Positions 1 to 64,000 of a DNA stretch of 64,000 nt are shown here, piece by piece; the stretch's first letter is position 1; each line of letters begins with the position of its first letter. Origin of the DNA: Hyphomicrobiales bacterium. Its GTDB lineage: Bacteria; Pseudomonadota; Alphaproteobacteria; Rhizobiales; CAJQND01. Position numbers and translations under genes: made by a program. The stretch is from assembly GCA_028285595.1 (NCBI GenBank), contig JANQOW010000137.1, forward strand, positions 1 through 64,000. The letters are read 5' to 3'. The notes under the pieces are model-generated. The model searched no databases. It saw only the letters and a program-made list of their open reading frames with translations, and had not been told where the DNA came from.

Positions 1-1
1 C

Positions 2-274
2 CTGGCGCAAGGGGCGGTTATGGCCTTGGAGGACGCGGTGATCTTAGCGGCTCAACTGGAGGCCCATGAGAGCGCCGAAAGTGCTCTCAGAGCCTACGAG
101 GCCGCGCGCCAGCCAAGGCTTGCCCAGATGTATGACATGTGCCGCAAAGCCGGCATGGCCTATCACGCCGGCGGCCCCTTCCGGTTCATCCGCAATCTGG
201 TCTTGCGCCGCATGAGCGATACGGCCTCGCGAAACCGGGTGGCGTGGATTTATGATTGGCGTGCCTCTGGTTAA
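2..274 (+). CDS. FAD-dependent monooxygenase, C-terminal part (5' end outside window)
   Basis: The frame is open from base 2, so only the last 90 codons are present. The opening residues AQGAVMALEDAVILA match the motif near the C-terminus of PHBH/UbiH-type flavin monooxygenases, where a Gly-rich turn and a conserved Glu-Asp contact FAD, followed by the usual helix with AYEAARQPR. These enzymes hydroxylate aromatic or related substrates using NAD(P)H and O2. The substrate cannot be inferred because the N-terminal domain is missing. Its TAA stop overlaps the stop of the convergent PEP-CTERM gene. Family confidence is good; function is open. Confidence 0.75.
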   Translation: MAQGAVMALEDAVILAAQLEAHESAESALRAYEAARQPRLAQMYDMCRKAGMAYHAGGPFRFIRNLVLRRMSDTASRNRVAWIYDWRASG

Positions 275-1194
275 GAGCTGGGGTTCAAACCCGGCAGCAG
301 TGGTTCTTTCCTTTTGCGTCTCCTGCGCATGAAACCGAGTAGGCCTACCGCACTGAGGAGCAATGGCAAGGCCGCGGGAGTTGGAACCTCAGCATGGGGT
401 GCGACACCGTCGGTATAGTTAAATCCGGAATCAGATCCCAAAAGCCCATTAACAATCTCATTGCCGCTATCGTCGAACACTGTGGACCCAATGAGCCTCA
501 AGCTATTGTATGCGTCCACGCCTAATCGACACGTTCCAGTCTTATTTGGACTTCCAAGCGCTCCTTGCGCACCGCAGTTTTGTTCGGTGAATAAGGCGAT
601 GCCGAGGTCCAGCTGCCCCCCGTTAAAAGTTAAGTCTATGAAACCGGAACCTGTGGAACCGATATCATCCGTATCAACCAAAACAGCTGTTGGATTATTG
701 GCATAAAGATTTACGCGCTGAAAAACGACTTGAGAGTTCACGGTTGCATTAAAAGTGTTTCTCGCAAAGTTGATCGAGCTCCCAAAAAAAGATCCGGTCA
801 CCTGCTCAACAAAATTAGCGGAGATGTCGTAGAACAAGCGATATACTCCCGTTTGTTCTGCAAAATATAATGTATCGAAGATACTAGCCCCGCCCCGCCA
901 AAAATCGTTGCTACCGGGGGAGGGTTCTCCAAATATCGAACCTATGACCTGACTTCTCAGCCCAATGTCTCCATACGATGCCCTCGCATCGATGCCGTCT
1001 CCCGTTGCGAAAGATCCACAAGAGGCGTTTGCTACGCCACTGGAAGCTGATTGACTGTCGCAAGTTGATCCAAGTGTGGATTGCGTAAACACGTTTAGAA
1101 CGGCTGCTTGGGCCGCGCTGGTGCTGGCGATAAATGTAATTGCGATAATCGCATGCAAATAAATGGTAAGCTTTAAATTCTGGATGTTTTTCAT
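271..1194 (-). CDS. PEP-CTERM (VPLPA-type) sorting domain surface protein
   Basis: This encodes 307 residues from the ATG at 1194; an in-frame TTG at 1236 would add 14 residues ahead of a clear signal peptide and is less likely. The N-terminus has a basic start, a hydrophobic run and an ASTSAAQA cleavage region. The C-terminus has the tripartite sorting signal: a Pro-Thr-Pro-Ala-Ala motif, a hydrophobic segment (LPLLLSAVGLLGF) and a cluster of Arg/Lys. In known systems an exosortase cuts such proteins at the membrane; none is visible here. The middle is Ser/Gly/Asn-rich with paired Cys residues and no recognised enzyme fold. Base composition is AT-richer than most of the window. A role at the surface or in extracellular matrix is inferred from the sorting signal only. 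Confidence 0.8.
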   Translation of the reverse strand: MKNIQNLKLTIYLHAIIAITFIASTSAAQAAVLNVFTQSTLGSTCDSQSASSGVANASCGSFATGDGIDARASYGDIGLRSQVIGSIFGEPSPGSNDFWRGGASIFDTLYFAEQTGVYRLFYDISANFVEQVTGSFFGSSINFARNTFNATVNSQVVFQRVNLYANNPTAVLVDTDDIGSTGSGFIDLTFNGGQLDLGIALFTEQNCGAQGALGSPNKTGTCRLGVDAYNSLRLIGSTVFDDSGNEIVNGLLGSDSGFNYTDGVAPHAEVPTPAALPLLLSAVGLLGFMRRRRKRKEPLLPGLNPSS

Positions 1195-1632
1195 CTTTAC
1201 AAAACTTTCTTTGAATTCAATTCTTGGCTTTCTCAAAGTATCCGCTCATTTGATTTTTTATCTGAATACAATCGCATGAGGATCGACGTTGTTGGTTGGC
1301 GCTCGTCATATTCTGGCTCGAACGCCAACAGTCGCGACAATAATCTGTAACGATTACCCCAGGCATGACCCAATTGGACTATCGCACATCACGAATTGAA
1401 AAAAATTCTCGTTAAGATATAGAGGCTTGAATGTGTGTTCTTGTTATGTTGGTGTTATTTGGAGGTGTTGCTATATGACGTTGAGTGTAAACAACTGAAT
1501 GCAAAAAATGTCCGTTTATATACTGTCCGATATTTATTCTGTACGCTGAATATTTGAAATGCAGATTCGATTTTTCATGTTCCTGAATGTTTAGGTTTTC
1601 CAAATTGATCTCGTCGGGAGAAAGCTTGTTTC
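1195..1632. other. AT-rich divergent intergenic region
   Basis: About 440 bases separate the divergent PEP-CTERM and LuxR-type genes, and they are visibly AT-richer than the surroundings. The region should hold both promoters. A GGGAGAAA ribosome-binding site lies about 10 bases before the LuxR ATG at 1633. A 63-codon frame on the minus strand (1412-1603) has no recognisable domain and I do not call it a gene. No convincing long palindrome was found. Confidence 0.5.
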
Positions 1633-2769
1633 ATGCTTATTCAATTTGAAGACCAGGCCCGATTGTCATCACTCGCTTTTGCAGCTGCGTTGGACGCAAG
1701 TCGTTGGCAGGATTACTTTGATCATCTCGCAAGGATTTCAGGCGGGGTGCGGCCAATGCTCGTGGGTCAGGATTTGACAACAGGGGTTACGCCCGTGGCG
1801 GTTTCCTCTGGATATGACCCAGACTCTCTCGATATCTACAACACGTATTATGCAGACAAAAACTTGTGGGCCAGGCGTTTCGTAGACTGCGAGCCAGGCG
1901 TGCCAATGTCCGCGGAGGAGATGTGTCCGCGCGAAGTGCTGGAAAAGTCTGAGTTTTACAATGATTGGGTGCTCCCCACTGATGACATAATCGGCGGCGG
2001 TGGGACTGTCTTGTTCAGGGATGAAAGCCGGATGTTTTTGCTCGGCGGCAATATTCGGCGAAGAGATGTGGACAGACTTGAAGGTAACTGGCTTGACCTT
2101 GTAAGACTTCTCGCGCCTCAATTGCAGGGCGCTCTGGAGATCCATCGGACTATCTCCGGTCTAAAGTTCGAACAATGGGCTAGCCAGGAGGCAGGCGCCT
2201 CGCACGACACATCCATTGTTATTCTCGATTCCGATCGCCGGATTCACTACAGAAGCAAGAGGGCAGACGAACAAATTGCGGACGGCAGTGTGATCGCAAC
2301 TGATTTACAGGGCCGACTTTGTTTTGCCGACCCCAGCACGCAACAGCGATTGGCATTGGGCTTGAAGCGCTCCTGGGACGACCACAATTCTGGTCCACTG
2401 GTGTTTATAGGCAAGGCACTGGATTCGAAGCGGCGTTATGTCTGCAGACTTGCAAGTATGGACCCTCAATACTTCGATTCTTCGCCATTCGGTGTTGTGC
2501 TCGGGCCGACGGGCAACATGCATCTGCTCACAGCCGAGCCGCTCGATCGTAAGCAGAGAACAGACCCCGACATAGTCACACACTCTGCATTGACAAAATC
2601 GGAAACCGACATTGTGTTTCAGTTCGCGGATGGACATTCGCTTCGCGACATATCAGAGTCACGCAAAGTCAGTCTGCACACAGTTCGCAATCAAATAAAA
2701 TCTGCGATGGCAAAGCTGGATGTCCATCGCCAGGTCGATCTGGTGCGTCTTGTTCAGAACATGAAATGA
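1633..2769 (+). CDS. LuxR-family helix-turn-helix transcriptional regulator
   Basis: This is a 378-residue protein whose last 60 residues (about 320-378) form a LuxR/FixJ-type DNA-binding domain: LTKSETDIV, then DGHSLRDIS, then VSLHTVRNQIKSAMAKL. The N-terminal 300 residues are not an obvious acyl-homoserine-lactone or response-receiver domain; no phosphoacceptor pattern was seen. Similar long LuxR proteins with an uncharacterised PAS-like front half are common in alphaproteobacteria. It is divergent from the PEP-CTERM gene and shares its AT-richer composition, so it may control that gene. The start is supported by GGGAGAAA about 10 bases upstream. The signal sensed is unknown. Confidence 0.8.
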   Translation: MLIQFEDQARLSSLAFAAALDASRWQDYFDHLARISGGVRPMLVGQDLTTGVTPVAVSSGYDPDSLDIYNTYYADKNLWARRFVDCEPGVPMSAEEMCPREVLEKSEFYNDWVLPTDDIIGGGGTVLFRDESRMFLLGGNIRRRDVDRLEGNWLDLVRLLAPQLQGALEIHRTISGLKFEQWASQEAGASHDTSIVILDSDRRIHYRSKRADEQIADGSVIATDLQGRLCFADPSTQQRLALGLKRSWDDHNSGPLVFIGKALDSKRRYVCRLASMDPQYFDSSPFGVVLGPTGNMHLLTAEPLDRKQRTDPDIVTHSALTKSETDIVFQFADGHSLRDISESRKVSLHTVRNQIKSAMAKLDVHRQVDLVRLVQNMK

Positions 2770-2950
2770 GTGATTGAAGCACGTATCGAATGATCCGCTA
2801 TTTCAGTCCAGCTGCTTCCATGATGGAGGAACAGGCGCGGCGTACGCACGTCCTGGACCTGCCCCTTTCCGGTCAGCGGGATGCTCGCTGATTGGCGCAT
2901 GGGCGTTGCTCGTATACTCTGCCTGAAAAAAGCAAACCCAGGAGACGCTC

Positions 2951-4288
2951 GTGAATCTTCACCGCATGCTCGGCGCAAGAGCCGAAGAAGGCCGCCCTAT
3001 TGGTGTGGGCCTGATCGGGGCCGGCAAATTCGGCACCATGTTTCTCACCCAGGCCCGCCTGACCACGGGGCTTGCCATCACCGGCATTGCGGATCTGGAC
3101 GTAAACCGGGCGCAAAGTTCATGTGCGCTGGCCGGCTGGCCGGCTGAACAAACGGTGATAGGGGACCTGGCGGGCGCCGATAATTCCGGCCCCACCACCA
3201 TTGGAGATGATGCCGAAGCGCTCATCAATAACCCGTCGGTGGAGGTGATCATCGATGCCACCGGACACCCGTCGGCCGGCATTCATCACTGCCTGAAGGC
3301 CATTGAGGCGGGCAAGCATGTGGTGATGGTGAACGTTGAAGCCGATGTGGTGGCCGGGCCGCTGCTGGCGCGCAAGGCGAAAGAGGCGGGCGTGGTCTAT
3401 TCGCTCGCCTGGGGCGATCAGCCGGCCTTGATCTGCGAGCATGTGGACTGGGCCCGGGCGTGCGGCTTCAAGGTGGTGTGCGCCGGCAAGGGGACGCGCT
3501 ATCTGCCGCAATATCATGGCCTGACGCCGGAGAGCGTTTGGGATGTGCTGAAGATCTACCTTAACGTGGATGAGAACAGCGACATCAACCCGAAGATGTT
3601 CAATTCGTTCCTGGACGGCACCAAGTCCGGCATTGAAATGACGGCGGTGTGCAATGCCACCGGGCTGGTGCCGCAGGCCGATGGGCTGAAGTTCCCGCCG
3701 GCAAGCCGGTTCGAACTCGCCGATGTGTGCAAGCCGCAAAGTGCGGGCGGCCAGCTCACCGCGGACGGCACGACGGAGTGTGTCTCTTCCCTCTATCGCG
3801 ATGGCAGCGATGTGCCCCACAATCTGGTGATGGGCACCTATGTGGTGTTTGAGGGGGAGACGGATTATGCCCGCGAGTGCTTCAGCCAATATCACATGCT
3901 TCAGGACGAGAGCGCCCGCTATGCCGCGCTCTATCGGCCTATCCATATGATCGGTCTGGAGTTGGGCCTGTCGGTGGCCTCGGCCGCCCTGCGCGGTGAG
4001 CCCACGGGGGCGCCCATATGTTTCAACTCCGACGTGGTGGCGACCGCCAAACGGCCGTTGAAAGCCGGCGAGGTTTTGGACGGGGAGGGCGGCTACATGG
4101 TCTGGGGTCAGCAGATGCCGGCGTCCACATCTTTGCAGCTCGGCGGTTTGCCCTTGGGCCTGGCGCAAGGCGTTAAGGTGGCCCACGATATCAGCGAGGG
4201 CGCGCGCCTGACCTGGAGCGACGTGGTGATTGATCAGACGGATGCGGCGGTGAAGGTGAGGCGCGAGATGGAGACAGCGTTCGGCTGA
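2951..4288 (+). CDS. Homoserine dehydrogenase-like NAD(P)-dependent oxidoreductase with C-terminal SAF domain
   Basis: This encodes 445 residues from a GTG at 2951 with CAGGAGA just upstream. The N-terminal Rossmann fold shows GLIGAGKFGTMF (about residues 18-29) and the region around residues 95-150 has the DATGHPSAG and GKHVVMVNVEAD patterns of COG4091 proteins, described as predicted homoserine dehydrogenases. The C-terminal 90 residues (AKRPLKAGEVL) resemble the SAF domain that binds carbohydrate or acid substrates. Family members oxidise hydroxy acids or sugar acids with NAD(P), but this member's substrate is not known. It converges on the dioxygenase gene downstream and has no close co-directional partner. 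Confidence 0.8.
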   Translation: MNLHRMLGARAEEGRPIGVGLIGAGKFGTMFLTQARLTTGLAITGIADLDVNRAQSSCALAGWPAEQTVIGDLAGADNSGPTTIGDDAEALINNPSVEVIIDATGHPSAGIHHCLKAIEAGKHVVMVNVEADVVAGPLLARKAKEAGVVYSLAWGDQPALICEHVDWARACGFKVVCAGKGTRYLPQYHGLTPESVWDVLKIYLNVDENSDINPKMFNSFLDGTKSGIEMTAVCNATGLVPQADGLKFPPASRFELADVCKPQSAGGQLTADGTTECVSSLYRDGSDVPHNLVMGTYVVFEGETDYARECFSQYHMLQDESARYAALYRPIHMIGLELGLSVASAALRGEPTGAPICFNSDVVATAKRPLKAGEVLDGEGGYMVWGQQMPASTSLQLGGLPLGLAQGVKVAHDISEGARLTWSDVVIDQTDAAVKVRREMETAFG

Positions 4289-4336
4289 CGCTTACGGCTT
4301 CTGCGGGCGCAGAGCTTGTCAGCACCGCCGGCCAAT

Positions 4337-5389
4337 CTAGCCGTTGTTCACCAGCGCCTTATAAGCATCGCCCTCGCCGGAAGGCCGCTTGCCCTCTTGG
4401 CGCATGATGCCGGGGCCCGAATGCAGTTCCATTTCCGCCGGCGCCGGGCGCCCGTCCGGGACGTCCAGCCATAAGCGCAGCAGATGGCGCCGATATCCCG
4501 CCGCAACGTCGTCCTCAAAGCCGCTCCTGGCGTGAAGCACCACATAATTGTTCTGGAACACGGCCTGGCCCGGCTCGATCAGGAACTCCAACATCACGTC
4601 GTCCCGCTTGGCCACCTCATCGAAATAGTCCAACGCCCGGCGTTGCAGTTCGCTGAGGGGCCGGCCCAGGACTTCAGCGCCGTTCTCCAGGTAGCTGCGC
4701 ACATACCGCGCGCTGATGAGGCCATCCTTATAGGCCAGCACGGGCACGTTCCACGGCGTGACCGGGTCTTCGCCCGGGCCGTGCTCGCCTGCGCGATAGT
4801 AGCGGAAGCCCTGATAGAGCGGCTCCAGATACTCCGGATGGTGCTTCAGGATCTCGTTGTGGATCGTGACCACTGAAGCAAACTGACTGAGGCCACCGGT
4901 CTTGGCTGTGGCCAGGCTCAAGAGAGAGACGATCTCCGAGAGGTCGGTGTGGAGGCTGAGATCCTGTTTGTTGCGGTAGGCCCGCGCGTTGGGATCGTTT
5001 TGAGAGTGATCCATCACATGGCCCAGCCGGTCTCCCATGACCGACTGGGAAACGCCCCGGCCCATATGGGTGCCGAGGCCCCAATAGATCAGGCTGATCT
5101 CCTCCTCGCTGTAGCGATCCAGAGGAAACCCCCGGACCAGCACGAAGCCGCGCCCGGTCTGGATCTCATCAAAGATGGCCTTGATGTCCTCGGCGATCTC
5201 AGGAACCTCAAAGTGCTGCTTTTCCACATTGTCCAAGGTCAGGCCTTGGCGGTGGATGGCCTCCAGAGCTTTGTCGAATGCGGCGTAATGGCGTGGACCC
5301 AGATCGAAGGCATAATCGTCCGGGGAGGTGAAATCGCTGGCCTTCCAAGCGCTTGGGTGATCGACCGGCTGGCGGCAAATGTTCATCAT
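4337..5389 (-). CDS. TauD/TfdA-family Fe(II)/2-oxoglutarate-dependent dioxygenase
   Basis: This has 350 residues from the ATG at 5389, which has GAGGG 8 bases upstream; an ATG at 5416 would add nine residues but lacks a ribosome-binding site. The facial triad is visible: His147 and Asp149 in SLHTDLS and the distal His286 in VVLHARSGF. The Arg in HLLRLWLD about 19 residues later is placed to bind 2-oxoglutarate. Enzymes of this fold hydroxylate small organic substrates such as taurine, gamma-butyrobetaine or carnitine-like amines, with release of CO2 and succinate. The substrate is unassigned. It is transcribed toward the SAF-domain dehydrogenase and has no operon partner. Confidence 0.85.
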   Translation of the reverse strand: MMNICRQPVDHPSAWKASDFTSPDDYAFDLGPRHYAAFDKALEAIHRQGLTLDNVEKQHFEVPEIAEDIKAIFDEIQTGRGFVLVRGFPLDRYSEEEISLIYWGLGTHMGRGVSQSVMGDRLGHVMDHSQNDPNARAYRNKQDLSLHTDLSEIVSLLSLATAKTGGLSQFASVVTIHNEILKHHPEYLEPLYQGFRYYRAGEHGPGEDPVTPWNVPVLAYKDGLISARYVRSYLENGAEVLGRPLSELQRRALDYFDEVAKRDDVMLEFLIEPGQAVFQNNYVVLHARSGFEDDVAAGYRRHLLRLWLDVPDGRPAPAEMELHSGPGIMRQEGKRPSGEGDAYKALVNNG

Positions 5390-5580
5390 CTGAGCGGCCC
5401 TCGTTCGCGTCGTCATTTTTGATTAACCATGCTGTCACTTTCCGGCGGCGTGCGCAAGCAATCCAGGCGTTCACGGCGCGGTGATTGCAGGTCACCAAAA
5501 GAACTCAATTCGGTAAAATTCGTGTCGCGTTTCAGTGGTTTATGAGCCGCCATCTGAGAAGCAACAAGAGGCAAACCAGG

Positions 5581-5880
5581 ATGCGTCAGCGTCGTTTACA
5601 TCAGGGCCGTGGGGCCACCGTCAAAGCAAAGTTCTGGCGTAAGATTGCCACCGTGTTCGCCCTGGTGAGCGCGATTTTGGTGTCTGGTCTTTTCGGCATG
5701 AACAACGCCGATGCGGTGAGCGTGAATGCCGCCAGCACTGCTGCCGCCGTAGGCCCAAGCCATGTGATTGCGCTTGTCCTGCTGTTGGTTCTGTTCTTTG
5801 TCACCGCCGGCCTTGTGGGCCTGTTCTGGTATCATCTGATCGACAGTCAGACACCGCGGCGGGGGAATCGCGAACTCTAG
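5581..5880 (+). CDS. Small membrane protein of unknown function
   Basis: From the ATG at 5581, preceded by AAGAGG, the product is 99 residues; the frame is open further upstream to 5485 without better support. A basic N-terminus is followed by a hydrophobic segment (ATVFALVSAILVSGLFG), an Ala/Ser-rich loop and a second strong transmembrane helix (IALVLLLVLFFVTAGLVGLFWY). A short basic tail follows. No domain was recognised. It stands alone between divergent and convergent neighbours, so context gives no hint of function. Confidence 0.5.
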   Translation: MRQRRLHQGRGATVKAKFWRKIATVFALVSAILVSGLFGMNNADAVSVNAASTAAAVGPSHVIALVLLLVLFFVTAGLVGLFWYHLIDSQTPRRGNREL

Positions 5881-5941
5881 AGCAGGTCTTTGTCCTATGG
5901 AATCGCTTGACCGGGTTTAAGCTTGGCCAACGGTTTTGGGC

Positions 5942-6898
5942 TCAAAAGTTGCCGTTGCCGCCTGAAGCGCCGCCGGCATTGCTCCCGCCATTGGTTCCAC
6001 CGTCGTTCCCGCCGTTGGTTCCACCGTCGTTCCCGCCATTGCTTCCGCCGTTGGTTCCACCGTTGCTGCCGCCGTTAGTTCCGCCGTTGCTTCCTCCATT
6101 GGTTCCACCATTGCCTCCGCCGTTAGCGCCACCATTGTTCCCGCCGTTGCCTCCGCCATTTCCGCCGGAGCCATCCGTATCCTGACCGTCCGTGCCGCTT
6201 CCGCTGGTGCACTTTGCCACGATCCAGCGCGGTGCTTGGATGCTGCGCAGGAGGTGGGATTGGAAATGCAGAAACGGCGCGGCCCGCGCGGACGGTGTGC
6301 CCTGCAATATCCGCCGGGTCAGACCGGTGGATGAGGTGAAGCCTCCATCCTGGTCGATCCGCAGGCAGGCGCACGGGTCTCGGAGGGTCTGGCAGGCGCC
6401 GGCGCCGTTGCAGGCGGTCAACTCGCCCTGCAACAGGGTGAGGATGGTTTCCCCTCCGCTGCCCACGAAGACATCGAACATGGTGCCGCGCACCCCGACG
6501 GTGGAGGACGGGGTGACTACCTGATAGGCTTTTTTCCGCAATGACCCGGAGGCAAACCGGAACGCACCCCGGGCCGCTTTCAAGATCAGCTTTTCATCGC
6601 CGCCTCCGGAAAACACCGCATCATCCAGGACAATGGATGAATTGGCCCCCACCGCCAGACGCGTGTTGTCGGCGAAGCGGAACTGGGCCGTGCTGTGGGC
6701 CCTGGTGCGGATACGCTGGTCGCGGAACACGTTATCGCCGCGCGAAAGCGCCCTGGTGCGGCCTTCGAGAGAGCCGGTGACTGTGTTCTGGATTCTATCG
6801 GCCCGGCCGATTGTCTCCTGAGCGGCGGGCCCACGCTCCGGCGCAAAGAGAAGAAACACGCTGCAGGCCGCCGCTGCGGCCCATCGTTTTGCACTCAT
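5942..6898 (-). CDS. Secreted FecR-domain protein with Gly/Asn repeat tail (copy 1)
   Basis: This is 318 residues. A signal peptide (residues 1 to about 26) is followed by a FecR domain (about 40-160) with the typical order of beta-strand motifs: LSRGDNVF, FADNTRLAVGANSS, ARGAFRFASG and TPSSTVGVRGTMFDV. FecR domains are best known from sigma-factor regulators, but this protein has no transmembrane anchor and no FecI-type sigma factor is adjacent. Four Cys residues lie in the next segment. The last 75 residues are built from NGG-T/S units, a 12-bp period with a 24-bp higher order at 5950-6175. It is the last of three tandem paralogues on this strand and shares its leader with copy 2. Confidence 0.8.
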   Translation of the reverse strand: MSAKRWAAAAACSVFLLFAPERGPAAQETIGRADRIQNTVTGSLEGRTRALSRGDNVFRDQRIRTRAHSTAQFRFADNTRLAVGANSSIVLDDAVFSGGGDEKLILKAARGAFRFASGSLRKKAYQVVTPSSTVGVRGTMFDVFVGSGGETILTLLQGELTACNGAGACQTLRDPCACLRIDQDGGFTSSTGLTRRILQGTPSARAAPFLHFQSHLLRSIQAPRWIVAKCTSGSGTDGQDTDGSGGNGGGNGGNNGGANGGGNGGTNGGSNGGTNGGSNGGTNGGSNGGNDGGTNGGNDGGTNGGSNAGGASGGNGNF

Positions 6899-6901
6899 AC
6901 G

Positions 6902-6914
6902 TTGTTTGCCTCAT
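6902..6914 (-). promoter_or_regulatory. Leader with ribosome-binding site, shared with FecR copy 2
   Basis: On the minus strand this reads ATGAGGCAAACAA. The GAGG is spaced about 10 bases before the ATG of FecR copy 1. The identical 13 bases stand before copy 2 at 7864-7876, showing that the duplication included the translation start region. Confidence 0.6.
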
Positions 6915-6980
6915 GGAATTCCCCATGGGGTAAATCTGTATGTCTCTGCTAACGGGATCTATGTCCACTTTTAAACAGTT

Positions 6981-7022
6981 GGACGCTGCGGGCCAGTTCC
7001 TGGTGAACTGGCCCGCACGTCC
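6981..7022. terminator. Perfect 12-bp hairpin downstream of FecR copy 2
   Basis: GCGGGCCAGTTC (6988-6999) pairs fully with GAACTGGCCCGC (7005-7016) around a five-base loop, and GGACG/CGTCC extends the stem after a small bulge. It sits 26 bases beyond the stop of FecR copy 2 and before copy 1. There is no close U-run on the minus strand, so it could be a terminator, an mRNA 3'-end stabiliser or a processing site that sets the ratio of the two genes. Confidence 0.6.
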
Positions 7023-7047
7023 TTATCACGTGGCCAAGAGCAGCTCT

Positions 7048-7860
7048 TTACCCGAAGTTCGTGCCACCGTTGGTGCCACCATCGCTGCCACCGTTGCCGT
7101 TGTTACCGTTGTTACCGCCGTTGCCGCCGGAGCCGTCAGTATCCTGGCCGTCGGTTCCATCGCCGCCGGTGCACTTGCGGATCAGCCAGCCAGGGGCCTG
7201 GATGGAGCGCAGGAGGTGGGATTGGAAATGCAGGAAAGGCGCTGCCTGGGATGAGCGCAGGCCGCGCAGAACCCGTTGGGTGAGACCGTTTGAGGACGTG
7301 ATGTTGCCGCTTCGGTCAATTCTCAGACAGCCGCAGGGATCCTTGACGGTCCGGCATTCGCCGCCACTGGTGCAGGCGGTCAACTGGCCTTGCAGCAAGG
7401 TGAGAATGGTGTTGCCGTTGCGATCCACATAGCCATCGAACATGGTGCCGCGGATGCCAACCGTGGAGGACGGGGTGACCAGCTTGTATGCCTTTTTGCG
7501 CAGCTTGCCTGAGGCAAAGCGAAACGCCCCCCGGGCCGCCTTGATGATCAGCCGCTCACTGGCGTCTCCGGAAAACACAGCCCGGTCCAGTGTGATGGAC
7601 GAGTTTGCGCCCACGGCGAGACGGGTGTTGTCGTTGAAGCGGATTTGCGCCGTGCTGTTGGATCGGGTGCGGATGCGCTGGTTTTGAAACACACTGTCTC
7701 CGCGTGAGAGCTGCGTGCTGCGCCCACCAATAATCCCTGTGACGTTGTTTTGGACGCGGTCGGCCTTGCCGATGTTTTCTGCTGTTGCTTGGCTAATGGA
7801 CGTCGCGAAATAGAACACTAGTCCTGACATGGCCAGGATGACGTTTGTTTTTATACTCAT
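7048..7860 (-). CDS. Secreted FecR-domain protein (copy 2)
   Basis: This is 270 residues, closely similar to copy 1. It has a signal peptide (MSIKTNVILAMSGLVFYFATSIS onward), then a FecR domain with LSRGDSVF, FNDNTRLAVGANSS, ARGAFRFASGKL and TPSSTVGIRGTMFDGYV. A Cys-containing segment (CRTVKDPCGCLRID) follows. The block APFLHFQSHLLRSIQAP is the same as in copy 1, as is the TDGQDTDGSGGN motif that opens the tail, but the Gly/Asn tail is much shorter. Tail length therefore varies between paralogues, as expected for unstable short repeats. No sigma factor or TonB receptor is adjacent. A periplasmic or surface location is inferred. Confidence 0.8.
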   Translation of the reverse strand: MSIKTNVILAMSGLVFYFATSISQATAENIGKADRVQNNVTGIIGGRSTQLSRGDSVFQNQRIRTRSNSTAQIRFNDNTRLAVGANSSITLDRAVFSGDASERLIIKAARGAFRFASGKLRKKAYKLVTPSSTVGIRGTMFDGYVDRNGNTILTLLQGQLTACTSGGECRTVKDPCGCLRIDRSGNITSSNGLTQRVLRGLRSSQAAPFLHFQSHLLRSIQAPGWLIRKCTGGDGTDGQDTDGSGGNGGNNGNNGNGGSDGGTNGGTNFG

Positions 7861-7863
7861 CTA

Positions 7864-7876
7864 TTGTTTGCCTCAT
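7864..7876 (-). promoter_or_regulatory. Leader with ribosome-binding site, shared with FecR copy 1
   Basis: This is the second copy of the 13-base leader ATGAGGCAAACAA (minus strand), placing GAGG upstream of the ATG at 7860. FecR copy 3 lacks it, which suggests that copies 1 and 2 are the more recent duplication. Confidence 0.55.
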
Positions 7877-7957
7877 ACTAACCCCCACGTGATGCTGTCA
7901 TTGCTGGGACCTTAATAGAGTTTTAACCGGTTTTGAACCGGCCGCCAGCTCTTATTC

Positions 7958-9022
7958 CTAAGGTTTCTTAGATACCAGCTTGTGTTCATCTCTGGACGTT
8001 AGCCAGCGCGCGTATGGCACCATCTTCAAGCCGAGCATCTTGTAATTCACCCGGTAAAAACCTTCCGTACCGGTCGAAACAGCCTCGGGCATGACTTTAA
8101 GCACATCCTGTGCCATGACGCCGACCCACTCTTTATCACTCCAGGTGTACTTGAAGCGGTAAAGCGTAAGCCCGTTGGGCAGCCGCGTTAGGGCGGCGAT
8201 ATCGCGCTTGAGGCGGATGTCAGAACCGGGGCTGCCCCCTGCACCGCCGCCATTGCTGCCGTCACTGTCGCCGCCGTTACCGCTGGCGCCGTCATTGTTC
8301 ACGTCCGGCTCGATAACTGCGGTGGCCGAGCAGCGTGCTGCGATACGGCCCGGTACGCGCAGGCTGCGGGCCAGGCGGCCTTGTGCCAACAGAAACGGAA
8401 TGGCTCGGCGCGCCGACTCGCCGGCGAGAATGGTGCTGTCCGGTCGGTCCGCGCCCACAATGCGCCCGTTGGGCTCGATGCGCACCGACTGGCACTGCCG
8501 GGTCAATGTGCGGCAGCTCCCGCTTGTGTTGCAGGCCTGAACCGAGCCGTAGAGCAGGGTGACGATGGTTTGCCCCCGGCGGCCCACATAAACATCAAAC
8601 AAGGTGCCGCGCACGCCGATTGTCGAGCTGGGGGTTATGATCCTGTAGGATTTTGAGGGCATGTTGCCGGTGGCAAACCGGAACGCCCCGCGGGCGGCCT
8701 TCATCAGGAGCTGCGAGTTCCCGCCTCTGCCGGAGTAGACAAATCTGTCCAGCGTCACGCTGGAGCTGGCATTGAGCGCCAGGCGGGTATTGTCGTTAAA
8801 GCGGAACTGGCCAAAGCTCGACCGTCCGGCCCGAAGGCGCTGATTGCGGAACACCCGATCCCCTCTGCCGAGGCGTGCTGTGGCGCCCGCCAGCCGACCT
8901 GTGACCGTGCGCACAATCTTGGTGGCGCCGCCCACGTCCTCCGCAGCAGACACAACCGGTGCGTCAGTCAGGGTAAAGATGACAATCAAGCTGAGCAGAG
9001 AGGAAAATGGCCAATGGGTCAT
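7958..9022 (-). CDS. Secreted FecR-domain protein fused to a C-terminal S74-type intramolecular chaperone (copy 3)
   Basis: This is 354 residues. The signal peptide (1 to about 26) and FecR domain (about 35-165; LGRGDRVF, FNDNTRLALNASSS, ARGAFRFATG, TPSSTIGVRGTLFDV) resemble the two downstream paralogues. After a short Asp/Asn/Gly linker the tail differs: SDIRLKRDI, LPNGLTLYRFKY, WVGVMAQDV and the final YRVNYKMLGLKMV match the S74 peptidase/chaperone domain of phage tail fibres and some bacterial surface proteins. Ser267 and Lys272 keep the Ser-x4-Lys spacing that I recall for the self-cleaving dyad. In known S74 proteins this domain drives trimer folding and then cuts itself off. It is first in the three-gene array and lacks the leader shared by the other two. 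Confidence 0.8.
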   Translation of the reverse strand: MTHWPFSSLLSLIVIFTLTDAPVVSAAEDVGGATKIVRTVTGRLAGATARLGRGDRVFRNQRLRAGRSSFGQFRFNDNTRLALNASSSVTLDRFVYSGRGGNSQLLMKAARGAFRFATGNMPSKSYRIITPSSTIGVRGTLFDVYVGRRGQTIVTLLYGSVQACNTSGSCRTLTRQCQSVRIEPNGRIVGADRPDSTILAGESARRAIPFLLAQGRLARSLRVPGRIAARCSATAVIEPDVNNDGASGNGGDSDGSNGGGAGGSPGSDIRLKRDIAALTRLPNGLTLYRFKYTWSDKEWVGVMAQDVLKVMPEAVSTGTEGFYRVNYKMLGLKMVPYARWLTSRDEHKLVSKKP

Positions 9023-9117
9023 AAAGCGGTCCTGAGCTATAAGTGACTGCAGTGGGCCCCTCCCATGGGCGCAGACATTACCAAAAGGTTACTGCTTCTG
9101 CAAAGCCAAATCGTGCC

Positions 9118-9723
9118 CTAAGGGGCGGTGTGGAGGAATTCGCTTCGCGCTGCCAAAGCCACCACAATCAGCATGGATGCCGCCATGAAGAGGTTGATGA
9201 AAAACATCGTGCGCTGGGACAGGTCCAGCCTCTGAAGCGAGACCCCGGCGGCCAGCCAAGCCAGATGGACCGGTATCCAGATGATGTTCATGATGAGAAA
9301 CTTGAGCGACGTTTCCACCAGAATGCTCTCCGGCCAGAAGGGAAAGCCTGAAAACAGGAAGGTGTTCACCGCATAGGCTTTAGGGTTGATGGCTTGAAAG
9401 CCAAGACCGATCAGGAAGCCGGGAGGCGACTGAGAGCGAATGAAGGCGATGTTGCTGCCCGAAAAGGCAATGCGCGCGGCCAGATAGAGCAGATAGGCGA
9501 TCGAGGCGTAGAGCAGCACCGTGCGCAAATAGGGGACCGAGAATAATGTGGCCGCCACCCCTGTCACCACGGCCAGGCACACCAGGTTGGTGCTGATGAA
9601 GAGGCCGGCCAGAAACCGCAAGCCCGCCGGGTAACCGAAACCCGAGCCGATGCCGGCGGTGGTGAGAACGCCGGGGCCGGGAGTGATGATGAGGAAGAAC
9701 AATGCGGCGGCAAATGCTATCAT
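9118..9723 (-). CDS. LysE/RhtB-family amino-acid exporter
   Basis: This has 201 residues from the ATG at 9723; a longer frame to 9780 would put a polar stretch before the first helix and run over the divergent methyltransferase leader. The N-terminus MIAFAAALFFLIITPGPG carries the family signature Thr-Pro-Gly-Pro at the end of helix 1. Five to six hydrophobic helices follow, with the conserved NPKA (QAINPKAYAV) in the middle. Such proteins export amino acids or homoserine lactones through the inner membrane. The substrate is unassigned. It is divergent from the methyltransferase gene. Confidence 0.85.
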   Translation of the reverse strand: MIAFAAALFFLIITPGPGVLTTAGIGSGFGYPAGLRFLAGLFISTNLVCLAVVTGVAATLFSVPYLRTVLLYASIAYLLYLAARIAFSGSNIAFIRSQSPPGFLIGLGFQAINPKAYAVNTFLFSGFPFWPESILVETSLKFLIMNIIWIPVHLAWLAAGVSLQRLDLSQRTMFFINLFMAASMLIVVALAARSEFLHTAP

Positions 9724-9810
9724 TGGATCACTAAGAGCAGAATATTGAGCGGCTGCGAAGGGCTTTGGCAGGTTCTCCACACGCCTCTCACCTGCAGCGG
9801 CGAGGTGGTG

Positions 9811-10362
9811 ATGGATCTTTCAGAGCGACCCGAACCCTCCTTGTGGGTCAGCCGGTTTATGCACCTGGTGCGCCCGCAAGGACGCGTCTTGGATCTGGCC
9901 TGTGGGTCGGGCCGGCACACGGCGCTGTTTGCCAAGGCCGGCTTTCTGGTGACGGCAGCGGACCGCGATATCTCTAAGCTTGGGCACCTGGCTGAGGCGC
10001 GGGGTGTGCGGCCGGTTGAAGTGGATCTGGAGGCCGGAGCGGGCTGGCCGTTTCCGGGCGAGGCGTTTGATGCGATTGTGGTGACGAACTATCTCCATCG
10101 CCCGCTGTTTCCGGCGATCTTGGCAGCACTCGCCCAAGGCGGCGTCTTGATTTACGAGACCTTTGCGGACGGCAACCAGGCCTTTGGAAAGCCGTCAAAC
10201 CCCGATTTCCTGCTGCAGCCGGGCGAGCTGCTGGACGTTGTTTCCGGCAGCGTGACGCCGGTTGCCTATGAGCATGGCATTCGCCAGGTTCCCCGGCCGG
10301 CTGTCGTGCAGCGCCTTTGTGCGGTGAAGGGGGTGCCGCCCTTCAGTCTTGAGCCGCGCTGA
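9811..10362 (+). CDS. Class I SAM-dependent methyltransferase
   Basis: This has 183 residues from the ATG at 9811, which follows GAGG at a good distance; the frame extends to 9745 without support. Motif I is VLDLACGSGRHT (about residues 25-36), followed by an acidic end of strand 2 (VTAADRDISKL) and a post-I motif (FDAIVVTNYLHR). The closing sequence resembles TehB-like and related small methyltransferases in alphaproteobacteria. The acceptor is unknown. Its last 20 bases overlap the convergent NlpC/P60 gene. Confidence 0.8.
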   Translation: MDLSERPEPSLWVSRFMHLVRPQGRVLDLACGSGRHTALFAKAGFLVTAADRDISKLGHLAEARGVRPVEVDLEAGAGWPFPGEAFDAIVVTNYLHRPLFPAILAALAQGGVLIYETFADGNQAFGKPSNPDFLLQPGELLDVVSGSVTPVAYEHGIRQVPRPAVVQRLCAVKGVPPFSLEPR

Positions 10363-11206
10363 GGGCGGGCGGCCTGCGGCAGGTTGTGGGTGCCGCATAG
10401 AGATGGGCAATGCGCTCCACCGCGCCCTGAAGCGGTTCTGAGACGGCTTGCATGTGGTGGCCATTGGCGTGCAGTAGCCGCTCGGCATCCTGCATGATGC
10501 CCACATGCCCTTTCCAGAACACCAGATCGCCGCGCTGGAGCGCCTCATCGCCAAAGGGCCCCAGCGGGATGCCAAAGCGGTCTTCCAGCATATCCGTGTC
10601 TCGGGGAGCCTCGATGCCGGCCATGCGTAAGCCGCATGCCACGAGCCCTGAGCAATCCATGCCCCAGGCTGAGGTGCCGCCCCATAGATAAGGCGCTCCG
10701 AGCAATTGTTCGCATACGGAGACGAAATCCTGCGCAACGACGGAGACCTCGCTTAAGTGCCTGGCCCACACATAACGGCCTGTTGACAGTCGGCAGAAAT
10801 CGCCGTCCGCGCCCACAACCGAAACGCCGGCGCCGAGCGGCAGGTGTTCAACCGGCTGCTGTTTGATGCTGGCCGCCGTGTAGGTGAGGGTCGAGGGAAC
10901 GGTGACCCTGTGGGTACAAGGCTCAGTCCGGTCGGAAAGCGCGGATGCGGGCAGGTAGCCCACATATCCATCGCGCGCCAGTTGCCCCCAAGCCCAGCCC
11001 TCCGCAGTCTCTTCGTAAATGGTGACCAGATCGCCGCACAAGGCTTGGGTGTCCAGGCTGGCGTCCAGTGCGGGGGCCTGACGCACGTCTGCCACCGGCG
11101 CGGTGATCTGCATCGTGCGGCCCGCTACGAAACGGTCGGCCTCCACCTTGCCTTTAAGCCAGTCGGCGGCAAGATCGCTGCGGTAGGGGTTTAAACGCTT
11201 GTCCAT
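10343..11206 (-). CDS. NlpC/P60 (C40) family peptidase with N-terminal SH3-like domains
   Basis: This is 287 residues. Two bacterial SH3-like segments fill residues 35-155 (VRQAPALDAS, WGQLARDGYVGYLPASAL, then ADGDFCRLSTGRYVWARHL). The C-terminal papain-like domain has Cys185 in GMDCSGLVACG, His234 in WKGHVGIMQ and a third polar residue about 12-16 residues later. The family cuts peptide cross-links in peptidoglycan, usually between D-Glu and the diamino acid. No signal peptide is visible, as is common for this subgroup. A leucyl aminopeptidase gene often lies beside it in alphaproteobacteria and does so here, with a MarR gene between, which suggests recycling of murein peptides. Confidence 0.85.
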   Translation of the reverse strand: MDKRLNPYRSDLAADWLKGKVEADRFVAGRTMQITAPVADVRQAPALDASLDTQALCGDLVTIYEETAEGWAWGQLARDGYVGYLPASALSDRTEPCTHRVTVPSTLTYTAASIKQQPVEHLPLGAGVSVVGADGDFCRLSTGRYVWARHLSEVSVVAQDFVSVCEQLLGAPYLWGGTSAWGMDCSGLVACGLRMAGIEAPRDTDMLEDRFGIPLGPFGDEALQRGDLVFWKGHVGIMQDAERLLHANGHHMQAVSEPLQGAVERIAHLYAAPTTCRRPPALSAAQD

Positions 11207-11241
11207 GGGCCGCTATTGGGTAGGCGCAATTTGTTAAGATC

Positions 11242-11598
11242 TCACATCATGGTCGGCAGACCTGCTGCCCGTTGGCACACCGTATCGGCGAGACGCTCCA
11301 CGAACAATGAACCGTTGACCGTGCGCTGTACCAGCACATTGCGCCGGTCCTGGGGGTCCCGCCGGCGGTTGACGAGATCCATCCGTCCCATGGAATCCAG
11401 CGCCCGAGTGATGACCGGTTTGGTGACGCCCAGCTTGGCAGCCAGCCCGCGCACGGTGTGGGGCGGCGGTTCCAGATAAACGGTCAGCAATATGGTGGTC
11501 TGCCGGGCAGACAGGTCAGGCTCAGTGTCTCTGACCAGTTCCAAATGCGTGTCGTGCCAGAGCTTCAACGCTTCTGCGGTGGTTAACTCAACCGCCAT
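11242..11598 (-). CDS. MarR-family winged-helix regulator
   Basis: This is 118 residues, somewhat shorter than a typical MarR protein (about 140). The winged helix-turn-helix is clear: HTVRGLAAKLGVTKPVITRALDSM, then a basic wing (VNRRRDPQDRRNVLVQ). The N-terminal helix that normally helps dimer formation is short. It lies between the leucyl aminopeptidase and NlpC/P60 genes on the same strand, about 100 and 35 bases away, so it may control one of them. The ligand is unknown. Confidence 0.8.
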   Translation of the reverse strand: MAVELTTAEALKLWHDTHLELVRDTEPDLSARQTTILLTVYLEPPPHTVRGLAAKLGVTKPVITRALDSMGRMDLVNRRRDPQDRRNVLVQRTVNGSLFVERLADTVCQRAAGLPTMM

Positions 11599-11698
11599 CG
11601 TCAGGTTTTCCCAGGTGAGGCCGGGCGGACCGGGCCAGTTCGTTACGGACCCGTATCATTTTAACGCCTCTGCCCTGTGTGGCAAGGGTTTGCTGTCT

Positions 11699-13099
11699 CT
11701 AGCGGCGCCGGGTCCGCCGCGATGAATAGCGCTTTTCGATCACCTCGAAGAGGGCGCGGATGGCACAGGCCTCACCGCCCATGGGGCGCCCCGGCTTTGA
11801 TTTGGGTGTCCAGCCGAAAATGTCGAGATGCACGTAGGAGCGCGCATTTTCCACAAACCGGCGCAGAAACAGGCCGGCCGTGATCGAGCCCGCAAAGCCT
11901 CCAGACGAAATATGGTTCACATCGGCCACAGAGCTCGACAGCCACTCGTCATAGGGCGACCAGAAGGGCATGCGCCACACGGGATCATTGGTGCTCGCTC
12001 CGGCCTGGCTGATGGCCCCGGCCAGGTCTTCATCGTCGGTGTAGAACGGGGCCAAGTCCGGCCCCACGGCGACCCGCGCTGCGCCTGTGAGCGTTGCCAT
12101 ATCGATCAGCAGATCGGGGCTCTCTTCATCGGCCAGATGCAGAGCATCGGCGAGCACGAGGCGTCCTTCCGCATCCGTGTTGCCGATTTCAACCGACAGG
12201 CCTTTGCGGCTGGGCAGGATGTCGCCCGGGCGGAAGGCCCCTGCGGACACCGAGTTCTCAACCGCCGGGATCAGCACGCGCAGGCGCACGGGCAGCTTTG
12301 CCTGCATGATCATAGCGGCGAGGCCCAGAACATTGGCGGCGCCGCCCATGTCCTTTTTCATCAGCGCCATGGAGTTGCCGGGCTTGAGATTGAGCCCCCC
12401 AGTGTCAAAACAAACGCCTTTGCCCACCAGGGTAACCTTTGGCCGGCTCGCCGCTCCCCATGTCATATCGACCAGGCGCGGTTCGATGTCGGACGCCCGG
12501 CCAACGGCATGGATCATCGGGAAATTCTGCTTCAAGAGCTGACTGCCCACAATGGAAGAGACTTTCGCCCCATGGGTCTTGGCGAGGGCGCGGATGGCCT
12601 TTTCCAGAGCATCGGGGCCCATATCATTGGCCGGAGTGTTGATGAGGTCACGGGTGAGCGTGACGGCCTCGGCTTTGGCCCTGACGGCGTCTGCATCCAC
12701 ACCCTTGGGGGCAACCAGTTGAGCCCTTGGCGCCGAGGCAGCGTTATAGGCATCGAACCGGTAGGCCTCCATCAGCCAACCCAGCGCCACCAGTGTGCCT
12801 TGGTCCACGGGCTCATGGAACGCATAGGTGCCGTCAGGCAGCGCGCTGGCGAGCTTGGACGGCAAGAAGGGGTCCGCCTGCCGTGAGGGGGCGCCGGTTC
12901 CGAAGACCACCAATGCGATCTCCCCTTTTTCCCCGGGCACCGCCACATGGGTGCCCGCCTTGCCGGAGAAACCGTGGGCCTTGATCCAGGCGGATTGAGG
13001 CTTGGGAAGGCTGCGGAGGAGCCCGTTCACGGCATCCTCGGAGACCATGTGGATTGGGGTCGCCTTGCGGCGGGTTCGGTTGAGCAGGAGATCTGTCAC
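11699..13099 (-). CDS. Leucyl aminopeptidase family (M17) metallopeptidase
   Basis: This is 466 residues. The C-terminal catalytic domain has all the expected residues with the spacing known from E. coli PepA: Lys227, Asp232 and Lys239 in GKGVCFDTGGLNLK, Asp250 in KKDMGG, and Asp309, Glu311 and Arg313 in NTDAEGRL. The N-terminal domain is shorter and divergent, as is usual for the alphaproteobacterial M17 subgroup. It removes N-terminal residues from peptides using two metal ions in the cytoplasm. Placement next to the NlpC/P60 peptidase suggests that the two act on peptides from cell-wall turnover. Confidence 0.9.
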   Translation of the reverse strand: MTDLLLNRTRRKATPIHMVSEDAVNGLLRSLPKPQSAWIKAHGFSGKAGTHVAVPGEKGEIALVVFGTGAPSRQADPFLPSKLASALPDGTYAFHEPVDQGTLVALGWLMEAYRFDAYNAASAPRAQLVAPKGVDADAVRAKAEAVTLTRDLINTPANDMGPDALEKAIRALAKTHGAKVSSIVGSQLLKQNFPMIHAVGRASDIEPRLVDMTWGAASRPKVTLVGKGVCFDTGGLNLKPGNSMALMKKDMGGAANVLGLAAMIMQAKLPVRLRVLIPAVENSVSAGAFRPGDILPSRKGLSVEIGNTDAEGRLVLADALHLADEESPDLLIDMATLTGAARVAVGPDLAPFYTDDEDLAGAISQAGASTNDPVWRMPFWSPYDEWLSSSVADVNHISSGGFAGSITAGLFLRRFVENARSYVHLDIFGWTPKSKPGRPMGGEACAIRALFEVIEKRYSSRRTRRR

Positions 13100-13306
13100 G
13101 GGGAGGGCACCTTCTGGATGGGCGGTTGCGATTTGTGGCGGACTTTACTGGGGCGCAGGCTGCTCAGCAATGGGTGAGGGAACCTGTGCCGAAACTGAAC
13201 TGAAGGTTAAGCAATTGTTGACGCCTTGCTGCAATGATCACTCTTTGAGAATCGCATTAATCGAAAAGCCGGGTGAGGCGTTCGGGTTGAGGGATAGGGT
13301 TTCCAG

Positions 13307-14119
13307 ATGATCGCCGTGAAGATGGGCCCAACAGGGTCAATCGTGAAATTAGCACTGTTTCTGCCACTTGCGGCCATGGTTTTGGCGGGATGCAAGACCA
13401 CCGGGTCGTCATCTCTGCTGGGGGGCAACTCTTCGTCGAGCTCGGCGGAGGCCAGTCAGGCGCCGGATGTGCGCGCAGTGGCAAAGTGGGGCCAGCGCTG
13501 GGAAAAAAGCCCGGGCGATCCCAAGCTCACGGTTGGATATGTGACCCAATTGCGCAGACTGGGCGCTCATGACAAAGCATTATCTGTTCTGCAGGACGCG
13601 ACCAAGACCAATCCGCGCAGCACGACCCTCCAGGGCGAGCTTGGCAAGCAACTGGCCACGGCCGGCAAAAACCAGGAAGCGTCGGTGGTTCTGCAACGGG
13701 CAGCGGCGGCCTCCGATGCCACCTGGCAGATCCATTCACGCAAAGGCGTGGTGCTGGACCGGCTCGGCCGTCACAAGGACGCGCAGGCGGCTTACCGAAT
13801 GGCCTTGCAGAAATCTCCCGGTCAGATCAGCACCATGAACAATCTTGGCCTTTCCCAGGCGCAGGATGGGCAGCTCAAACAGGCCGAAGGCACGCTGCGC
13901 CGCGCTTATGCAACACCGGCCGGCCGCAAGCACTCAAGACTGCGTCAGAACCTGGCGTTGGTTGTCGGGCTTCAGGGCAGGTTTGAGGAAGCCAAGACCA
14001 TCGTGAAGGCCGATCTGCCGCCCCAGCAGGTTGAGCAGAACATTGCCTACCTGCGCCAGATGCTCTCTCAGCCTGATCCTTGGAAGAAACTCTCCAAGCT
14101 GGATAAGAAGAAGACTTAA
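13307..14119 (+). CDS. TPR lipoprotein, TadD-like
   Basis: This is 270 residues. A lipoprotein signal ends in LAGC with Cys29 as the acylation site, followed by a Ser/Gly-rich linker. Tetratricopeptide repeats fill about residues 60-200 (for example AHDKALSVLQDATKTNP and GRHKDAQAAYRMALQKSP). The pattern is that of TadD, the outer-membrane pilotin-like protein of Tad/Flp pili, but no other tad genes are in the window, so it may be a stand-alone copy. A purine-rich GAGGGATAGGG lies 12 bases before the ATG. Confidence 0.75.
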   Translation: MIAVKMGPTGSIVKLALFLPLAAMVLAGCKTTGSSSLLGGNSSSSSAEASQAPDVRAVAKWGQRWEKSPGDPKLTVGYVTQLRRLGAHDKALSVLQDATKTNPRSTTLQGELGKQLATAGKNQEASVVLQRAAAASDATWQIHSRKGVVLDRLGRHKDAQAAYRMALQKSPGQISTMNNLGLSQAQDGQLKQAEGTLRRAYATPAGRKHSRLRQNLALVVGLQGRFEEAKTIVKADLPPQQVEQNIAYLRQMLSQPDPWKKLSKLDKKKT

Positions 14120-14283
14120 GATCGCCTGCCCAACGATCCGGCGGACGGCAGCGCATCTCTCTTCAGCCGTCCGATACAATTGAAACACGGTTTCAGGTTC
14201 TCAGACATCCGTCTGATACAGCGTTCTCCTACCTCTCGGTCAACACACCTTTTCCCGATATCTGACCAAGAGAGAGTTGAGAC

Positions 14284-14883
14284 ATGAACGTTCAAGCATT
14301 TTCCACCATCCGCCAGGCAGAGGCCAGCGACGCGCGTGACCTTGCCAAGCTGATTGATATTGCCGGTGAGGGGATTCCCGCTTGGCTTTGGGCCCAAAAG
14401 TGCCAGGCCGGACAAACGCCGCTGGAGGTCGGCGCGGAGCGGGCGCAAAGGGCCGAAGGCGGCTTTTCATACAGGAATGCGCTTGTGGCCGAGAAGAACG
14501 GCGAGGTCTTGGGTATGGTTTTGGGCTATCCCATCGACGCGGCATCGACGGGCGATCCGTCCAACTTTCCCGCTCCCATCGCACCGTTTGTGGAGCTGGA
14601 GGCCCAATCGGTGGGCACGTGGTACATCAACGCCCTGGCGGTGTTTGCCGGCAACCGCGAATCCGGGATCGGCAGCAAATTGCTCAATGCCGTTGAAGTT
14701 CAAGCGGCTGCTGAGGGCTATCCGGTCATGAGCATACAGGTCTACGCGCAAAACGTTGGCGCGCATCGTCTGTACCAGCGTTTGGGCTATACCATTGCGG
14801 CGCGCTCTGAGGTGCGCCTGCATCCCTGCCAACCTTACTACACCGGGGACGTTCTTCTGCTGCTGAAGAGGCTGGCGGGCTGA
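14284..14883 (+). CDS. GNAT-family N-acetyltransferase
   Basis: This is 199 residues with the single-domain GNAT plan. The central strand pair is VAEKNGEVLGMVLGYP, the acetyl-CoA loop is NRESGIGSKLL (about residues 124-134) and the closing motif is NVGAHRLYQRLGYT. The acceptor amine is not predictable. The last 158 bases are overlapped on the other strand by the small membrane protein gene at 14726-15088. Confidence 0.85.
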   Translation: MNVQAFSTIRQAEASDARDLAKLIDIAGEGIPAWLWAQKCQAGQTPLEVGAERAQRAEGGFSYRNALVAEKNGEVLGMVLGYPIDAASTGDPSNFPAPIAPFVELEAQSVGTWYINALAVFAGNRESGIGSKLLNAVEVQAAAEGYPVMSIQVYAQNVGAHRLYQRLGYTIAARSEVRLHPCQPYYTGDVLLLLKRLAG

Positions 14884-15088
14884 CAAAGCGGCTGCTTTTG
14901 GCCCGCACACGGTCCACGGCCAGTGTGAGTGCCGGGACCAGAATGCGGGCCATCAGAGGAACCATCACACCGGTGAGTAAGAGCGTCCTGAAGGCCAGGG
15001 GCCACTGGCCGATGAGTTCGTCGAGAAGCAACAGCAAGGCCGTTATCGTCGGCCATGCTGCTGCCCAGGTGATCAGAAGCGCGCGCAT
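14726..15088 (-). CDS. Small DUF2798-like membrane protein, translationally coupled to the aldo/keto reductase
   Basis: This is 120 residues. The first 65 hold two transmembrane helices in a compact arrangement (LLITWAAAWPTITALLLLLDELIG, then AFRTLLLTGVMVPLMARILVPAL), typical of small conserved membrane proteins with two helices. The ATG comes one base after the TGA of the upstream aldo/keto reductase gene, which supports translation. The last 50 residues are polar, look unstructured and overlap the convergent GNAT gene, so the original stop may have been lost. Function is unknown. Confidence 0.6.
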   Translation of the reverse strand: MRALLITWAAAWPTITALLLLLDELIGQWPLAFRTLLLTGVMVPLMARILVPALTLAVDRVRAKSSRFVSPPASSAAEERPRCSKVGRDAGAPQSAPQWYSPNAGTDDARQRFARRPVCS

Positions 15089-15089
15089 G

Positions 15090-15884
15090 TCAGCTCACAC
15101 TTGCCGCTGCGTTTTCTTCCAGGTGCGCAATCGTCGTCGTGCCCGGGATGACCAGAACATTTGGCGCGCGCGCAAGGAGGGTGCGCAGTGCCTCGGTGGG
15201 GTTGACGGCCGCGCCTTGTCTCATTGGGTTGGCACCCAGAGGGCCGTGAAGCACGAATGCGATGCCCTGCTCGTTGAGCCAGTCAATCATGCTTTCCAGC
15301 TCCTCATCGCGTTCATCGGCCGGTGAATATCGGTTCTGGACAGCCGCGATCGGTGCCACCTGCAGCGCCTCTTCCACTTGGGTCCGCGAAACATTCGACA
15401 GACCGATCATGTCGATCTTTCCCTCCCGGCGCATGTCGTCCAACGCGGCAACGCTTTCATGGATGGGCGTGACGCCATCGGGAGAATGCACGTAGTAAAG
15501 GTCGATTTTCCGGGTGCGCAGGTTGGCAAGGCTCTCCGCCACATGCCGCTTCATCGTTTCCGGCGATGTGTCGCGGCTGATGCTGGTCGCGGTCTTCTCA
15601 ACGCCGCCTTTGGAGGCGATGAACATGTCGCCATAGTCTCCTTCAGGCGTGAGGAGGGCATCTGCAATGATCTTCTCGTTTTCGTGTGGGCCATAGGCGC
15701 GGGCGGTGTCGATATGGGTGATGCCGAGATCGCGGGCCCGGCGGAGCAACTCGATGCCGCCCTGCCAGTCTGGATAGGGTCCAAAGTTCCGGGGCTGACC
15801 TGTGAGCCGCATGGCGCCGTAGCCGATGCGGCCAACTGTGCGGCCGTTCAAGAACGTGAATGTGGGCTTAGAGGTGTTGATCAT
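15090..15884 (-). CDS. Aldo/keto reductase
   Basis: This is 264 residues with the (beta/alpha)8 aldo/keto reductase pattern. GYGAMRLTG opens the barrel, GITHIDTARAYGPHEN carries the catalytic Asp and Tyr, IASKGGVEK the Lys, and DLYYVHSPD the His. The NADPH-binding end (VIPGTTTIAHLEENAAA) is intact. It reduces aldehydes or ketones; the substrate is unknown. It is divergent from a LysR gene with a 15-base palindrome between them, so it is the likely target of that regulator. Confidence 0.9.
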   Translation of the reverse strand: MINTSKPTFTFLNGRTVGRIGYGAMRLTGQPRNFGPYPDWQGGIELLRRARDLGITHIDTARAYGPHENEKIIADALLTPEGDYGDMFIASKGGVEKTATSISRDTSPETMKRHVAESLANLRTRKIDLYYVHSPDGVTPIHESVAALDDMRREGKIDMIGLSNVSRTQVEEALQVAPIAAVQNRYSPADERDEELESMIDWLNEQGIAFVLHGPLGANPMRQGAAVNPTEALRTLLARAPNVLVIPGTTTIAHLEENAAASVS

Positions 15885-15966
15885 CTGTTTTGTCCTTTCG
15901 TTTCGATGGAGGTGAACCTAAGGACTTTCAAAATGTAGTGGTAGACGCATGACTGTTAAGATTGTT

Positions 15967-15981
15967 ATACGTCTGACGTAT
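15967..15981. promoter_or_regulatory. Perfect palindrome ATACGT-CTG-ACGTAT, candidate LysR operator
   Basis: The two 6-base arms are exact inverted repeats, and the right arm runs into the ATG of the LysR gene at 15980. LysR-type regulators commonly bind short interrupted palindromes between themselves and a divergent target. The position over the start codon would suit negative autoregulation. This is inferred from position and symmetry only. Confidence 0.5.
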
Positions 15982-16882
15982 GAGCACTCGGTTTGATCGC
16001 CTCGCACTTTTGGAAACCTTCGTTCGGATTGCGGAGCGTGGGTCCCTGTCTGAGACCGCTCGCGATTTGGGGACATCGCAGCCATCCGTCTCCCGGCAGC
16101 TCGCAGCGTTGGAAACCCGGTTGGGCGCCGCGCTGGCCCGGCGCACCACCCATGACGTTACGCTCACCACGGACGGTCTCGCCCTCTTGTCCGATGCCCG
16201 CCGGCTATTGCGCGAGTGGGAAGCGATTGAAGAGCGTCACGCGGACAGTGAGGTCTTGGAAGGGACGATCCGGGTCATCGCGCCCGTGGCTCTAGGGCAA
16301 AGCCTTTTTGTCCGGGCAACATCGCACTTCCTGAAAGACCACCCAGGGCTGACCATAGATTGGCGCCTGCGCGATGACACCATCCGCTTTGCAGAGGAAG
16401 GTTGCGACTGCTGGCTGAAGGTCGGGCCGGTGCCTGATGACACGCTCATCGTTCGTGAGCTGGCGACGGTTGAGCGCCTTGTGGTTGGGACGCCGGACTG
16501 TCTTGCCCGGCACAAGGATGCAGCACTTGCAGATCTGCCGTGGCTTACGCTCGGACCGTTCGAAGGCAACCGTATCGAATTGTTTGACCGGGCGGGGAGC
16601 ACCTCTGAGGTGGTTTCGGTAAAGCCCAAGATGGCGAGCGACAACATATTTGCGGTTTATGAAGCCGCGCTCCAAGGTGTGGGGGTTGCCATTCTACCGC
16701 ACTGGTTTGTGTCTCGTGACCTGACGGCGGGCACCTTAATGGACGTTGCTCCTGACCGGAGGGCTGCGCGTTTGCCGGTTAATCTCGCCTTGGCGTCTGG
16801 TGTCCAGCGGCCGGCGCGCGTGGAGCGCTTTTGCGAGGCGGTTCAAAGCTGGTGCCGGGCCGAGCTTGGCTCATCAACCTGA
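15980..16882 (+). CDS. LysR-family transcriptional regulator
   Basis: This is 300 residues. The N-terminal winged helix (FVRIAERGSLSETARDLGTSQPSVSRQLAALETRLGAAL) is typical. The C-terminal LysR substrate-binding domain starts near residue 90 (GTIRVIAPVALGQ) and continues to about 290 with the usual GVGVAILPHW motif. No clear ribosome-binding site precedes the ATG, and the candidate operator overlaps it. It probably controls the divergent aldo/keto reductase and small membrane protein genes. The inducer is unknown. Confidence 0.9.
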   Translation: MSTRFDRLALLETFVRIAERGSLSETARDLGTSQPSVSRQLAALETRLGAALARRTTHDVTLTTDGLALLSDARRLLREWEAIEERHADSEVLEGTIRVIAPVALGQSLFVRATSHFLKDHPGLTIDWRLRDDTIRFAEEGCDCWLKVGPVPDDTLIVRELATVERLVVGTPDCLARHKDAALADLPWLTLGPFEGNRIELFDRAGSTSEVVSVKPKMASDNIFAVYEAALQGVGVAILPHWFVSRDLTAGTLMDVAPDRRAARLPVNLALASGVQRPARVERFCEAVQSWCRAELGSST

Positions 16883-16896
16883 AGCCCCTCGGGCCC

Positions 16897-17661
16897 CTAA
16901 TCCATCAAATGCCCATGTTCCAGCTTGGCATCAATGTAGCGCCGATTGTGGTGGTTATGTCCGGCCACCAAGCTGCGCATTTCCTGCACCTCAATTCCGC
17001 CGGCCTCCAAGGCTTCGCGCTTAGAGGGGTTGTTCGACAGCAGAATGATCTTCGCATCACCGATCACATGCTTCAAAAGCGCAATGGCTTCAGAGTAGTC
17101 CCGGGCATCGGGCGGCAAACCCAATTTGGCATTGGCTTCATAGGTGTTCAGACCCTCGTCCTGGAGCATATAGGCCACCGCTTTCGCCCACAGGCCAATG
17201 CCGCGGCCCTCGTGATCGGCGAGATATACCGCAACGCCGCTGCCGGCCTTTGTGATCTGGCCCAGGGCCGCTTTTAACTGCTGGCCGCAATCACAGCGCA
17301 TGGAGGAGAAAATATCACCGGTCTGGCAACCTGAATGCAGGCGAACCGTGGTCACGTCCTGGTCTTTCGGTTCGCCGTAGACCAAAACCGAATTGGCAAT
17401 GGCCCCGCCGGTGATGATCTCGCCGGGCTTCACCGTGCCGAACACATACCAGGAAAACTTATGGCTCTCTCCACCCAGCTGCATGGGCAGCGGCACCGGT
17501 CCAAGCAGTGCGAACCGGTCTTCTTCCGCAGGGCCGCTCACGATTTCACCGGTTTCAGGGGAAATGTAAGTGACCTTCTGTTGCAGAAGGTGCAGCAATT
17601 CTGGTGTCAAATATTGCAACGGAGTGAAGCTTTCCACACATCGGCTGAGCAAGGGGCGCAC
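16897..17661 (-). CDS. ribA: GTP cyclohydrolase II
   Basis: This has 254 residues from the GTG at 17661, which has AAGAG just upstream. Zinc ligands are the Cys of HSGCQTGD and the pair in MRCDCG, with the same spacing of 11 and 2 as E. coli RibA. HEGRGIGL carries the GTP-binding Arg and ANAKLGLPPDARDY the catalytic region. It converts GTP into 2,5-diamino-6-ribosylamino-pyrimidinone phosphate, formate and pyrophosphate, the first step of riboflavin synthesis. An extra N-terminal stretch of about 50 residues precedes the standard fold. The frame remains open upstream for 18 codons, as far as the TAG of the peroxiredoxin gene, but has no better start. Confidence 0.85.
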   Translation of the reverse strand: MRPLLSRCVESFTPLQYLTPELLHLLQQKVTYISPETGEIVSGPAEEDRFALLGPVPLPMQLGGESHKFSWYVFGTVKPGEIITGGAIANSVLVYGEPKDQDVTTVRLHSGCQTGDIFSSMRCDCGQQLKAALGQITKAGSGVAVYLADHEGRGIGLWAKAVAYMLQDEGLNTYEANAKLGLPPDARDYSEAIALLKHVIGDAKIILLSNNPSKREALEAGGIEVQEMRSLVAGHNHHNRRYIDAKLEHGHLMD

Positions 17662-17715
17662 AATACTCTTGCCGCGCGCGGTTGCAATGGGGTGGGTGCT
17701 GATTTTTGCGAAAAC

Positions 17716-18645
17716 CTAGCTTGCGGCCGCCGCGCGCCTTTGCTCTACAATGCGCATGAAATCCCGCGCCGTGGGATCGGATTGGTCCACAAGCGCGCGG
17801 AAATCCTCAAACCCAAGAGCCAGCGCGGAGACCGGCGTGTTGGCCCGCACGTCAGCGGTGCGCCGGGTCTCGTTCAGGATGCCCATCTCGCCGAACACAT
17901 CGCCCTCGCCAAGCCGTGCAAGCTCGACCTCCTGGCCAGAGGAGCGCCGGTGAATGACGCTGACTTCGCCGGAGACCAGAATGAAAAACTGATCGGCTTC
18001 CCCGCCCTGGTGGATAATCACATCCCCGGCCTCATAAAGCCGTGTGTTGAGCTGATTGGAGGCCTCAATCAGGGCTGAGGTTTTCACCCTCGGGAAGACT
18101 TTGGCCAGCCACTCGTTGTAGCGCCGGCTGCCCTGGCCCGGATGCCAGCCCACCGGGCAAAGCTCGCCGCTTTGCAGGGCGCGCAGGACGCGCAGGATTT
18201 CGTCCACGTTGCGGCCGATATCCAGATCGTTGATCGCCAAGTGACGCACCACGCCGTCCGGATCGATAATGAAGGTGCCCCGCAAGGCCGAGCCATTGTC
18301 CACCAGAATTCCGAACGCCTCGGTGAGCTTGTGCGAGGTGTCGGCGATCACCGGGAAGGTCACACCCTCCAGTTGCTCGTCCTGGCTGAACCAGGCTTCG
18401 TGGCTGAAGAAGCTGTCGGTGCTGGCAGCGATCAGTGCGGTGTCTTCGCGGTCAAACTCCTCGCGCAAGGCCGCAAACGCGGCCAGCTCCGTGGGGCAAA
18501 TGTAAGAGAAATCACGCACATAGAAGAACAGAACCAGCCATCTGCCCCTGTAGTCTCTCAGAGACATCTCCTGTGTGGAGGCGATGCCTCTCTGCCAGTA
18601 TTCGACGCGAATATCCGGCGCTTTTTGTCCGATTCCGATTGCCAT
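17716..18645 (-). CDS. Peroxiredoxin fused to a cyclic-nucleotide-binding domain
   Basis: This has 309 residues from the ATG at 18645; the longer frame to 18948 adds low-quality sequence. Residues 1-185 are a typical 2-Cys peroxiredoxin with peroxidatic Cys50 in YICPTEL and resolving Cys163 in ELCPVGW. The usual PxxxTxxC motif reads VRDFSYIC, with Val replacing Pro43 and Ser replacing Thr47. Residues about 195-300 form a CRP-type nucleotide-binding beta-barrel (HQGGEADQFFILVSGEVSV) with a phosphate-binding cassette FGEMGILNETRRTADV containing the Glu and Arg expected to hold cAMP or cGMP. No DNA-binding domain follows. This suggests a peroxidase controlled by a cyclic nucleotide. GTP cyclohydrolase II follows in the same frame after the TAG. 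Confidence 0.88.
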   Translation of the reverse strand: MAIGIGQKAPDIRVEYWQRGIASTQEMSLRDYRGRWLVLFFYVRDFSYICPTELAAFAALREEFDREDTALIAASTDSFFSHEAWFSQDEQLEGVTFPVIADTSHKLTEAFGILVDNGSALRGTFIIDPDGVVRHLAINDLDIGRNVDEILRVLRALQSGELCPVGWHPGQGSRRYNEWLAKVFPRVKTSALIEASNQLNTRLYEAGDVIIHQGGEADQFFILVSGEVSVIHRRSSGQEVELARLGEGDVFGEMGILNETRRTADVRANTPVSALALGFEDFRALVDQSDPTARDFMRIVEQRRAAAAS

Positions 18646-18782
18646 AGCCGGCGGGCCTCTGATCGTCCCCTCTTCCCCTTCTAGCGCCCAACCCCGGACT
18701 GTGAAGTGAGCTTTCGCACACCTTGGCCGCCATTTGCCCATTTTACAGGGCAAATTCCGCTTGAATAGAGCAAAGTTGAGGG

Positions 18783-19526
18783 TCAGCCGGGCTTTTCGGC
18801 CATTACCATGTAGTTCACATCGGTGTCCTTGGACTTGTTCCAGGTGGCGGTGACGGGGTTGTAGAACACCCCGGCGGTATCGCGCACCTTCATCCCGCCC
18901 GTGCTCAGCGCCGAGGTGAGTTCTTGGGGGGTGACGAATTTTTCCCATTGGTGCGTGCCCTTGGGCAGCCAGCCCAGCACATATTCTGCCCCGATGATCG
19001 CCAGACCCCAGGCTTTCAACGTGCGGTTCAACGTGGCCACGAACATGATACCTCCGGGCTTCACCAGGCTTGCGGAGGTGGACATGAAGAGATCCACATC
19101 GGCCACATGTTCCACCACCTCCATGTTCAGGACGATATCAAACTGATGGCCTTCCTCGGCCAGGTCCTCGGCCGTCATGGCGCGGTACTGAATATCGAGA
19201 GCCTGTTCATCGGCGTGGACGGAAGCGGTTTTGATGTTCTTTTCGGCCGGATCGATGCCGGTGACCTGCGCACCCAGGCGGGCCATGGGTTCGCATAGCA
19301 GCCCGCCGCCGCAGCCGATGTCCAACAGGCTCAGACCCTCAAACGGCGTACGTTCATTGTCGTTCAAGCGGAAGTGGCGCACGATGTGGCCGCGCAGATA
19401 ATCCAGACGCACCGGGTTGAATTTATGCAGAACCCCAAACTTTCCCTTTGGGTTCCACCATTCGGCGGCCATTGCGGAGAATTTCTCCACTTCGCTGGCG
19501 TCAACTGTGGTGGCTCCGGTGTTCAT
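18783..19526 (-). CDS. ubiG: Ubiquinone biosynthesis O-methyltransferase UbiG
   Basis: This is 247 residues, the normal length for Ubi[20 protein letters not shown] near the N-terminus is the family signature, followed by SAM motif [20 protein letters not shown]. The later motifs [16 protein letters not shown] and [15 protein letters not shown] are also intact. It methylates two hydroxyl groups of the ubiquinone ring precursors and works at the inner membrane. It is divergent from lysC, an arrangement common in alphaproteobacteria. This supports the taxonomic placement and the use of ubiquinone. Confidence 0.93.
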
Positions 19527-19681
19527 TTCGCTATCGTCCCTGATCGCTTAAATTCGGCATGATCGGCAATATTGCATAGTGTGCTGACGCCGAGTATGAG
19601 TATCGCGCGCACGCGGTCAATCTAGCCTGACCTCATCGTGCACTCCATTCATAAGGTTTAACGTTCAAAGTCCGGCCTTAG

Positions 19682-20932
19682 ATGAACCGACTGGTGATGA
19701 AATTTGGCGGCACCTCCGTCGCAGATTTGGAGCGGATCCGCAATGTGGCCCGCCATGTGAAACGCGAGGTGGACGCCGGCAATAAGGTGGCGGTGGTGGT
19801 TTCGGCCATGGCCGGTCAGACCGATCAGCTCGTGGCCTGGGCCCGGGAGGCCTCGCCCCTGCACGATGCGCGTGAATATGACGCGGTGGTGGCCACCGGC
19901 GAACAGGTGACCTCCGGCCTCTTGGCTTTGGTGCTGCAGGGCATGGATATTTCCGCCCGCTCCTGGCTGGGTTGGCAAATCCCGATCCGCACCGACGCGG
20001 TGCACGGCGCGGCCCGCATTGTGGACATTGAGGCGGAAACCATCGGCACGCGCATGGACGATGGACAGGTTGCGGTCATCGCAGGGTTTCAAGGTTTGGG
20101 CCCTGACAACCGTGTGGCCACACTAGGGCGCGGCGGGTCCGATACCAGCGCAGTGGCGCTTGCGGCGGCCTTGGGTGCGCGCTGCCACATCTACACCGAC
20201 GTGGACGGGGTCTATACCACCGATCCGCGCATTGTGACCAAGGCGCAGAAGCTTGAACGCATCTCCTATGAAGAGATGCTGGAAATGGCCTCGCTGGGGG
20301 CAAAGGTCCTGCAAACCCGCTCGGTGGAAGCGGCAATGATCCACAGAGTGCCCCTCAGGGTGCGCTCCAGTTTTGATGATCCTGAGACCGTGGATGTTTC
20401 AGGCAACAATATTCCAGGCACACTGGTATGCGATGAGGATGAGATCGTGGAACAGGAAGTGGTGAGCGGGATTGCCTATTCCCGCAACGAAGCCAAGGTG
20501 ACCCTTGCCCGGGTGCGGGACAAGCCGGGCGTTTCAGCGCGCATTTTCGGGCCTTTGTCTGAAAGTGAGATCAACGTGGATATGATCGTGCAGAACGTTT
20601 CGGGCGACGGCAAGTATACCGACCTAACGTTCACGGTCTCCGAAAACGATCTGGACCGGGCGCTGGAAGTGATCGAGGCGGCCAAGGATGAGATCGAGTA
20701 TGAGAGCCTCACCGGCTCAACCGAAGTGGTTAAGGTTTCTGTGATCGGCATCGGGATGCGCTCGCATGCGGGCGTTGCGGCGAAGATGTTCCGCACCCTG
20801 GCTGAGCGCAACATCAACATTCAGGCTATCACCACCTCTGAAATCAAGATTTCCGTGTTGATTGACTCCGCCTACACCGAGCTGGCTTTGCGCTCTCTGC
20901 ACACGGCGTACGGCTTGGATGCAGAGACATAA
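19682..20932 (+). CDS. lysC: Aspartate kinase
   Basis: This is 416 residues. The N-terminal kinase domain has KFGGTSVADLERIRNVA and VVVSAM for ATP binding and GRGGSDTSAVALAAALGA with the aspartate-binding Ser/Thr residues. Two ACT domains (about 265-335 and 345-415; VRDKPGVSARIF and RSHAGVAAKMFRTLAERNINI) give feedback control, usually by lysine with or without threonine. It makes 4-phospho-aspartate, feeding the lysine, methionine, threonine and diaminopimelate pathways. Its position between ubiG and ptsP is the conserved alphaproteobacterial order. Confidence 0.95.
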   Translation: MNRLVMKFGGTSVADLERIRNVARHVKREVDAGNKVAVVVSAMAGQTDQLVAWAREASPLHDAREYDAVVATGEQVTSGLLALVLQGMDISARSWLGWQIPIRTDAVHGAARIVDIEAETIGTRMDDGQVAVIAGFQGLGPDNRVATLGRGGSDTSAVALAAALGARCHIYTDVDGVYTTDPRIVTKAQKLERISYEEMLEMASLGAKVLQTRSVEAAMIHRVPLRVRSSFDDPETVDVSGNNIPGTLVCDEDEIVEQEVVSGIAYSRNEAKVTLARVRDKPGVSARIFGPLSESEINVDMIVQNVSGDGKYTDLTFTVSENDLDRALEVIEAAKDEIEYESLTGSTEVVKVSVIGIGMRSHAGVAAKMFRTLAERNINIQAITTSEIKISVLIDSAYTELALRSLHTAYGLDAET

Positions 20933-21024
20933 AATCGGCTGGAAAGTCTTAGAATAGATCAGCGGAATCGTCTAAAATCGCCCGTGCTCGAGACTAAGCG
21001 CGGCAAGAAAGGGATCAGGCCTCA

Positions 21025-23295
21025 ATGCAACCCGCCCACGTCGGCCCGCGCGTACTGCTCCGGCGCCTCCGTGAGGTTATGGCGGGGCCCGAAGCAGCGC
21101 AAACGCGGCTGAACAAGATCACGACGCTGATCGCCTCCAACATGGTTGCTGAGGTGTGCTCGATCTATGTGATGCGGCCCGGCGGCTTTCTTGAACTTTA
21201 TGCCACTGAGGGCCTTAACCCTGAGGCCCTGCACGAAACCAAGCTGCGTGTTGGCGAAGGCCTGGTTGGTGTGATTGCGGCCAACGCATCGCCCCTCAAC
21301 CTGCCCGATGCCCAGGCCCACCCGGCGTTTAAGTATCTTCCTGAGACGGGCGAGGAAATCTACCACTCGTTCCTGGGCGTGCCGGTCTTGCGCAGCGGGC
21401 TGATCCTTGGCGTGCTCACGGTCCAGAACCGCACCCAGCGCCATTATTCGGAAGAAGAAGTGGAGGCCATGCAGACCACGGCCATGGTGCTGGCCGAAGT
21501 GGTGGCCTCCGGCGAGCTGGATGAGGTGGGCGAGGCCGAAGAGGTTGATCTGGGCCACACCCGCTCGCACCAGCTCTCCGGCGCATCGTTTTCCGGCGGC
21601 ATTGCCCTTGGCCACGTGGTCTTGCACCGGCCGCGCATTCACATCACCAATCTGATTGCTGAGGATGTGGGGGCGGAGAAGGAGCGCTTGGCCCATGGTG
21701 TGGAGCGCTTGCGCGAGAGTGTGGACACCATCATCACCGCCCCGGACCTGGCGCGCAGCGGCGAGCACCGGGAGGTGCTGGAAGCCTACCGCATGTTTGC
21801 GCATGACCGTGGCTGGGTGCGCCGCCTGCAAGAGGCCGTGGACACAGGGCTGACGGCGGAAGCCGCCGTGGAGCGCGAGCAGTCCGACACCCGGGCGCGC
21901 ATGATGCGCTCGCGTGATCCTTATCTGCAGGAGCGCCTGCACGATCTGGATGACCTGGCCAACCGGCTCCTGCGCATTCTCACCGGCACCACCGGAACGG
22001 CGGCCGGCGGTGAGCTGCCCAAGGACGCCATTGTGGTGGCCCGCTCCATGGGAGCGGCGGAGCTCTTGGACTATGACCGGGACCGGGTGCGCGGCGTGGT
22101 GTTGCAGGAAGGCGGCGGCAACAGCCATGCCACCATCGTTGCCCGGGCGCTGGGCATTCCTCTGGTGGGCCAGGTGCAGGGCATCTTGAACCTGGCGGAC
22201 ACAGGCGATTCCATCATTGTCGACGGGGACAGCGGCGAGATCTTCTTAAGACCTCTCAACTCCATTGAAGATGCCTATGGAGAGAAGGTTTCGCTCTACG
22301 CCAAGCGCCAGGCCCAGTATACGCGGCTCAGGGGCGAGCCGTCCGTCACCCAAGACGGTACTCAGATCAATCTGAACATCAATGCCGGCCTCCTGATGGA
22401 TCTGCCGCATCTGGAGCGGGCCGGGGCAGAGGGCATCGGCCTCTTCCGCACAGAACTGCAGTTCATGATCGCCTCTTCGTTTCCGCGCATGGACGAACAG
22501 GTGTCATACTATAGGGCGGTGCTGGATTCAGCGGGCACCAAGCCCGTGGTGTTCCGGACCTTGGATATCGGGGCCGACAAGACGTTGCCCTACCTCAATC
22601 ATGGTCTGGAAGAGAACCCGGCGCTGGGCTGGCGCGCCATTCGCATGTCTCTGGACAGGCCCGCTTTGCTGAAACTGCAGCTCAGAGCCTTTCTGAAGGC
22701 GGCCGGCGGGCGCCAACTGTCGATCATGTTCCCCATGGTGGCGGAGGCCGATGAGTTCCGGCGGGCACGGGCTCTGGTGGATGAGGAGTTCGGCTTCCTC
22801 ACCCGGCATGGCCATGAAGCGCCAACCGAGCTTAGAGTGGGGGCCATGATAGAGGTGCCGGCTCTGGTCTGGCAGTTGCCGGCGCTCTTGCCCATGGTGG
22901 ACTTTGTCTCCGTGGGGACCAACGATCTCTTGCAGTTTCTGTTCGCCTACGACCGCGGCAACCCCAACCTTTCATCGCGCTACGATGCGCTTTCACCGGC
23001 CTTTTTGACCCTCATGAAGCAGGTGGTGGAACAATCGGACAAATATAACGTGCCGCTCACCGTGTGTGGGGAGATCGCCGGCATGCCCTTGGAAGCCCTG
23101 GCGCTGATGGCGATCGGCGTGCGTTCGGTGTCCATGGTGCCGGCGGCGATCGGTCCGGTGAAGACCATGCTGCGGTCGGTCAACCTTGCGGAGGCGCGCG
23201 CGGCGATCTTGCCGCTTCTGGACCATGCAGACCATTCACTGCGTGAGGAAATCATCCGGTTTGCCGCCAAAAGCGGTGTGCAGTTGCACGGCTAA
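21025..23295 (+). CDS. ptsP: PtsP, enzyme I of the nitrogen phosphotransferase system
   Basis: This is 756 residues. An N-terminal GAF domain (about 10-165) is followed by the PEP-utilising enzyme I module. The phosphorylated residue is His368 in GGGNSHATIVA; the PEP-binding barrel shows EGIGLFRTELQFM, VVFRTLDIGADK and FVSVGTNDLLQF with the expected Arg, Glu, Asp and Cys (VCGEIAG) residues. It takes phosphate from PEP and passes it to NPr and EIIA-Ntr, linking nitrogen state, where the GAF domain senses glutamine, to potassium uptake and metabolism. The NPr and EIIA genes are not in the window. A stem-loop at 23308-23324 follows but lacks a U-run. Confidence 0.95.
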   Translation: MQPAHVGPRVLLRRLREVMAGPEAAQTRLNKITTLIASNMVAEVCSIYVMRPGGFLELYATEGLNPEALHETKLRVGEGLVGVIAANASPLNLPDAQAHPAFKYLPETGEEIYHSFLGVPVLRSGLILGVLTVQNRTQRHYSEEEVEAMQTTAMVLAEVVASGELDEVGEAEEVDLGHTRSHQLSGASFSGGIALGHVVLHRPRIHITNLIAEDVGAEKERLAHGVERLRESVDTIITAPDLARSGEHREVLEAYRMFAHDRGWVRRLQEAVDTGLTAEAAVEREQSDTRARMMRSRDPYLQERLHDLDDLANRLLRILTGTTGTAAGGELPKDAIVVARSMGAAELLDYDRDRVRGVVLQEGGGNSHATIVARALGIPLVGQVQGILNLADTGDSIIVDGDSGEIFLRPLNSIEDAYGEKVSLYAKRQAQYTRLRGEPSVTQDGTQINLNINAGLLMDLPHLERAGAEGIGLFRTELQFMIASSFPRMDEQVSYYRAVLDSAGTKPVVFRTLDIGADKTLPYLNHGLEENPALGWRAIRMSLDRPALLKLQLRAFLKAAGGRQLSIMFPMVAEADEFRRARALVDEEFGFLTRHGHEAPTELRVGAMIEVPALVWQLPALLPMVDFVSVGTNDLLQFLFAYDRGNPNLSSRYDALSPAFLTLMKQVVEQSDKYNVPLTVCGEIAGMPLEALALMAIGVRSVSMVPAAIGPVKTMLRSVNLAEARAAILPLLDHADHSLREEIIRFAAKSGVQLHG

Positions 23296-23445
23296 ACCGC
23301 GAAAAAACGGCGAACTTTTCGCCGCGTTCACTCAATACTTACCATTTTACCCGATTGTTTAACGCATCGAAAACCATGTTTGCGCGCCGGCCCGGCTTTC
23401 TCCACCCCAGCGGCTGCCAGGCGCTCAACATAACCCGCGAGTAAG

Positions 23446-24561
23446 ATGATGAGTTCAGTTGTTGTGGATTCCGCCGACACGATGCCCAAGATTGACATTT
23501 CCATGGAAGGTCCGCGCCTGGCCAAACCGTCAGAAAATGCCAGTCCGGCGGCCATTGCCGGCTGGTGGCTGCACAATGAGCGCCATGAACGCGGCATCAG
23601 CCTGGCTGAGCTGGCGCTCGCCACGCGGATTGAGCCCGGCCACATCACGGCCCTGGAGTGCGGCTGGCTGAACAAGCTTCCTGAGCGCGGCCAAACCTTG
23701 GACATGGTCTGGGCTCTGGCCGATTATCTGAAGCTGGAACCGGGTCCCTTATGCGCCCATTATGGCAAACTGCTGCCCCACAGTGCGGCCCCGCAATTGC
23801 CTGAAGCCCAAACTTCCATGTTTGGCGGTACCGGCATGATCTCACGCTTTCCGCTGCCCAAGATCGCGACCGGACACATGATCGGCGCCGTGTTCGCGTG
23901 TGTGGTGGCGTTTGGTGGTTTTTCTTACGCCCTGTTCCCGGGCTCCTCTGAGGCCCCTGTGAAGCAGGAGCTGGCTGGCGAAGTGCCGATTGATCAGTTG
24001 ATCACCGGTTCCATCCCAACGGCCAAGGAAGCTGAATTTCCCAAGCCGGAAAAGAAGATCGTGGTGAAATCGGAGCCCGTCAAACTGGCGACCAGCGAAG
24101 AACCATTGGGTGATCTGACCGCCCTTATTGCCAAGACGGCGGCTGATCCGGTGGCTGAAGCCCCCGCAGCGCCTAAAGCCCCCGCGCAGCAGGTCCAGTC
24201 TTCAAAGAAGTCGGAAAAATCCCAGAAAGTTGAGCAGGTTGATCTCACTCCGGCGCAAGAGGACGCCGGCGGTGGACGGCTCTATGGCGCAAAGAACAAA
24301 GATTCCCGCCTCAAAATTGCAGCCAACTCCCGGGTTTGGGTGCGCATCGAGGACAAAAACGGCAATGTGGTGCTGAACCAGACGCTTCTCTCCGGTGATG
24401 CGTTCCAGGTCCCAAACCGCAAAGGCCTCGTGCTGATTGCCCGGGACGGCGGGGCGCTCACCTATGAGCTTGATGGCCAAAACCTGGGCGCCATCGGCAC
24501 CCTGGGCGAGATCCTGGTGGGACATCCTCTGGATCCTGAAAAGATTGGCCAAGCCGGTTAA
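23446..24561 (+). CDS. RodZ-like helix-turn-helix membrane protein with DUF4115 domain
   Basis: This is 371 residues. A Cro-like helix-turn-helix lies near residues 40-110 (WWLHNERHERGISLAELALATRI), a single transmembrane helix near 145-170 (HMIGAVFACVVAFGGFSYALFPG), then a long Pro/Lys/Ala-rich periplasmic linker. The C-terminal 80 residues form a DUF4115 domain (SRVWVRIEDKNGNVVLNQTLLSGDAFQVPN). RodZ itself anchors MreB and keeps rods straight, with the helix-turn-helix binding MreB rather than DNA. The neighbours are TPR-glycosyltransferases rather than ispG as in enterobacteria. Identity as a RodZ homologue is likely; a shape role is inferred. Confidence 0.8.
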   Translation: MMSSVVVDSADTMPKIDISMEGPRLAKPSENASPAAIAGWWLHNERHERGISLAELALATRIEPGHITALECGWLNKLPERGQTLDMVWALADYLKLEPGPLCAHYGKLLPHSAAPQLPEAQTSMFGGTGMISRFPLPKIATGHMIGAVFACVVAFGGFSYALFPGSSEAPVKQELAGEVPIDQLITGSIPTAKEAEFPKPEKKIVVKSEPVKLATSEEPLGDLTALIAKTAADPVAEAPAAPKAPAQQVQSSKKSEKSQKVEQVDLTPAQEDAGGGRLYGAKNKDSRLKIAANSRVWVRIEDKNGNVVLNQTLLSGDAFQVPNRKGLVLIARDGGALTYELDGQNLGAIGTLGEILVGHPLDPEKIGQAG

Positions 24562-24613
24562 GGCCCGGGCACCCGGCAAAACCGGACGCTCGGCTGCGCA
24601 ACGCTAAGCGCTC

Positions 24614-25990
24614 ATGGATACCGCAACACACTTCACGCCTCCGGCCCCGACGGTCTCCAAGGTTCCGGTTGGCGCCGGATTGCGTGAGCTCGCCCACGTG
24701 GCGTGGGAGCTGCATCAAAAGCGCTTGTGGCCCCAGGCTGAGGCAATTTTCCGCTATATTCTGGCTGAAAACCCGGATTATGCGCGGGCCCTCAACAATC
24801 TGAGTGTGGTGCGGGGCTGCCTCAACGATCTGGCGGAGGCCGAAGCGCTGGCGCGCCAGGCGGTTGAGCTTGATCCTGACAACCCGTCCTACCGCTCAAA
24901 TCTTGCGACCACGTTGTTGGACACAGGGAGGTTCGACGAGGCCGAAGAGCACTATCGCAGAGTTTTGAAGCTGACGCCCGATGATGGGCACACCAACGCC
25001 TCGCTCGGCATCTTGCTCTTGAGGACCGGCCGGTTTGACGAGGCCTGGCCGTTTTACGCCAAGCGAAAACGGCCAAAGCGTTTCAGCTATCTTGGAAGCG
25101 ACCTTCCCGCCTGGCGGGGCGAGACGCTGCGCGGCAAGTCAATCGTGATCTTGAACGAGCAGGGTCTGGGTGAGGAATTCCAGGTGGCCCGGCTCTATAC
25201 CCAGCTTCTGGGGGAATGTGATGATGTGACCGTGGTCTGCGATCCGCGGATCAAAACGCTCCTGGCCCGCTCGTTCCCAGCGCTGAGTGTTGTGCCCCAT
25301 GACGATGCAGGCGCCATCACCGCGGCGGTCGGTCGGGCTGACTGCGTCTCTTTTTTGACCAATCTGATTGCGCAATTGGCCCCTGACGCCGAGCCTGAAA
25401 CCGAGCCGCGCGATTACTTGTGCGCAGATCCTGATCAGGTGGCCCGTTTGCGCCGGAAATACCGCGATGCGTACGGCGGCAAGCGGCTGATCGGCTTTTC
25501 GTGGGGGACATCCAGCAGCTTTAAGCAGTCGGCCCGCACGATTTCGGTTGATCAATGGAAACCGCTGCTGGCCCGCGATGACTGCCAGTTTATCTCGTTG
25601 CAATACAGCACCTCCGCGCCGGTGCTGGAGGAATATGCGCGCACTCTTGGGGTGTCCATCGCGGTGGACGAAACCATTGACGCCAAAGACGACCTTGATG
25701 GTCTGGCCGCCCAGATCGCCGCCTTGGATCAGGTGATTTCGATCGACAACACCACGGTTCATCTGGCCGCAGCCTTGGGCCAGCCCGTGTGGACGCTGAT
25801 CATGAAGTATCCTCACTGGCTCTGGGGGCTGAAGGGGGAGCGCTCAAGCTGGTACCCCACCATGCAGCTTTTCCGCCAGGCAGAGCAGGATAACTGGACC
25901 GCCGTGTTGCAGGAAGTGGAGACCGAACTGGAAGCGCTGATGGCCGATCTGCCCGAGACGCAAGATGAAGAGGTGGCCCGTGCCGGGTGA
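24614..25990 (+). CDS. TPR-glycosyltransferase-like protein (first of an overlapping pair)
   Basis: This is 458 residues. The N-terminal 140 residues are tetratricopeptide repeats (AEAIFRYILAENPDYARALNNLSVV and onward). The C-terminal part (about 150-440) has the fold expected for GT-B glycosyltransferases of the ADP-heptose/GT9 type, ending in a conserved motif DQVISIDNTTVHLAAALGQPVW, where sugar-nucleotide binding occurs in relatives. The donor and acceptor are unknown. It is followed after a 26-base overlap by a paralogue, so both are co-translated. Location between a RodZ-like gene and other TPR genes suggests envelope or polysaccharide work. Confidence 0.75.
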   Translation: MDTATHFTPPAPTVSKVPVGAGLRELAHVAWELHQKRLWPQAEAIFRYILAENPDYARALNNLSVVRGCLNDLAEAEALARQAVELDPDNPSYRSNLATTLLDTGRFDEAEEHYRRVLKLTPDDGHTNASLGILLLRTGRFDEAWPFYAKRKRPKRFSYLGSDLPAWRGETLRGKSIVILNEQGLGEEFQVARLYTQLLGECDDVTVVCDPRIKTLLARSFPALSVVPHDDAGAITAAVGRADCVSFLTNLIAQLAPDAEPETEPRDYLCADPDQVARLRRKYRDAYGGKRLIGFSWGTSSSFKQSARTISVDQWKPLLARDDCQFISLQYSTSAPVLEEYARTLGVSIAVDETIDAKDDLDGLAAQIAALDQVISIDNTTVHLAAALGQPVWTLIMKYPHWLWGLKGERSSWYPTMQLFRQAEQDNWTAVLQEVETELEALMADLPETQDEEVARAG

Positions 25991-27743
25991 ACGCCACACC
26001 GTTCTGGACCTCCTGCCGACGGCCAAGGACCTCTTGAGACGGGGCATGTGGCCCCAGGCCGAAGTGCTTTACCGCCATATGGTGATGAAGGACCCCACCC
26101 AGGCTGAGGTCTTGAATGATCTCAGCATCGTCCGGGCCCGGCAGGGTGCTCTGGTTGAGGCGGAGGATCTGGCGCGCCAGGCGGTTTCGATTGCCCCAAA
26201 GAGCCCCGTCTTCCGCACCAATCTTGCCAAGCATCTGTTCGGACTTGGACGGCTGGACGAGGCCGAGCGGGAAGTCTACGCGATCCTGGCGCAGGATTGG
26301 CGCCATGCGGCAGCGATCGAGGCCCTGAACCTCATGCAGGAACGGCGCAAGATCGATGCGGCCGAGAGCGGCGAGACGGCCCCGGTTGAACGCCAGTCCG
26401 TGTCGGCACCTTACCGCGGAAAGCTGCGCAAAGCCGCCGCGCCATCGGGAGTGGCACCCAAGCTTCTTCTGGATGAGGCGCATGAACTCTTCTCCAAGCA
26501 TGATTATGATCGGGCGCTTCACAAGTTGCGCAGCTTGGAGGCCGATCACCCTGGTCATCCCCTTGCCGCGTTGTGGACTGCGCTTTGTCATTTCCGCCAG
26601 AACGATCTGGCGCGGGCCCGCCGCTGGGCCGACAAAGCCGTTGCGATTACGCCCAAAGATCACGCACCGCGCCTGGCTCTTGGCCTGGTTCTGCAGGCGC
26701 AGCTTGAGTTTGCTGCGGCCGAAGAGGCTTTCCGGGCCGGCATGGAACTGGCGCCGAAGAACGCCGATTTCCATAGCGCACTGGCGTTTCAGAAACTGCT
26801 GGCTGGAGATTGGCCTGAGGGTTGGCAATTGTTCGACAAAGTCAGCCACGCGCTCACCAAACGCAGGCTTGGCCGGGCAGATCCGTGGAAAGGCGAACGT
26901 CTTGGCACGGAAACCCTGCACCTGTGGGCGCTTGAGGGGGTTGGTGATTTCCTCATGATGTCCAGGCTTTTGCCGGAAATCGAGGCCCGCGCTGGCAATC
27001 TGGTTGTGGAGTGTGATGAACGGCTCATTCCTTTGCTCAAACGGACACTCAAGTCAGCGGACCTGATCGGTTTAAGAGAGCACACCGGCGCAGCGCCGCT
27101 CAAGGCATTGGGTGATGTGCAGTCAAGTGATCGGGCGATCATCCGGCACCTTTCGCCCGATCTTCACCCGGTGGACCTGGAGACCGCCTCGCTTCAGCCG
27201 GATCCCAAAAGGGTCAAAGACCTGCGCAAGCGCTATGAAGGGCGCTTTGGCGGGCAGCGTCTTGTGGGCCTGTCGTGGTACACAACCAGCCCCGCGCAGG
27301 GCAGGGGAAGGTCTGCATTGCCTGACGAATTGGCCCCGCTGGTGGCGCAGTCCGGTTGTCAGTTCATTGATCTGCAATACCGCGACCCTGCGCGTGCCAT
27401 GGACGAGTACGAATTCCGGTCCGGCCAGATTTATCGGGACACGGAGATTGATGCCAGGGATGATCTTGACGGTTTGGCCGCGCAAATGGCGGCCATGGAT
27501 CTGGTGATCACGATTGATAACAGCGCTGCCCACCTGGCCGGGGCGCTCGGTGTGCCTGCCTGGGTCCTGTTACACCAGTTTCCGGACTGGCGCTGGGGGC
27601 TGCGTGGCGATGCCAGCGGGTGGTACCCCTCCTTGCGTCTTTTCCGTCAATCCAAACAGGGCGATTGGTCTGGTGTCGTTGCAGACGTCTGCAAGGAACT
27701 TGGCCTTTTGTGCGATGCTTCCCGCTTGAAACACTCGGCCTAG
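25965..27743 (+). CDS. TPR-glycosyltransferase-like protein (second of the pair)
   Basis: This is 592 residues, a longer paralogue of the preceding gene with an extra TPR block (about residues 160-280). The first repeats (MWPQAEVLYRHMVMKDPTQAEVLNDLSIV) and the C-terminal DLVITIDNSAAHLAGALGVPAWVLL, RWGLRG and SGWYPSLRLFRQ motifs match its neighbour. The ATG at 25965 lies inside the upstream gene and has purine-rich sequence before it. The function is probably sugar transfer to a protein or a surface glycan, but no acceptor is evident. The pair looks like a local duplication followed by divergence. Confidence 0.75.
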   Translation: MKRWPVPGERHTVLDLLPTAKDLLRRGMWPQAEVLYRHMVMKDPTQAEVLNDLSIVRARQGALVEAEDLARQAVSIAPKSPVFRTNLAKHLFGLGRLDEAEREVYAILAQDWRHAAAIEALNLMQERRKIDAAESGETAPVERQSVSAPYRGKLRKAAAPSGVAPKLLLDEAHELFSKHDYDRALHKLRSLEADHPGHPLAALWTALCHFRQNDLARARRWADKAVAITPKDHAPRLALGLVLQAQLEFAAAEEAFRAGMELAPKNADFHSALAFQKLLAGDWPEGWQLFDKVSHALTKRRLGRADPWKGERLGTETLHLWALEGVGDFLMMSRLLPEIEARAGNLVVECDERLIPLLKRTLKSADLIGLREHTGAAPLKALGDVQSSDRAIIRHLSPDLHPVDLETASLQPDPKRVKDLRKRYEGRFGGQRLVGLSWYTTSPAQGRGRSALPDELAPLVAQSGCQFIDLQYRDPARAMDEYEFRSGQIYRDTEIDARDDLDGLAAQMAAMDLVITIDNSAAHLAGALGVPAWVLLHQFPDWRWGLRGDASGWYPSLRLFRQSKQGDWSGVVADVCKELGLLCDASRLKHSA

Positions 27744-27933
27744 CTGACGCTTGACCGGCAGTCTGTGCTCGTTTGCCCAGATGGAAATCTCGAATCGATC
27801 TGCGATCATCCTGATACTGTTCACTTGAATACTTGACGAATAGTTTGCTAGGACAGTGGAGGGGCGGTTGAGCGACCGTGTGCCTGGCGATGCCGGGCAG
27901 GTTGTGTTGGTAGGGTTTGAGTTCGAGGCACTG

Positions 27934-29103
27934 ATGAGAAGAACGCTCCTGTTAGCAGGTGTATGCGTGCTGCTTGGCTTTTTGGCGCAACCCGCCTTGG
28001 CCAACAGGTTGATCGATTGCGACGGCAGCCCCACCGAGCGGGGCATTGAAGGCTGCACGCGTGTGATCAATTCCGGCACTTTGGAAGTGAGGCTGCTTTC
28101 AGCGGCCTACAACAATCGCGGTTTCTCTCAACTCCAGCTTGGCCGTTTTGATGAGGCCATCGCCGATCTGGGCAAGGCCATCGAGATGAGCCCGGATTTT
28201 CACACAGCTTATCTGAACCGCGGAGCGGCCCTGGCGCGCGCAGGCCATATCGACCGCGCCCTGAAGGATTTCAGCGCCGTGGTGGGGCTTCGGCCGCAAG
28301 ATCCTGTGGCCCACATCAATCTCGGCAAGGCGCGCTTCATCAATGGCCAGTACGACCGGGCGATTGAGAGTTACGATGTGGCGATCGGTCTCGACCCCAA
28401 GATTGCGGACAGCTTCAACGGGCGCGCCGATGCAAAGTTCAAAAAGGGTGAGCTTGATGCCGCGCTGAAGGACTATGACGAAGCTATTCGTCTTAGACCC
28501 AACTTTGCTCATGCCATGACCAACCGGAAGCTTGCTTTAGAGAAAAAAGCGTCGTTGGAGGCTCAAAAGAAGCTTGCCGAAGAGCGCAGGAGAAACGAGC
28601 AGGCTGCGCGCAAGGCCGCCGGGCAACGCGCCAAACAGGCCGCTGAACAGGGGCTGGCCGCAGGCAAACCAACCACCGTTGAAGAGGCCCTGAGCCTGGG
28701 GCGGATGTTCTTCAATAAGGGCCTTTATGAAAACGCGGCCTCCAGCTACACCTCGGCGATCAGGCTGGGCCCGCAAGTGGCTGCGGCCTACCTTGGCAGG
28801 GGCAATGCGTATGCGCGCCAAGGCGACTATTACCAAGCTCTCAACGATTACAGCCAGGCGATCCGCCTGCGTCCGAACTATCCTGTGGCTTACATCAACC
28901 GCGGCATTGCCTATTATCGGCTGGTGCAGTTCGAACGCGCGATCCTGGATTTCGACCGGGCCATTTTGTTGGACCCCGGCCTGACGCTGGCGCGGGAATC
29001 ACGCGCGTTCGCCATGAAGCGCAAAGACGAGCAAAGCCGCATATCGGCCGGCCCGCCCACCAATTCAGCCTCCACTTTGCCGCGGCAGACCACGCAGAAC
29101 TGA
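27934..29103 (+). CDS. Secreted TPR-repeat protein
   Basis: This has 389 residues from the ATG at 27934, with GAGG before it; the frame extends to a GTG at 27856 but lacks signal-peptide logic. A clear signal peptide (MRRTLLLAGVCVLLGFLAQPALA) is followed by a Cys pair in IDCDGSPTERGIEGCT and two groups of TPR motifs (about residues 50-190 and 255-365) separated by a Lys/Glu/Ala-rich coiled segment. TPR modules act as protein-binding scaffolds, here in the periplasm or on the outer surface. Partners are unknown. It follows the TPR-glycosyltransferase pair on the same strand. Confidence 0.8.
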   Translation: MRRTLLLAGVCVLLGFLAQPALANRLIDCDGSPTERGIEGCTRVINSGTLEVRLLSAAYNNRGFSQLQLGRFDEAIADLGKAIEMSPDFHTAYLNRGAALARAGHIDRALKDFSAVVGLRPQDPVAHINLGKARFINGQYDRAIESYDVAIGLDPKIADSFNGRADAKFKKGELDAALKDYDEAIRLRPNFAHAMTNRKLALEKKASLEAQKKLAEERRRNEQAARKAAGQRAKQAAEQGLAAGKPTTVEEALSLGRMFFNKGLYENAASSYTSAIRLGPQVAAAYLGRGNAYARQGDYYQALNDYSQAIRLRPNYPVAYINRGIAYYRLVQFERAILDFDRAILLDPGLTLARESRAFAMKRKDEQSRISAGPPTNSASTLPRQTTQN

Positions 29104-29249
29104 GGTGCGGTTAAAGCTGCACCGTAGCTGATGGGATGTTCTGCGTGTGTCTCTGAACCGGGTCGTTCAGGCCCGGTGCAAGAAAGTTCGACGGAAACCA
29201 AGGCGCCATCCGTTTAAGAAGAAGACGAGACATAAATCAGGAGAACGCA

Positions 29250-29528
29250 ATGCGCTCAACCCTCGTGACTGCGGTCGCCCTTACGGTCCTGGCCAGTGGC
29301 GCGGTCGCTCAAGACCGGGCAAGGCTTCAGGACTTCGCCACAAAACTGGGCATCAGCAAATGGAACGTTATCGGCTGCGCGCGCGGAGCCGGCGGCCGCC
29401 CCGCCCAAGATGCCACCGAGGAGCAGCGCAAAGCTTTTGCGCAGGCCATGTATAAGTGCGTTTCCGCTAAGAACCCTCAGCTCACACGCGAGCAGTTTCG
29501 GGACGCCTTGTTGGCGATGAGGCAATAG
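29250..29528 (+). CDS. Small exported protein of unknown function
   Basis: This is 92 residues. A signal peptide with cleavage near ASGAVAQ is followed by a mature part of about 70 residues. Two Cys residues, in IGCARGAGG and MYKCVSA, are about 40 apart and could form a disulfide bond. The C-terminal half is helical (EEQRKAFAQAMYKC, TREQFRDALLAM). AGGAG stands 6 bases before the ATG. It lies after the TPR protein on the same strand. No family was recognised. Confidence 0.7.
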   Translation: MRSTLVTAVALTVLASGAVAQDRARLQDFATKLGISKWNVIGCARGAGGRPAQDATEEQRKAFAQAMYKCVSAKNPQLTREQFRDALLAMRQ

Positions 29529-29556
29529 GGCCTTTAAAACCCTGCAACCACCGCCT

Positions 29557-30786
29557 TCAGCGACGGAAATGGTAGAGCAGGCGGGAGGCCACTTTGTACA
29601 TAAGCGGTGAGTTTTTGATGGTGTGCTTGAGCGAGAGCTTGGCCGCTTCAAGGCGCTCGCCGAAGCGCCCCTTGGCCGTGACCGCGAAGGTGCCGCACAC
29701 CAGTCCGGTCGTCCTGTCGCTCCACTCAAGTTTGTAGCCCTCATCGCCTACGGTAAAATCGAAGGTTTTGATCTTTTCGTCCAGACACCATTCGAAGACG
29801 CGGCACAAAGCAAGGGCACCAGGCGAACTGCGCTCATATTGGCCCCGCTCGTATGAGGCGATGTAATAGTACATGGTGTGGTGCCAGTTGAGGGAGTAGG
29901 TGATGGCCACTTCCTTGCCGTCACAGGTCAGAACGTGCATCACCACATGATCGTTCACACTCTCATGACCGCTGACCGCCAGAATGAAGTCCCGCACCCG
30001 CTGGTCGGTGAAGATGCTGTTCTTGCCGGCGCGGGCCAGATCTTTGGTCTTCATGGTCAGCAGCTTGGTGGCGAGGTTGGCGCGTTCGGCAGGCTCTGTC
30101 ACGCAGTGGAACCTGACCTCTCCGAGCTTGGCCAGCTTGTTGCGCTTGCCATTCATGCGGCTGCGCGCCTTGCCACTGCGTTTTGTGGACAGAAGATCGT
30201 GCCAATCGTCGTAGCCGGCAAGGCTCATCTGATAAGAATTCGGCGTGAAGTAGGCCTTCGGGCACACCCAAGCCATGGGGTTCGGCGTTTTGCCGATCGC
30301 TTCGGGCTGCTTGGTCAAAGACACAAGATCGGCGTCGGGCAGCGATTGTAAGATGAAGTCCCAGACCTCGCTCATGGTTTCCGCATCCAGCACGTCGAGG
30401 AAGCGGGGTGCATAAAGCGGCGCGTGGTAGTCGCAGACGGGCTGGCCCATATCCACAAGCATGTTGCCGACCGGTGTGTGGACGCGTGACAGGGCTATCA
30501 GCATCATGAGCTGCTGCCTGCCATCGCGCAGAGCCACGATGACCGGTTCTTCGCCGGCGGGTTTGCCAATCGTCTCGTACCAGACGCTGAGCCAGGAATA
30601 GCTTTGGAACGGGGTTGAGAGGGCGGTCTTCTCAAACATCTCCCAGTCGCTGCGGAGATCTTCGAAATCGCTGTGAATGGTGACCTTGAGGCTGAGCGCT
30701 GCCTGTCCCGGGCGCGGCAGCAATAATTCCCCGGGATCGCCGGGCGCGTAACTTCTGTTGGTCGGTGCCAACTCTTCCACCTGCAT
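29557..30786 (-). CDS. CelD/FemAB-like GNAT acyltransferase
   Basis: This is 409 residues. The pattern TIHSDFEDLRSDWEMFEKTALSTPFQSYSWLSVWYET at the front and MYYYIASYERGQYERSSPGALALCRVFEWCLDE near the end is that of the Acetyltransf_6 (CelD/BioF2-like) family, with two GNAT-like halves. Family members join acyl or aminoacyl groups to polysaccharide or lipid substrates; CelD was named for cellulose synthesis. The ending (DFTVGDEGYKLEWSD) is also typical. The acceptor is unknown. It converges on the TPR gene cluster and may modify the same envelope glycan. Confidence 0.8.
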   Translation of the reverse strand: MQVEELAPTNRSYAPGDPGELLLPRPGQAALSLKVTIHSDFEDLRSDWEMFEKTALSTPFQSYSWLSVWYETIGKPAGEEPVIVALRDGRQQLMMLIALSRVHTPVGNMLVDMGQPVCDYHAPLYAPRFLDVLDAETMSEVWDFILQSLPDADLVSLTKQPEAIGKTPNPMAWVCPKAYFTPNSYQMSLAGYDDWHDLLSTKRSGKARSRMNGKRNKLAKLGEVRFHCVTEPAERANLATKLLTMKTKDLARAGKNSIFTDQRVRDFILAVSGHESVNDHVVMHVLTCDGKEVAITYSLNWHHTMYYYIASYERGQYERSSPGALALCRVFEWCLDEKIKTFDFTVGDEGYKLEWSDRTTGLVCGTFAVTAKGRFGERLEAAKLSLKHTIKNSPLMYKVASRLLYHFRR

Positions 30787-30912
30787 GACTCAACTTACCT
30801 TATTCGCGCAGTGCCAACGCCACCCCAGCGGCACTCGACACGTTTTACGCGCAAGGAAGTTAAGATCAGCCCAACAGGCGTGAAAAATATGCGGAAAAGT
30901 CAGCCAAAAAGA

Positions 30913-31776
30913 TTAAGCGGCCTCTTGGCGGGCCACCGACAAGGCTTCGTCGATGTAGATCGCCCGCATGCGCTTGGAAACCGGACCCGGCCTGCCATCC
31001 CCGATGGTCTGGCCATCGAGCTCCACGATGGGCAGAACGAAGGTGGAGGCAGAGGTCAAAAACGCCTCATCCGCATTTAAGGCCTCTTCAATGGTGAACC
31101 GGCGCTCTTCCACCCGCACCTGATGATGCTGGGCAAGCTTGAGGAGCACTTTGCGCCGGATGCCGGGCAGGATCTCGTTGCTCAACGGCCGGGTGATGAT
31201 GACCCCGTCTTTGACGATATAGGCTGATGAGGAGGTGCCTTCGGTAACGTATCCGTCCTCGGTCATCCAGCCCTCTGCGGCGCCTTGTTCAACGGCCGCC
31301 TGCTTGGCGACACATTGTGCCAAGAGGGCGATGGATTTTACATCGCGGCGTTTCCAGCGGATATCTTCCACAGACACCACTTTAACCCCGGTCTCCGCGG
31401 CGGGATTTTGCAGAAGGTTCTTGGCCTGGGTAAACGCCATCAAGGTGGTGGGCGTGTCGGCCGGATAGTGGAAGTCACGGTCTGCCACGCCGCGGGTTAC
31501 CTGCATGTAGATGATGCCTTCGGTGAGGCCGTTCTTCTCTGCCAATGTGTCCAGCATCGTGCACAGCTCAGCTTCCGTGCAGGGCCAGGCGATTTGCAGC
31601 TTCTCCAGGGAGCTGCCGAAACGTTCAATGAAGGGGGCCTTGTCCAGGATCATGCCGTCGATCACCGGGACCACCTCGTAGATGCCGTCGCCGAACAAGT
31701 AGCCGCGGTCAAACACAGAGACCTTCGCGTCTTCCTCAGGCAGGTAGTCGCCGTTCAAGAATACAGTCCGCCCCAT
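30913..31776 (-). CDS. dat: D-amino-acid transaminase (class IV PLP enzyme)
   Basis: This is 287 residues, the usual length. The PLP-binding Lys147 is in RDVKSIALL and Glu179 in VTEGTSSSAY; both match the equivalent residues of the Bacillus enzyme (Lys145, Glu177) with the same spacing. DRGYLFGDGIYEVVPV near the N-terminus is the family opening. It moves amino groups between D-amino acids and 2-oxo acids, giving D-Glu or D-Ala for the cell wall or breaking down D-amino acids. GGAG lies 9 bases before the ATG. A branched-chain or aminodeoxychorismate enzyme of the same fold is the alternative. Confidence 0.88.
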   Translation of the reverse strand: MGRTVFLNGDYLPEEDAKVSVFDRGYLFGDGIYEVVPVIDGMILDKAPFIERFGSSLEKLQIAWPCTEAELCTMLDTLAEKNGLTEGIIYMQVTRGVADRDFHYPADTPTTLMAFTQAKNLLQNPAAETGVKVVSVEDIRWKRRDVKSIALLAQCVAKQAAVEQGAAEGWMTEDGYVTEGTSSSAYIVKDGVIITRPLSNEILPGIRRKVLLKLAQHHQVRVEERRFTIEEALNADEAFLTSASTFVLPIVELDGQTIGDGRPGPVSKRMRAIYIDEALSVARQEAA

Positions 31777-31840
31777 AGGCTTGCTCCTTCACAAAATCGT
31801 ACGTTTCTGATGTGCCTCTATCACACTCGAGCCGGAAGGT

Positions 31841-33049
31841 TTAGAGAATTTGGCACCCTGTTTCATCAACACCGTCATAGAGCCATTTCATGCCCTGATA
31901 CGCTTGCTCCGGCGTACGTGGCCCGAGCATGAGGGCGCGCAGTTCAGCGGTGACCCCTTGAGCATGGTAGATGTCGCCGTAGAGCCGCGCGGTAAGCTGC
32001 ACCCGGCCGGTGCGCAAGTAGCGATCGGCCTCATAGGCCCTAAATGCGCTTTCCACATCAGAGCCAAAGTGCGCGATCTTATGGGCCAGGCAGACCGCGT
32101 CTTCTGTGGCCATGCAGGCGCCTTGCGCCAGATATTGCAGCATGGGGTGCGCGGCATCACCCAGAAGGGTGACCCGACCCTCACTCCAAACACTCACCGG
32201 TTCGCGGTCGCATAACACCCACATCCTCCATGACTCGATTTTGTCCAGCATGGCATGCACGGCCGAATGCTGGTTTTGGAACTTGCGGGCCAGTTCGTCT
32301 GTGTCGCCGTAAACATCCCAACCTTCTTCGTAGCGATCCGAATGGAACACAGCGACCAGGTTGTAGATGTCGCCCCGGTGCAAGGGATAGTGCACCAGAT
32401 GGGTCTTTGGGCCCGCCCACAAGACCACGGAGTTGTTGCGGGAGGTCAGCGGGACTTCTTCGGTGGGCAGCACGGCCCGATAGGCGATGTGGCCGGAAAC
32501 GACCGGTGGTCCGTCCTGGTGCATCTGCCGGCGGATGGTTGACCATAACCCGTCAGCGCCAATCAGAGCGGACCCACTCACGCTTTCCCCGCTCTCCAGG
32601 CGGATCTCCACGCCGGTGTCTTTATCTTCATAGCCCAGGATCTTTTGGCCCAAATTGTAAGTGACCAGGTGTTCCGCCTCACACGCATCGATGAGGACTC
32701 GGTGGAGGTCGGGGCGGTAAATCACGCCGTAGGGGTATTGGAAATGGTTCTGAAACTCAGGGGTGTTCAGGGGGATACGGGTAACCTGCTCACCGCTCAG
32801 TGCATCCATCATCACCAGCGCATCGGGAAACACCGCAACATCGTTGATTGCTTCCGTAACGCCAAGCTGGTCGAACATGCGGAACACATTGGGGCCGAGC
32901 TGAATGCCGGCGCCCACTTCTTTGAGTTCTTCAGACTGTTCGATGATGTGAACGGCGCGCCCTTGTTTTGCCAGAGCAAGCGCGGCGGCAAACCCGCCGA
33001 TGCCGCCGCCGGCGATAAGGATGGGAAGATCGTCTGGTTCTGTGGTCAT
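31841..33049 (-). CDS. FAD-dependent aromatic monooxygenase, 3-hydroxybenzoate 6-hydroxylase-like
   Basis: This has 402 residues from the ATG at 33049; a longer frame runs to 33721 over the divergent SDR gene and is spurious. The FAD motif is ILIAGGGIGGFAAALALAKQGR, the second is GADGLWSTIRRQ and the third is LLGDAAHPMLQYLAQGACMATEDA. Overall pattern and length match 3-hydroxybenzoate 6-monooxygenases and salicylate hydroxylases. They use NADH and O2 to hydroxylate an aromatic acid, here possibly to gentisate. No gentisate dioxygenase is in the window, so the substrate is a guess. It is divergent from an SDR gene. Confidence 0.83.
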   Translation of the reverse strand: MTTEPDDLPILIAGGGIGGFAAALALAKQGRAVHIIEQSEELKEVGAGIQLGPNVFRMFDQLGVTEAINDVAVFPDALVMMDALSGEQVTRIPLNTPEFQNHFQYPYGVIYRPDLHRVLIDACEAEHLVTYNLGQKILGYEDKDTGVEIRLESGESVSGSALIGADGLWSTIRRQMHQDGPPVVSGHIAYRAVLPTEEVPLTSRNNSVVLWAGPKTHLVHYPLHRGDIYNLVAVFHSDRYEEGWDVYGDTDELARKFQNQHSAVHAMLDKIESWRMWVLCDREPVSVWSEGRVTLLGDAAHPMLQYLAQGACMATEDAVCLAHKIAHFGSDVESAFRAYEADRYLRTGRVQLTARLYGDIYHAQGVTAELRALMLGPRTPEQAYQGMKWLYDGVDETGCQIL

Positions 33050-33121
33050 GAAAGTGGGTGAACCCTGATGATTTGCCGAGTATGCTTCGGCTTGGACATT
33101 TAGACTATCTGGAGAAAATCG

Positions 33122-33868
33122 TTGAGCAAAATTCTTCTCGTCACCGGAGCCAGCCGCGGCATCGGAGCAGCCACAGCCAGGTTGGCCGCCGACCAAGGCT
33201 ATGATGTGTGTGTGAACTATGCCCGCAAGGCCGACGAGGCAGAAGCGGTGGCCGACTATGTGCGCGCTAAAGGCCAGCGCGCCATCACCGTGCAAGGCGA
33301 TGTGAGCCAAGAGGACGATGTGGTGCGCCTGTTTCAGACGGCAGACGCGGAATTGGGCAGGCTCAGTGCGTTCTTCAACAATGCCGGGGTGGTGGACATC
33401 GCCACACGCCTGGAAGACATGAGCCGGGAGAGTGTTGAGCGCATGATGGCGATCAACATTACCGGCTCGTTCCTGTGCGCCCGCGAGGCGGTGCGGCGCA
33501 TGTCCACCAAACATGGCGGGCCGGGCGGGGCGATCGTCAATATGTCTTCCGCCGCAGCGCGTCTCGGAGGACCCAACGGACTGCTCCACTATGCGGCGTC
33601 CAAAGGGGCCATCGATACGTTCACCAGAGGGTTGGCCGAGGAGGTCGGCGGCGAGGGCATCCGGGTCAATGCCGTGCGTCCCGGGATCATCGAAACGGAC
33701 ATTCACGACGATATGGGGCAAACAGGCCGGGTTGAGAAGCTTGGGCCGACGGTGCCCATGGGCCGCTCCGGGGCGCCTGAAGAGGTGGCCGAAGTGGTGA
33801 TGTGGCTTTTGTCGGACAGCGCATCCTACTGCACCGGCACAATTGTGGATGTCTCCGGCGGCCGGTAG
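33122..33868 (+). CDS. SDR-family oxidoreductase
   Basis: This has 248 residues from a TTG start at 33122 with GGAG 8 bases upstream; the cofactor motif at the very N-terminus leaves no other choice. TGASRGIGAATARLA binds NAD(P), FFNNAGVV is the NNAG motif, and MSSAAARLG...LLHYAASKGAID supplies the catalytic Ser, Tyr and Lys. The C-terminus shows the usual RPGIIET and GTIVDVSGGR. Such enzymes reduce or oxidise a hydroxyl or keto group. The pattern is close to the glucose-1-dehydrogenase/FabG-like group. It is divergent from the aromatic monooxygenase. Confidence 0.88.
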   Translation: MSKILLVTGASRGIGAATARLAADQGYDVCVNYARKADEAEAVADYVRAKGQRAITVQGDVSQEDDVVRLFQTADAELGRLSAFFNNAGVVDIATRLEDMSRESVERMMAINITGSFLCAREAVRRMSTKHGGPGGAIVNMSSAAARLGGPNGLLHYAASKGAIDTFTRGLAEEVGGEGIRVNAVRPGIIETDIHDDMGQTGRVEKLGPTVPMGRSGAPEEVAEVVMWLLSDSASYCTGTIVDVSGGR

Positions 33869-34062
33869 GCGCGGCCTTCACGTTTTCACCAACTTATACC
33901 AAAACTGGTTAAGGTGAAATTCGGCAGAAATCGGCTGATTAGTGTGGTTGATCACAATTGAATGATCGTCCGCTCGATAAAAACTGTTGAAATATTTGAG
34001 AGATTCGGCGACTTTGCGGCCGAAGGGGGTGCCCTGGGACTAACTGAGAAAGGCACCAGAAC

Positions 34063-34437
34063 ATGCTGAGGAAACTGAAACTCTTGCCTAGCCAGCTGTG
34101 GTTAGGGCTCAGGTCGAAGGATTCCGGCTCTGCGGAGACGGCCTCTGACGCACCTGATCTCAAAAGGCGCTTGCTGTTGGGTGGGGGCCTGGCAGCGATT
34201 GGCGTAACCGCGGCCGGCATTGGCCTAACGGTGGGATCTGACGACGCAGAGGCCGGTCACGGCCGGCGCCGCAGCCGGCGCTGGGGTCACCATGGCCGCT
34301 ACGGTCGTCGCCGGCGGCGGCGGCGGAGAAGGTATCGGCACCGCAGGTGGCGGAGCGACCGGTATGGCTACGGCGGATATGGCGTTTACAGCCCAAGACC
34401 ATACTATGGTGGACCGAACATCATTCTGTCGTTCTAA
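34063..34437 (+). CDS. Arg-rich exported protein with a Tat-like signal
   Basis: This is 124 residues. The N-terminal region carries LKRRLLLGGGLAAIGVTAAGIGLTV, a twin-arginine-like signal and hydrophobic helix, although the Phe/Leu-Lys part of the consensus is not present. The mature part begins near residue 62 and is dominated by Arg, His, Gly and Tyr (GRRRSRRWGHH, then RYGRRRRRRRRRY), ending in an YGGYGVYSPRPYYGGP stretch. No fold was recognised. A strong terminator follows. Possibly a nucleic-acid- or polyanion-binding surface protein; this is inference. Confidence 0.6.
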   Translation: MLRKLKLLPSQLWLGLRSKDSGSAETASDAPDLKRRLLLGGGLAAIGVTAAGIGLTVGSDDAEAGHGRRRSRRWGHHGRYGRRRRRRRRRYRHRRWRSDRYGYGGYGVYSPRPYYGGPNIILSF

Positions 34438-34459
34438 TCCGCTTTGCGGTTGAGTTCAG

Positions 34460-34487
34460 CGGCCTCCGGGGAACCGGGGGCCGTTTT
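34460..34487 (+). terminator. Rho-independent terminator
   Basis: A ten-pair stem (34460-34469 with 34474-34483, one G-U pair) closes on a GGAA tetraloop and is followed by TTTTCATTT. It lies 22 bases after the stop of the Arg-rich gene and just beyond the convergent DUF123 gene. Confidence 0.85.
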
Positions 34488-34930
34488 CATTTGTGACGCA
34501 GCAAATGGGACTGGCAGCGCCGGCAGTCGGTGCTGCCGAAACCTGGTGGGCCCAGCTCTAACTCGGGACGCCCCATCAAAGCTTCTTGCAGATCACACTC
34601 GTTGCCATCCGGCACGGCGAAAGCCCCAAGATCGTCCGCTGCAACGGTGAGGTGATCGATATGCCAGTGCAAGGCTTTGTCTTGCCTGAAGTGCCGCATC
34701 AGGCGCGCCGCGATCCCGCCGGGCCCCCGGGCGCTGCCCAGGTAGAGGTAAAGGCCGGGAGGTATGGTGCACCCTGCGAATCTGGCAATACCCAGCGGCG
34801 CCGGGCGCTGCAGCCCTATGGTCAGCGCATAAGCGCCCTTCTGTGCGCCGAGCATGGCTACGGTGTCAGCGTTCACCCACCGGCCCGTGATGCCGGCGGC
34901 ATCGAACACGGGACCGAGGGCGCCCTGCAT
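34487..34930 (-). CDS. GIY-YIG/DUF123 domain protein
   Basis: This has 147 residues from the ATG at 34930, which overlaps the TGA of the upstream methyltransferase gene by one base; a GTG three bases earlier is possible. GLYLYLGSARGPGGIAARLMRHFRQ and LHWHIDHL match the DUF123 branch of the GIY-YIG nuclease fold, first seen in archaeal proteins. The HWHIDHL motif and the paired Cys near the end (DCRRCQSHL) are family traits. The biochemical role is unknown. Coupling to the MttB-family gene may be incidental. Confidence 0.8.
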   Translation of the reverse strand: MQGALGPVFDAAGITGRWVNADTVAMLGAQKGAYALTIGLQRPAPLGIARFAGCTIPPGLYLYLGSARGPGGIAARLMRHFRQDKALHWHIDHLTVAADDLGAFAVPDGNECDLQEALMGRPELELGPPGFGSTDCRRCQSHLLRHK

Positions 34931-36486
34931 CACAAGCCCATCCGCTCCCGGCTGAGCAGTATGTTGAATCGCTCGCGGATTTTCGCATCCGCTGCCGGAT
35001 CGATATAGACCGGCGCGGGGGCGCCCAAGATTTCCTGCACCCGAGTGTGGGCCCGCGCGCTCATACCTTCATTGCCGATTTCTTCCCAGGCATCCGGGCT
35101 CTCGCGGCCGGCCAGATCGGGGTAGAGATAATCGCGCTGCATGGAGGCGATGGTCTGGTCATGGCCCAGGAAGTGGCCCGCGCCGAACACCACATCTTCA
35201 ATCACATCCAGGCCCATGGTGTCCTCGCTCACCTCAATGCCCCGGATCACCCGGTGCACCATGCCCAACATCTCATTGTCGATCACCATGCCTTCGAACG
35301 AGGCGCCCAGCAAGCTGGCGAACATTCCGGCCGATTCGTAGACCATGTTGCCGCCGGCAAGGCCTGTGGCGAGAGATGAAATGGCTTTCTCCATGCCCGC
35401 CTGAGCGCCGGGCCTCTTGGCATCGGCCATGGACGCGGAGACGCCGCCGGGCAGGCCATAAAAGCCCGCCATCTGAGCGGCCGCAGCATTGAGGACCGAG
35501 ATTTCCCCGCCCGACCCGGCAAAGGCGCCGGTGCGCAGATCGATCACGAACGGCCAGTTGGAAAAGATGGTCGGGTAGCCGGGCTTGAAGATGTTGACCA
35601 TGATGAGCCCGGCCAGGGTTTCCGCCAGCGACTGTACCAGCATGGCGGCCGGCGGGGCGGGACCGGTGGCGCCGGATTGGGGCGCGATGATCTCGTTGAT
35701 GGGCATGCCCACATCAATGGCCGCCAGGGCGACGCTGACCGCGTCCTCTCCGTAGCGCAGGGGCGAGACCACCGGCGAGATGTGAGCCTTACAGAACGGG
35801 CGCTCGCGGAACTTTCCGTCGCCGCCGAGAATGGCATCGAACATCTCGACAACCGGATAGACGTACTCTCCGGTGAAGAAACTGGTGCCGATGGGTTTGG
35901 TGGTGCCGGCCGCGATGGCATAGGCGGTGTTGACGTCGAGCTCCATGATGTCTTCCACATCGGTGGCCACGACGTTGCGGGTGAACCAGGAGATGTTTTC
36001 AAGATTGTCGGCCAAGCGGGCGAAATCGTAGAGATCCGCCAAGGTCGAAGGCCGATAGCTGTTGTTCTCAAAGTCGAGCGTGCGCACCGCTGCCCCGCCC
36101 GTGCCGAAATAGACCTTGCGGCCGCTGATCTCGATATCGTGTTTGGCATCGCGGCCGTGGAAGACAATGTTTCGCGCCGCGCCGGCCAGAATGTCCTCCA
36201 CAAAGTCGTGCGAGAAGAGGAGGCGGCCCCGGCCATCATATTCCACGCCGAGCGCAGTGGCCTTTTCCACCAGAACCTCAGGCACCTCGCCCATGCCGAT
36301 GTTTGCCAGAACGTCCAGTGCGCCTTTGTGGACCTTCTGAACATCGGCGTCAGACAGAGGTTTGTATTGCCCGCCTTCAAAGCCTGGCTTTACGGGCTTC
36401 AACTCATCAGGCAGCGCTGAGGCGCGGGCCACATGGCGGGCAGAGCGACCGCCGCTGCGGCGGGATTTTCGGGCTTGTTCGGTCAT
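34930..36486 (-). CDS. MttB-family methyltransferase without pyrrolysine
   Basis: This has 518 residues from the ATG at 36486. The in-frame extension to 36579 encodes WVPAFAGMTG, the translation of a dispersed repeat, and is not part of the gene. The fold is that of trimethylamine:corrinoid methyltransferases, with conserved blocks RNIVFHGRDAKHDIEISG, ISPVVSPLRYGEDA, PQSGATGPA and GLDVIEDVVFGAGHFLG. The gene has no internal TAG, so it belongs to the large non-pyrrolysine branch, which includes glycine-betaine and carnitine-type demethylases. It would move a methyl group from a quaternary amine to a corrinoid protein; no such protein is in the window. It is in a divergent-convergent block with sarcosine oxidase genes downstream. 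Confidence 0.83.
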   Translation of the reverse strand: MTEQARKSRRSGGRSARHVARASALPDELKPVKPGFEGGQYKPLSDADVQKVHKGALDVLANIGMGEVPEVLVEKATALGVEYDGRGRLLFSHDFVEDILAGAARNIVFHGRDAKHDIEISGRKVYFGTGGAAVRTLDFENNSYRPSTLADLYDFARLADNLENISWFTRNVVATDVEDIMELDVNTAYAIAAGTTKPIGTSFFTGEYVYPVVEMFDAILGGDGKFRERPFCKAHISPVVSPLRYGEDAVSVALAAIDVGMPINEIIAPQSGATGPAPPAAMLVQSLAETLAGLIMVNIFKPGYPTIFSNWPFVIDLRTGAFAGSGGEISVLNAAAAQMAGFYGLPGGVSASMADAKRPGAQAGMEKAISSLATGLAGGNMVYESAGMFASLLGASFEGMVIDNEMLGMVHRVIRGIEVSEDTMGLDVIEDVVFGAGHFLGHDQTIASMQRDYLYPDLAGRESPDAWEEIGNEGMSARAHTRVQEILGAPAPVYIDPAADAKIRERFNILLSRERMGL

Positions 36487-36531
36487 GGGGTTATGATATC
36501 TCTCTCTATCTCCGTCATCCTCTTTTGTACC

Positions 36532-36629
36532 CGTCATCCCCGCGAAAGCGGGGACCCAGGGCGGCTGGAGTCCGGACATTGCGGCTCTGGGCCCCGGATA
36601 TTTTGCTGACGCAAAATTCCGGGATGACG
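36532..36629. repeat. Intergenic palindromic repeat (PAFAGMT-type)
   Basis: The element starts CGTCATCCC and ends GGGATGACG, an exact inverted repeat. It carries a CCCGCGAAAGCGGGG hairpin near the left end, and an inner GCTGACGC. It lies between the MttB and SDR genes. Translated, its reverse strand gives the peptide WVPAFAGMTG, well known from dispersed repeats in proteobacteria. Likely a genome-wide repeat family. Confidence 0.75.
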
Positions 36630-36635
36630 TGGCGG

Positions 36636-37388
36636 CTAAATCGTCCGCCCCCCATCAACCGCCAGCGCCGTCCCGGTGATGGCTCCGGCCTCGCGTTCAG
36701 AGGCCAGATACACCGCCGCGTGGCCCATATCCTCCGGCGTGATAAAGCGGCCCATGGGCATGGATGTGCGGAAGGCCTCCTTCTTGTCGCTGGTTTCCTG
36801 CCCACCCATGAATTCCTGCAGCATGGGCGTGTCGCCTGCTGCGGGGCAGAGAGCATTCACCCGGATCCCCAATGGCGCCAATTCCATGGCCAGTCCCTTG
36901 GCATAAACCAACACCGCGCCTTTGGTGGCGCCATAGACCACCAGGTTCGGCCGCGGCATAAGAGCAATGCCGGACGCGGTGACGATGATGTTGCCGTGCC
37001 CTTGCGCCTTGAAGACCTCAACGGCGTGCTTGCAGCAAAAGTGCATGCCTTTCACGTTCACATTGAACTGACGGTCATATTCTTCATCCGGCGTCTCATC
37101 CAGCGGGCAGGGGCGTTGGCCGAGGCCCGCATTCGCCACCATGATGTCGAGCCCGCCAAAGGTGCTCTTGGCCGCCTCAATCATGGCCTTCACCGCCGCA
37201 CTGTCGGTCACATCCACTTGGTGCGCCGCCGCGTTGGGGCCCAGTCTTTCTGCCTCGCTTTCAGCCTTGGCGCCGTCAATGTCGGCGATCAGCACCTTGG
37301 CGCCTTCATCGATGTAACACTGCGTGATGCCAAGTCCGAAGCCGGACGCTCCGCCGGTGACGATGGCAATTTTGTTTTCCAGCCTCAT
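36636..37388 (-). CDS. SDR-family NAD(P)-dependent oxidoreductase
   Basis: This has 250 residues from the ATG at 37388 with GAGGAAC upstream; a TTG at 37403 is less likely. Motifs are VTGGASGFGLGI for the cofactor, VANAGLG for the NNAG-like turn, and VVYGATKGAVL for the catalytic Tyr and Lys, with GTALAVDGGRTI at the end. The Asp at the end of strand 2 (IADIDGAKAE) favours NAD. The substrate is unknown. It lies between the MttB-family gene and a divergent aminotransferase, so it may act on the product left after demethylation. Confidence 0.88.
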   Translation of the reverse strand: MRLENKIAIVTGGASGFGLGITQCYIDEGAKVLIADIDGAKAESEAERLGPNAAAHQVDVTDSAAVKAMIEAAKSTFGGLDIMVANAGLGQRPCPLDETPDEEYDRQFNVNVKGMHFCCKHAVEVFKAQGHGNIIVTASGIALMPRPNLVVYGATKGAVLVYAKGLAMELAPLGIRVNALCPAAGDTPMLQEFMGGQETSDKKEAFRTSMPMGRFITPEDMGHAAVYLASEREAGAITGTALAVDGGRTI

Positions 37389-37456
37389 GGCCTGTTCCTC
37401 CAATTTGAAGTCGTGATAGAAGTGCGACCTTGAAAAGTCGCGGGAGCAGAAGAGAA

Positions 37457-38650
37457 ATGGTTGCGTTGAACCCCAATGCCACGGTGCTTGAGGAAGAAGG
37501 GGCGTTTGCGGTTTCCGACCGGGCGGCGGCCCTGGCGCGCGAAGGGCGCTCCATTGTGAACTTGGGGATCGGCCAGCCGGACTTCCAACCGCCTGCGCAT
37601 ATTCTGGAAGCGGCCGAGAAGGCTGCCCGCGACGGGCCCCATGGCTACACTTCGCCGGTGGGCATGCCGGAACTGCGCGAGGCGGTGGCCGGTCACGTGG
37701 AAGGCCGCCTGGGCCTGGATGTGGATCCCGGCCAGGTGATCATTGTGCCCGGGGGCAAGGTGACGATCTTCTTTGCCTGCGCCATGTTCGGCGGACCCGG
37801 CACGGAAATCCTCTACCCGGACCCCGGCTTTCCGCCTTACCGCGAAGCGGTGCGCTTCACCGGGGCCAAGGCGGTGGGCTATCCCATCCGCGAGGAGCAC
37901 GACTTTGCCTTCGATGCTGATGAAGTGCTCTCCCTCATCACGCCGCAAACCCGGCTGATTATCCTCAATTCGCCCGCGAACCCCACCGGAGGCGTGGTGC
38001 CCAAGGCCCAGCTCGACCGTCTGGCGGAAGGCTTGATCGGCCACCCCGATGTGGCCGTCCTGTCGGACGAGATCTATTCTCATCAGATTTATGACGGCGG
38101 GCCTGCCAGCCTGCTTCAGGTGCCCGAACTGCGCGACCGGGTGGTGCTGCTTGACGGTTGGTCGAAGACCTTTGCCATGACCGGCTGGCGCCTCGGCTAC
38201 GGGGTCTGGCCGGCCGGCTTGATCGACCATGTGCGCAAGCTCATCACCATCAACCATTCCTGCGTCAACGGACCGGCGCAGATGGCGGCCTTGGCGGCGA
38301 TCACCGGGCCTTACGATGAGATCGAGAAGTTCCGGGAGATCTTCATGGCCCGCCGCGAAGTGGTCGTTGAGGGCTTGAACAGCCTGCCGGGCGTTACCTG
38401 CCGCGTGCCGGGCGGGGCGTTTTATGCCTTTCCGAACGTGAAGGAGACGGGCTGGCATTCCACCGAACTGGCGACCCGCCTCCTGGAGGAGGCCGGCGTG
38501 GCGCTGCTTCACGGCGGCAGCTTTGGCGAGAATGGCCATGGATACTTGCGCGTCTCCTACGCCGCGTCGCGCGAGGCCATTGGAGAGGCCATGACGCGCA
38601 TGCGAGAGTTTCTGGAGAGCGCCCATCCGGCTAACCCTCCCCACGCTTGA
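37457..38650 (+). CDS. Class I PLP-dependent aminotransferase
   Basis: This has 397 residues from the ATG at 37457, preceded by GGGAGCAGAAGAG; the frame extends to a TTG at 37430 without support. The fold-type I pattern is clear: NLGIGQPDFQPP, SPVGMPELREAV, NSPANPTGG, and the PLP Lys in LDGWSKTFAMTGWRLGY. Members act on aspartate, tyrosine or other amino acids. Substrate choice is not set by sequence. It faces the RpiR gene with a 20-base convergent overlap and may belong to the amine catabolic block. Confidence 0.9.
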   Translation: MVALNPNATVLEEEGAFAVSDRAAALAREGRSIVNLGIGQPDFQPPAHILEAAEKAARDGPHGYTSPVGMPELREAVAGHVEGRLGLDVDPGQVIIVPGGKVTIFFACAMFGGPGTEILYPDPGFPPYREAVRFTGAKAVGYPIREEHDFAFDADEVLSLITPQTRLIILNSPANPTGGVVPKAQLDRLAEGLIGHPDVAVLSDEIYSHQIYDGGPASLLQVPELRDRVVLLDGWSKTFAMTGWRLGYGVWPAGLIDHVRKLITINHSCVNGPAQMAALAAITGPYDEIEKFREIFMARREVVVEGLNSLPGVTCRVPGGAFYAFPNVKETGWHSTELATRLLEEAGVALLHGGSFGENGHGYLRVSYAASREAIGEAMTRMREFLESAHPANPPHA

Positions 38651-39503
38651 GGATCAGGCCCTCTTCAGCGCGCACCCGCTCAAGATCCTCCATCCAGGAG
38701 ACGATCTTCTCATCCCCGTGAGCCACGATCAGCGCCACAAGGGTTTCGATGAGGGCGATCACGGCGGCCTGGGAGGGGAAGAATTGCGGGCTCGCCGTGG
38801 AGGCGAAGAGGGCCACATCTGCGGCCGCGCCGGCCGGTGAGGCCCGGCTGTCGGTGATGGTGAAGATCTTAGCGCCGCGGCGCTTGGCAAACTCCAGTGC
38901 GCGGCTGGTTTCGCGGCTGTAAGGCTCCACGGAGAAGGTGGCCAGCACATCATTTTCCCCGATGTGCGCGAGATCGTCGATGGAAGTGCCGCCGGATGCG
39001 CCCACCGGCACAAGGTGCGGTAACACCATATGGGCGACGAAGTAAAAATAGTTGGCCACCGCGCTCATGCCGCCGAAGCCGGCCACGTAGACCCGGTTGG
39101 CGTTGCGCAGGAGCTGGGCGGCCTCTTCCAGGGTTTCGGTTTCCACTCCGCGGAAGGCGTTCTCCACGTTGGAGATCACCGCTTCGGCCATGGAGCCGGT
39201 AAGCTGGCCCGTGTCGCCTTCGCCGGCCAGTTGCACCAGCCATTCGGTGCGCGAGGCAAAGCTCGTTCCGCCTGTTCGCACACTGTCCTGAAACGGCTCG
39301 CGGAACGCATCATACGATTTGAAGCCTGACGCCTGGGCGAGGCGCACCATAGTGGAGGGCGCAACGCCAGCATCGGCCGCCACAGCCCGCATCGACTTCA
39401 GCGCCACATCCTCCGGCCGGTCCATCACATGCTTGGCCGCGAGGCGCAGCTGGGGGCTGAGCGTGGCATAGTTGCCCGACAAGGTGTCGATCAGGTCTTG
39501 CAT
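38631..39503 (-). CDS. MurR/RpiR-family transcriptional regulator
   Basis: This is 290 residues. The N-terminal HTH_6 domain (LSPQLRLAAKHVMDRPEDVALKSMRAVAADAGVAPSTMVRLAQASGF) is followed by a SIS domain (about residues 125-260; NRVYVAGFGGMSAVANYFYF). SIS domains bind phosphosugars or related phosphates. It is divergent from the flavin-fold gene and sox operon, with two palindromes between, so it is the likely regulator of the sox block. The ligand is unknown; for a sarcosine cluster a nitrogen compound is also possible. Confidence 0.9.
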   Translation of the reverse strand: MQDLIDTLSGNYATLSPQLRLAAKHVMDRPEDVALKSMRAVAADAGVAPSTMVRLAQASGFKSYDAFREPFQDSVRTGGTSFASRTEWLVQLAGEGDTGQLTGSMAEAVISNVENAFRGVETETLEEAAQLLRNANRVYVAGFGGMSAVANYFYFVAHMVLPHLVPVGASGGTSIDDLAHIGENDVLATFSVEPYSRETSRALEFAKRRGAKIFTITDSRASPAGAAADVALFASTASPQFFPSQAAVIALIETLVALIVAHGDEKIVSWMEDLERVRAEEGLILKRGEG

Positions 39504-39521
39504 CAGTCGCGTAGGTGCTTG

Positions 39522-39542
39522 TGAAACATTTGGTTCATTTCA
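39522..39542. promoter_or_regulatory. Candidate RpiR operator TGAAA-N11-TTTCA
   Basis: The pair TGAAA and TTTCA form an inverted repeat in the 109-base gap between the RpiR gene and the divergent flavin-fold gene. A second inverted pair, GGTTCA (39532-39537) and TGAACC (39561-39566), overlaps it. RpiR-family operators often have a GAAA/TTTC core. The position suits control of both genes. Confidence 0.5.
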
Positions 39543-39612
39543 TAATCCCTATAGAACAATTGAACCAGGTGTGCTAGTGAATTTCCTTCACGACCGTTCA
39601 AAGGTGGATCCG

Positions 39613-40077
39613 ATGGCCCGTTTGAGCCCTCAGATGAAGCAGATTGTTGCCAACCAGAAGCTCGGCTTTGTGGGCACCGTGAATGCCGATGGCGGCCCCA
39701 ACGTGTCGCCGAAGGGCACGTTCCTGGTGCTGGACGATGAGCACATCATGTTCGGCGAGATCCGCTCGCCGCAAACCTTGGCCAACATTGCTGAGCGGCC
39801 CGCGGTGGAGGTCAACTTTGTTGATCCTATCGTGCGCAAGGGGCTGCGGGTGAAAGGCCTTGCGCGTTTCGTGGCCGGCGGCTCGGACGAGTTTGAAGTG
39901 CTGGAGCCCCGGTTTCGCGAGGTCTGGGGCGAGCTGTGTGACGCCTTCAGCGGAATTGTTGTGATCAAAGCCGAAAAAGTTGCGCCGCTCACCAGCCCGG
40001 CTTATGACATGGGCGCCTCCGAGGAGGAGTTGAAGGCTCAGTACCTCACCTATTTCACTGAACTGCATAAATCTTAA
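39613..40077 (+). CDS. Pyridoxamine 5'-phosphate oxidase-fold flavoprotein
   Basis: This has 154 residues from the ATG at 39613 with AAAGGTGG upstream; an in-frame extension to 39472 overlaps the RpiR promoter region. The split-barrel pattern is seen: LGFVGTVNADGGPNVSPKGTFLVLDDEHIMFGE, then NIAERPAVEVNFVDP and LRVKGLARFV. Family members bind FMN, F420 or heme and reduce varied substrates. True PNPOx activity is not implied. It is the first gene of the run leading into sox, 25 bases ahead of soxB, and is probably co-transcribed. Confidence 0.8.
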   Translation: MARLSPQMKQIVANQKLGFVGTVNADGGPNVSPKGTFLVLDDEHIMFGEIRSPQTLANIAERPAVEVNFVDPIVRKGLRVKGLARFVAGGSDEFEVLEPRFREVWGELCDAFSGIVVIKAEKVAPLTSPAYDMGASEEELKAQYLTYFTELHKS

Positions 40078-40102
40078 GAGGCATCAAGGACCTCATCTTT
40101 CC

Positions 40103-41362
40103 ATGACACACTATTCCTGGTTCAGCGTCTTTTCCAAGGCGCTCAGCGGCAATAAGGGCTGGGACCGCGCCTGGCGCGACCCGGAGCCCAAGGCGGCGTA
40201 CGATGTGATCATCGTGGGCGGTGGGGGCCACGGGCTGGCCACGGCCTATTACCTTGCCAAGGAACACGGCATCACCAATGTGGCGGTGCTGGAAAAGGGC
40301 TGGCTGGGCGGCGGCAACACGGGCCGCAACACCACGATCATCCGCTCCAACTACATGATCGACGGCAACACCCACTTCTATGAGAAGTCGCTGCAGCTCT
40401 GGGAAGGTCTGTCGAAAGACCTGAACTACAATGCAATGGTCTCCCACCGCCAGATCTACAACCTCTTCCACTCGCCCTCTCAGAAGGAGGCGTTTGCCAA
40501 GCGCTACAACATCATGCGCTCGTGCGGCATCGATGGAGAGATCCTGGACCGCAATGAGGTGATGAAGGAGCTGCCTTATCTGGACTATTCGCCCAATGCG
40601 CGCTTCCCGGTTTATGGAGCGGCCAAGCAGCCGCGGGCGGGAACGGCGCGCCATGACGCGGTGGCCTGGGGCTATGCTCGCGGGGCCGATATGCGCGGCG
40701 TTGACCTCATCCAAAACTGCGAGGTGACCGGCTTTCAGCGCGACGCCTCAGGCGCCGTGGTGGGGGTTGAGACCACGCGCGGGGCCATCAAGGCCAAGAA
40801 GGTGGGCATCGCGGTTGCTGGGCACACCACGCAAGTGGCTGAAATGGCTGGGCTTTCTCTGCCGATTGAGAGCCACTTGCTGCAGGCTTTCGTCTCAGAG
40901 CCCTATAAGCCGTTGATCGATACGGTGATCACCTTTGGTGCCGGCCACTTCTACATCTCCCAGTCCGACAAGGGCGGCCTGGTGTTCGGCGGTGATCTGG
41001 ATGGCTACAATTCCTTTGCTCAGCGCGGCAATTTCCACCTGATCGATCACCTCCTACCGGAGGGCAAGGCCATGATCCCGTGCCTGTCGCGCCTGCGCTT
41101 CCAGCGCACCTGGGGCGGCATCATGGACATGACCATGGACGGCTCGCCCATCATCTGTAAATCGCCCGTTGAAGGGCTCTACATCAATGGCGGCTGGTGC
41201 TATGGCGGCTTTAAGGCAACGCCGGGATCGGGCTGGTGCTTTGCCCACACGATCGCCAACGACCGGCCTCACGAATTCAACGCCAAGCTGACCCTCGACC
41301 GCTTCCGCCGTGGCTATGCCATCGACGAGAAGGGCGCTGGGCCCATGCCCGGTTGGCACTAG
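40103..41362 (+). CDS. soxB: Sarcosine oxidase subunit beta
   Basis: This is 419 residues. The dinucleotide motif is DVIIVGGGGHGLATAYYLA (about 34-52), followed by the family signature NTGRNTTIIRSNYM. His184 in TARHDAVAWG is at the position where FMN is covalently attached in known heterotetrameric sarcosine oxidases, judging by the motif. The C-terminal PIICKSPVEGLYINGGWCYGGFKATPGSG closes the substrate domain. With alpha, gamma and delta subunits it oxidises sarcosine to glycine, producing H2O2 and a methylene unit on tetrahydrofolate. It begins a run of four coupled genes. Confidence 0.95.
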   Translation: MTHYSWFSVFSKALSGNKGWDRAWRDPEPKAAYDVIIVGGGGHGLATAYYLAKEHGITNVAVLEKGWLGGGNTGRNTTIIRSNYMIDGNTHFYEKSLQLWEGLSKDLNYNAMVSHRQIYNLFHSPSQKEAFAKRYNIMRSCGIDGEILDRNEVMKELPYLDYSPNARFPVYGAAKQPRAGTARHDAVAWGYARGADMRGVDLIQNCEVTGFQRDASGAVVGVETTRGAIKAKKVGIAVAGHTTQVAEMAGLSLPIESHLLQAFVSEPYKPLIDTVITFGAGHFYISQSDKGGLVFGGDLDGYNSFAQRGNFHLIDHLLPEGKAMIPCLSRLRFQRTWGGIMDMTMDGSPIICKSPVEGLYINGGWCYGGFKATPGSGWCFAHTIANDRPHEFNAKLTLDRFRRGYAIDEKGAGPMPGWH

Positions 41363-41380
41363 GGGAGGGGAGACACAGAC

Positions 41381-41683
41381 ATGAGAATTACCTGCCCCTG
41401 CTGCGGTGAGCGCGATTATGGCGAGTTTGCCATCTACGGCGATGCTTCGCGCCAACGCCCGCATATGGACGATACCGATTTTGAGACCTGGTACAATTAT
41501 GTGTACACGCGCCCCAACCCCAAGGGCCGGCACCTGGAGTTTTGGCACCATGTGCAAGGCTGCCGGCAATGGCTGGTGGTGGAGCGGGACACGGTGACCC
41601 ACGAGGTCTATGGCGTGGCCCTGGCCCGCGACGTGGTGACCTTGCCCGACGCGCCCAAGGCGAAGCGCAAGGGGGCGAAGTGA
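41381..41683 (+). CDS. soxD: Sarcosine oxidase subunit delta
   Basis: This is 100 residues, the normal size. The zinc site is ITCPCCGERD near the N-terminus and HHVQGCRQWLVVERDT downstream. The delta subunit binds zinc and holds the complex together. The soxD TGA overlaps the soxA ATG by one base, so the two are translationally coupled. Confidence 0.95.
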   Translation: MRITCPCCGERDYGEFAIYGDASRQRPHMDDTDFETWYNYVYTRPNPKGRHLEFWHHVQGCRQWLVVERDTVTHEVYGVALARDVVTLPDAPKAKRKGAK

Positions 41684-44600
41684 TGGCCGGATCTCACCGC
41701 ATTCCAAACGGCGGGCGTGTCAGCCATGGCGCCTCTACCTCTTTCACCTTTGATGGCAAACGGTTTCAGGGTTTGCAGGGCGACACGCTTGCCTCTGCGC
41801 TCTTGGCCAATGGCGTCCATCTGGTGGGCCGCTCGTTCAAATATCACCGCCCGCGGGGCATCTTCGCGGCCGGGGCCGAAGAGCCCAATGCGCTGGTGGG
41901 CCTGCGCGAAGGGGCGCGTGCCGAACCGAACTCGCTGGCGACCACAGTTGAGCTCTATGACGGTCTTGTTGCCAAGAGCCAGAACAACTGGCCCTCGCTT
42001 GAGTTTGACGTGAGCGAGGTCAACAATCTCTTCCAACGCTTCTTTAGCGCCGGGTTCTATTACAAGACCTTTATCGGCCCGTTTGAGAAGTCGTGGATGT
42101 GGTACGAGCACATCATCCGCAAGGCCGCCGGCATGGGCGAAGCCACCACCCAGCCTGATCCTGACCATTATGAGAAGGTCTACAAGTTCTGCGATGTGCT
42201 GGTGGTGGGCTCAGGTCCTGCCGGTCTGTCCGCAGCCTTGGCTGCTGGCCGCGCCGGGGCCCGGGTAATCCTGGCTGAGCAAGAGCCGGAGCTGGGCGGT
42301 GCGCTACTGTCTGCGCCGAAAGGATCGCCGTCAGATCAATGGCTTAGCAATATACTTGGAGAATTAAAGAAGCTTCAAAATGTGGAGCTTCTGCCCCGCA
42401 CCGTCGCCTGGGGCGCCTATGATCATGGCACCTACACGCTGATGGAAAAAGTGGCCGACCACAAGCCGCAGCCGGACGAACACGAGGTGCGCCAGCGCTC
42501 CATCGTGGTGCAGACCGGGCGCGTGGTGCTGGCCCCTGGCGCGCTGGAGCGGCCCATTCCGTTCGGCAATAACGACCGCCCGGGCATCATGCTCGCCGGC
42601 GCGGCGCGCACCTATGTGAACCGCTATGGGGTGCTGCCCGGCAAGAAGGCGGTGGTCTTCACCAACAATGACAGCGCCTATCAGGCGGCGTTGGATCTCA
42701 AAGCTGCCGGGATTGATGTGACTGTTGTTGAAGCCCGGGCCGAAGCGCCCTCTGAGCTGGCGGCCTCTTGTGCCTCAGCGTCCATTGAGGTGATGAGCGG
42801 CCATGCCGTGGTGGGCGCCAACGGGCGTATGCACGTGCGCTCGGCGGATGTGGTGCGTTTTGATGCAAAGACCGGCGCATCCAGCGATGTGGTGCGCCAG
42901 ATCAGTTGCGATCTCTTGTGCGTCTCTGGCGGCTGGAACCCTGTTGTCCATCTGTCGTCGCAGCGTGGACGCAGGCCGGAGTTTGATGCCAAGCTGGCCG
43001 CGTTCGTGCCCGGCGATCCGCCGGACAATCAGCATCACGCAGGCGCCATGGTCGGCGCCTTCAGCGATGCCGGAGCGGCTGAGAGCGGTTTTGAGGCCGG
43101 GGCCGAGGCGGCGCGTGAGGCGGGTGCCAGCAAATCATCCAAAACCTTGTCCACCGACGGTCTGTCCGGCGCAGATTGGGAACAGCCTCTGGCGCCCGTC
43201 TGGGATATCAAGCCGGGCGAACAGGTGAAGAAGCGCAAGCGCTTTGTGGACTTCCAGCACGATGTGGGGGTCTCCGACGTGGAACTGGCCCATACGGAGG
43301 GCTACGTGTCGGTGGAGCACCTAAAGCGCTACACCACGTTGGGTATGGCCGCCGACCAGGGCAAGACCTCCAACATTACCGGTCTTGCGCTCATGGCCGA
43401 ACTCACCGGGCGCTCTATACCGGAAACCGGAACCACAACCTTCCGTCCGCCCTACAACCCGGTCTCCTTCGGCGCGATTGCCGGCCAGGAGACGGGCCAG
43501 CATTTCCGCCCCTTGCGGCGCACGCCGCTGCATGACTGGAACCTCAAGAACGGCGCGGAGATGATCAATGTAGGGGCCTGGCAGCGGGCCTGGTACTATC
43601 CGAAGCCCGGCGAGGATGTGGACGCGGCCTATATCCGCGAGACCACCGAAGTGCGCAAAACCTGCGGCATGGTGGATGTGACCACCCTCGGCAAAATCGA
43701 GGTCCAGGGGCCGGACGCGGCGGAGTTTCTCAACCGGGTCTATGTGAACGGCTGGAAGCTCCTGAAGCCGGGCCGGGCGCGCTATGGTGTGATGCTCCGC
43801 GACGATGGTCTGGTGTTCGATGACGGCACCACCTCGCGCCTGTCGGACACCCATTACTTTATGACCACCACCACGGCGGAAGCGGCTGCGGTGATGTCCC
43901 ATCTGGAATGGCTGCTGCAGTGCTGCTGGACGGACCTGAAGGTGCACGTGACCTCAGTGACGGACCAGTATGCCGGCCTTGCGATTGCCGGGCCCAACTC
44001 CCGCGGTCTGCTGCAGGAGGTGTTTGCCGATATCGATTTCTCCAACGAAGCTTTCCCATTCATGGGGGTTCGCGAGACCGAGTATAAGGGCATGCCGGTA
44101 CGCGTGTTCCGCATCTCGTTTTCCGGTGAGCTCGCCTATGAGGTGGCAACACCCTCCGGCTTCGGCGAGGCCGTCTGGGAGGCGCTTTATGAAGCCGGCA
44201 AGGGCCATGGGCTGTGTCTCTACGGCACGGAGGCCTTGGGCGCCCTGCGCATTGAAAAAGGGCACTTTGCCGGCAACGAGATCGATGGGCGCACGTCTCT
44301 GGAAGATCTGGGCCTCGGCAAGATGGCCAGCACCAAGAAGCAGTTTGTGGGCTCCATCATGCGCCAACGTGAGGGCATTCAGGACGAGAATCGCCAGCGT
44401 TTCGTGGGGCTGGAGCCGGTGAACCCGAAAGAGCGGCTCAGCGGCGGTGCTTTGCTCCATCCTCACAACGGACCTCATGCGGGCCATGGGCTTGGCCATG
44501 TGAGCTCCACCACCTACAGCCCCGCGCTTGGCCGCTTCATCGGCCTCGGCCTGATCGAGGGCGGCTTGGAGCGTTATGAGGGCCAACTGATCGACGCCTG

Positions 44601-44685
44601 CTATCCGCTCAAAGGCTGGGTGGTGACGTGCAAGGTGGTCTCACCGCATTTCTATGATCCGGCAGGAGAGAAGCAAAATGGCTGA
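41683..44685 (+). CDS. soxA: Sarcosine oxidase subunit alpha
   Basis: This has 1000 residues from the ATG at 41683, the usual size. The N-terminal domain has the 2Fe-2S-like fold (GDTLASALLANGVHLVGRSFKYHRPRG) without the cluster Cys set, as in known SoxA. An NAD/FAD-binding pyridine-oxidoreductase module (about 160-570; DVLVVGSGPAGLSAALAAGRAG) is followed by an aminomethyltransferase (GcvT-like) domain from about 610 to the end that binds tetrahydrofolate. It ends 8 bases inside soxG. The complex passes the methyl carbon from sarcosine to folate. The order B-D-A-G is the standard one. Confidence 0.95.
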   Translation: MAGSHRIPNGGRVSHGASTSFTFDGKRFQGLQGDTLASALLANGVHLVGRSFKYHRPRGIFAAGAEEPNALVGLREGARAEPNSLATTVELYDGLVAKSQNNWPSLEFDVSEVNNLFQRFFSAGFYYKTFIGPFEKSWMWYEHIIRKAAGMGEATTQPDPDHYEKVYKFCDVLVVGSGPAGLSAALAAGRAGARVILAEQEPELGGALLSAPKGSPSDQWLSNILGELKKLQNVELLPRTVAWGAYDHGTYTLMEKVADHKPQPDEHEVRQRSIVVQTGRVVLAPGALERPIPFGNNDRPGIMLAGAARTYVNRYGVLPGKKAVVFTNNDSAYQAALDLKAAGIDVTVVEARAEAPSELAASCASASIEVMSGHAVVGANGRMHVRSADVVRFDAKTGASSDVVRQISCDLLCVSGGWNPVVHLSSQRGRRPEFDAKLAAFVPGDPPDNQHHAGAMVGAFSDAGAAESGFEAGAEAAREAGASKSSKTLSTDGLSGADWEQPLAPVWDIKPGEQVKKRKRFVDFQHDVGVSDVELAHTEGYVSVEHLKRYTTLGMAADQGKTSNITGLALMAELTGRSIPETGTTTFRPPYNPVSFGAIAGQETGQHFRPLRRTPLHDWNLKNGAEMINVGAWQRAWYYPKPGEDVDAAYIRETTEVRKTCGMVDVTTLGKIEVQGPDAAEFLNRVYVNGWKLLKPGRARYGVMLRDDGLVFDDGTTSRLSDTHYFMTTTTAEAAAVMSHLEWLLQCCWTDLKVHVTSVTDQYAGLAIAGPNSRGLLQEVFADIDFSNEAFPFMGVRETEYKGMPVRVFRISFSGELAYEVATPSGFGEAVWEALYEAGKGHGLCLYGTEALGALRIEKGHFAGNEIDGRTSLEDLGLGKMASTKKQFVGSIMRQREGIQDENRQRFVGLEPVNPKERLSGGALLHPHNGPHAGHGLGHVSSTTYSPALGRFIGLGLIEGGLERYEGQLIDACYPLKGWVVTCKVVSPHFYDPAGEKQNG

Positions 44686-45280
44686 TATCAGATCTGCTCT
44701 GGCCGGGGTCTATGAACCCGGCCGCAAAGGCGCGGGGTCCGGCGACGCTGAGGTCTCGATCATGGAAGTGACCGGGCGCGATATCGTGCAACTGGCGGCC
44801 TGGCCGGACACGGTGGGCTCTGTGGCCAGTAAGGCGGCCAAGCCCGTGGGTGTCGCGCTGCCAAGCGACACCAGAACCGCATCCTCCAAGGGCAAGACGA
44901 CGGTCTTCAAGACCGCGCCTGAGAAGTTCCTCATTGTCTGCCTTTTGAAGGCCAACATGGGTGAAGCCTTGGGCAAGGCGTTTAAGCCGGAAGCAGCCGT
45001 GGTGACCGAACTCGGCCACAGCCGCACGATCTTCAGGGTCTCCGGGCCCAAAGCCCGCGATGTGCTGGCAAGAGGCCTGCCGGTGGATCTGCATCCGGAT
45101 GTTTTCGCCCGGGGCGCTTTTGCTCAAAGCGGGATCCACGGGGTGGCGACGCTCTGCCATCGTTCCGGGCCGGACCAGTTTGACCTCATCGTGCCGCGCA
45201 ATTTCGCCGTGGTGATCTACGAGTGGCTGAAAGAGACCGCCGCGCAGTTCGGCTACTTGGTGGAAGAGGCCGGCTCTTGA
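44678..45280 (+). CDS. soxG: Sarcosine oxidase subunit gamma
   Basis: This has 200 residues from the ATG at 44678, preceded by GGAGAGAAG; an earlier frame start is less likely. The GcvT-like fold is seen in VSIMEVTGRDIVQLAAWPDT and in the C-terminal FDLIVPRNFAVVIYEWLKETA. The gamma subunit packs against alpha and has no active site of its own. It overlaps soxA at its start and the next gene at its stop. Confidence 0.9.
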   Translation: MADIRSALAGVYEPGRKGAGSGDAEVSIMEVTGRDIVQLAAWPDTVGSVASKAAKPVGVALPSDTRTASSKGKTTVFKTAPEKFLIVCLLKANMGEALGKAFKPEAAVVTELGHSRTIFRVSGPKARDVLARGLPVDLHPDVFARGAFAQSGIHGVATLCHRSGPDQFDLIVPRNFAVVIYEWLKETAAQFGYLVEEAGS

Positions 45281-46632
45281 CCATTTCCGGACGGATCGCG
45301 GCCTGGGCGCATGGCCTGAAGCTCAGCGACGTTACTGAAGATGTCCGCCATATTGCCAAGCGCTGCGTGATCGACACGATTGGCGTCATCATCGCCGGCG
45401 CCGCAACCGAACCAGGGCGCAAGGCCTTGGCGTTAGCGAACGATGTTTACGCGGCCGGGCCCTGTGAGGTGCCGGGAACGCAGACAAAGCTGTCGCCGGC
45501 CGGGGCTGCCCTGGCGGCGGGCACCCAAGCTCATGCGTTGGACTTTGACGACACCAGCTACACCGGCATCATGCACGGATCCGCAGTGTCACTTCCCGCC
45601 GTGATGGGGCTTGCCCAGAAGTATGGGCGCAGCGGCGAGGCGTTCCTGTGTGACTTCATCGCCGCGGTGGAGGCGACTTATGCCATCGCCATGATGTGTT
45701 CCACCCGGCAGTACTATGATGGCTGGTGGACCTCGGCCACGTTTGGGGTTCCAGGTGCCGCGGCCGGGGCAGGGCGCGCCTGCGGCCTGAGCGAAGCGGA
45801 GCTTAATCAGGCCATCGGGATCGCCACCGTTCAGGCGTCCGGGATGAAGGCCATGTTCGGCACCGACACGAAGCCTTTCCTGGCCGGCCGGGCCGCCGCG
45901 CTGGCAGCTGAAAGCGCGCTGGCCGTGCGCCACGGGCTCACCGGGCCTGTTGTCGCCTTTGAGGAGCATCGCGGCTACCTCAAGCTGATCAATCACGGAG
46001 AGGCCGACCTCGCGAAGTTGGACGGGCTGGGCGCGACCTGGCGGCTGCAGGAGCCGGGGATCCTGTTCAAGCCATACCCCATTTGCTCGGCCGGTCATGC
46101 AGGTGGTGAGCTGGCCGGGCGCCTGGCGGAGGAGAATGACCTCACGCCCAATGACATCGCGTCGGTCGTGTGCCACGTGCCCGAGGTGGTGGAAGTGAGC
46201 CTGGTTTATGACGCTCCGCAAACGCCGCAACAGGCGCAGTTCTCCATGCCTTTTGCGGTTGCCTGTGTCTTGCTCAACGGAACCATTGCGCCGGGGCATA
46301 TCTCTGACGTCACGCTGAAGGATCCGGCGCTTGCCGCTTTGATGGCGAAGGTGAGCATGGAGCGCGATGAGGCTCTGGCCGCTGACCCGTCCACCCCGGA
46401 AGGCGCCAAGGTGGTGGTCACCACCACAGATGGTCAGCAGTTCTCCGGGATCCTGGCTGAACCCACGGGCATGCCCGGCAACCCTTTAAGTGATGATGCG
46501 CTTGGCGCGAAGTTTCTGAGTTGCTGTGCCTTTGCCGGCATGCCGGACGAATGGGCGAAAGAGCTGTTGGAGCGTCTTTGGGAGATTGAGGAGCAGGCTT
46601 CGATTGCCGACCTATTGCCACCAAAAGTTTGA
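45277..46632 (+). CDS. MmgE/PrpD-family protein
   Basis: This has 451 residues from a TTG at 45277 that overlaps the TGA of soxG (TTGA); the frame continues upstream inside soxG without a better start. The family pattern is CVIDTIGVIIAGAA, QAHALDFDDTSY near residue 90, MHGSAVSLPAVMGLAQKYG, and KPYPICSAGHAGGELAG. The family includes 2-methylcitrate dehydratase and iminodisuccinate epimerase, so it fits dehydration or racemisation of acids or imino acids. Here it is tied to the sarcosine oxidase operon, where its substrate is unknown. Confidence 0.85.
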   Translation: MTISGRIAAWAHGLKLSDVTEDVRHIAKRCVIDTIGVIIAGAATEPGRKALALANDVYAAGPCEVPGTQTKLSPAGAALAAGTQAHALDFDDTSYTGIMHGSAVSLPAVMGLAQKYGRSGEAFLCDFIAAVEATYAIAMMCSTRQYYDGWWTSATFGVPGAAAGAGRACGLSEAELNQAIGIATVQASGMKAMFGTDTKPFLAGRAAALAAESALAVRHGLTGPVVAFEEHRGYLKLINHGEADLAKLDGLGATWRLQEPGILFKPYPICSAGHAGGELAGRLAEENDLTPNDIASVVCHVPEVVEVSLVYDAPQTPQQAQFSMPFAVACVLLNGTIAPGHISDVTLKDPALAALMAKVSMERDEALAADPSTPEGAKVVVTTTDGQQFSGILAEPTGMPGNPLSDDALGAKFLSCCAFAGMPDEWAKELLERLWEIEEQASIADLLPPKV

Positions 46633-46733
46633 TTTTTCACCCACTTTTTGGTTTTGTATCCGAACGAACCCAATTTAGCGTAAGTGCTTGAACAGGCTTG
46701 GAAATTCGGCCTATTTGGCCTTGATGGTTGAGT

Positions 46734-47600
46734 TTACGTCTTGCCGGCGTGCAGGTACCACAAAACCGCTGCCAAGATGACCGCACCGCCCGCAAACGTA
46801 GCCGGCGGCGGCACCTCCCCAAAGGCAAGCCAGATCCAGAACACCGCAAACGGGATCTCGATCGTCCCGATCAGCGGCACCTGTGCTGCCGGGATGAGCC
46901 GGGTGCCCTCGGTGAGCAGAGTGATGGCCACGGCCTGAACGGCGCCGAACGCGATCAGGAGCCAAAAGTCTCTTGCCGAAACTGCAAAGGGATCGGTCAG
47001 CGGCCAGGCCACTGGCACGATCAACAAGGCCGCAAAGGCCATGGCGATTACCATCGGCAAAGCGCGGTACTTGCGCACGATCACCGTCATCAACGCCATG
47101 CCCACCGTCATGGCCATGGCCAGGAGATCGCCGGTGAGGTTCACGCCCCCGAGCGAGCCGCCCACCATGATGGCGGCCCCACCCAGCGCACAGAGGGAGG
47201 CCAGCAAGGTCACGCGCCCGGGCTGCTCTCGCATCATCAGCCAGGCGAGACCGGCGGCCACAAAGGGCGCGGTGGCGTACATCAGCACCACGTTTGCGGC
47301 CACCGTGTGCCGGAACGCGGCCAGGAAACAGATAGTGGCTGCTGCTCCAACCACAGCGGCCGCCCAGCCCGGCACGCCAAGACGGGCAATGCCGGAAAGG
47401 CCACCCTCCACCTTGCGCAGATCCACGTAGGCCAAGATGAACAGGCCCGCCCAGATTGCCCGCCAAAACTGCACGGCCCAGATGTCCGCTTCAATCGTGC
47501 GGGTGAACCACGGGGCCAGGCTCCAGGCCAGTGCTGAGGCGGCCACCAGAACGACACCGGTGCGGGTGTTGGTAAGGGGCGATTGTGCTAGAGTTGTCAT
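46734..47600 (-). CDS. DMT-superfamily (EamA) transporter
   Basis: This is 288 residues with ten hydrophobic helices in two EamA repeats, the second beginning near residue 150. Motifs VVLVAASALAWSLAPWFTRTIE and PLIGTIEIPFAVFWIWLAFGE are those of the drug/metabolite exporter family. Substrates range from amino acids to metabolites. It is transcribed toward the sox block on the opposite strand and may export a product or an excess amino acid. The direction and substrate are inferred only. Confidence 0.85.
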   Translation of the reverse strand: MTTLAQSPLTNTRTGVVLVAASALAWSLAPWFTRTIEADIWAVQFWRAIWAGLFILAYVDLRKVEGGLSGIARLGVPGWAAAVVGAAATICFLAAFRHTVAANVVLMYATAPFVAAGLAWLMMREQPGRVTLLASLCALGGAAIMVGGSLGGVNLTGDLLAMAMTVGMALMTVIVRKYRALPMVIAMAFAALLIVPVAWPLTDPFAVSARDFWLLIAFGAVQAVAITLLTEGTRLIPAAQVPLIGTIEIPFAVFWIWLAFGEVPPPATFAGGAVILAAVLWYLHAGKT

Positions 47601-47664
47601 GCTGTTGCGGACTATAAGAAGGGCCTGATGACAGCCCTCTGTCAGGACATTTGGAGCAGATGAG

Positions 47665-48273
47665 ATGGCGATACTTCAGCCGACGAACATTGTTGGAAAG
47701 GTAGAGGGGCTCTACCTCGTTGCTGACAGCGAGAAAGACATTGCCAGTGCGCCGGTCGACAAAGTCACCGCCGGGTTCTCAGGCTTTGAGGGCGATTGCC
47801 ACACCTCTTTGACACGCGAGGCCTGTGTGCGCACCAAGGCGCAGTATCCCATTGGCACCAAGGTGCGCAATGTGCGCCAAGTGACGATTGTCTCGGTGGA
47901 GGATCTGAGGGCTATCGCCCAGGATATGGGCCTGCCGGAGATCAAGCCGGAATGGCTGGGTGCCACCATGTGTGTCTCCGGCATTCCGGATTTTACACTG
48001 GTGCCGCCGTCGTCCCGGCTGATCTTCTCAGATGGTACCGGCCTGGTGGTGGACATGGAAAACGAGCCCTGCGCATGGCCGGGCAAACAGATTGAGAAAC
48101 ATCACCCTGGCTTCGGTCGGCATTTTGTGGGCAATGCCCGCAACCGCCGCGGCGTTACCGCCTGGGTGGAGCGGGAAGGCACCATTGCGGTGGGCGACAG
48201 TGTGGCCCTGCATGTGCCGCCAGTGCGGGTCTATCAACCAGGAGCAGCCCATGAGCGCAGCCGAGTTGCCTGA
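47665..48273 (+). CDS. MOSC-domain protein
   Basis: This is 202 residues. GFEGDCHTSLTREACVRT and VTIVSVEDLRAIAQDMGLPEIKPEWLGATMCVSGIPDF match the MOSC domain, which in relatives transfers sulfur or binds molybdenum cofactor. A well-placed Cys is in MCVSGIPD. It overlaps fdhD by 23 bases and begins the molybdenum cofactor gene chain, so a role in cofactor sulfuration or mobilisation is likely. The substrate is unknown. Confidence 0.8.
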   Translation: MAILQPTNIVGKVEGLYLVADSEKDIASAPVDKVTAGFSGFEGDCHTSLTREACVRTKAQYPIGTKVRNVRQVTIVSVEDLRAIAQDMGLPEIKPEWLGATMCVSGIPDFTLVPPSSRLIFSDGTGLVVDMENEPCAWPGKQIEKHHPGFGRHFVGNARNRRGVTAWVEREGTIAVGDSVALHVPPVRVYQPGAAHERSRVA

Positions 48274-49138
48274 GTTTGCCGTTGCGCCTGATCCGGAGGA
48301 CGCACACCTGTCGCGCCCCGTCGGCGGGATCGATCAGGACGGTAAGCCGATTGAAATCCCAGTGGTGCATGAGCGCGCGCTGACCCTCTTTTTGAACGGT
48401 CAGGAGATCGTCACCATGATGACCATTGGCGATCATCCGGAGATGCTCGCCGTGGGTTATCTGCTCAATCAGAACATGCTGCGCGCCGACGATGAGATCA
48501 CCGGCATTGACTATGATGACGACATCGAAGTGGTGGTGGTACGCACCAAGCGGCAGACGAATTTTGAAGAGAAGTTGAAGAAGAAAGTGCGCACCTCCGG
48601 CTGCGCGCAAGGCACCGTATTCGGCGATCTGATGGAGACCTTCGATTCCGTTGAGCTCAACCCGGACGCCACCTTGCGCACCTCCTGGCTTTATGCGCTC
48701 ACCAAGAAGATTAACACCGCGCCCTCGCTCTACCTGCATGCCGGCGCCATCCACGGCTGTGTCTTGTGCAGGGAGGACAAGCCGCTGGTCTATATGGAGG
48801 ATGTGGGCCGGCATAACGCGGTGGACAAGATCGCCGGCTACATGCACCTCAATTCCGTGCCGGCTGAGGATAAGATCTTCTACACCACCGGCCGCCTGAC
48901 GTCTGAGATGGTGATCAAATGCGTGGCGATGGGCATTCCCATCCTTGTGTCACGCTCCGGCTTCACGGCCTGGGGCGTGGATCTGGCGCGGCAGGCCGGG
49001 CTGACCCTGATTGGCCGGGCCCGCGGCAAGCGCTTCATGGCGCTCTCAGGCCAAGAGCGGATTGTCTTTGACGCCGATGCCGACGCAGTTGCCGACGAAG
49101 CCCCCAAGCACCGGCGTAAAGCGGCCGTTGATGTGTGA
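48251..49138 (+). CDS. fdhD: FdhD, formate dehydrogenase accessory sulfurtransferase
   Basis: This has 295 residues from the ATG at 48251 with GGAG just upstream; it overlaps the MOSC gene. The motifs are IPVVHERALTLFLNGQEIVTMMTIGDHPEMLAVGYLL, the YMEDVGRHNAVDKIAGYM block, and TTGRLTSEMVIKC. FdhD carries sulfur from IscS to the molybdenum cofactor of formate dehydrogenase. The loop that holds two Cys in E. coli reads TSGCAQGTVFG here, with Cys118 only. It indicates a molybdenum formate dehydrogenase elsewhere in the genome. Confidence 0.92.
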   Translation: MSAAELPEFAVAPDPEDAHLSRPVGGIDQDGKPIEIPVVHERALTLFLNGQEIVTMMTIGDHPEMLAVGYLLNQNMLRADDEITGIDYDDDIEVVVVRTKRQTNFEEKLKKKVRTSGCAQGTVFGDLMETFDSVELNPDATLRTSWLYALTKKINTAPSLYLHAGAIHGCVLCREDKPLVYMEDVGRHNAVDKIAGYMHLNSVPAEDKIFYTTGRLTSEMVIKCVAMGIPILVSRSGFTAWGVDLARQAGLTLIGRARGKRFMALSGQERIVFDADADAVADEAPKHRRKAAVDV

Positions 49139-49773
49139 TGGCTGAGACGTCTTCTTGTGCAGGGGTGATCTTGGCCGGCGGTCTGGCGCGCCGCATGGGC
49201 GAGCTTGGCCAGAACGACAAGGCTCTTCTGCAGCTGGATGGCCGGCCCATCCTCACCCATGTGATCGAGCGGTTGCGCCCGCAAGTGGGCTCCATGGTGA
49301 TCAACGCCAATGGCGATCCGGCACGCTTTGACAGGTTTGGGCTTCCCGTGGCCCCCGACAGTGTTGAAGGGTTTGCCGGACCGCTGGCCGGGGTTCTGGC
49401 CGGCCTTGATTGGGCCGCTGAACATGCCCCGGATGCGAGCTGGGTGGTGAGCATCGCCTGCGACACGCCCTTCTTTCCCACCGACCTGGTGAGCCGGCTG
49501 ATGGCGGCCATGGAGCGCGATGGCGCTGATATGGCCTGCGCGGCGTCCGGCGGGCGGCATCATCCGGTGTTTGGCTTGTGGCCGGTGCGTTTAAGAGCAG
49601 ACCTGCGGGCGGCTTTGGTCGAGGAAGGTCTGCGTAAAGTGGACATCTGGACTGGGCGCTATGGGCTGGCTGTTGCCGAATTTGAAACCACCCCTTATGA
49701 CCCCTTCTTCAATGCCAACCGGCCTGAGGATCTGGCCGAGGCAGAACGTATGGTGAAGGAGGGCGCTCGGTGA
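49138..49773 (+). CDS. mobA: Molybdenum cofactor guanylyltransferase
   Basis: This has 211 residues from the ATG at 49138, which overlaps the TGA of fdhD. The nucleotide-binding opening GVILAGGLARRMG...NDKALLQLDGRPIL fits the NTP-transferase fold, with an insert before the DKAL. WVVSIACDTPFF carries the metal-binding Asp. It adds GMP from GTP to molybdopterin, giving the guanine dinucleotide form used by the DMSO-reductase and formate dehydrogenase families. It is coupled to mobB by GTGA. Confidence 0.9.
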   Translation: MAETSSCAGVILAGGLARRMGELGQNDKALLQLDGRPILTHVIERLRPQVGSMVINANGDPARFDRFGLPVAPDSVEGFAGPLAGVLAGLDWAAEHAPDASWVVSIACDTPFFPTDLVSRLMAAMERDGADMACAASGGRHHPVFGLWPVRLRADLRAALVEEGLRKVDIWTGRYGLAVAEFETTPYDPFFNANRPEDLAEAERMVKEGAR

Positions 49774-50276
49774 CACAGAAGGTTCTGGGGATTGCCGGCT
49801 ATAAGAACGCGGGCAAGACCACGCTGACCGCCAGTCTGGTGGCCGAGCTGACCGGGCGCGGGCACAAAGTGTCCACCATCAAGCATGCCCACCACCATTT
49901 CGACTTGGATCATCCCGGCCGCGACAGCTATCGCCACAGGGAGGCCGGTGCCCATGAGGTGGCCATTGTCTCGCGCAACCGCTGGGCTTTGATCCACGAG
50001 TTGCGCACCGAAGACGAACCGCCCATGGACGAGATGCTGGCCAAGCTCGCCCCGTGCGATCTTGTGATCATTGAGGGCTATCGCCATGGGCAGATCCCCA
50101 AGATCGAAGCGGTGAATGAGGAGATGGACCACCCCCGTCTGGCGGGCGAGGATGAGAACGTGGTGGCAGTTGCCACCAACGGAGATCTGGCTGCCGAGCC
50201 GGTGCCGGCGTTTGACCGGGACGACATAGGCGCCATTGCTGACTTTGTCAGCGAGTTGACCGGGCTGGGGTCATGA
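49770..50276 (+). CDS. mobB: Molybdopterin-guanine dinucleotide biosynthesis protein MobB
   Basis: This has 168 residues from a GTG at 49770 overlapping the mobA stop by four bases. The P-loop is GIAGYKNAGKTTLTASLV, followed by VSTIKHAHHHFDLDHPGRDSYRH, the MobB signature. It binds GTP and helps MobA, though its exact role is not settled. The moeA ATG overlaps its stop by four bases, so mobA, mobB and moeA form one translation unit. Confidence 0.92.
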   Translation: MTQKVLGIAGYKNAGKTTLTASLVAELTGRGHKVSTIKHAHHHFDLDHPGRDSYRHREAGAHEVAIVSRNRWALIHELRTEDEPPMDEMLAKLAPCDLVIIEGYRHGQIPKIEAVNEEMDHPRLAGEDENVVAVATNGDLAAEPVPAFDRDDIGAIADFVSELTGLGS

Positions 50277-51532
50277 GCGCCGCACGCCGGCTGCTTGATG
50301 ATTGCTTTTTGCACGACAAGGATCGCTTGCGTCACGACGAGGTGCTGCGGCTGTTGGACGAGCGGTTGGCCCCGGTGGCGCAGGTTCAGACGGTTTCGCT
50401 TGAGGCGGCTCATGGCCTGGTGTTGGCCGAAGACGTGTGCGCAGAGCGCAACATTCCGGCCCATACCAATGCGGCTGTGGATGGCTATGCGGTGCGGGCT
50501 GCCGATTTGAATGCTGACGGTATGACCCGGCTTACCATCGCGGAGCGGATTGCGGCTGGCGAGACGCGCGACCTTCACCTGGACGCCGGGTCGGCGGCGC
50601 GCATTTTTACCGGCGCCCGCATGCCCGAGGGGGCCGACACGGTATTCATGCAGGAAGACTGTGAAAGCGATGGGCAAATGGTTGAGCTGCCGTCCGGTAT
50701 TAAGCCAGGGGCCAATGTGCGCGCGGCCGGGGAAGACTTCGCCGCAGGGACGGCCGTGGCTGCTGCAGGTAGCCGCTTGAGACCCCAGGATCTGGCGGCA
50801 ATCGCGGCCACCGGTCAAAGCGAAGTGTCCTGCTATGCGCCCTTGTCCGTGGCGCTCATGTCGACCGGCGATGAGGTGCTCCAACCCGGGGCACCGTTCC
50901 AGACGGGGCAGGTCTATGATTCCAACCGGTTCCTCTTGAGCGGTCTGCTTGAGACGGTGAACGTGACGGTCAGTGATCTGGGCATCGTGCCGGACGATGA
51001 GGAGACCGTGCGCCGCACGATCCTGGAGGCCAGCCGGAAGCATGATGTGATCTTGACCACCGGCGGTGCCAGCCGCGGCGAGGAGGACCACATTGTCAGC
51101 GTCATTGCGGAGGAAGGGCACCTGCACGCGTGGCAACTGGCGGTGAAGCCGGGCCGACCGCTGGCCTTTGGGCAGATTGGAGATACGGTGTTCCTCGGGC
51201 TGCCGGGTAATCCGGTTGCCGCGTTCGTATGCTTCCTGTTTTACGCCCAGCCGATGTTTGCGCATCTGCAAGGGGCGCGTTGGGCGCCGCCGAAGCGGTT
51301 TGCTGTGCCAGCCGGCTTTTCGATTGCAAAGAAGAAGCCCGACCGACGGGAGTTCCTGCGGGGCTGGATCGAGCAAGGCAGGGCACGTAAATTTGAACGG
51401 GATGGCTCCGGCCTGATCTCCGGACTGACCGCGGCAGATGGGTTGATAGAGGTGCCTGAGGAGGCAACTGCTCTGGCCGAAGGAGAGCCCGTTTCATTCA
51501 TTCCATTTTCAGAGTTTGGCATCAGAGGGTGA
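50273..51532 (+). CDS. moeA: Molybdopterin molybdenumtransferase
   Basis: This is 419 residues, the usual length. The N-terminal region has RNIPAHTNAAVDGYAVRAADL; the catalytic MPT-binding domain shows STGDEVLQPG, YDSNRFLLSGLLE, TTGGASRGEEDHI and FLGLPGNPVAAFVCFLFYA. It inserts molybdate into adenylylated molybdopterin. It starts by ATGA overlap with mobB and ends one base before the DUF924 gene ATG. Confidence 0.93.
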   Translation: MSAARRLLDDCFLHDKDRLRHDEVLRLLDERLAPVAQVQTVSLEAAHGLVLAEDVCAERNIPAHTNAAVDGYAVRAADLNADGMTRLTIAERIAAGETRDLHLDAGSAARIFTGARMPEGADTVFMQEDCESDGQMVELPSGIKPGANVRAAGEDFAAGTAVAAAGSRLRPQDLAAIAATGQSEVSCYAPLSVALMSTGDEVLQPGAPFQTGQVYDSNRFLLSGLLETVNVTVSDLGIVPDDEETVRRTILEASRKHDVILTTGGASRGEEDHIVSVIAEEGHLHAWQLAVKPGRPLAFGQIGDTVFLGLPGNPVAAFVCFLFYAQPMFAHLQGARWAPPKRFAVPAGFSIAKKKPDRREFLRGWIEQGRARKFERDGSGLISGLTAADGLIEVPEEATALAEGEPVSFIPFSEFGIRG

Positions 51533-51533
51533 T

Positions 51534-52085
51534 ATGAGCGCAGCACTTGCACCTCGGGACGTATTGGATTTCTGGTTCGCAGCCGGCAAGAAGAAGTGGT
51601 TCGCCAAGGATGATGACTTCGATGCGGAGATCAGCAGCCGCTTTAAGACAGATCATGAGGCTGCCCGCGACGGGGCCTATGATGGGTGGGCGGAGAGCGC
51701 AGAAGGCTTGCTGGCGCTGATCATCCTGCTCGATCAATTCCCCCGCAACATGTATCGCGGCTCACCTGATATGTTTGCGGCAGATCGTAAGGCGGCGGCC
51801 ATGACCAAGCTTGCGTTGGAGCGGAAGTTCGATGGCGAGGTGCCGCAGGCTGTACGCCAATTTTTCTATATGCCGCTGATGCATTCAGAGGACCTGGCCG
51901 ACCAGGAGCTCTGCGTGAAGCTGTTTAAGGCCGATCCGAGCTTGGAGGACAATGTGCCTTATGCTGAGGATCACCGCGATATCATCGCGCGGTTTGGCCG
52001 GTTTCCTCACCGGAACGCGGTTCTGGGCCGGGAAACCACGGCTGAGGAGCAGCAGTTTCTGGATGATGGCGGGTTTGCCGGATAA
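51534..52085 (+). CDS. DUF924-family protein
   Basis: This has 183 residues from the ATG at 51534, one base after the moeA stop. DVLDFWFAAGKKKWFAKDDDFDAEI and LLALIILLDQFPRNMYRG are the family hallmarks of DUF924, an all-helical TPR-like fold often called UPF0191-like. The function is unknown. The position at the end of the molybdenum cofactor chain suggests co-transcription, though DUF924 genes occur in many contexts. Confidence 0.88.
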   Translation: MSAALAPRDVLDFWFAAGKKKWFAKDDDFDAEISSRFKTDHEAARDGAYDGWAESAEGLLALIILLDQFPRNMYRGSPDMFAADRKAAAMTKLALERKFDGEVPQAVRQFFYMPLMHSEDLADQELCVKLFKADPSLEDNVPYAEDHRDIIARFGRFPHRNAVLGRETTAEEQQFLDDGGFAG

Positions 52086-52146
52086 GGAAAAATTATCGCT
52101 TCTCCCTTAGGTTTCTGAGCCAGAGTGCACTTGGGATCTTGGGTGA

Positions 52147-53508
52147 ATGCAAGCGGCATCGGGCTTAGGCTTTCTGGGCGGCATGCTCAGCGGTCTTTTG
52201 GACCGTGAGTGCGACGATGCACGGGCGCAGCGCGGCGCCTTGTTTGCCTTTTCAATCCGGGTGGTGAGTGCGGGCCTCGCGTTCGGCTCCCAAATCCTGC
52301 TTGCCCGCTGGATGGGCATCCTCGAGTTTGGGATCATCACCTACTGCATCGTGCTCATGAGCGTTTTGTCGGTGTTGACCTCATTTGGGCTGCCGTGGGC
52401 CTCAGTCCGCTTTCTTTCCGAGTATGGCGCCAGAGGGGAATGGGACAAGTTCCGTGGGTTTCTCACAAGTGCCCGAATAGCCGCGGTCTGGGCCGGCACA
52501 GTGTGCTGCTTGGTGGCCGTTACCGTTGTCAGTCTGCTGGACGGGCGGATCTCTGATGACCTGGCCGGTCCCTTGATCCTGGTGCTAGCGTGTCTGCCCC
52601 TGCAAAGTTTGAACGAGATGCAGGAAGGCGCGGGCAAATCTCAAGGTTGGATCGGATTGGCCCTGGTGCCGGCATTCGTCCTGCGCCCACTGATCATGAT
52701 TGTCCTCATAGGCGCAGCCAAGCTGGCGGGATGGGAGACCAATGCGATCACCGCGGCGCTGGCCTTGCTGGCGTCGTTGTTCATGATCACGGTCGGCCAA
52801 TACGTGATGCAGGTCAGGCGGTTTGCGGGCAAGGTCCCGGCCGGCCCCAAAAGCTACGAGCCGCGCACCTGGGTGAGCGTGGCCTTCGCGCTGTTCTTCC
52901 TGGAAGGCTTCTCCATGCTGCTTTTGCACTCTGATGTGCTGGTGCTGAAGCTGTTTGTCCCGGCTGACCAGATCTCGCTTTATTACGCCGCGGTGCGCAC
53001 AATCAGCCTGACCTCGTTCGTCTATTTTGCCATTGCCTCGGCCTTTGGTCCGCGCTTTTCAGCATCGTGCGCCACCAATGACCGGGACGGCTTGCTGGCT
53101 CTCTACCGCAAGGCGTGCGTCCTAACCTTTTGGCCGTCTCTCATCACCGCAGCAATCGTGCTGGCGCTTGGTAAACCTCTATTGTGGTTGTTTGGTCCGG
53201 AGTTTGTGGTCGGCTATCCGCTGATGTTCGTGATCGCGGTTGGTCTTATGGTGCGCGCCGCCATCGGTCCCATGCAGGTCATGTTGTCCATGTGTGGTTG
53301 CCAGAAGCAGTGCGCGATCATTTTGCTGGCGGTCCTGGTGTTCAACGTGTGTCTCAATGCGGTGCTGATCCCGGTTTACGGGCTCATGGGAACCGCGATC
53401 GCCACGATGGGATCGATGATGCTGGAAAGCGGGTTATTGGCGTGGGTGGCCAGGCGCCGTTTTGGCTTTCCGCTGTGGGCGCTGCTGCCGGTTCGGGCGG
53501 CGTCTTAA
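52147..53508 (+). CDS. Polysaccharide/lipid flippase (Wzx/MVF-type)
   Basis: This is 453 residues with about 12 to 14 transmembrane helices. RVVSAGLAFGSQILLARWMGILEFGIITYCIVLMSV at the front and MTMMLE-type helix ends are typical of oligosaccharide flippases of the MOP superfamily. These move undecaprenyl-linked sugar units across the inner membrane. No glycan assembly genes lie beside it, so its substrate is unknown; a link to the TPR-glycosyltransferase genes at 24-30 kb is possible. Its stop overlaps the convergent acyl-CoA synthetase by four bases. Confidence 0.8.
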   Translation: MQAASGLGFLGGMLSGLLDRECDDARAQRGALFAFSIRVVSAGLAFGSQILLARWMGILEFGIITYCIVLMSVLSVLTSFGLPWASVRFLSEYGARGEWDKFRGFLTSARIAAVWAGTVCCLVAVTVVSLLDGRISDDLAGPLILVLACLPLQSLNEMQEGAGKSQGWIGLALVPAFVLRPLIMIVLIGAAKLAGWETNAITAALALLASLFMITVGQYVMQVRRFAGKVPAGPKSYEPRTWVSVAFALFFLEGFSMLLLHSDVLVLKLFVPADQISLYYAAVRTISLTSFVYFAIASAFGPRFSASCATNDRDGLLALYRKACVLTFWPSLITAAIVLALGKPLLWLFGPEFVVGYPLMFVIAVGLMVRAAIGPMQVMLSMCGCQKQCAIILLAVLVFNVCLNAVLIPVYGLMGTAIATMGSMMLESGLLAWVARRRFGFPLWALLPVRAAS

Positions 53509-55124
53509 ACTTTCTCGCGCAGCAGGCGGCGTATTACCTTGCCAGTGGTGGTCAGCGGAAGATCCTCTTCAAACGCGATCTCGCGGGGGTACTCATGAGC
53601 TGCTAAGCGCTCGCGCACGTAGGTCTGGATCTCGGTGGTCAGATCGTCCGTGGGCGCAAAACCCTCGTTGAGCACGATGAACGCCTTGACGATCTCCGTC
53701 CTCAGCTCATCGGGCTTGCCCACAGCGGCAGCCAGCTTCACGGCAGGATGGCCGATCAGGCAGTCTTCAATCTCGCCGGGACCAATGCGGTAGCCGGACG
53801 ACGTGATCACATCATCGTCGCGGCCGACGAAGTAGACATAGCCCTCCTCATCGCTAAGGCCCTGATCACCGGTGAGAAGCCAATCGCCAATGTACTTCTG
53901 ACGCGTTGCCTCCGGTTGGCCCCAATACTCCAAGAACATCACCGGATCAGGCCGGCGCACGGCGATGGCGCCGGCTTCGCCTGGGGGTAGCGGTGAGCCG
54001 TCAGCATCGACAATGGCCACCTCGTGGCTGGGAACAGCCTTGCCGATGGCGCCCTTGCGGTAGATGCCCGCCGCTCCGCAGGTTGCCAAGACAAGGTTGC
54101 ACTCGGTCTGCCCGAAGACCTCGTTGATCGATTGGCCTAACTGATCCATGGACCAGTCCTGGAGCTCGCGGCCGACCGCCTCGCCGCCGGAGAACAAGGT
54201 GCGGACGTTCAGGTCGTATGTGCTGGTGGGATTGGGCACGGCTCGCATCATTTTGAGCGCTGTTGGCGGCAGGAACGTGTTGCGGACCTTCTGGTCGGCC
54301 ATGAGCGCGAAGGCTCGCTCAGGATCGAACTTCTCAAAGCGATGTCCAACCACCGGGACGCCGAAGTAGAGCCCGGGCAACAAGATGTTCAGAAGGCCGC
54401 CCGCCCAGGCCCAGTCAGCCGGGGTCCAAATGCAGTCCCCAGGCTGAGGGAAGAAGTCATGCGCGAACTGGATGCCCGGCAGATGGCCGGCCAGCACCCG
54501 GTGGCCATGGAGGGCGCCTTTGGGCGGGCCCGTGGTGCCGGATGTGTAGATCATCAAGGCCGGATCGTCCGGCCCTTGGTCCACGGTTTCGAAACTGTCG
54601 CGCGCGTTCGCCATGGCCTCGTGCAGTCCGGCGGCGCCTTCGCCCGGGCCATCGATGGACCAGACATGGGCAAGACCTGGAACGGCGTCGCGGATCTCGG
54701 CAATCTTTTCCAGCGAAGCATGAGATGTGATCAGAGCTTTCGCGCCTGAATTGTTGAAGCGGTACTCCAAGGCTTCCACGCCGAACAGATCTGCCAGCGG
54801 CAGGGCGATGGCGCCAAGCTTGTAGATCGCAATGTGCGCAATCGCTGTTTCTGGGGTTTGCGGTAGCAGGATGGCCACACGGTCGCCGGCTGCAATGCCG
54901 CTCGCTTTGAGCAGATTGGCGAGCCGATTTGCGGTGCGTTGGAGCTCAAGGTAGGTGAGGGGCCGCGCTGTTCCGGCGGCGTCCACGTGCACCAGCGCCA
55001 CTTGATCGGGCGCGCGGGCCGCCCAGTCGTCGCACACCAGCTTTGCGATGTTGCAGCTCTTGGGTATTTCCCAACGGAACTTCGCTCGCAGCGTTGCATA
55101 ATCGGTGGTGTCCGGCAGAAGCAT
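53505..55124 (-). CDS. AMP-forming acyl-CoA synthetase
   Basis: This has 539 residues from the ATG at 55124; a longer frame to 55349 runs over the promoter of the divergent small gene. The adenylate motif is ALMIYTSGTTGPPKGALHGHR, followed by NEVFGQTECNLV, GDWLLTGDQG and the C-terminal Lys in LPLTTTGKVIRRLLRE. It joins an acid to CoA with ATP cleaved to AMP. The pattern is close to acetyl/propionyl/medium-chain synthetases. Substrate preference is unknown. It converges on the flippase. Confidence 0.9.
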   Translation of the reverse strand: MLLPDTTDYATLRAKFRWEIPKSCNIAKLVCDDWAARAPDQVALVHVDAAGTARPLTYLELQRTANRLANLLKASGIAAGDRVAILLPQTPETAIAHIAIYKLGAIALPLADLFGVEALEYRFNNSGAKALITSHASLEKIAEIRDAVPGLAHVWSIDGPGEGAAGLHEAMANARDSFETVDQGPDDPALMIYTSGTTGPPKGALHGHRVLAGHLPGIQFAHDFFPQPGDCIWTPADWAWAGGLLNILLPGLYFGVPVVGHRFEKFDPERAFALMADQKVRNTFLPPTALKMMRAVPNPTSTYDLNVRTLFSGGEAVGRELQDWSMDQLGQSINEVFGQTECNLVLATCGAAGIYRKGAIGKAVPSHEVAIVDADGSPLPPGEAGAIAVRRPDPVMFLEYWGQPEATRQKYIGDWLLTGDQGLSDEEGYVYFVGRDDDVITSSGYRIGPGEIEDCLIGHPAVKLAAAVGKPDELRTEIVKAFIVLNEGFAPTDDLTTEIQTYVRERLAAHEYPREIAFEEDLPLTTTGKVIRRLLREKV

Positions 55125-55327
55125 GGGGCGGGGTTCTCGTGATCGTAATGCGAACTGAGCTCTGGTTTCTTGGCGGCGGAAAACACCGCAAACATGCCAA
55201 ATCCTCGCCCTTAATTGCCCACAATGCAATGGTGAATCCGCGCCTCCCAGAGCGCCAACATGGCGTATTAGCGGTTTATTATTCTCCTGGAGGTAGTATG
55301 TGGGGCAGAAGTAAGGAGGGCCTACCC

Positions 55328-55495
55328 ATGTCGAGTAACGGGTATGCATTGGCCAAAAACACAGAGGCTGGGGACGATGATCCCGTGCCGAGCAAGCCAG
55401 AAGGGATCAAGGTGAGCCCTGAATTGGACGAAGTTCTGCACATGTTGAACGCGCTGCAAGCACGCCGTTCGAACGGAAATCCCCAAAACGGATAA
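55328..55495 (+). CDS. Small protein of unknown function with strong ribosome-binding site
   Basis: This has 55 residues from the ATG at 55328 with AAGGAGGG 7 bases upstream; an alternative ATG at 55298, also with GGAGG before it, would give 65 residues. The protein is acidic and Pro-rich at the front and ends in a helix EVLHMLNALQARRSNG. No domain was recognised. It ends 7 bases from the convergent universal stress gene. The two good ribosome-binding sites argue that it is translated. Confidence 0.55.
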   Translation: MSSNGYALAKNTEAGDDDPVPSKPEGIKVSPELDEVLHMLNALQARRSNGNPQNG

Positions 55496-55502
55496 TGCAC
55501 TC

Positions 55503-56009
55503 TTAAGCGAGTGCCTCGATCTCGTGCAGCTCAAGGGCGCCCGGGATGACAACGATGGGTACCGGAAAGGACCCGGCCTGCTTTCCCGCAAGCTGAGAGA
55601 CCAAGGTGCCAGGCCCTTCAGCGGACGTCGATGCGCCGAGCACGAGGAAGCTGATATCCTCATCTTCCTCAATGGCCTCAATGATCTGCTCGGGCTTTGT
55701 GCCATGGCGCACCGCTTCATGCAGAGCAATCTCTTCAAAGCCCCAGCTGTTTAACTTGCGCTGATAGAGACGGAACACCGCGGCGGCTTTTTGCTCGCCT
55801 TCCTGATGATGAATGGCTTCCACGGAAAGCCAATGCTGGAAGTCTTCGCTTTCCACCACAAACAGCATTTGGAGATCGCTGCCCGTGTTGCGGGCCCGGC
55901 AGGCGGAGAAATATACCGCAGATTCGCATTCGGGCGTTTCATCCACGATCACCAGGAACTTGCGCCGGTGACCCTGCACATTTGCCTTGCGGGGCTTGCG
56001 CTGTGCCAT
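55503..56009 (-). CDS. Universal stress protein (UspA fold)
   Basis: This is 168 residues. KFLVIVDETPECESAVYFSACRARNTG starts the alpha/beta fold and DEDISFLVLGASTSAEGPGTLVSQLAG carries a G-x-x-x-S-type nucleotide site, although the ATP motif is not canonical. These proteins help survival under stress, often by binding ATP. It lies next to the TIGR02186 and TSUP genes on the same strand, with a gap of 11 bases, and is probably in their operon. Confidence 0.85.
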   Translation of the reverse strand: MAQRKPRKANVQGHRRKFLVIVDETPECESAVYFSACRARNTGSDLQMLFVVESEDFQHWLSVEAIHHQEGEQKAAAVFRLYQRKLNSWGFEEIALHEAVRHGTKPEQIIEAIEEDEDISFLVLGASTSAEGPGTLVSQLAGKQAGSFPVPIVVIPGALELHEIEALA

Positions 56010-56020
56010 GTCTTTGACCC

Positions 56021-56809
56021 TTAAGCTTTGCGGAACAGAGCCGCAGCCCCCATACCCGCTGCCAAGGCAAGGATCACCGAAATGATGCCATAGATCAACG
56101 GTTGTTGATGGGCCAGTTCGTATATGAACCGCTCGATGCCGCTCTTTTCGATTTTGAGGCTGGTGGTGTAGTTGCCAATCAGTTCGCCGCCCCGGAAGGT
56201 GTAGACATCGGCTGTATAGTCTCCGAGCGGCACGTTGGCCGGCAATTCAAACTCAGCCCGGAAGAGATGCTGGCCGGTGAAATCGATGGCGCCCTTCAGT
56301 TCCTGATAAAGGTTTTGCGATTGGTGGACGCGCACCACGGCGGCCGCGTAATCCTTGGCGTTGCCTTGGGTGAACCCGGTGGACGACAAGATGAGCTTGC
56401 CCTGCAGGCTGGTGAAGCCGATGCCGTTCTGCAGGAGCGTATAGGAGGGGGCGATCTCCGAGACGGGGCGGGTGGAGAGAGTCGCGTAATAACCAGGTAC
56501 GGAATCGAATGTGGCGCTCTCCCGGTTCACCCAGAGCCCGGCGATCCGCTCCTTTTTGCGGATGCGCATTTCCCGTTCCGGCCCGCGGACCACAATGATC
56601 ATGTCCAGTAGGGCAAGATTATCGATGTCCCCCTGATTGACGATGGCACCGAAGAGCAGGACGTTGACGCCGGCAAAGTCGGTCTTCACCGCCACATGGT
56701 GGGTCGCCAAGTCTGCCTCAACGCCCTCCGCATGGGCATTGGACGATGGCAGGTGAAGGGTCGCGGCGCTCAGCAGCAGGACAAGTGAGACAATAAGAAC
56801 GCGGATCAT
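56021..56809 (-). CDS. TIGR02186-family membrane-anchored protein
   Basis: This is 262 residues. A signal peptide (MIRVLIVSLVLLLSAATLHL onward) and a C-terminal transmembrane helix (YGIISVILALAAGMGAAALF) flank a periplasmic beta-rich domain (HHVAVKTDFAGVNVLLFGAI, VVRGPEREMRIRKKERIAGLWVN). The pattern is that of TIGR02186 proteins, which regularly lie beside TauE/SafE exporters. Its ATG overlaps the stop of the TSUP gene, so the two are coupled. The function is unknown; it may be an accessory protein for anion export. Confidence 0.82.
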   Translation of the reverse strand: MIRVLIVSLVLLLSAATLHLPSSNAHAEGVEADLATHHVAVKTDFAGVNVLLFGAIVNQGDIDNLALLDMIIVVRGPEREMRIRKKERIAGLWVNRESATFDSVPGYYATLSTRPVSEIAPSYTLLQNGIGFTSLQGKLILSSTGFTQGNAKDYAAAVVRVHQSQNLYQELKGAIDFTGQHLFRAEFELPANVPLGDYTADVYTFRGGELIGNYTTSLKIEKSGIERFIYELAHQQPLIYGIISVILALAAGMGAAALFRKA

Positions 56810-57735
56810 CAGTGTGCCTCCAATGCCGGCGCGAGCGAGTAGAGTTCAGAAGGCTCGATCACCAGATCCAAGCCCAGCTTGAAGCACATGCCGAGCACCA
56901 TGAGCGCGAGCAACGCGCGCAGCTGTTCGCCCTTGAGCTTCTGTCCGGCGATGGCGCCGATCTGAGCCCCGATCACGCCTCCGGCCATGAGCATCAGGGC
57001 CAGAACCACATCAACCGTCTGGTTTTCCACTGAGTGCAGAATGGTGACCAGCGAGGTTACGAACACGATCTGAAACAGTGAGGTGCCCACCACAACGCTG
57101 GTCGGCATGCGCAGAAGGTAAATCATGGCCGGAACCATGATGAAGCCTCCACCGACGCCCATAATCGCAGCCAACAAACCCACCAGGAGGCCAACGAGAA
57201 TGGGCGGAATGGCGCTGATATACAGCTTGGAGCGCTTAAAGCGCATCTTGAAGGGCAGCTTGTGGATCCAGTTGTGCTGGCCGGGCCGACGCGCAGGCGG
57301 GGCGTTGCCGGATTTGGACTTGTAATAGGTGCGCACCGATTCAAGCAGCATCAACGTGCCGATGAAGCCCAGGAAGAACACATAGCTGAGTGAAATGACC
57401 AGGTCGACCTGACCCATTTGGCGCAAGACCTTGACCAAAGCCACGCCAATGAACGAGCCCACCACGCCGCCCGCAAGCAGCACAAGGCCCATCTTCACAT
57501 CCACATTCTTGCGCCGCCACTGCGCAATGGAGCCGGAGACCGAGGAGGCCACGATCTGGTTTGCCTCAGTGGCGACGGCCACCGCTGGCGGGATGCCGGT
57601 GAAGATCAGCAGCGGGGTCATCAGAAAGCCGCCCCCCACACCGAACATGCCGGAGAGAAAGCCTACGATCCCGCCCATGCCCAGAACGAGAAAGACGTTC
57701 ATAGACTGCTCGGCTATGGGAAGATAAATCTGCAT
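56809..57735 (-). CDS. TauE/SafE-family anion exporter
   Basis: This is 308 residues with about eight transmembrane helices. The duplicated motif FLSGMFGVGGGFLMTPLLI near the N-terminus and LLAAIMGVGGGFIMVPAMIYLL in the middle is typical of TSUP carriers. An extra loop with a basic Arg/Lys-rich stretch follows the first half. Members export sulfite, sulfoacetate or other organosulfur anions. It couples to the TIGR02186 gene downstream and is divergent from a DUF1194 gene. Confidence 0.88.
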   Translation of the reverse strand: MQIYLPIAEQSMNVFLVLGMGGIVGFLSGMFGVGGGFLMTPLLIFTGIPPAVAVATEANQIVASSVSGSIAQWRRKNVDVKMGLVLLAGGVVGSFIGVALVKVLRQMGQVDLVISLSYVFFLGFIGTLMLLESVRTYYKSKSGNAPPARRPGQHNWIHKLPFKMRFKRSKLYISAIPPILVGLLVGLLAAIMGVGGGFIMVPAMIYLLRMPTSVVVGTSLFQIVFVTSLVTILHSVENQTVDVVLALMLMAGGVIGAQIGAIAGQKLKGEQLRALLALMVLGMCFKLGLDLVIEPSELYSLAPALEAH

Positions 57736-57802
57736 GCAGGCTCAATAGGTGCCAAATGTGTGTGACGTCGCGATTTGCCCAGCGGGCAACCGGGAGACAA
57801 GA

Positions 57803-58732
57803 ATGAGAGAGTGTGGCCGAGGGGAGTGTGTCCGATCGTGCGCTGCCCAAATCGCGAAATTTTTCGGCGCCGTCAATGCGACATATGCGCGGCGTCTAAT
57901 ATGTCTTGCACTGATTGGGCTAAGCTGCCTGTTCGGCGCGCCTCTACGGGCGCAAACATCAGTGGCGCTTGAGTTGGTCCTGGCGGTCGATACCTCGACC
58001 AGCGTGAACCCGTTGGAGTTCGCATTGCAACAACGTGGCTTTGCAGACGCCTTCCGGCACCCGAGCGTCATCGGTGCGATAGAACGGGCCGGCGAGGACG
58101 GGGTGGCGATCAGTCTGGTACATTGGTCAGGGCAGGGCCAACAGGTCACGTCGGTGGACTGGCAGGTGGTGAAGGATGCCGCTGGAGCCCGTGCCCTTGC
58201 TGATCAGATTGATCGATCCGGCCGTTTGCTCATGGGCTTTACGGATGTTGCCGGTGCCCTTGGTTTTGCGTTGAACTCTCTGGACACCAACGGATTTGAA
58301 GGGCGCCGCAAAGTGATTGACGTTTCAGGGGATGGCACAAGCAACGGACCGTCTGCTTCCGCCATGCGTGATCTGGCCGTGGCGCGCGGCATTACCGTGA
58401 ATGGCCTGGTGATCTACAACGAAGAGTATGATCTGGGAGAACTCGCCAAGATCAACCTGTTCGACCATTATCAGACCCACGTTGTGGGTGGGCCGGGCGC
58501 CTTCCTCATGGCGGCCAAGGACTTTAACGACTTCCGCATCGCGATCCGCAAGAAGCTGGTGCGCGAAATCACCGGACCGGCGGTCTCAGAGCTCAGCTCA
58601 GGCCTCCGCGATCGAATAGCCGGACTTGGAGACAGGCAGGGTACGGACACGCTCTCCGGTGGCCGCAAAGATCGCATTGGCGAGCGCCGGCGCTGCGGGC
58701 GGTGTTCCGGGCTCGCCCACACCGCCAGGTAA
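57803..58732 (+). CDS. DUF1194 (VWA-like) exported protein
   Basis: This has 309 residues from the ATG at 57803, preceded by GGGAGACAAGA; the frame extends to 57749 but with no signal. A signal-like hydrophobic segment (RLICLALIGLSCLFGAPLRAQ) leads into the domain LELVLAVDTSTSVNPLEF, with a D-x-S-x-S metal site. The conserved VVGGPGAFLMAAKDFNDFRIAIRKKLVREI closes the DUF1194 fold near residue 265. The last 45 residues overlap the convergent molybdenum hydroxylase gene and look like random translation, so the natural stop may have been lost. Confidence 0.8.
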   Translation: MRECGRGECVRSCAAQIAKFFGAVNATYARRLICLALIGLSCLFGAPLRAQTSVALELVLAVDTSTSVNPLEFALQQRGFADAFRHPSVIGAIERAGEDGVAISLVHWSGQGQQVTSVDWQVVKDAAGARALADQIDRSGRLLMGFTDVAGALGFALNSLDTNGFEGRRKVIDVSGDGTSNGPSASAMRDLAVARGITVNGLVIYNEEYDLGELAKINLFDHYQTHVVGGPGAFLMAAKDFNDFRIAIRKKLVREITGPAVSELSSGLRDRIAGLGDRQGTDTLSGGRKDRIGERRRCGRCSGLAHTAR

Positions 58733-60871
58733 ATTTGTGCTGGGCAGAAGGTGAACCTCCACAGCCGGTGCCGATCCGAGCTTCAACATCTCATATTCGT
58801 CGAAATTGCCTTGGGTGACCTTGCCTTGCTCCACGGTGATTTCCCCAAAAGCTGCGGCTGTCAGGCCGAAGATGAAACCGCCCTGCATCTGGGCCTCCAC
58901 AAGCTGTGGGTTGATCACGGTGCCGCAATCACAGGCCAGAACGGCGCGCTCCAGTGTCACCACTTTGTCTTCATCCACGGAGACGTCCAGCACGGCTCCA
59001 ACGGTTGAACGGAAGGAGGTGTGCACGGCCAGCCCGCGCCCCTTGCCGTTGCCCAGTGGACCTCGCCACTGAGCCTTCTCCATCAGCAGTTTCAAAACCG
59101 CAGCTTCCGGGCTGCTTGGCGGCAGATTGGCCAGTCGGAACTCAGCCGGATCTACGCCGGCACCGGCTGCACACTCATCAGCGAAGCACTCCATAAAGAA
59201 GCCATTGTTGGAATGACCAACAGAGCGCCAGAAGCCCACAGGGATGCTTGTGTCCACGTCCACGGCGGAGACCTGCCAGGCTGCCGGCTTATAGGGCGAT
59301 TTCAGGATGCCCTCCAACGTGGCCTCATCCTGATCGGCCGGTGCCGGCATGCCGAGCACGCGGGGCAGGTAGGAGGCAAACACAGAAGGAGATCCGATCT
59401 CCGCCTTCAAAACCTCCAGTTTGCCACTGGAGTTCACGCCTGCGCGCATCTTTGCAATGGCACCCGGACGATAGTCGTCATGGCGCATGTCTTCCTCGCG
59501 CGACCAGACCACCTGCACGGGCCGGCCCTTCAGGGCGAGAGCCACCTTGGCGGCGTATATGGCAAAATCAGTTTCCGCTCTGCGGCCAAACCCGCCGCCC
59601 GCGTAAGTGACGTGAACCTTGACCTCTTTGGCCGGCCCAACCGCTTCCGCCGCCCATCTGGTTGCGGTCTGAGACTGGGTCGGCGACCAAATCTCCACGG
59701 TGTCGTCCTCTTTCCACCACGCCGTCGTGTTCATAGGCTCCATGGTGGCGTGAGCCAGATAGGGGGTCTCGTAGAACGCCTCGACCGTCTTCGCCGCCTG
59801 TTCAAGGTGCAAAGGAACGTCTCTCCGGCTGTCTGAGCGCGTGTAGTCTTCTGCCTCGATCCGGCGTTTCAAATCTGCCTTCACTTTGGCGCTGTCGGCA
59901 AACTCCTCTGGCCATTCATACGTGATGTCCAAGGCCTCAACCGCCTGCTTTGCCCGCCAGGTATTGTCGGCCACCACGGCGACAGCGGTGTCCAGATTGA
60001 CAATATCGATGATGCCGTGGCGTTCGCGCACCCCGCCCTCGGCAATGGCTTTGATCTTTGCGCCGAAAACGGGCGCTTGCTGGAGTGCGGCGTACACCAT
60101 GTTGGGCAGGCGCACATCGATGCCGTATTGCGCAGCGCCGCGGACCTTGTCCTCCACATCCAGACGCGGCAGGCTTTTGCCGATAACCTTGAAGTCTTCC
60201 GGCTTGCGCAGCTCCACCTCGCCAGGAGGCGTCTGCTCCAGGGCAAGCTCTGCAAGCTCACCGAACGTCGCTGTCTTGGAGCCATCAGCACTGGTGAACT
60301 CTGTGTGCTTCTGGACCAGTTCACCGGCCGGCACACCCAACTTTTGCGCCGCGGCGGCTTTTAGCAATTCGCGGGCTGTGGCGCCGGCCTGGCGCAATGA
60401 TGTCCAATTGCCGACAATGGCCGTGGAGCCGCCTGTCGCCACCATGCGCATGGCGGCAACGGCGCGCTGCGAGAACCAGGTCACAGGACCGGCCTCCTCT
60501 TCAGGCCGTCGGTTCAGGAACATGGTCCAATTGGAATAGGCGCTCAGCTCTTCGATGGGATGCGTAACGGTCACATTGGCCGCGGCGACATCTATTCCCA
60601 GCTCCTCCGCCACCAACTGTGCCATACCCGTATAAGTGCCTTGGCCCATCTCCAGGAACGGGACGTAGATGGTGATTTTGTTGTCAGGGGCAACATTGAT
60701 CCAGGCCGTGAGGTCAACCGAGCCAGCGTTGCTCTTTTGGGCACCAAGACCTTTGATGTCCAGCGAGGCGAGATAACCGGTGCCAATACCCATTCCGGCG
60801 ATGGTCACGCCGGCGATCGAGGCGCCGCCGATCATGAAGACGCGGCGTGTCAGGGAGCGCTTTTTGCTCAT
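58598..60871 (-). CDS. Molybdopterin-binding large subunit of an isoquinoline 1-oxidoreductase-like hydroxylase
   Basis: This is 757 residues. A twin-arginine signal ([17 protein letters not shown]) begins it, so the enzyme is exported folded with its cofactor. [20 protein letters not shown], the [15 protein letters not shown] block and the C-terminal [20 protein letters not shown] are typical of the xanthine oxidase superfamily, with the Glu in GEPGTPP as catalytic base. It hydroxylates an N-heterocycle or oxidises an aldehyde with water as oxygen source. It pairs with the 2Fe-2S gene upstream (ATGA overlap) and has no FAD subunit, fitting the IorAB type. The substrate is unknown. Confidence 0.88.
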
Positions 60872-61338
60872 GACTGACCTCCGCCCTTTTTCAACTCGGC
60901 CGCGCGGCGCAGGGCCTTTCGGATGCGATCATATGTGCCACAGCGGCAAATGTTGGTCAGCGCTTCGTTGATGTCTTCATCACTAGGCTCCGGGGTCTGC
61001 TCGAGCAGGGCTGAGGCGGCCATAATGAAGCCGGGCTGGCAATAGCCGCATTGTGGAACCTGGTGTTCTACCCAAGCCTGCTGGACGGCGTTCAGCGTGT
61101 CTGCGCTGGCGAGGGTTTCAATAGTGCGGATGTCGGTGCCTTCCACGCTTTCCACCGAGGTGATGCAAGAACGCGTGGCCTCACCGTCAATCGACACGGT
61201 GCATGCTCCGCACAATCCCGCGCCGCAGCCGAACTTTGTGCCCGTCAGATTGAGCTCATCGCGCAGAACCCAGAGCAGCGGCATTTCGCCTTCCACATCA
61301 AGATCATGGCCTTTTCCATTAATGGTCAGCCTCGCCAT
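60868..61338 (-). CDS. 2Fe-2S small subunit of the molybdenum hydroxylase
   Basis: This is 156 residues with two iron-sulfur domains. The plant-type cluster uses Cys38, Cys43, Cys46 and Cys58 ([16 protein letters not shown]), and the second uses Cys97, Cys100, Cys131 and Cys133 (QCGYCQPGF and NICRCGTY). This is the standard arrangement for IorA/CoxS. It has no signal peptide and would be exported together with the Tat-targeted large subunit. It passes electrons from the molybdenum site to an acceptor, probably a cytochrome, which is not in the window. Confidence 0.93.
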
Positions 61339-61651
61339 ATCCGTTCACCTCATTTTATCCAGCCGCCGTTCACTGGTCTCGTTTACGAGCAAAGATGCCA
61401 TATGGGTCAGTTTTGCCCGCCTATGCCCCTTTTGGGAGGGTCTGGTATCATGTAGTTCACTATATCCCTCTGCCCAAGTGCTCTCCCGCCTTCAGTTTAA
61501 CAAAATTGTTCGAGAGATCGAAGGCGTATAAACCCGCGCCGCCTCAAACACTTGTGATTGCCCTTACCCCGACAAGCTTGCTACCCCAAGGAGGCGAGAC
61601 GGCGCATCCTCCGACGTCTCAAGATCCAAAGGGGCTGCGGAAAGGAGCGCT
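61339..61651. other. Divergent intergenic region
   Basis: About 310 bases separate the 2Fe-2S gene from the exported-protein gene, and both promoters should lie here. Short frames on both strands have no domains. An interrupted inverted repeat GAGACG (61596-61601) and CGTCTC (61615-61620) lies about 30 bases before the downstream ATG. Nothing else stood out. Confidence 0.4.
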
Positions 61652-62296
61652 ATGCTTAAATCACTTGCAAAAGGTTTGGCGTTGGGCGGCCTGATGGCGC
61701 TGTGCGCACAAACGGCTGCTGCGCAGACGGCACCTAAGATTACAGGCGGGTCCCAGATTCGCCTTTTTGAGGCCTGGGCCCAGTTTCCTTACCCGAGTTG
61801 GCACAAAACGGATAACGCCTTAGCTGAATCGCTTATGTCGCGCCAACAGGAGGCCAATACTTTCGTTTTGGCAATGGTCCCCAAGAGCGAGAGCTTCAAG
61901 AAATGGACGAAGCAGTACACGCTGTTCGGCCATTGGAACGAGACCATGACGCTGCCAAACTTCATCAACAGCTCGATCCATGTATTCCGTGTTGCTTGCG
62001 GCGCTGAAAACATGACGTTGCGCAAAGTGGTCCGTCAGCCCAATTCCGGCCTTGTGGTTATATTCTGCTCCAACAGTCCGAAAGGGCCTAAGCAGTATGG
62101 CTATGGCGATGGGGTTGGCGAGATCGTTGTGATGTGGATGGGAAAGCACAAAAACACCTTCGTCAAAATCTACCAGTATTGGCGTGGAGACAGTTTCGAC
62201 GTTAAGGATCCGACTTCTTGGCCGGTGTCCACCCAGAGGCTGGACCGTAGCGTGCTGGAATTCGCTGGAATAAAACTGTTGCCCTACAATCCGTAA
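61652..62296 (+). CDS. Exported protein of unknown function
   Basis: This is 214 residues with a signal peptide (MLKSLAKGLALGGLMALCAQTAAAQ). The mature protein has FEAWAQFPYPSWHK near the start and paired Cys residues (RVACGAENM, VVIFCSNSPKG) that could form a disulfide bond. GKHKNTFVKIYQYWRG is a basic-aromatic stretch. GGAAAGGAG precedes the ATG. No family was recognised. It lies 9 bases before the AtuA-type gene and may share its transcript. Confidence 0.7.
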   Translation: MLKSLAKGLALGGLMALCAQTAAAQTAPKITGGSQIRLFEAWAQFPYPSWHKTDNALAESLMSRQQEANTFVLAMVPKSESFKKWTKQYTLFGHWNETMTLPNFINSSIHVFRVACGAENMTLRKVVRQPNSGLVVIFCSNSPKGPKQYGYGDGVGEIVVMWMGKHKNTFVKIYQYWRGDSFDVKDPTSWPVSTQRLDRSVLEFAGIKLLPYNP

Positions 62297-62305
62297 GCTC
62301 ATGAG

Positions 62306-63661
62306 ATGAAAACCATTTACGTTGCCTGTGGAGCTGGTTTCGGGGGGGATCGTTTTGATGCGTCGGGCCCGCTGATCGACCATCTCTCTGGCTGTGACGG
62401 GCCGCGTTACCTGATATTTGAGACCTTGGCTGAGCGCACTTTGGCTATCGCCCAGAACCAGATGCTGCGCGGCGAAGGGCCGGGGTATTCTGAATTTCTG
62501 GAGCGCTATCTGAAGCCCGTTCTCAAACCGTGCCATGAGGCGGGAATTAGAGTGATCAGCAATCTTGGCGCTGCCAATGTTGCCGGAGCAGGCGCGCGAA
62601 CGCGTGAGCTGGCCGATGAATTGGGTCTGAGCGGGCTCAAGATCGCTGTGGTGGAAGGCGATGACCTGCTGTCCGTCACCTCCGAGGAGGCGATTGCCAA
62701 CATGCAGCCCGTCGAGGGGACAAAGATCGAAAGACCTCTCGTTGGCGCAAATGTTTATTTGGGGGCGCGCCCGATCGCGGCGGCTCTGGACCTGGGCGCG
62801 CAGGTGGTGTTGACGGGGCGATGCACTGATGCTGCCCTGACGCTGGGCCCGGTTGTGCATGAGTTCGGGCTAGCCGAGGATGACTTGCATATGCTCGCAG
62901 CCGGCACCACAGCGGGGCATCTGCTGGAGTGCGGACCTCAGGTCACCGGTGCGTATTTTGCCGATCCTCCATTCAAGAGCGTGCCGGATCTCGCCAACGT
63001 AGGCTATCCCGTAGGAGAAATTGGCGCAGACGGCAGTGTGGTGATCACCAAGCCCGAGGGGACGGGCGGGCTGGTTTCGGAGGCCACGGTAAAAGAGCAA
63101 ATCCTCTATGAGATGCATGATCCGGCGAATTATCTGACCCCCGATGTCACTTTGGATGTGACCGGAGTGCGCGTGGCGCAAGCCGGGCCGGACAGGGTGC
63201 GGGTGAGTGGCGCTCAGGGCAAACCGCCCCCGCCCACGTTGAAGGCCACTGTCTCGATGGATGCGGGCTTTCTGGGGGAGGCTGAGATGTCCTATGCCGG
63301 ACCGAACGCCAGAGCGAGGGCGGAATTGGCCATTGAGGTGCTGCGCCAACGGTTTCAGCGTCTGGCCATATCGTGTCCGGTGCGGTTCGACATTATGGGG
63401 GTCATGAGCGTGTTCGATGACGATGACGGCACTTTACGCGCCAATTCTGAGCGGGAACCGGACGGTGATCTGCGGGTGCGGGTGGCGGCGCGTTCGGACG
63501 ACAAACAGGAATTGGAGCGCATTGCCTTGGAAGTTTACAGCCTGTGGGTCACGGGTCCGGCGGGCGGTGCCGGTTTTCGGAAGAGCTTGTCGTCTAAGGT
63601 CAAAACCGCATCTGTTCTGGTGGACCGCAGCTTACCGAATGTGACGGTGAGGTTGGTTTAA
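62306..63661 (+). CDS. AtuA-like (DUF1446) protein
   Basis: This is 451 residues. VACGAGFGGDRFDASGPLIDHLSGCDGPRYLIFETLAERTLAI at the N-terminus and VVLTGRCTDAALTLGPVVHEF in the middle are typical of the AtuA/DUF1446 family. AtuA is needed for acyclic terpene (citronellol) use in Pseudomonas, but DUF1446 proteins occur in several acid catabolism settings. The reaction is not established. The stop overlaps the start of the next gene by one base. Confidence 0.85.
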   Translation: MKTIYVACGAGFGGDRFDASGPLIDHLSGCDGPRYLIFETLAERTLAIAQNQMLRGEGPGYSEFLERYLKPVLKPCHEAGIRVISNLGAANVAGAGARTRELADELGLSGLKIAVVEGDDLLSVTSEEAIANMQPVEGTKIERPLVGANVYLGARPIAAALDLGAQVVLTGRCTDAALTLGPVVHEFGLAEDDLHMLAAGTTAGHLLECGPQVTGAYFADPPFKSVPDLANVGYPVGEIGADGSVVITKPEGTGGLVSEATVKEQILYEMHDPANYLTPDVTLDVTGVRVAQAGPDRVRVSGAQGKPPPPTLKATVSMDAGFLGEAEMSYAGPNARARAELAIEVLRQRFQRLAISCPVRFDIMGVMSVFDDDDGTLRANSEREPDGDLRVRVAARSDDKQELERIALEVYSLWVTGPAGGAGFRKSLSSKVKTASVLVDRSLPNVTVRLV

Positions 63662-64000
63662 TGACCGAGGTCCCAGACAAGAAGCCGTTGCATCTGTTTG
63701 CGCACGCACGGGCAGGCGACAAGGGAAACTCGGTGAACATCAGCATAATTCCCTATCATGCCGATGCCTACAGCCATTTATTGTCCGAAGTGACAGAAGA
63801 TCGGGTGCGCGCGCTGCTGGCGCACCGGCCGATCGGAGCAGTGCATCGCTATGAAGTTCCAGGTCTTCCGGCACTCAACTTTGTTATCGATGATGCGTTG
63901 GAAGGCGGGGTCAACTTATCCCTTGGGCTGGATGGCCATGGCAAATCGCTCTCGTTTCTCGTTCTGACGATGACGGTTCAGATCCCGATGAAGTTTGCTT
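63661..64000 (+). CDS. AtuA C-terminal-like small protein (3' end outside window)
   Basis: The ATG at 63661 overlaps the TAA of the upstream gene, and the frame stays open to the window edge, giving 113 residues. HLFAHARAGDKGNSVNISIIPY matches the small domain that is the C-terminal part of long AtuA proteins and is a separate gene in many bacteria. It therefore probably works as a complex with the preceding protein. The true end is not visible. Confidence 0.75.
   Translation, partial: MTEVPDKKPLHLFAHARAGDKGNSVNISIIPYHADAYSHLLSEVTEDRVRALLAHRPIGAVHRYEVPGLPALNFVIDDALEGGVNLSLGLDGHGKSLSFLVLTMTVQIPMKFA

Follow-up and report, generated by a model that had tools for sequence, protein, structure and literature searches.

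A peroxiredoxin joined to a cyclic-nucleotide-binding domain in a Hyphomicrobiales bacterium, a candidate for peroxide reduction gated by cAMP or cGMP

The window analysed (the whole 64,000-nucleotide stretch of contig JANQOW010000137.1 from a Hyphomicrobiales bacterium, positions 1 to 64,000) carries on its minus strand an open reading frame of 309 codons, which runs from 18645 to 17716 in a single uninterrupted frame and encodes a peroxiredoxin (Prx) followed by a cyclic-nucleotide-binding domain (cNBD). The gene, its parts and a conserved block upstream of it are listed below.

17716..18645, minus strand: prx-cNBD fusion gene (309 amino acids plus stop), defined by an open reading frame with an ATG start, by Pfam and by orthologues
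18130..18645, minus strand: Prx1/AhpC-type 2-Cys peroxiredoxin domain (residues 1-172), supported by Pfam AhpC-TSA and by matches to PDB peroxiredoxins in sequence and fold
18496..18519, minus strand: peroxidatic motif VRDFSYIC (residues 43-50), with Val43 in place of the Pro, Ser47 in place of the Thr and Cys50 as the peroxidatic cysteine
18280..18282, minus strand: Arg122, the arginine of the catalytic triad, invariant in a 46-row alignment
18157..18159, minus strand: Cys163, the resolving cysteine in GELCPVGW, placed by alignments to Prx1-type chains and fusions
18049..18129, minus strand: linker together with the first helices of the cNBD (residues 173-199); the two genus members share 93% identity here
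17776..18048, minus strand: cNBD beta barrel (residues 200-290), supported by Pfam, by a structure model and by fold matches at Z 18-20 to cAMP- or cGMP-bound cNBDs
17848..17904, minus strand: phosphate-binding cassette (residues 248-266, GDVFGEMGILNETRRTADV region), with Glu253, Arg262 and Thr263
18692..18756, minus strand: non-coding block ahead of the gene, conserved at 62 of 65 bases in the same-genus genome despite differences of about 0.63-0.70 at the gene's synonymous sites

The open frame continues upstream as far as 18948. The stop-to-stop frame of the same-genus orthologue measures only 317 amino acids, so that the ATG at 18645 is the supported start, and a longer N-terminus drawn from the upstream open frame was ruled out by this comparison. 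In a Pfam scan, AhpC-TSA was assigned to residues 5-135 (E 1.1e-31) and cNMP_binding to residues 202-288 (E 1.4e-25), both far above cut-off, the only other model reported being the overlapping Redoxin. An earlier, sequence-only reading had described a 2-Cys peroxiredoxin (Cys50, Cys163) joined to a nucleotide-binding barrel, and both the residues and the domains were confirmed by the sequence and by Pfam. It had also noted the absence of a DNA-binding domain, with which the scan agrees: no helix-turn-helix family was reported, and the chain terminates about 19 residues past the barrel. A frameshifted or split gene, raised in the same reading as an alternative, was ruled out by the presence of the intact fusion in three genomes, the full-length orthologues being those of a same-genus genome (86% identity) and of a genome from another family of the order (62%). 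The 309-residue protein is a genuine, intact Prx-cNBD fusion.

Upstream of the gene lies a ubiG-like methyltransferase gene and downstream of it one for GTP cyclohydrolase II, both on the same strand as the fusion. The same-genus genome shares both neighbours; genome G857 does not, and its fusion is flanked by a chemotaxis receptor and an SDR gene. The upstream block at 18692-18756 contains an 8-bp inverted repeat (ATTTGCCC...GGGCAAAT), which has one mismatch in the relative, together with a weak pair of CRP-like half-sites. Its near-identity between the genus members suggests a regulatory element, a candidate promoter or operator. The CRP-like site itself was not counted, since 16 matches occur in the window against 19.9 expected by chance. 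Positions 1-4000 of the window have a GC content of 0.536, compared with about 0.58-0.63 elsewhere in it.

The best solved relatives of the Prx domain are Prx1-4 and AhpC, and its Foldseek matches comprise Prx3, Prx2 and AhpC. With the typical 2-Cys enzymes of the Prx1/AhpC group it shares the fold, the positions of the peroxidatic and resolving cysteines and the Ser and Arg of the triad, whereas it differs from them in carrying a cNBD instead of the C-terminal tail and a Val for the motif Pro. Cys163 is invariant across the four fusions and aligns with the resolving-cysteine region of Prx1-type chains, and the linker to the cNBD starts where the C-terminal helix of those chains would be. The AhpC equivalog model TIGR03137 scored 134.8 bits, below its curated cut-off of 272, and the alignment to Prx1-type chains showed no GGLG feature of the kind found in hyperoxidation-sensitive peroxiredoxins.

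The active-site motif was compared among 129 relatives covering it, a sample skewed toward sequences that this query retrieves. The Pro is present in 127 and the Thr in 125 of them. Val (codon 43, GTG) stands at the Pro position in two sequences, those of the two genus members, and Ser at the Thr position in the three fusions covering the motif and in one stand-alone peroxiredoxin (L075), the sole such Ser-type relative in the sample, which keeps the motif Pro. The motif of the 62% orthologue reads PRDFSFLC, so the Pro is retained there as well. Ser-for-Thr is a recognised natural variant of 2-Cys peroxiredoxins (about 6.3% among the analysed sequences, 7.4% in bacteria; PMC5024103, PMC8300647). 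As in the fusion, Ser replaces the catalytic Thr in yeast Tsa2 and Amphibacillus AhpC (PMC5024103, PMC8300647), although no cNBD is reported with these Ser-type enzymes; their decamers are more stable (PMC5024103, PMC8300647) and their chaperone activity is higher (PMC8300647). Of the altered active-site motif put forward from the sequence, the letters therefore stand and the Pro-to-Val change is unusual, whereas the Ser does not count as an oddity. Val43 is a genus-level change that has no link to the fusion as such, and the pocket around the active site may be weakened by it in these genus members. With one half of the alteration ordinary and the other genus-specific, the motif is not among the features that define the fusion.

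The cNBD is recognised by PF00027 at 89.5 bits (Pfam cut-off 27.5), and its cassette can be aligned to the PKA and PKG cassettes. Glu253 and Arg262, the residues expected to hold the ribose and the phosphate, are invariant in all four fusions, in keeping with the earlier statement that the Glu and Arg for ligand binding are retained and at odds with a loss of binding residues among relatives; Thr263 is replaced by Met in the fourth fusion, a copy from a metagenome-assembled genome (MAG). A model of residues 178-309 (pLDDT 84.6) gave fold matches at Z 18-20 to cAMP- or cGMP-bound cNBDs, including those of GlxR, M. tuberculosis CRP, the cAMP-binding acetyltransferase Rv0998, PKG and HCN channels. 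FNR proteins, which have the cNBD fold and use no cyclic nucleotide, match the model too (Z 18.5), and the fold alone thus does not reveal the ligand; nor would the conserved cassette in itself prove that a cyclic nucleotide is bound. The regulators of the CRP/FNR family (Clr, GlxR, CRP) share the cNBD fold and the cassette, but the fusion lacks their helix-turn-helix and has a peroxiredoxin as partner domain. Mycobacterial Rv0998 (Pat) likewise combines a bacterial cNBD with an enzyme in one chain (fold match Z 18.8), and an NCBIfam match to Pat spans the cNBD of the fusion; its enzyme, however, is an acetyltransferase and its cNBD is N-terminal.

The fourth fusion is a partial copy (53% identity over residues 66-307) on contig JACZST010000183.1 (L038) of an acidobacterial MAG. 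Near position 3,420 of this contig, where the match starts, the GC content drops from about 0.64 to 0.54, and at the same point the copy breaks off, lacking its first 66 residues. Because of this abrupt change and the missing N-terminal part the contig looks chimeric, and the host of the copy is unsure. The Prx parts of the four fusions form one clade (support 97/98), for which a single fusion event suffices. Their closest stand-alone relatives in the sample belong to a planctomycete's phylum and to Patescibacteria, not to the bacterium's own class (support 85/65 and 91/80), which hints, with modest support, at horizontal acquisition of the Prx part. A comparison of the gene in the two genus members gave differences of about 0.63-0.70 at synonymous sites and dN/dS values, rough with dS near saturation, of 0.075 (Prx), 0.041 (cNBD) and 0.023 (linker). 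These values clearly point to purifying selection on all parts of the fusion.

The searches covered 385 genomes from the class, 397 from the order, 349 from the phylum, 382 from a planctomycete's phylum and 396 from that of the MAG; at the E cut-offs used they gave no further fusion, the MAG's own copy being the only one in the last group. The total sample comprised about 1,900 genomes, some of them drawn more than once, and only the top candidates in each genome were scored, so that weaker or independent Prx-cNBD fusions could escape. A search of genome contigs returned the MAG copy as the only fusion. Phage and plasmid collections (72,556 plasmids, 50,697 phage records) contained no match covering 80%, and viral contigs none to the fusion; a phage or plasmid origin was rejected on these grounds. 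Among the best 60 structural matches, none was a solved structure spanning both domains, and no Prx-cNBD fusion was found in the literature searched, in which most subscription journals were lacking. At the cut-offs used, the fusion appears to be rare and of single origin.

Peroxiredoxins are usually regulated through their oxidation state, oligomer switching or phosphorylation. The protein described here is a 2-Cys peroxiredoxin of the Prx1/AhpC group with its tail replaced by a cNBD, and on balance we consider it somewhat probable that this domain binds cAMP or cGMP and gates the peroxidase. Cys50 would reduce peroxide, after which the active site would locally unfold and the sulfenic acid formed on Cys50 would yield a disulfide with Cys163 of the partner subunit, to be reduced in turn by a thioredoxin-type donor. 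Bound cAMP or cGMP would shift the first cNBD helices, as known for other cNBDs, and this movement would alter the balance between the folded and unfolded states of the resolving-cysteine tail, favouring or hindering the disulfide step. The messenger could thereby raise or lower peroxidase turnover, oligomer stability or resistance to hyperoxidation. Cys163 sits about 10 residues ahead of the linker, which continues into the first helices of the cNBD, and the proposed coupling path from the Cys163 tail to the cNBD is argued from this chain order, since the full-length model (pTM 0.54) does not place the two domains reliably relative to each other. Peroxide reduction or signalling gated by cAMP or cGMP had already been proposed from the letters alone; the intact fusion, its conserved binding residues and the many cyclases of the genome support that reading in part, and the gating itself is an inference.

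Other uses of the same anatomy were weighed against gating. The cNBD might be a structural or targeting module that stabilises or caps the Prx ring or positions the enzyme near another protein, any ligand having no catalytic effect. It occupies the place of the usual C-terminal tail, and the superfamily includes proteins such as FNR that have the fold and dispense with cyclic nucleotides, but this role is unlikely given that Glu253 and Arg262 persist in all four fusions while some other cNBDs of the same genome have cassette losses (for example Glu to Asp in L156 and Arg to Tyr in L154). The flow could also be reversed, with the Prx as a peroxide sensor in which oxidation of Cys50 changes nucleotide binding or release by the cNBD, making the protein a redox-controlled cAMP/cGMP sink, or a relay to a partner. 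The same anatomy would serve this arrangement, within the genus the linker and cNBD are conserved at least as much as the Prx domain, and Val43 could adjust peroxide reactivity for signalling. It is nevertheless rather unlikely, as there is no output domain and no conserved partner gene, the neighbours differing between the genus and G857, and a sink would require an abundant protein.

Very improbable, finally, is a peroxidase so weakened by Val43 in this genus that its chief role would now be that of a chaperone or a binding protein. The confinement of Val to the two genus members, against a Pro nearly everywhere else, and the stabler decamers and chaperone activity of Ser-type enzymes (PMC8300647) speak for it, yet Cys50, Ser47, Arg122 and Cys163 are all retained and the dN/dS of the Prx is low.

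If gating by a cyclic nucleotide holds, it would constitute a direct allosteric link from cAMP/cGMP signalling to peroxide metabolism. Rather more tentatively, with chances that we put a little under even, the fusion would represent an unreported class of peroxiredoxin in which cAMP or cGMP controls the catalytic cycle directly through the fused cNBD and peroxide removal is tied to signalling without transcription. The 6-Mb genome encodes 24 class III adenylate/guanylate cyclase domains, which could provide the ligand and for which the fusion would be one candidate enzyme target. It also encodes 15 cNBDs above the cut-off, and some of these are fused to other partners (L147, L150, L156 and L157), whose regions, judged by eye from the sequences, are EAL-like, mechanosensitive-channel-like, acetyltransferase-like and CBS/nucleotidyltransferase-like. 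With several such cNBD-effector fusions, the attachment of a cNBD to an effector appears to be a habit in this genome.
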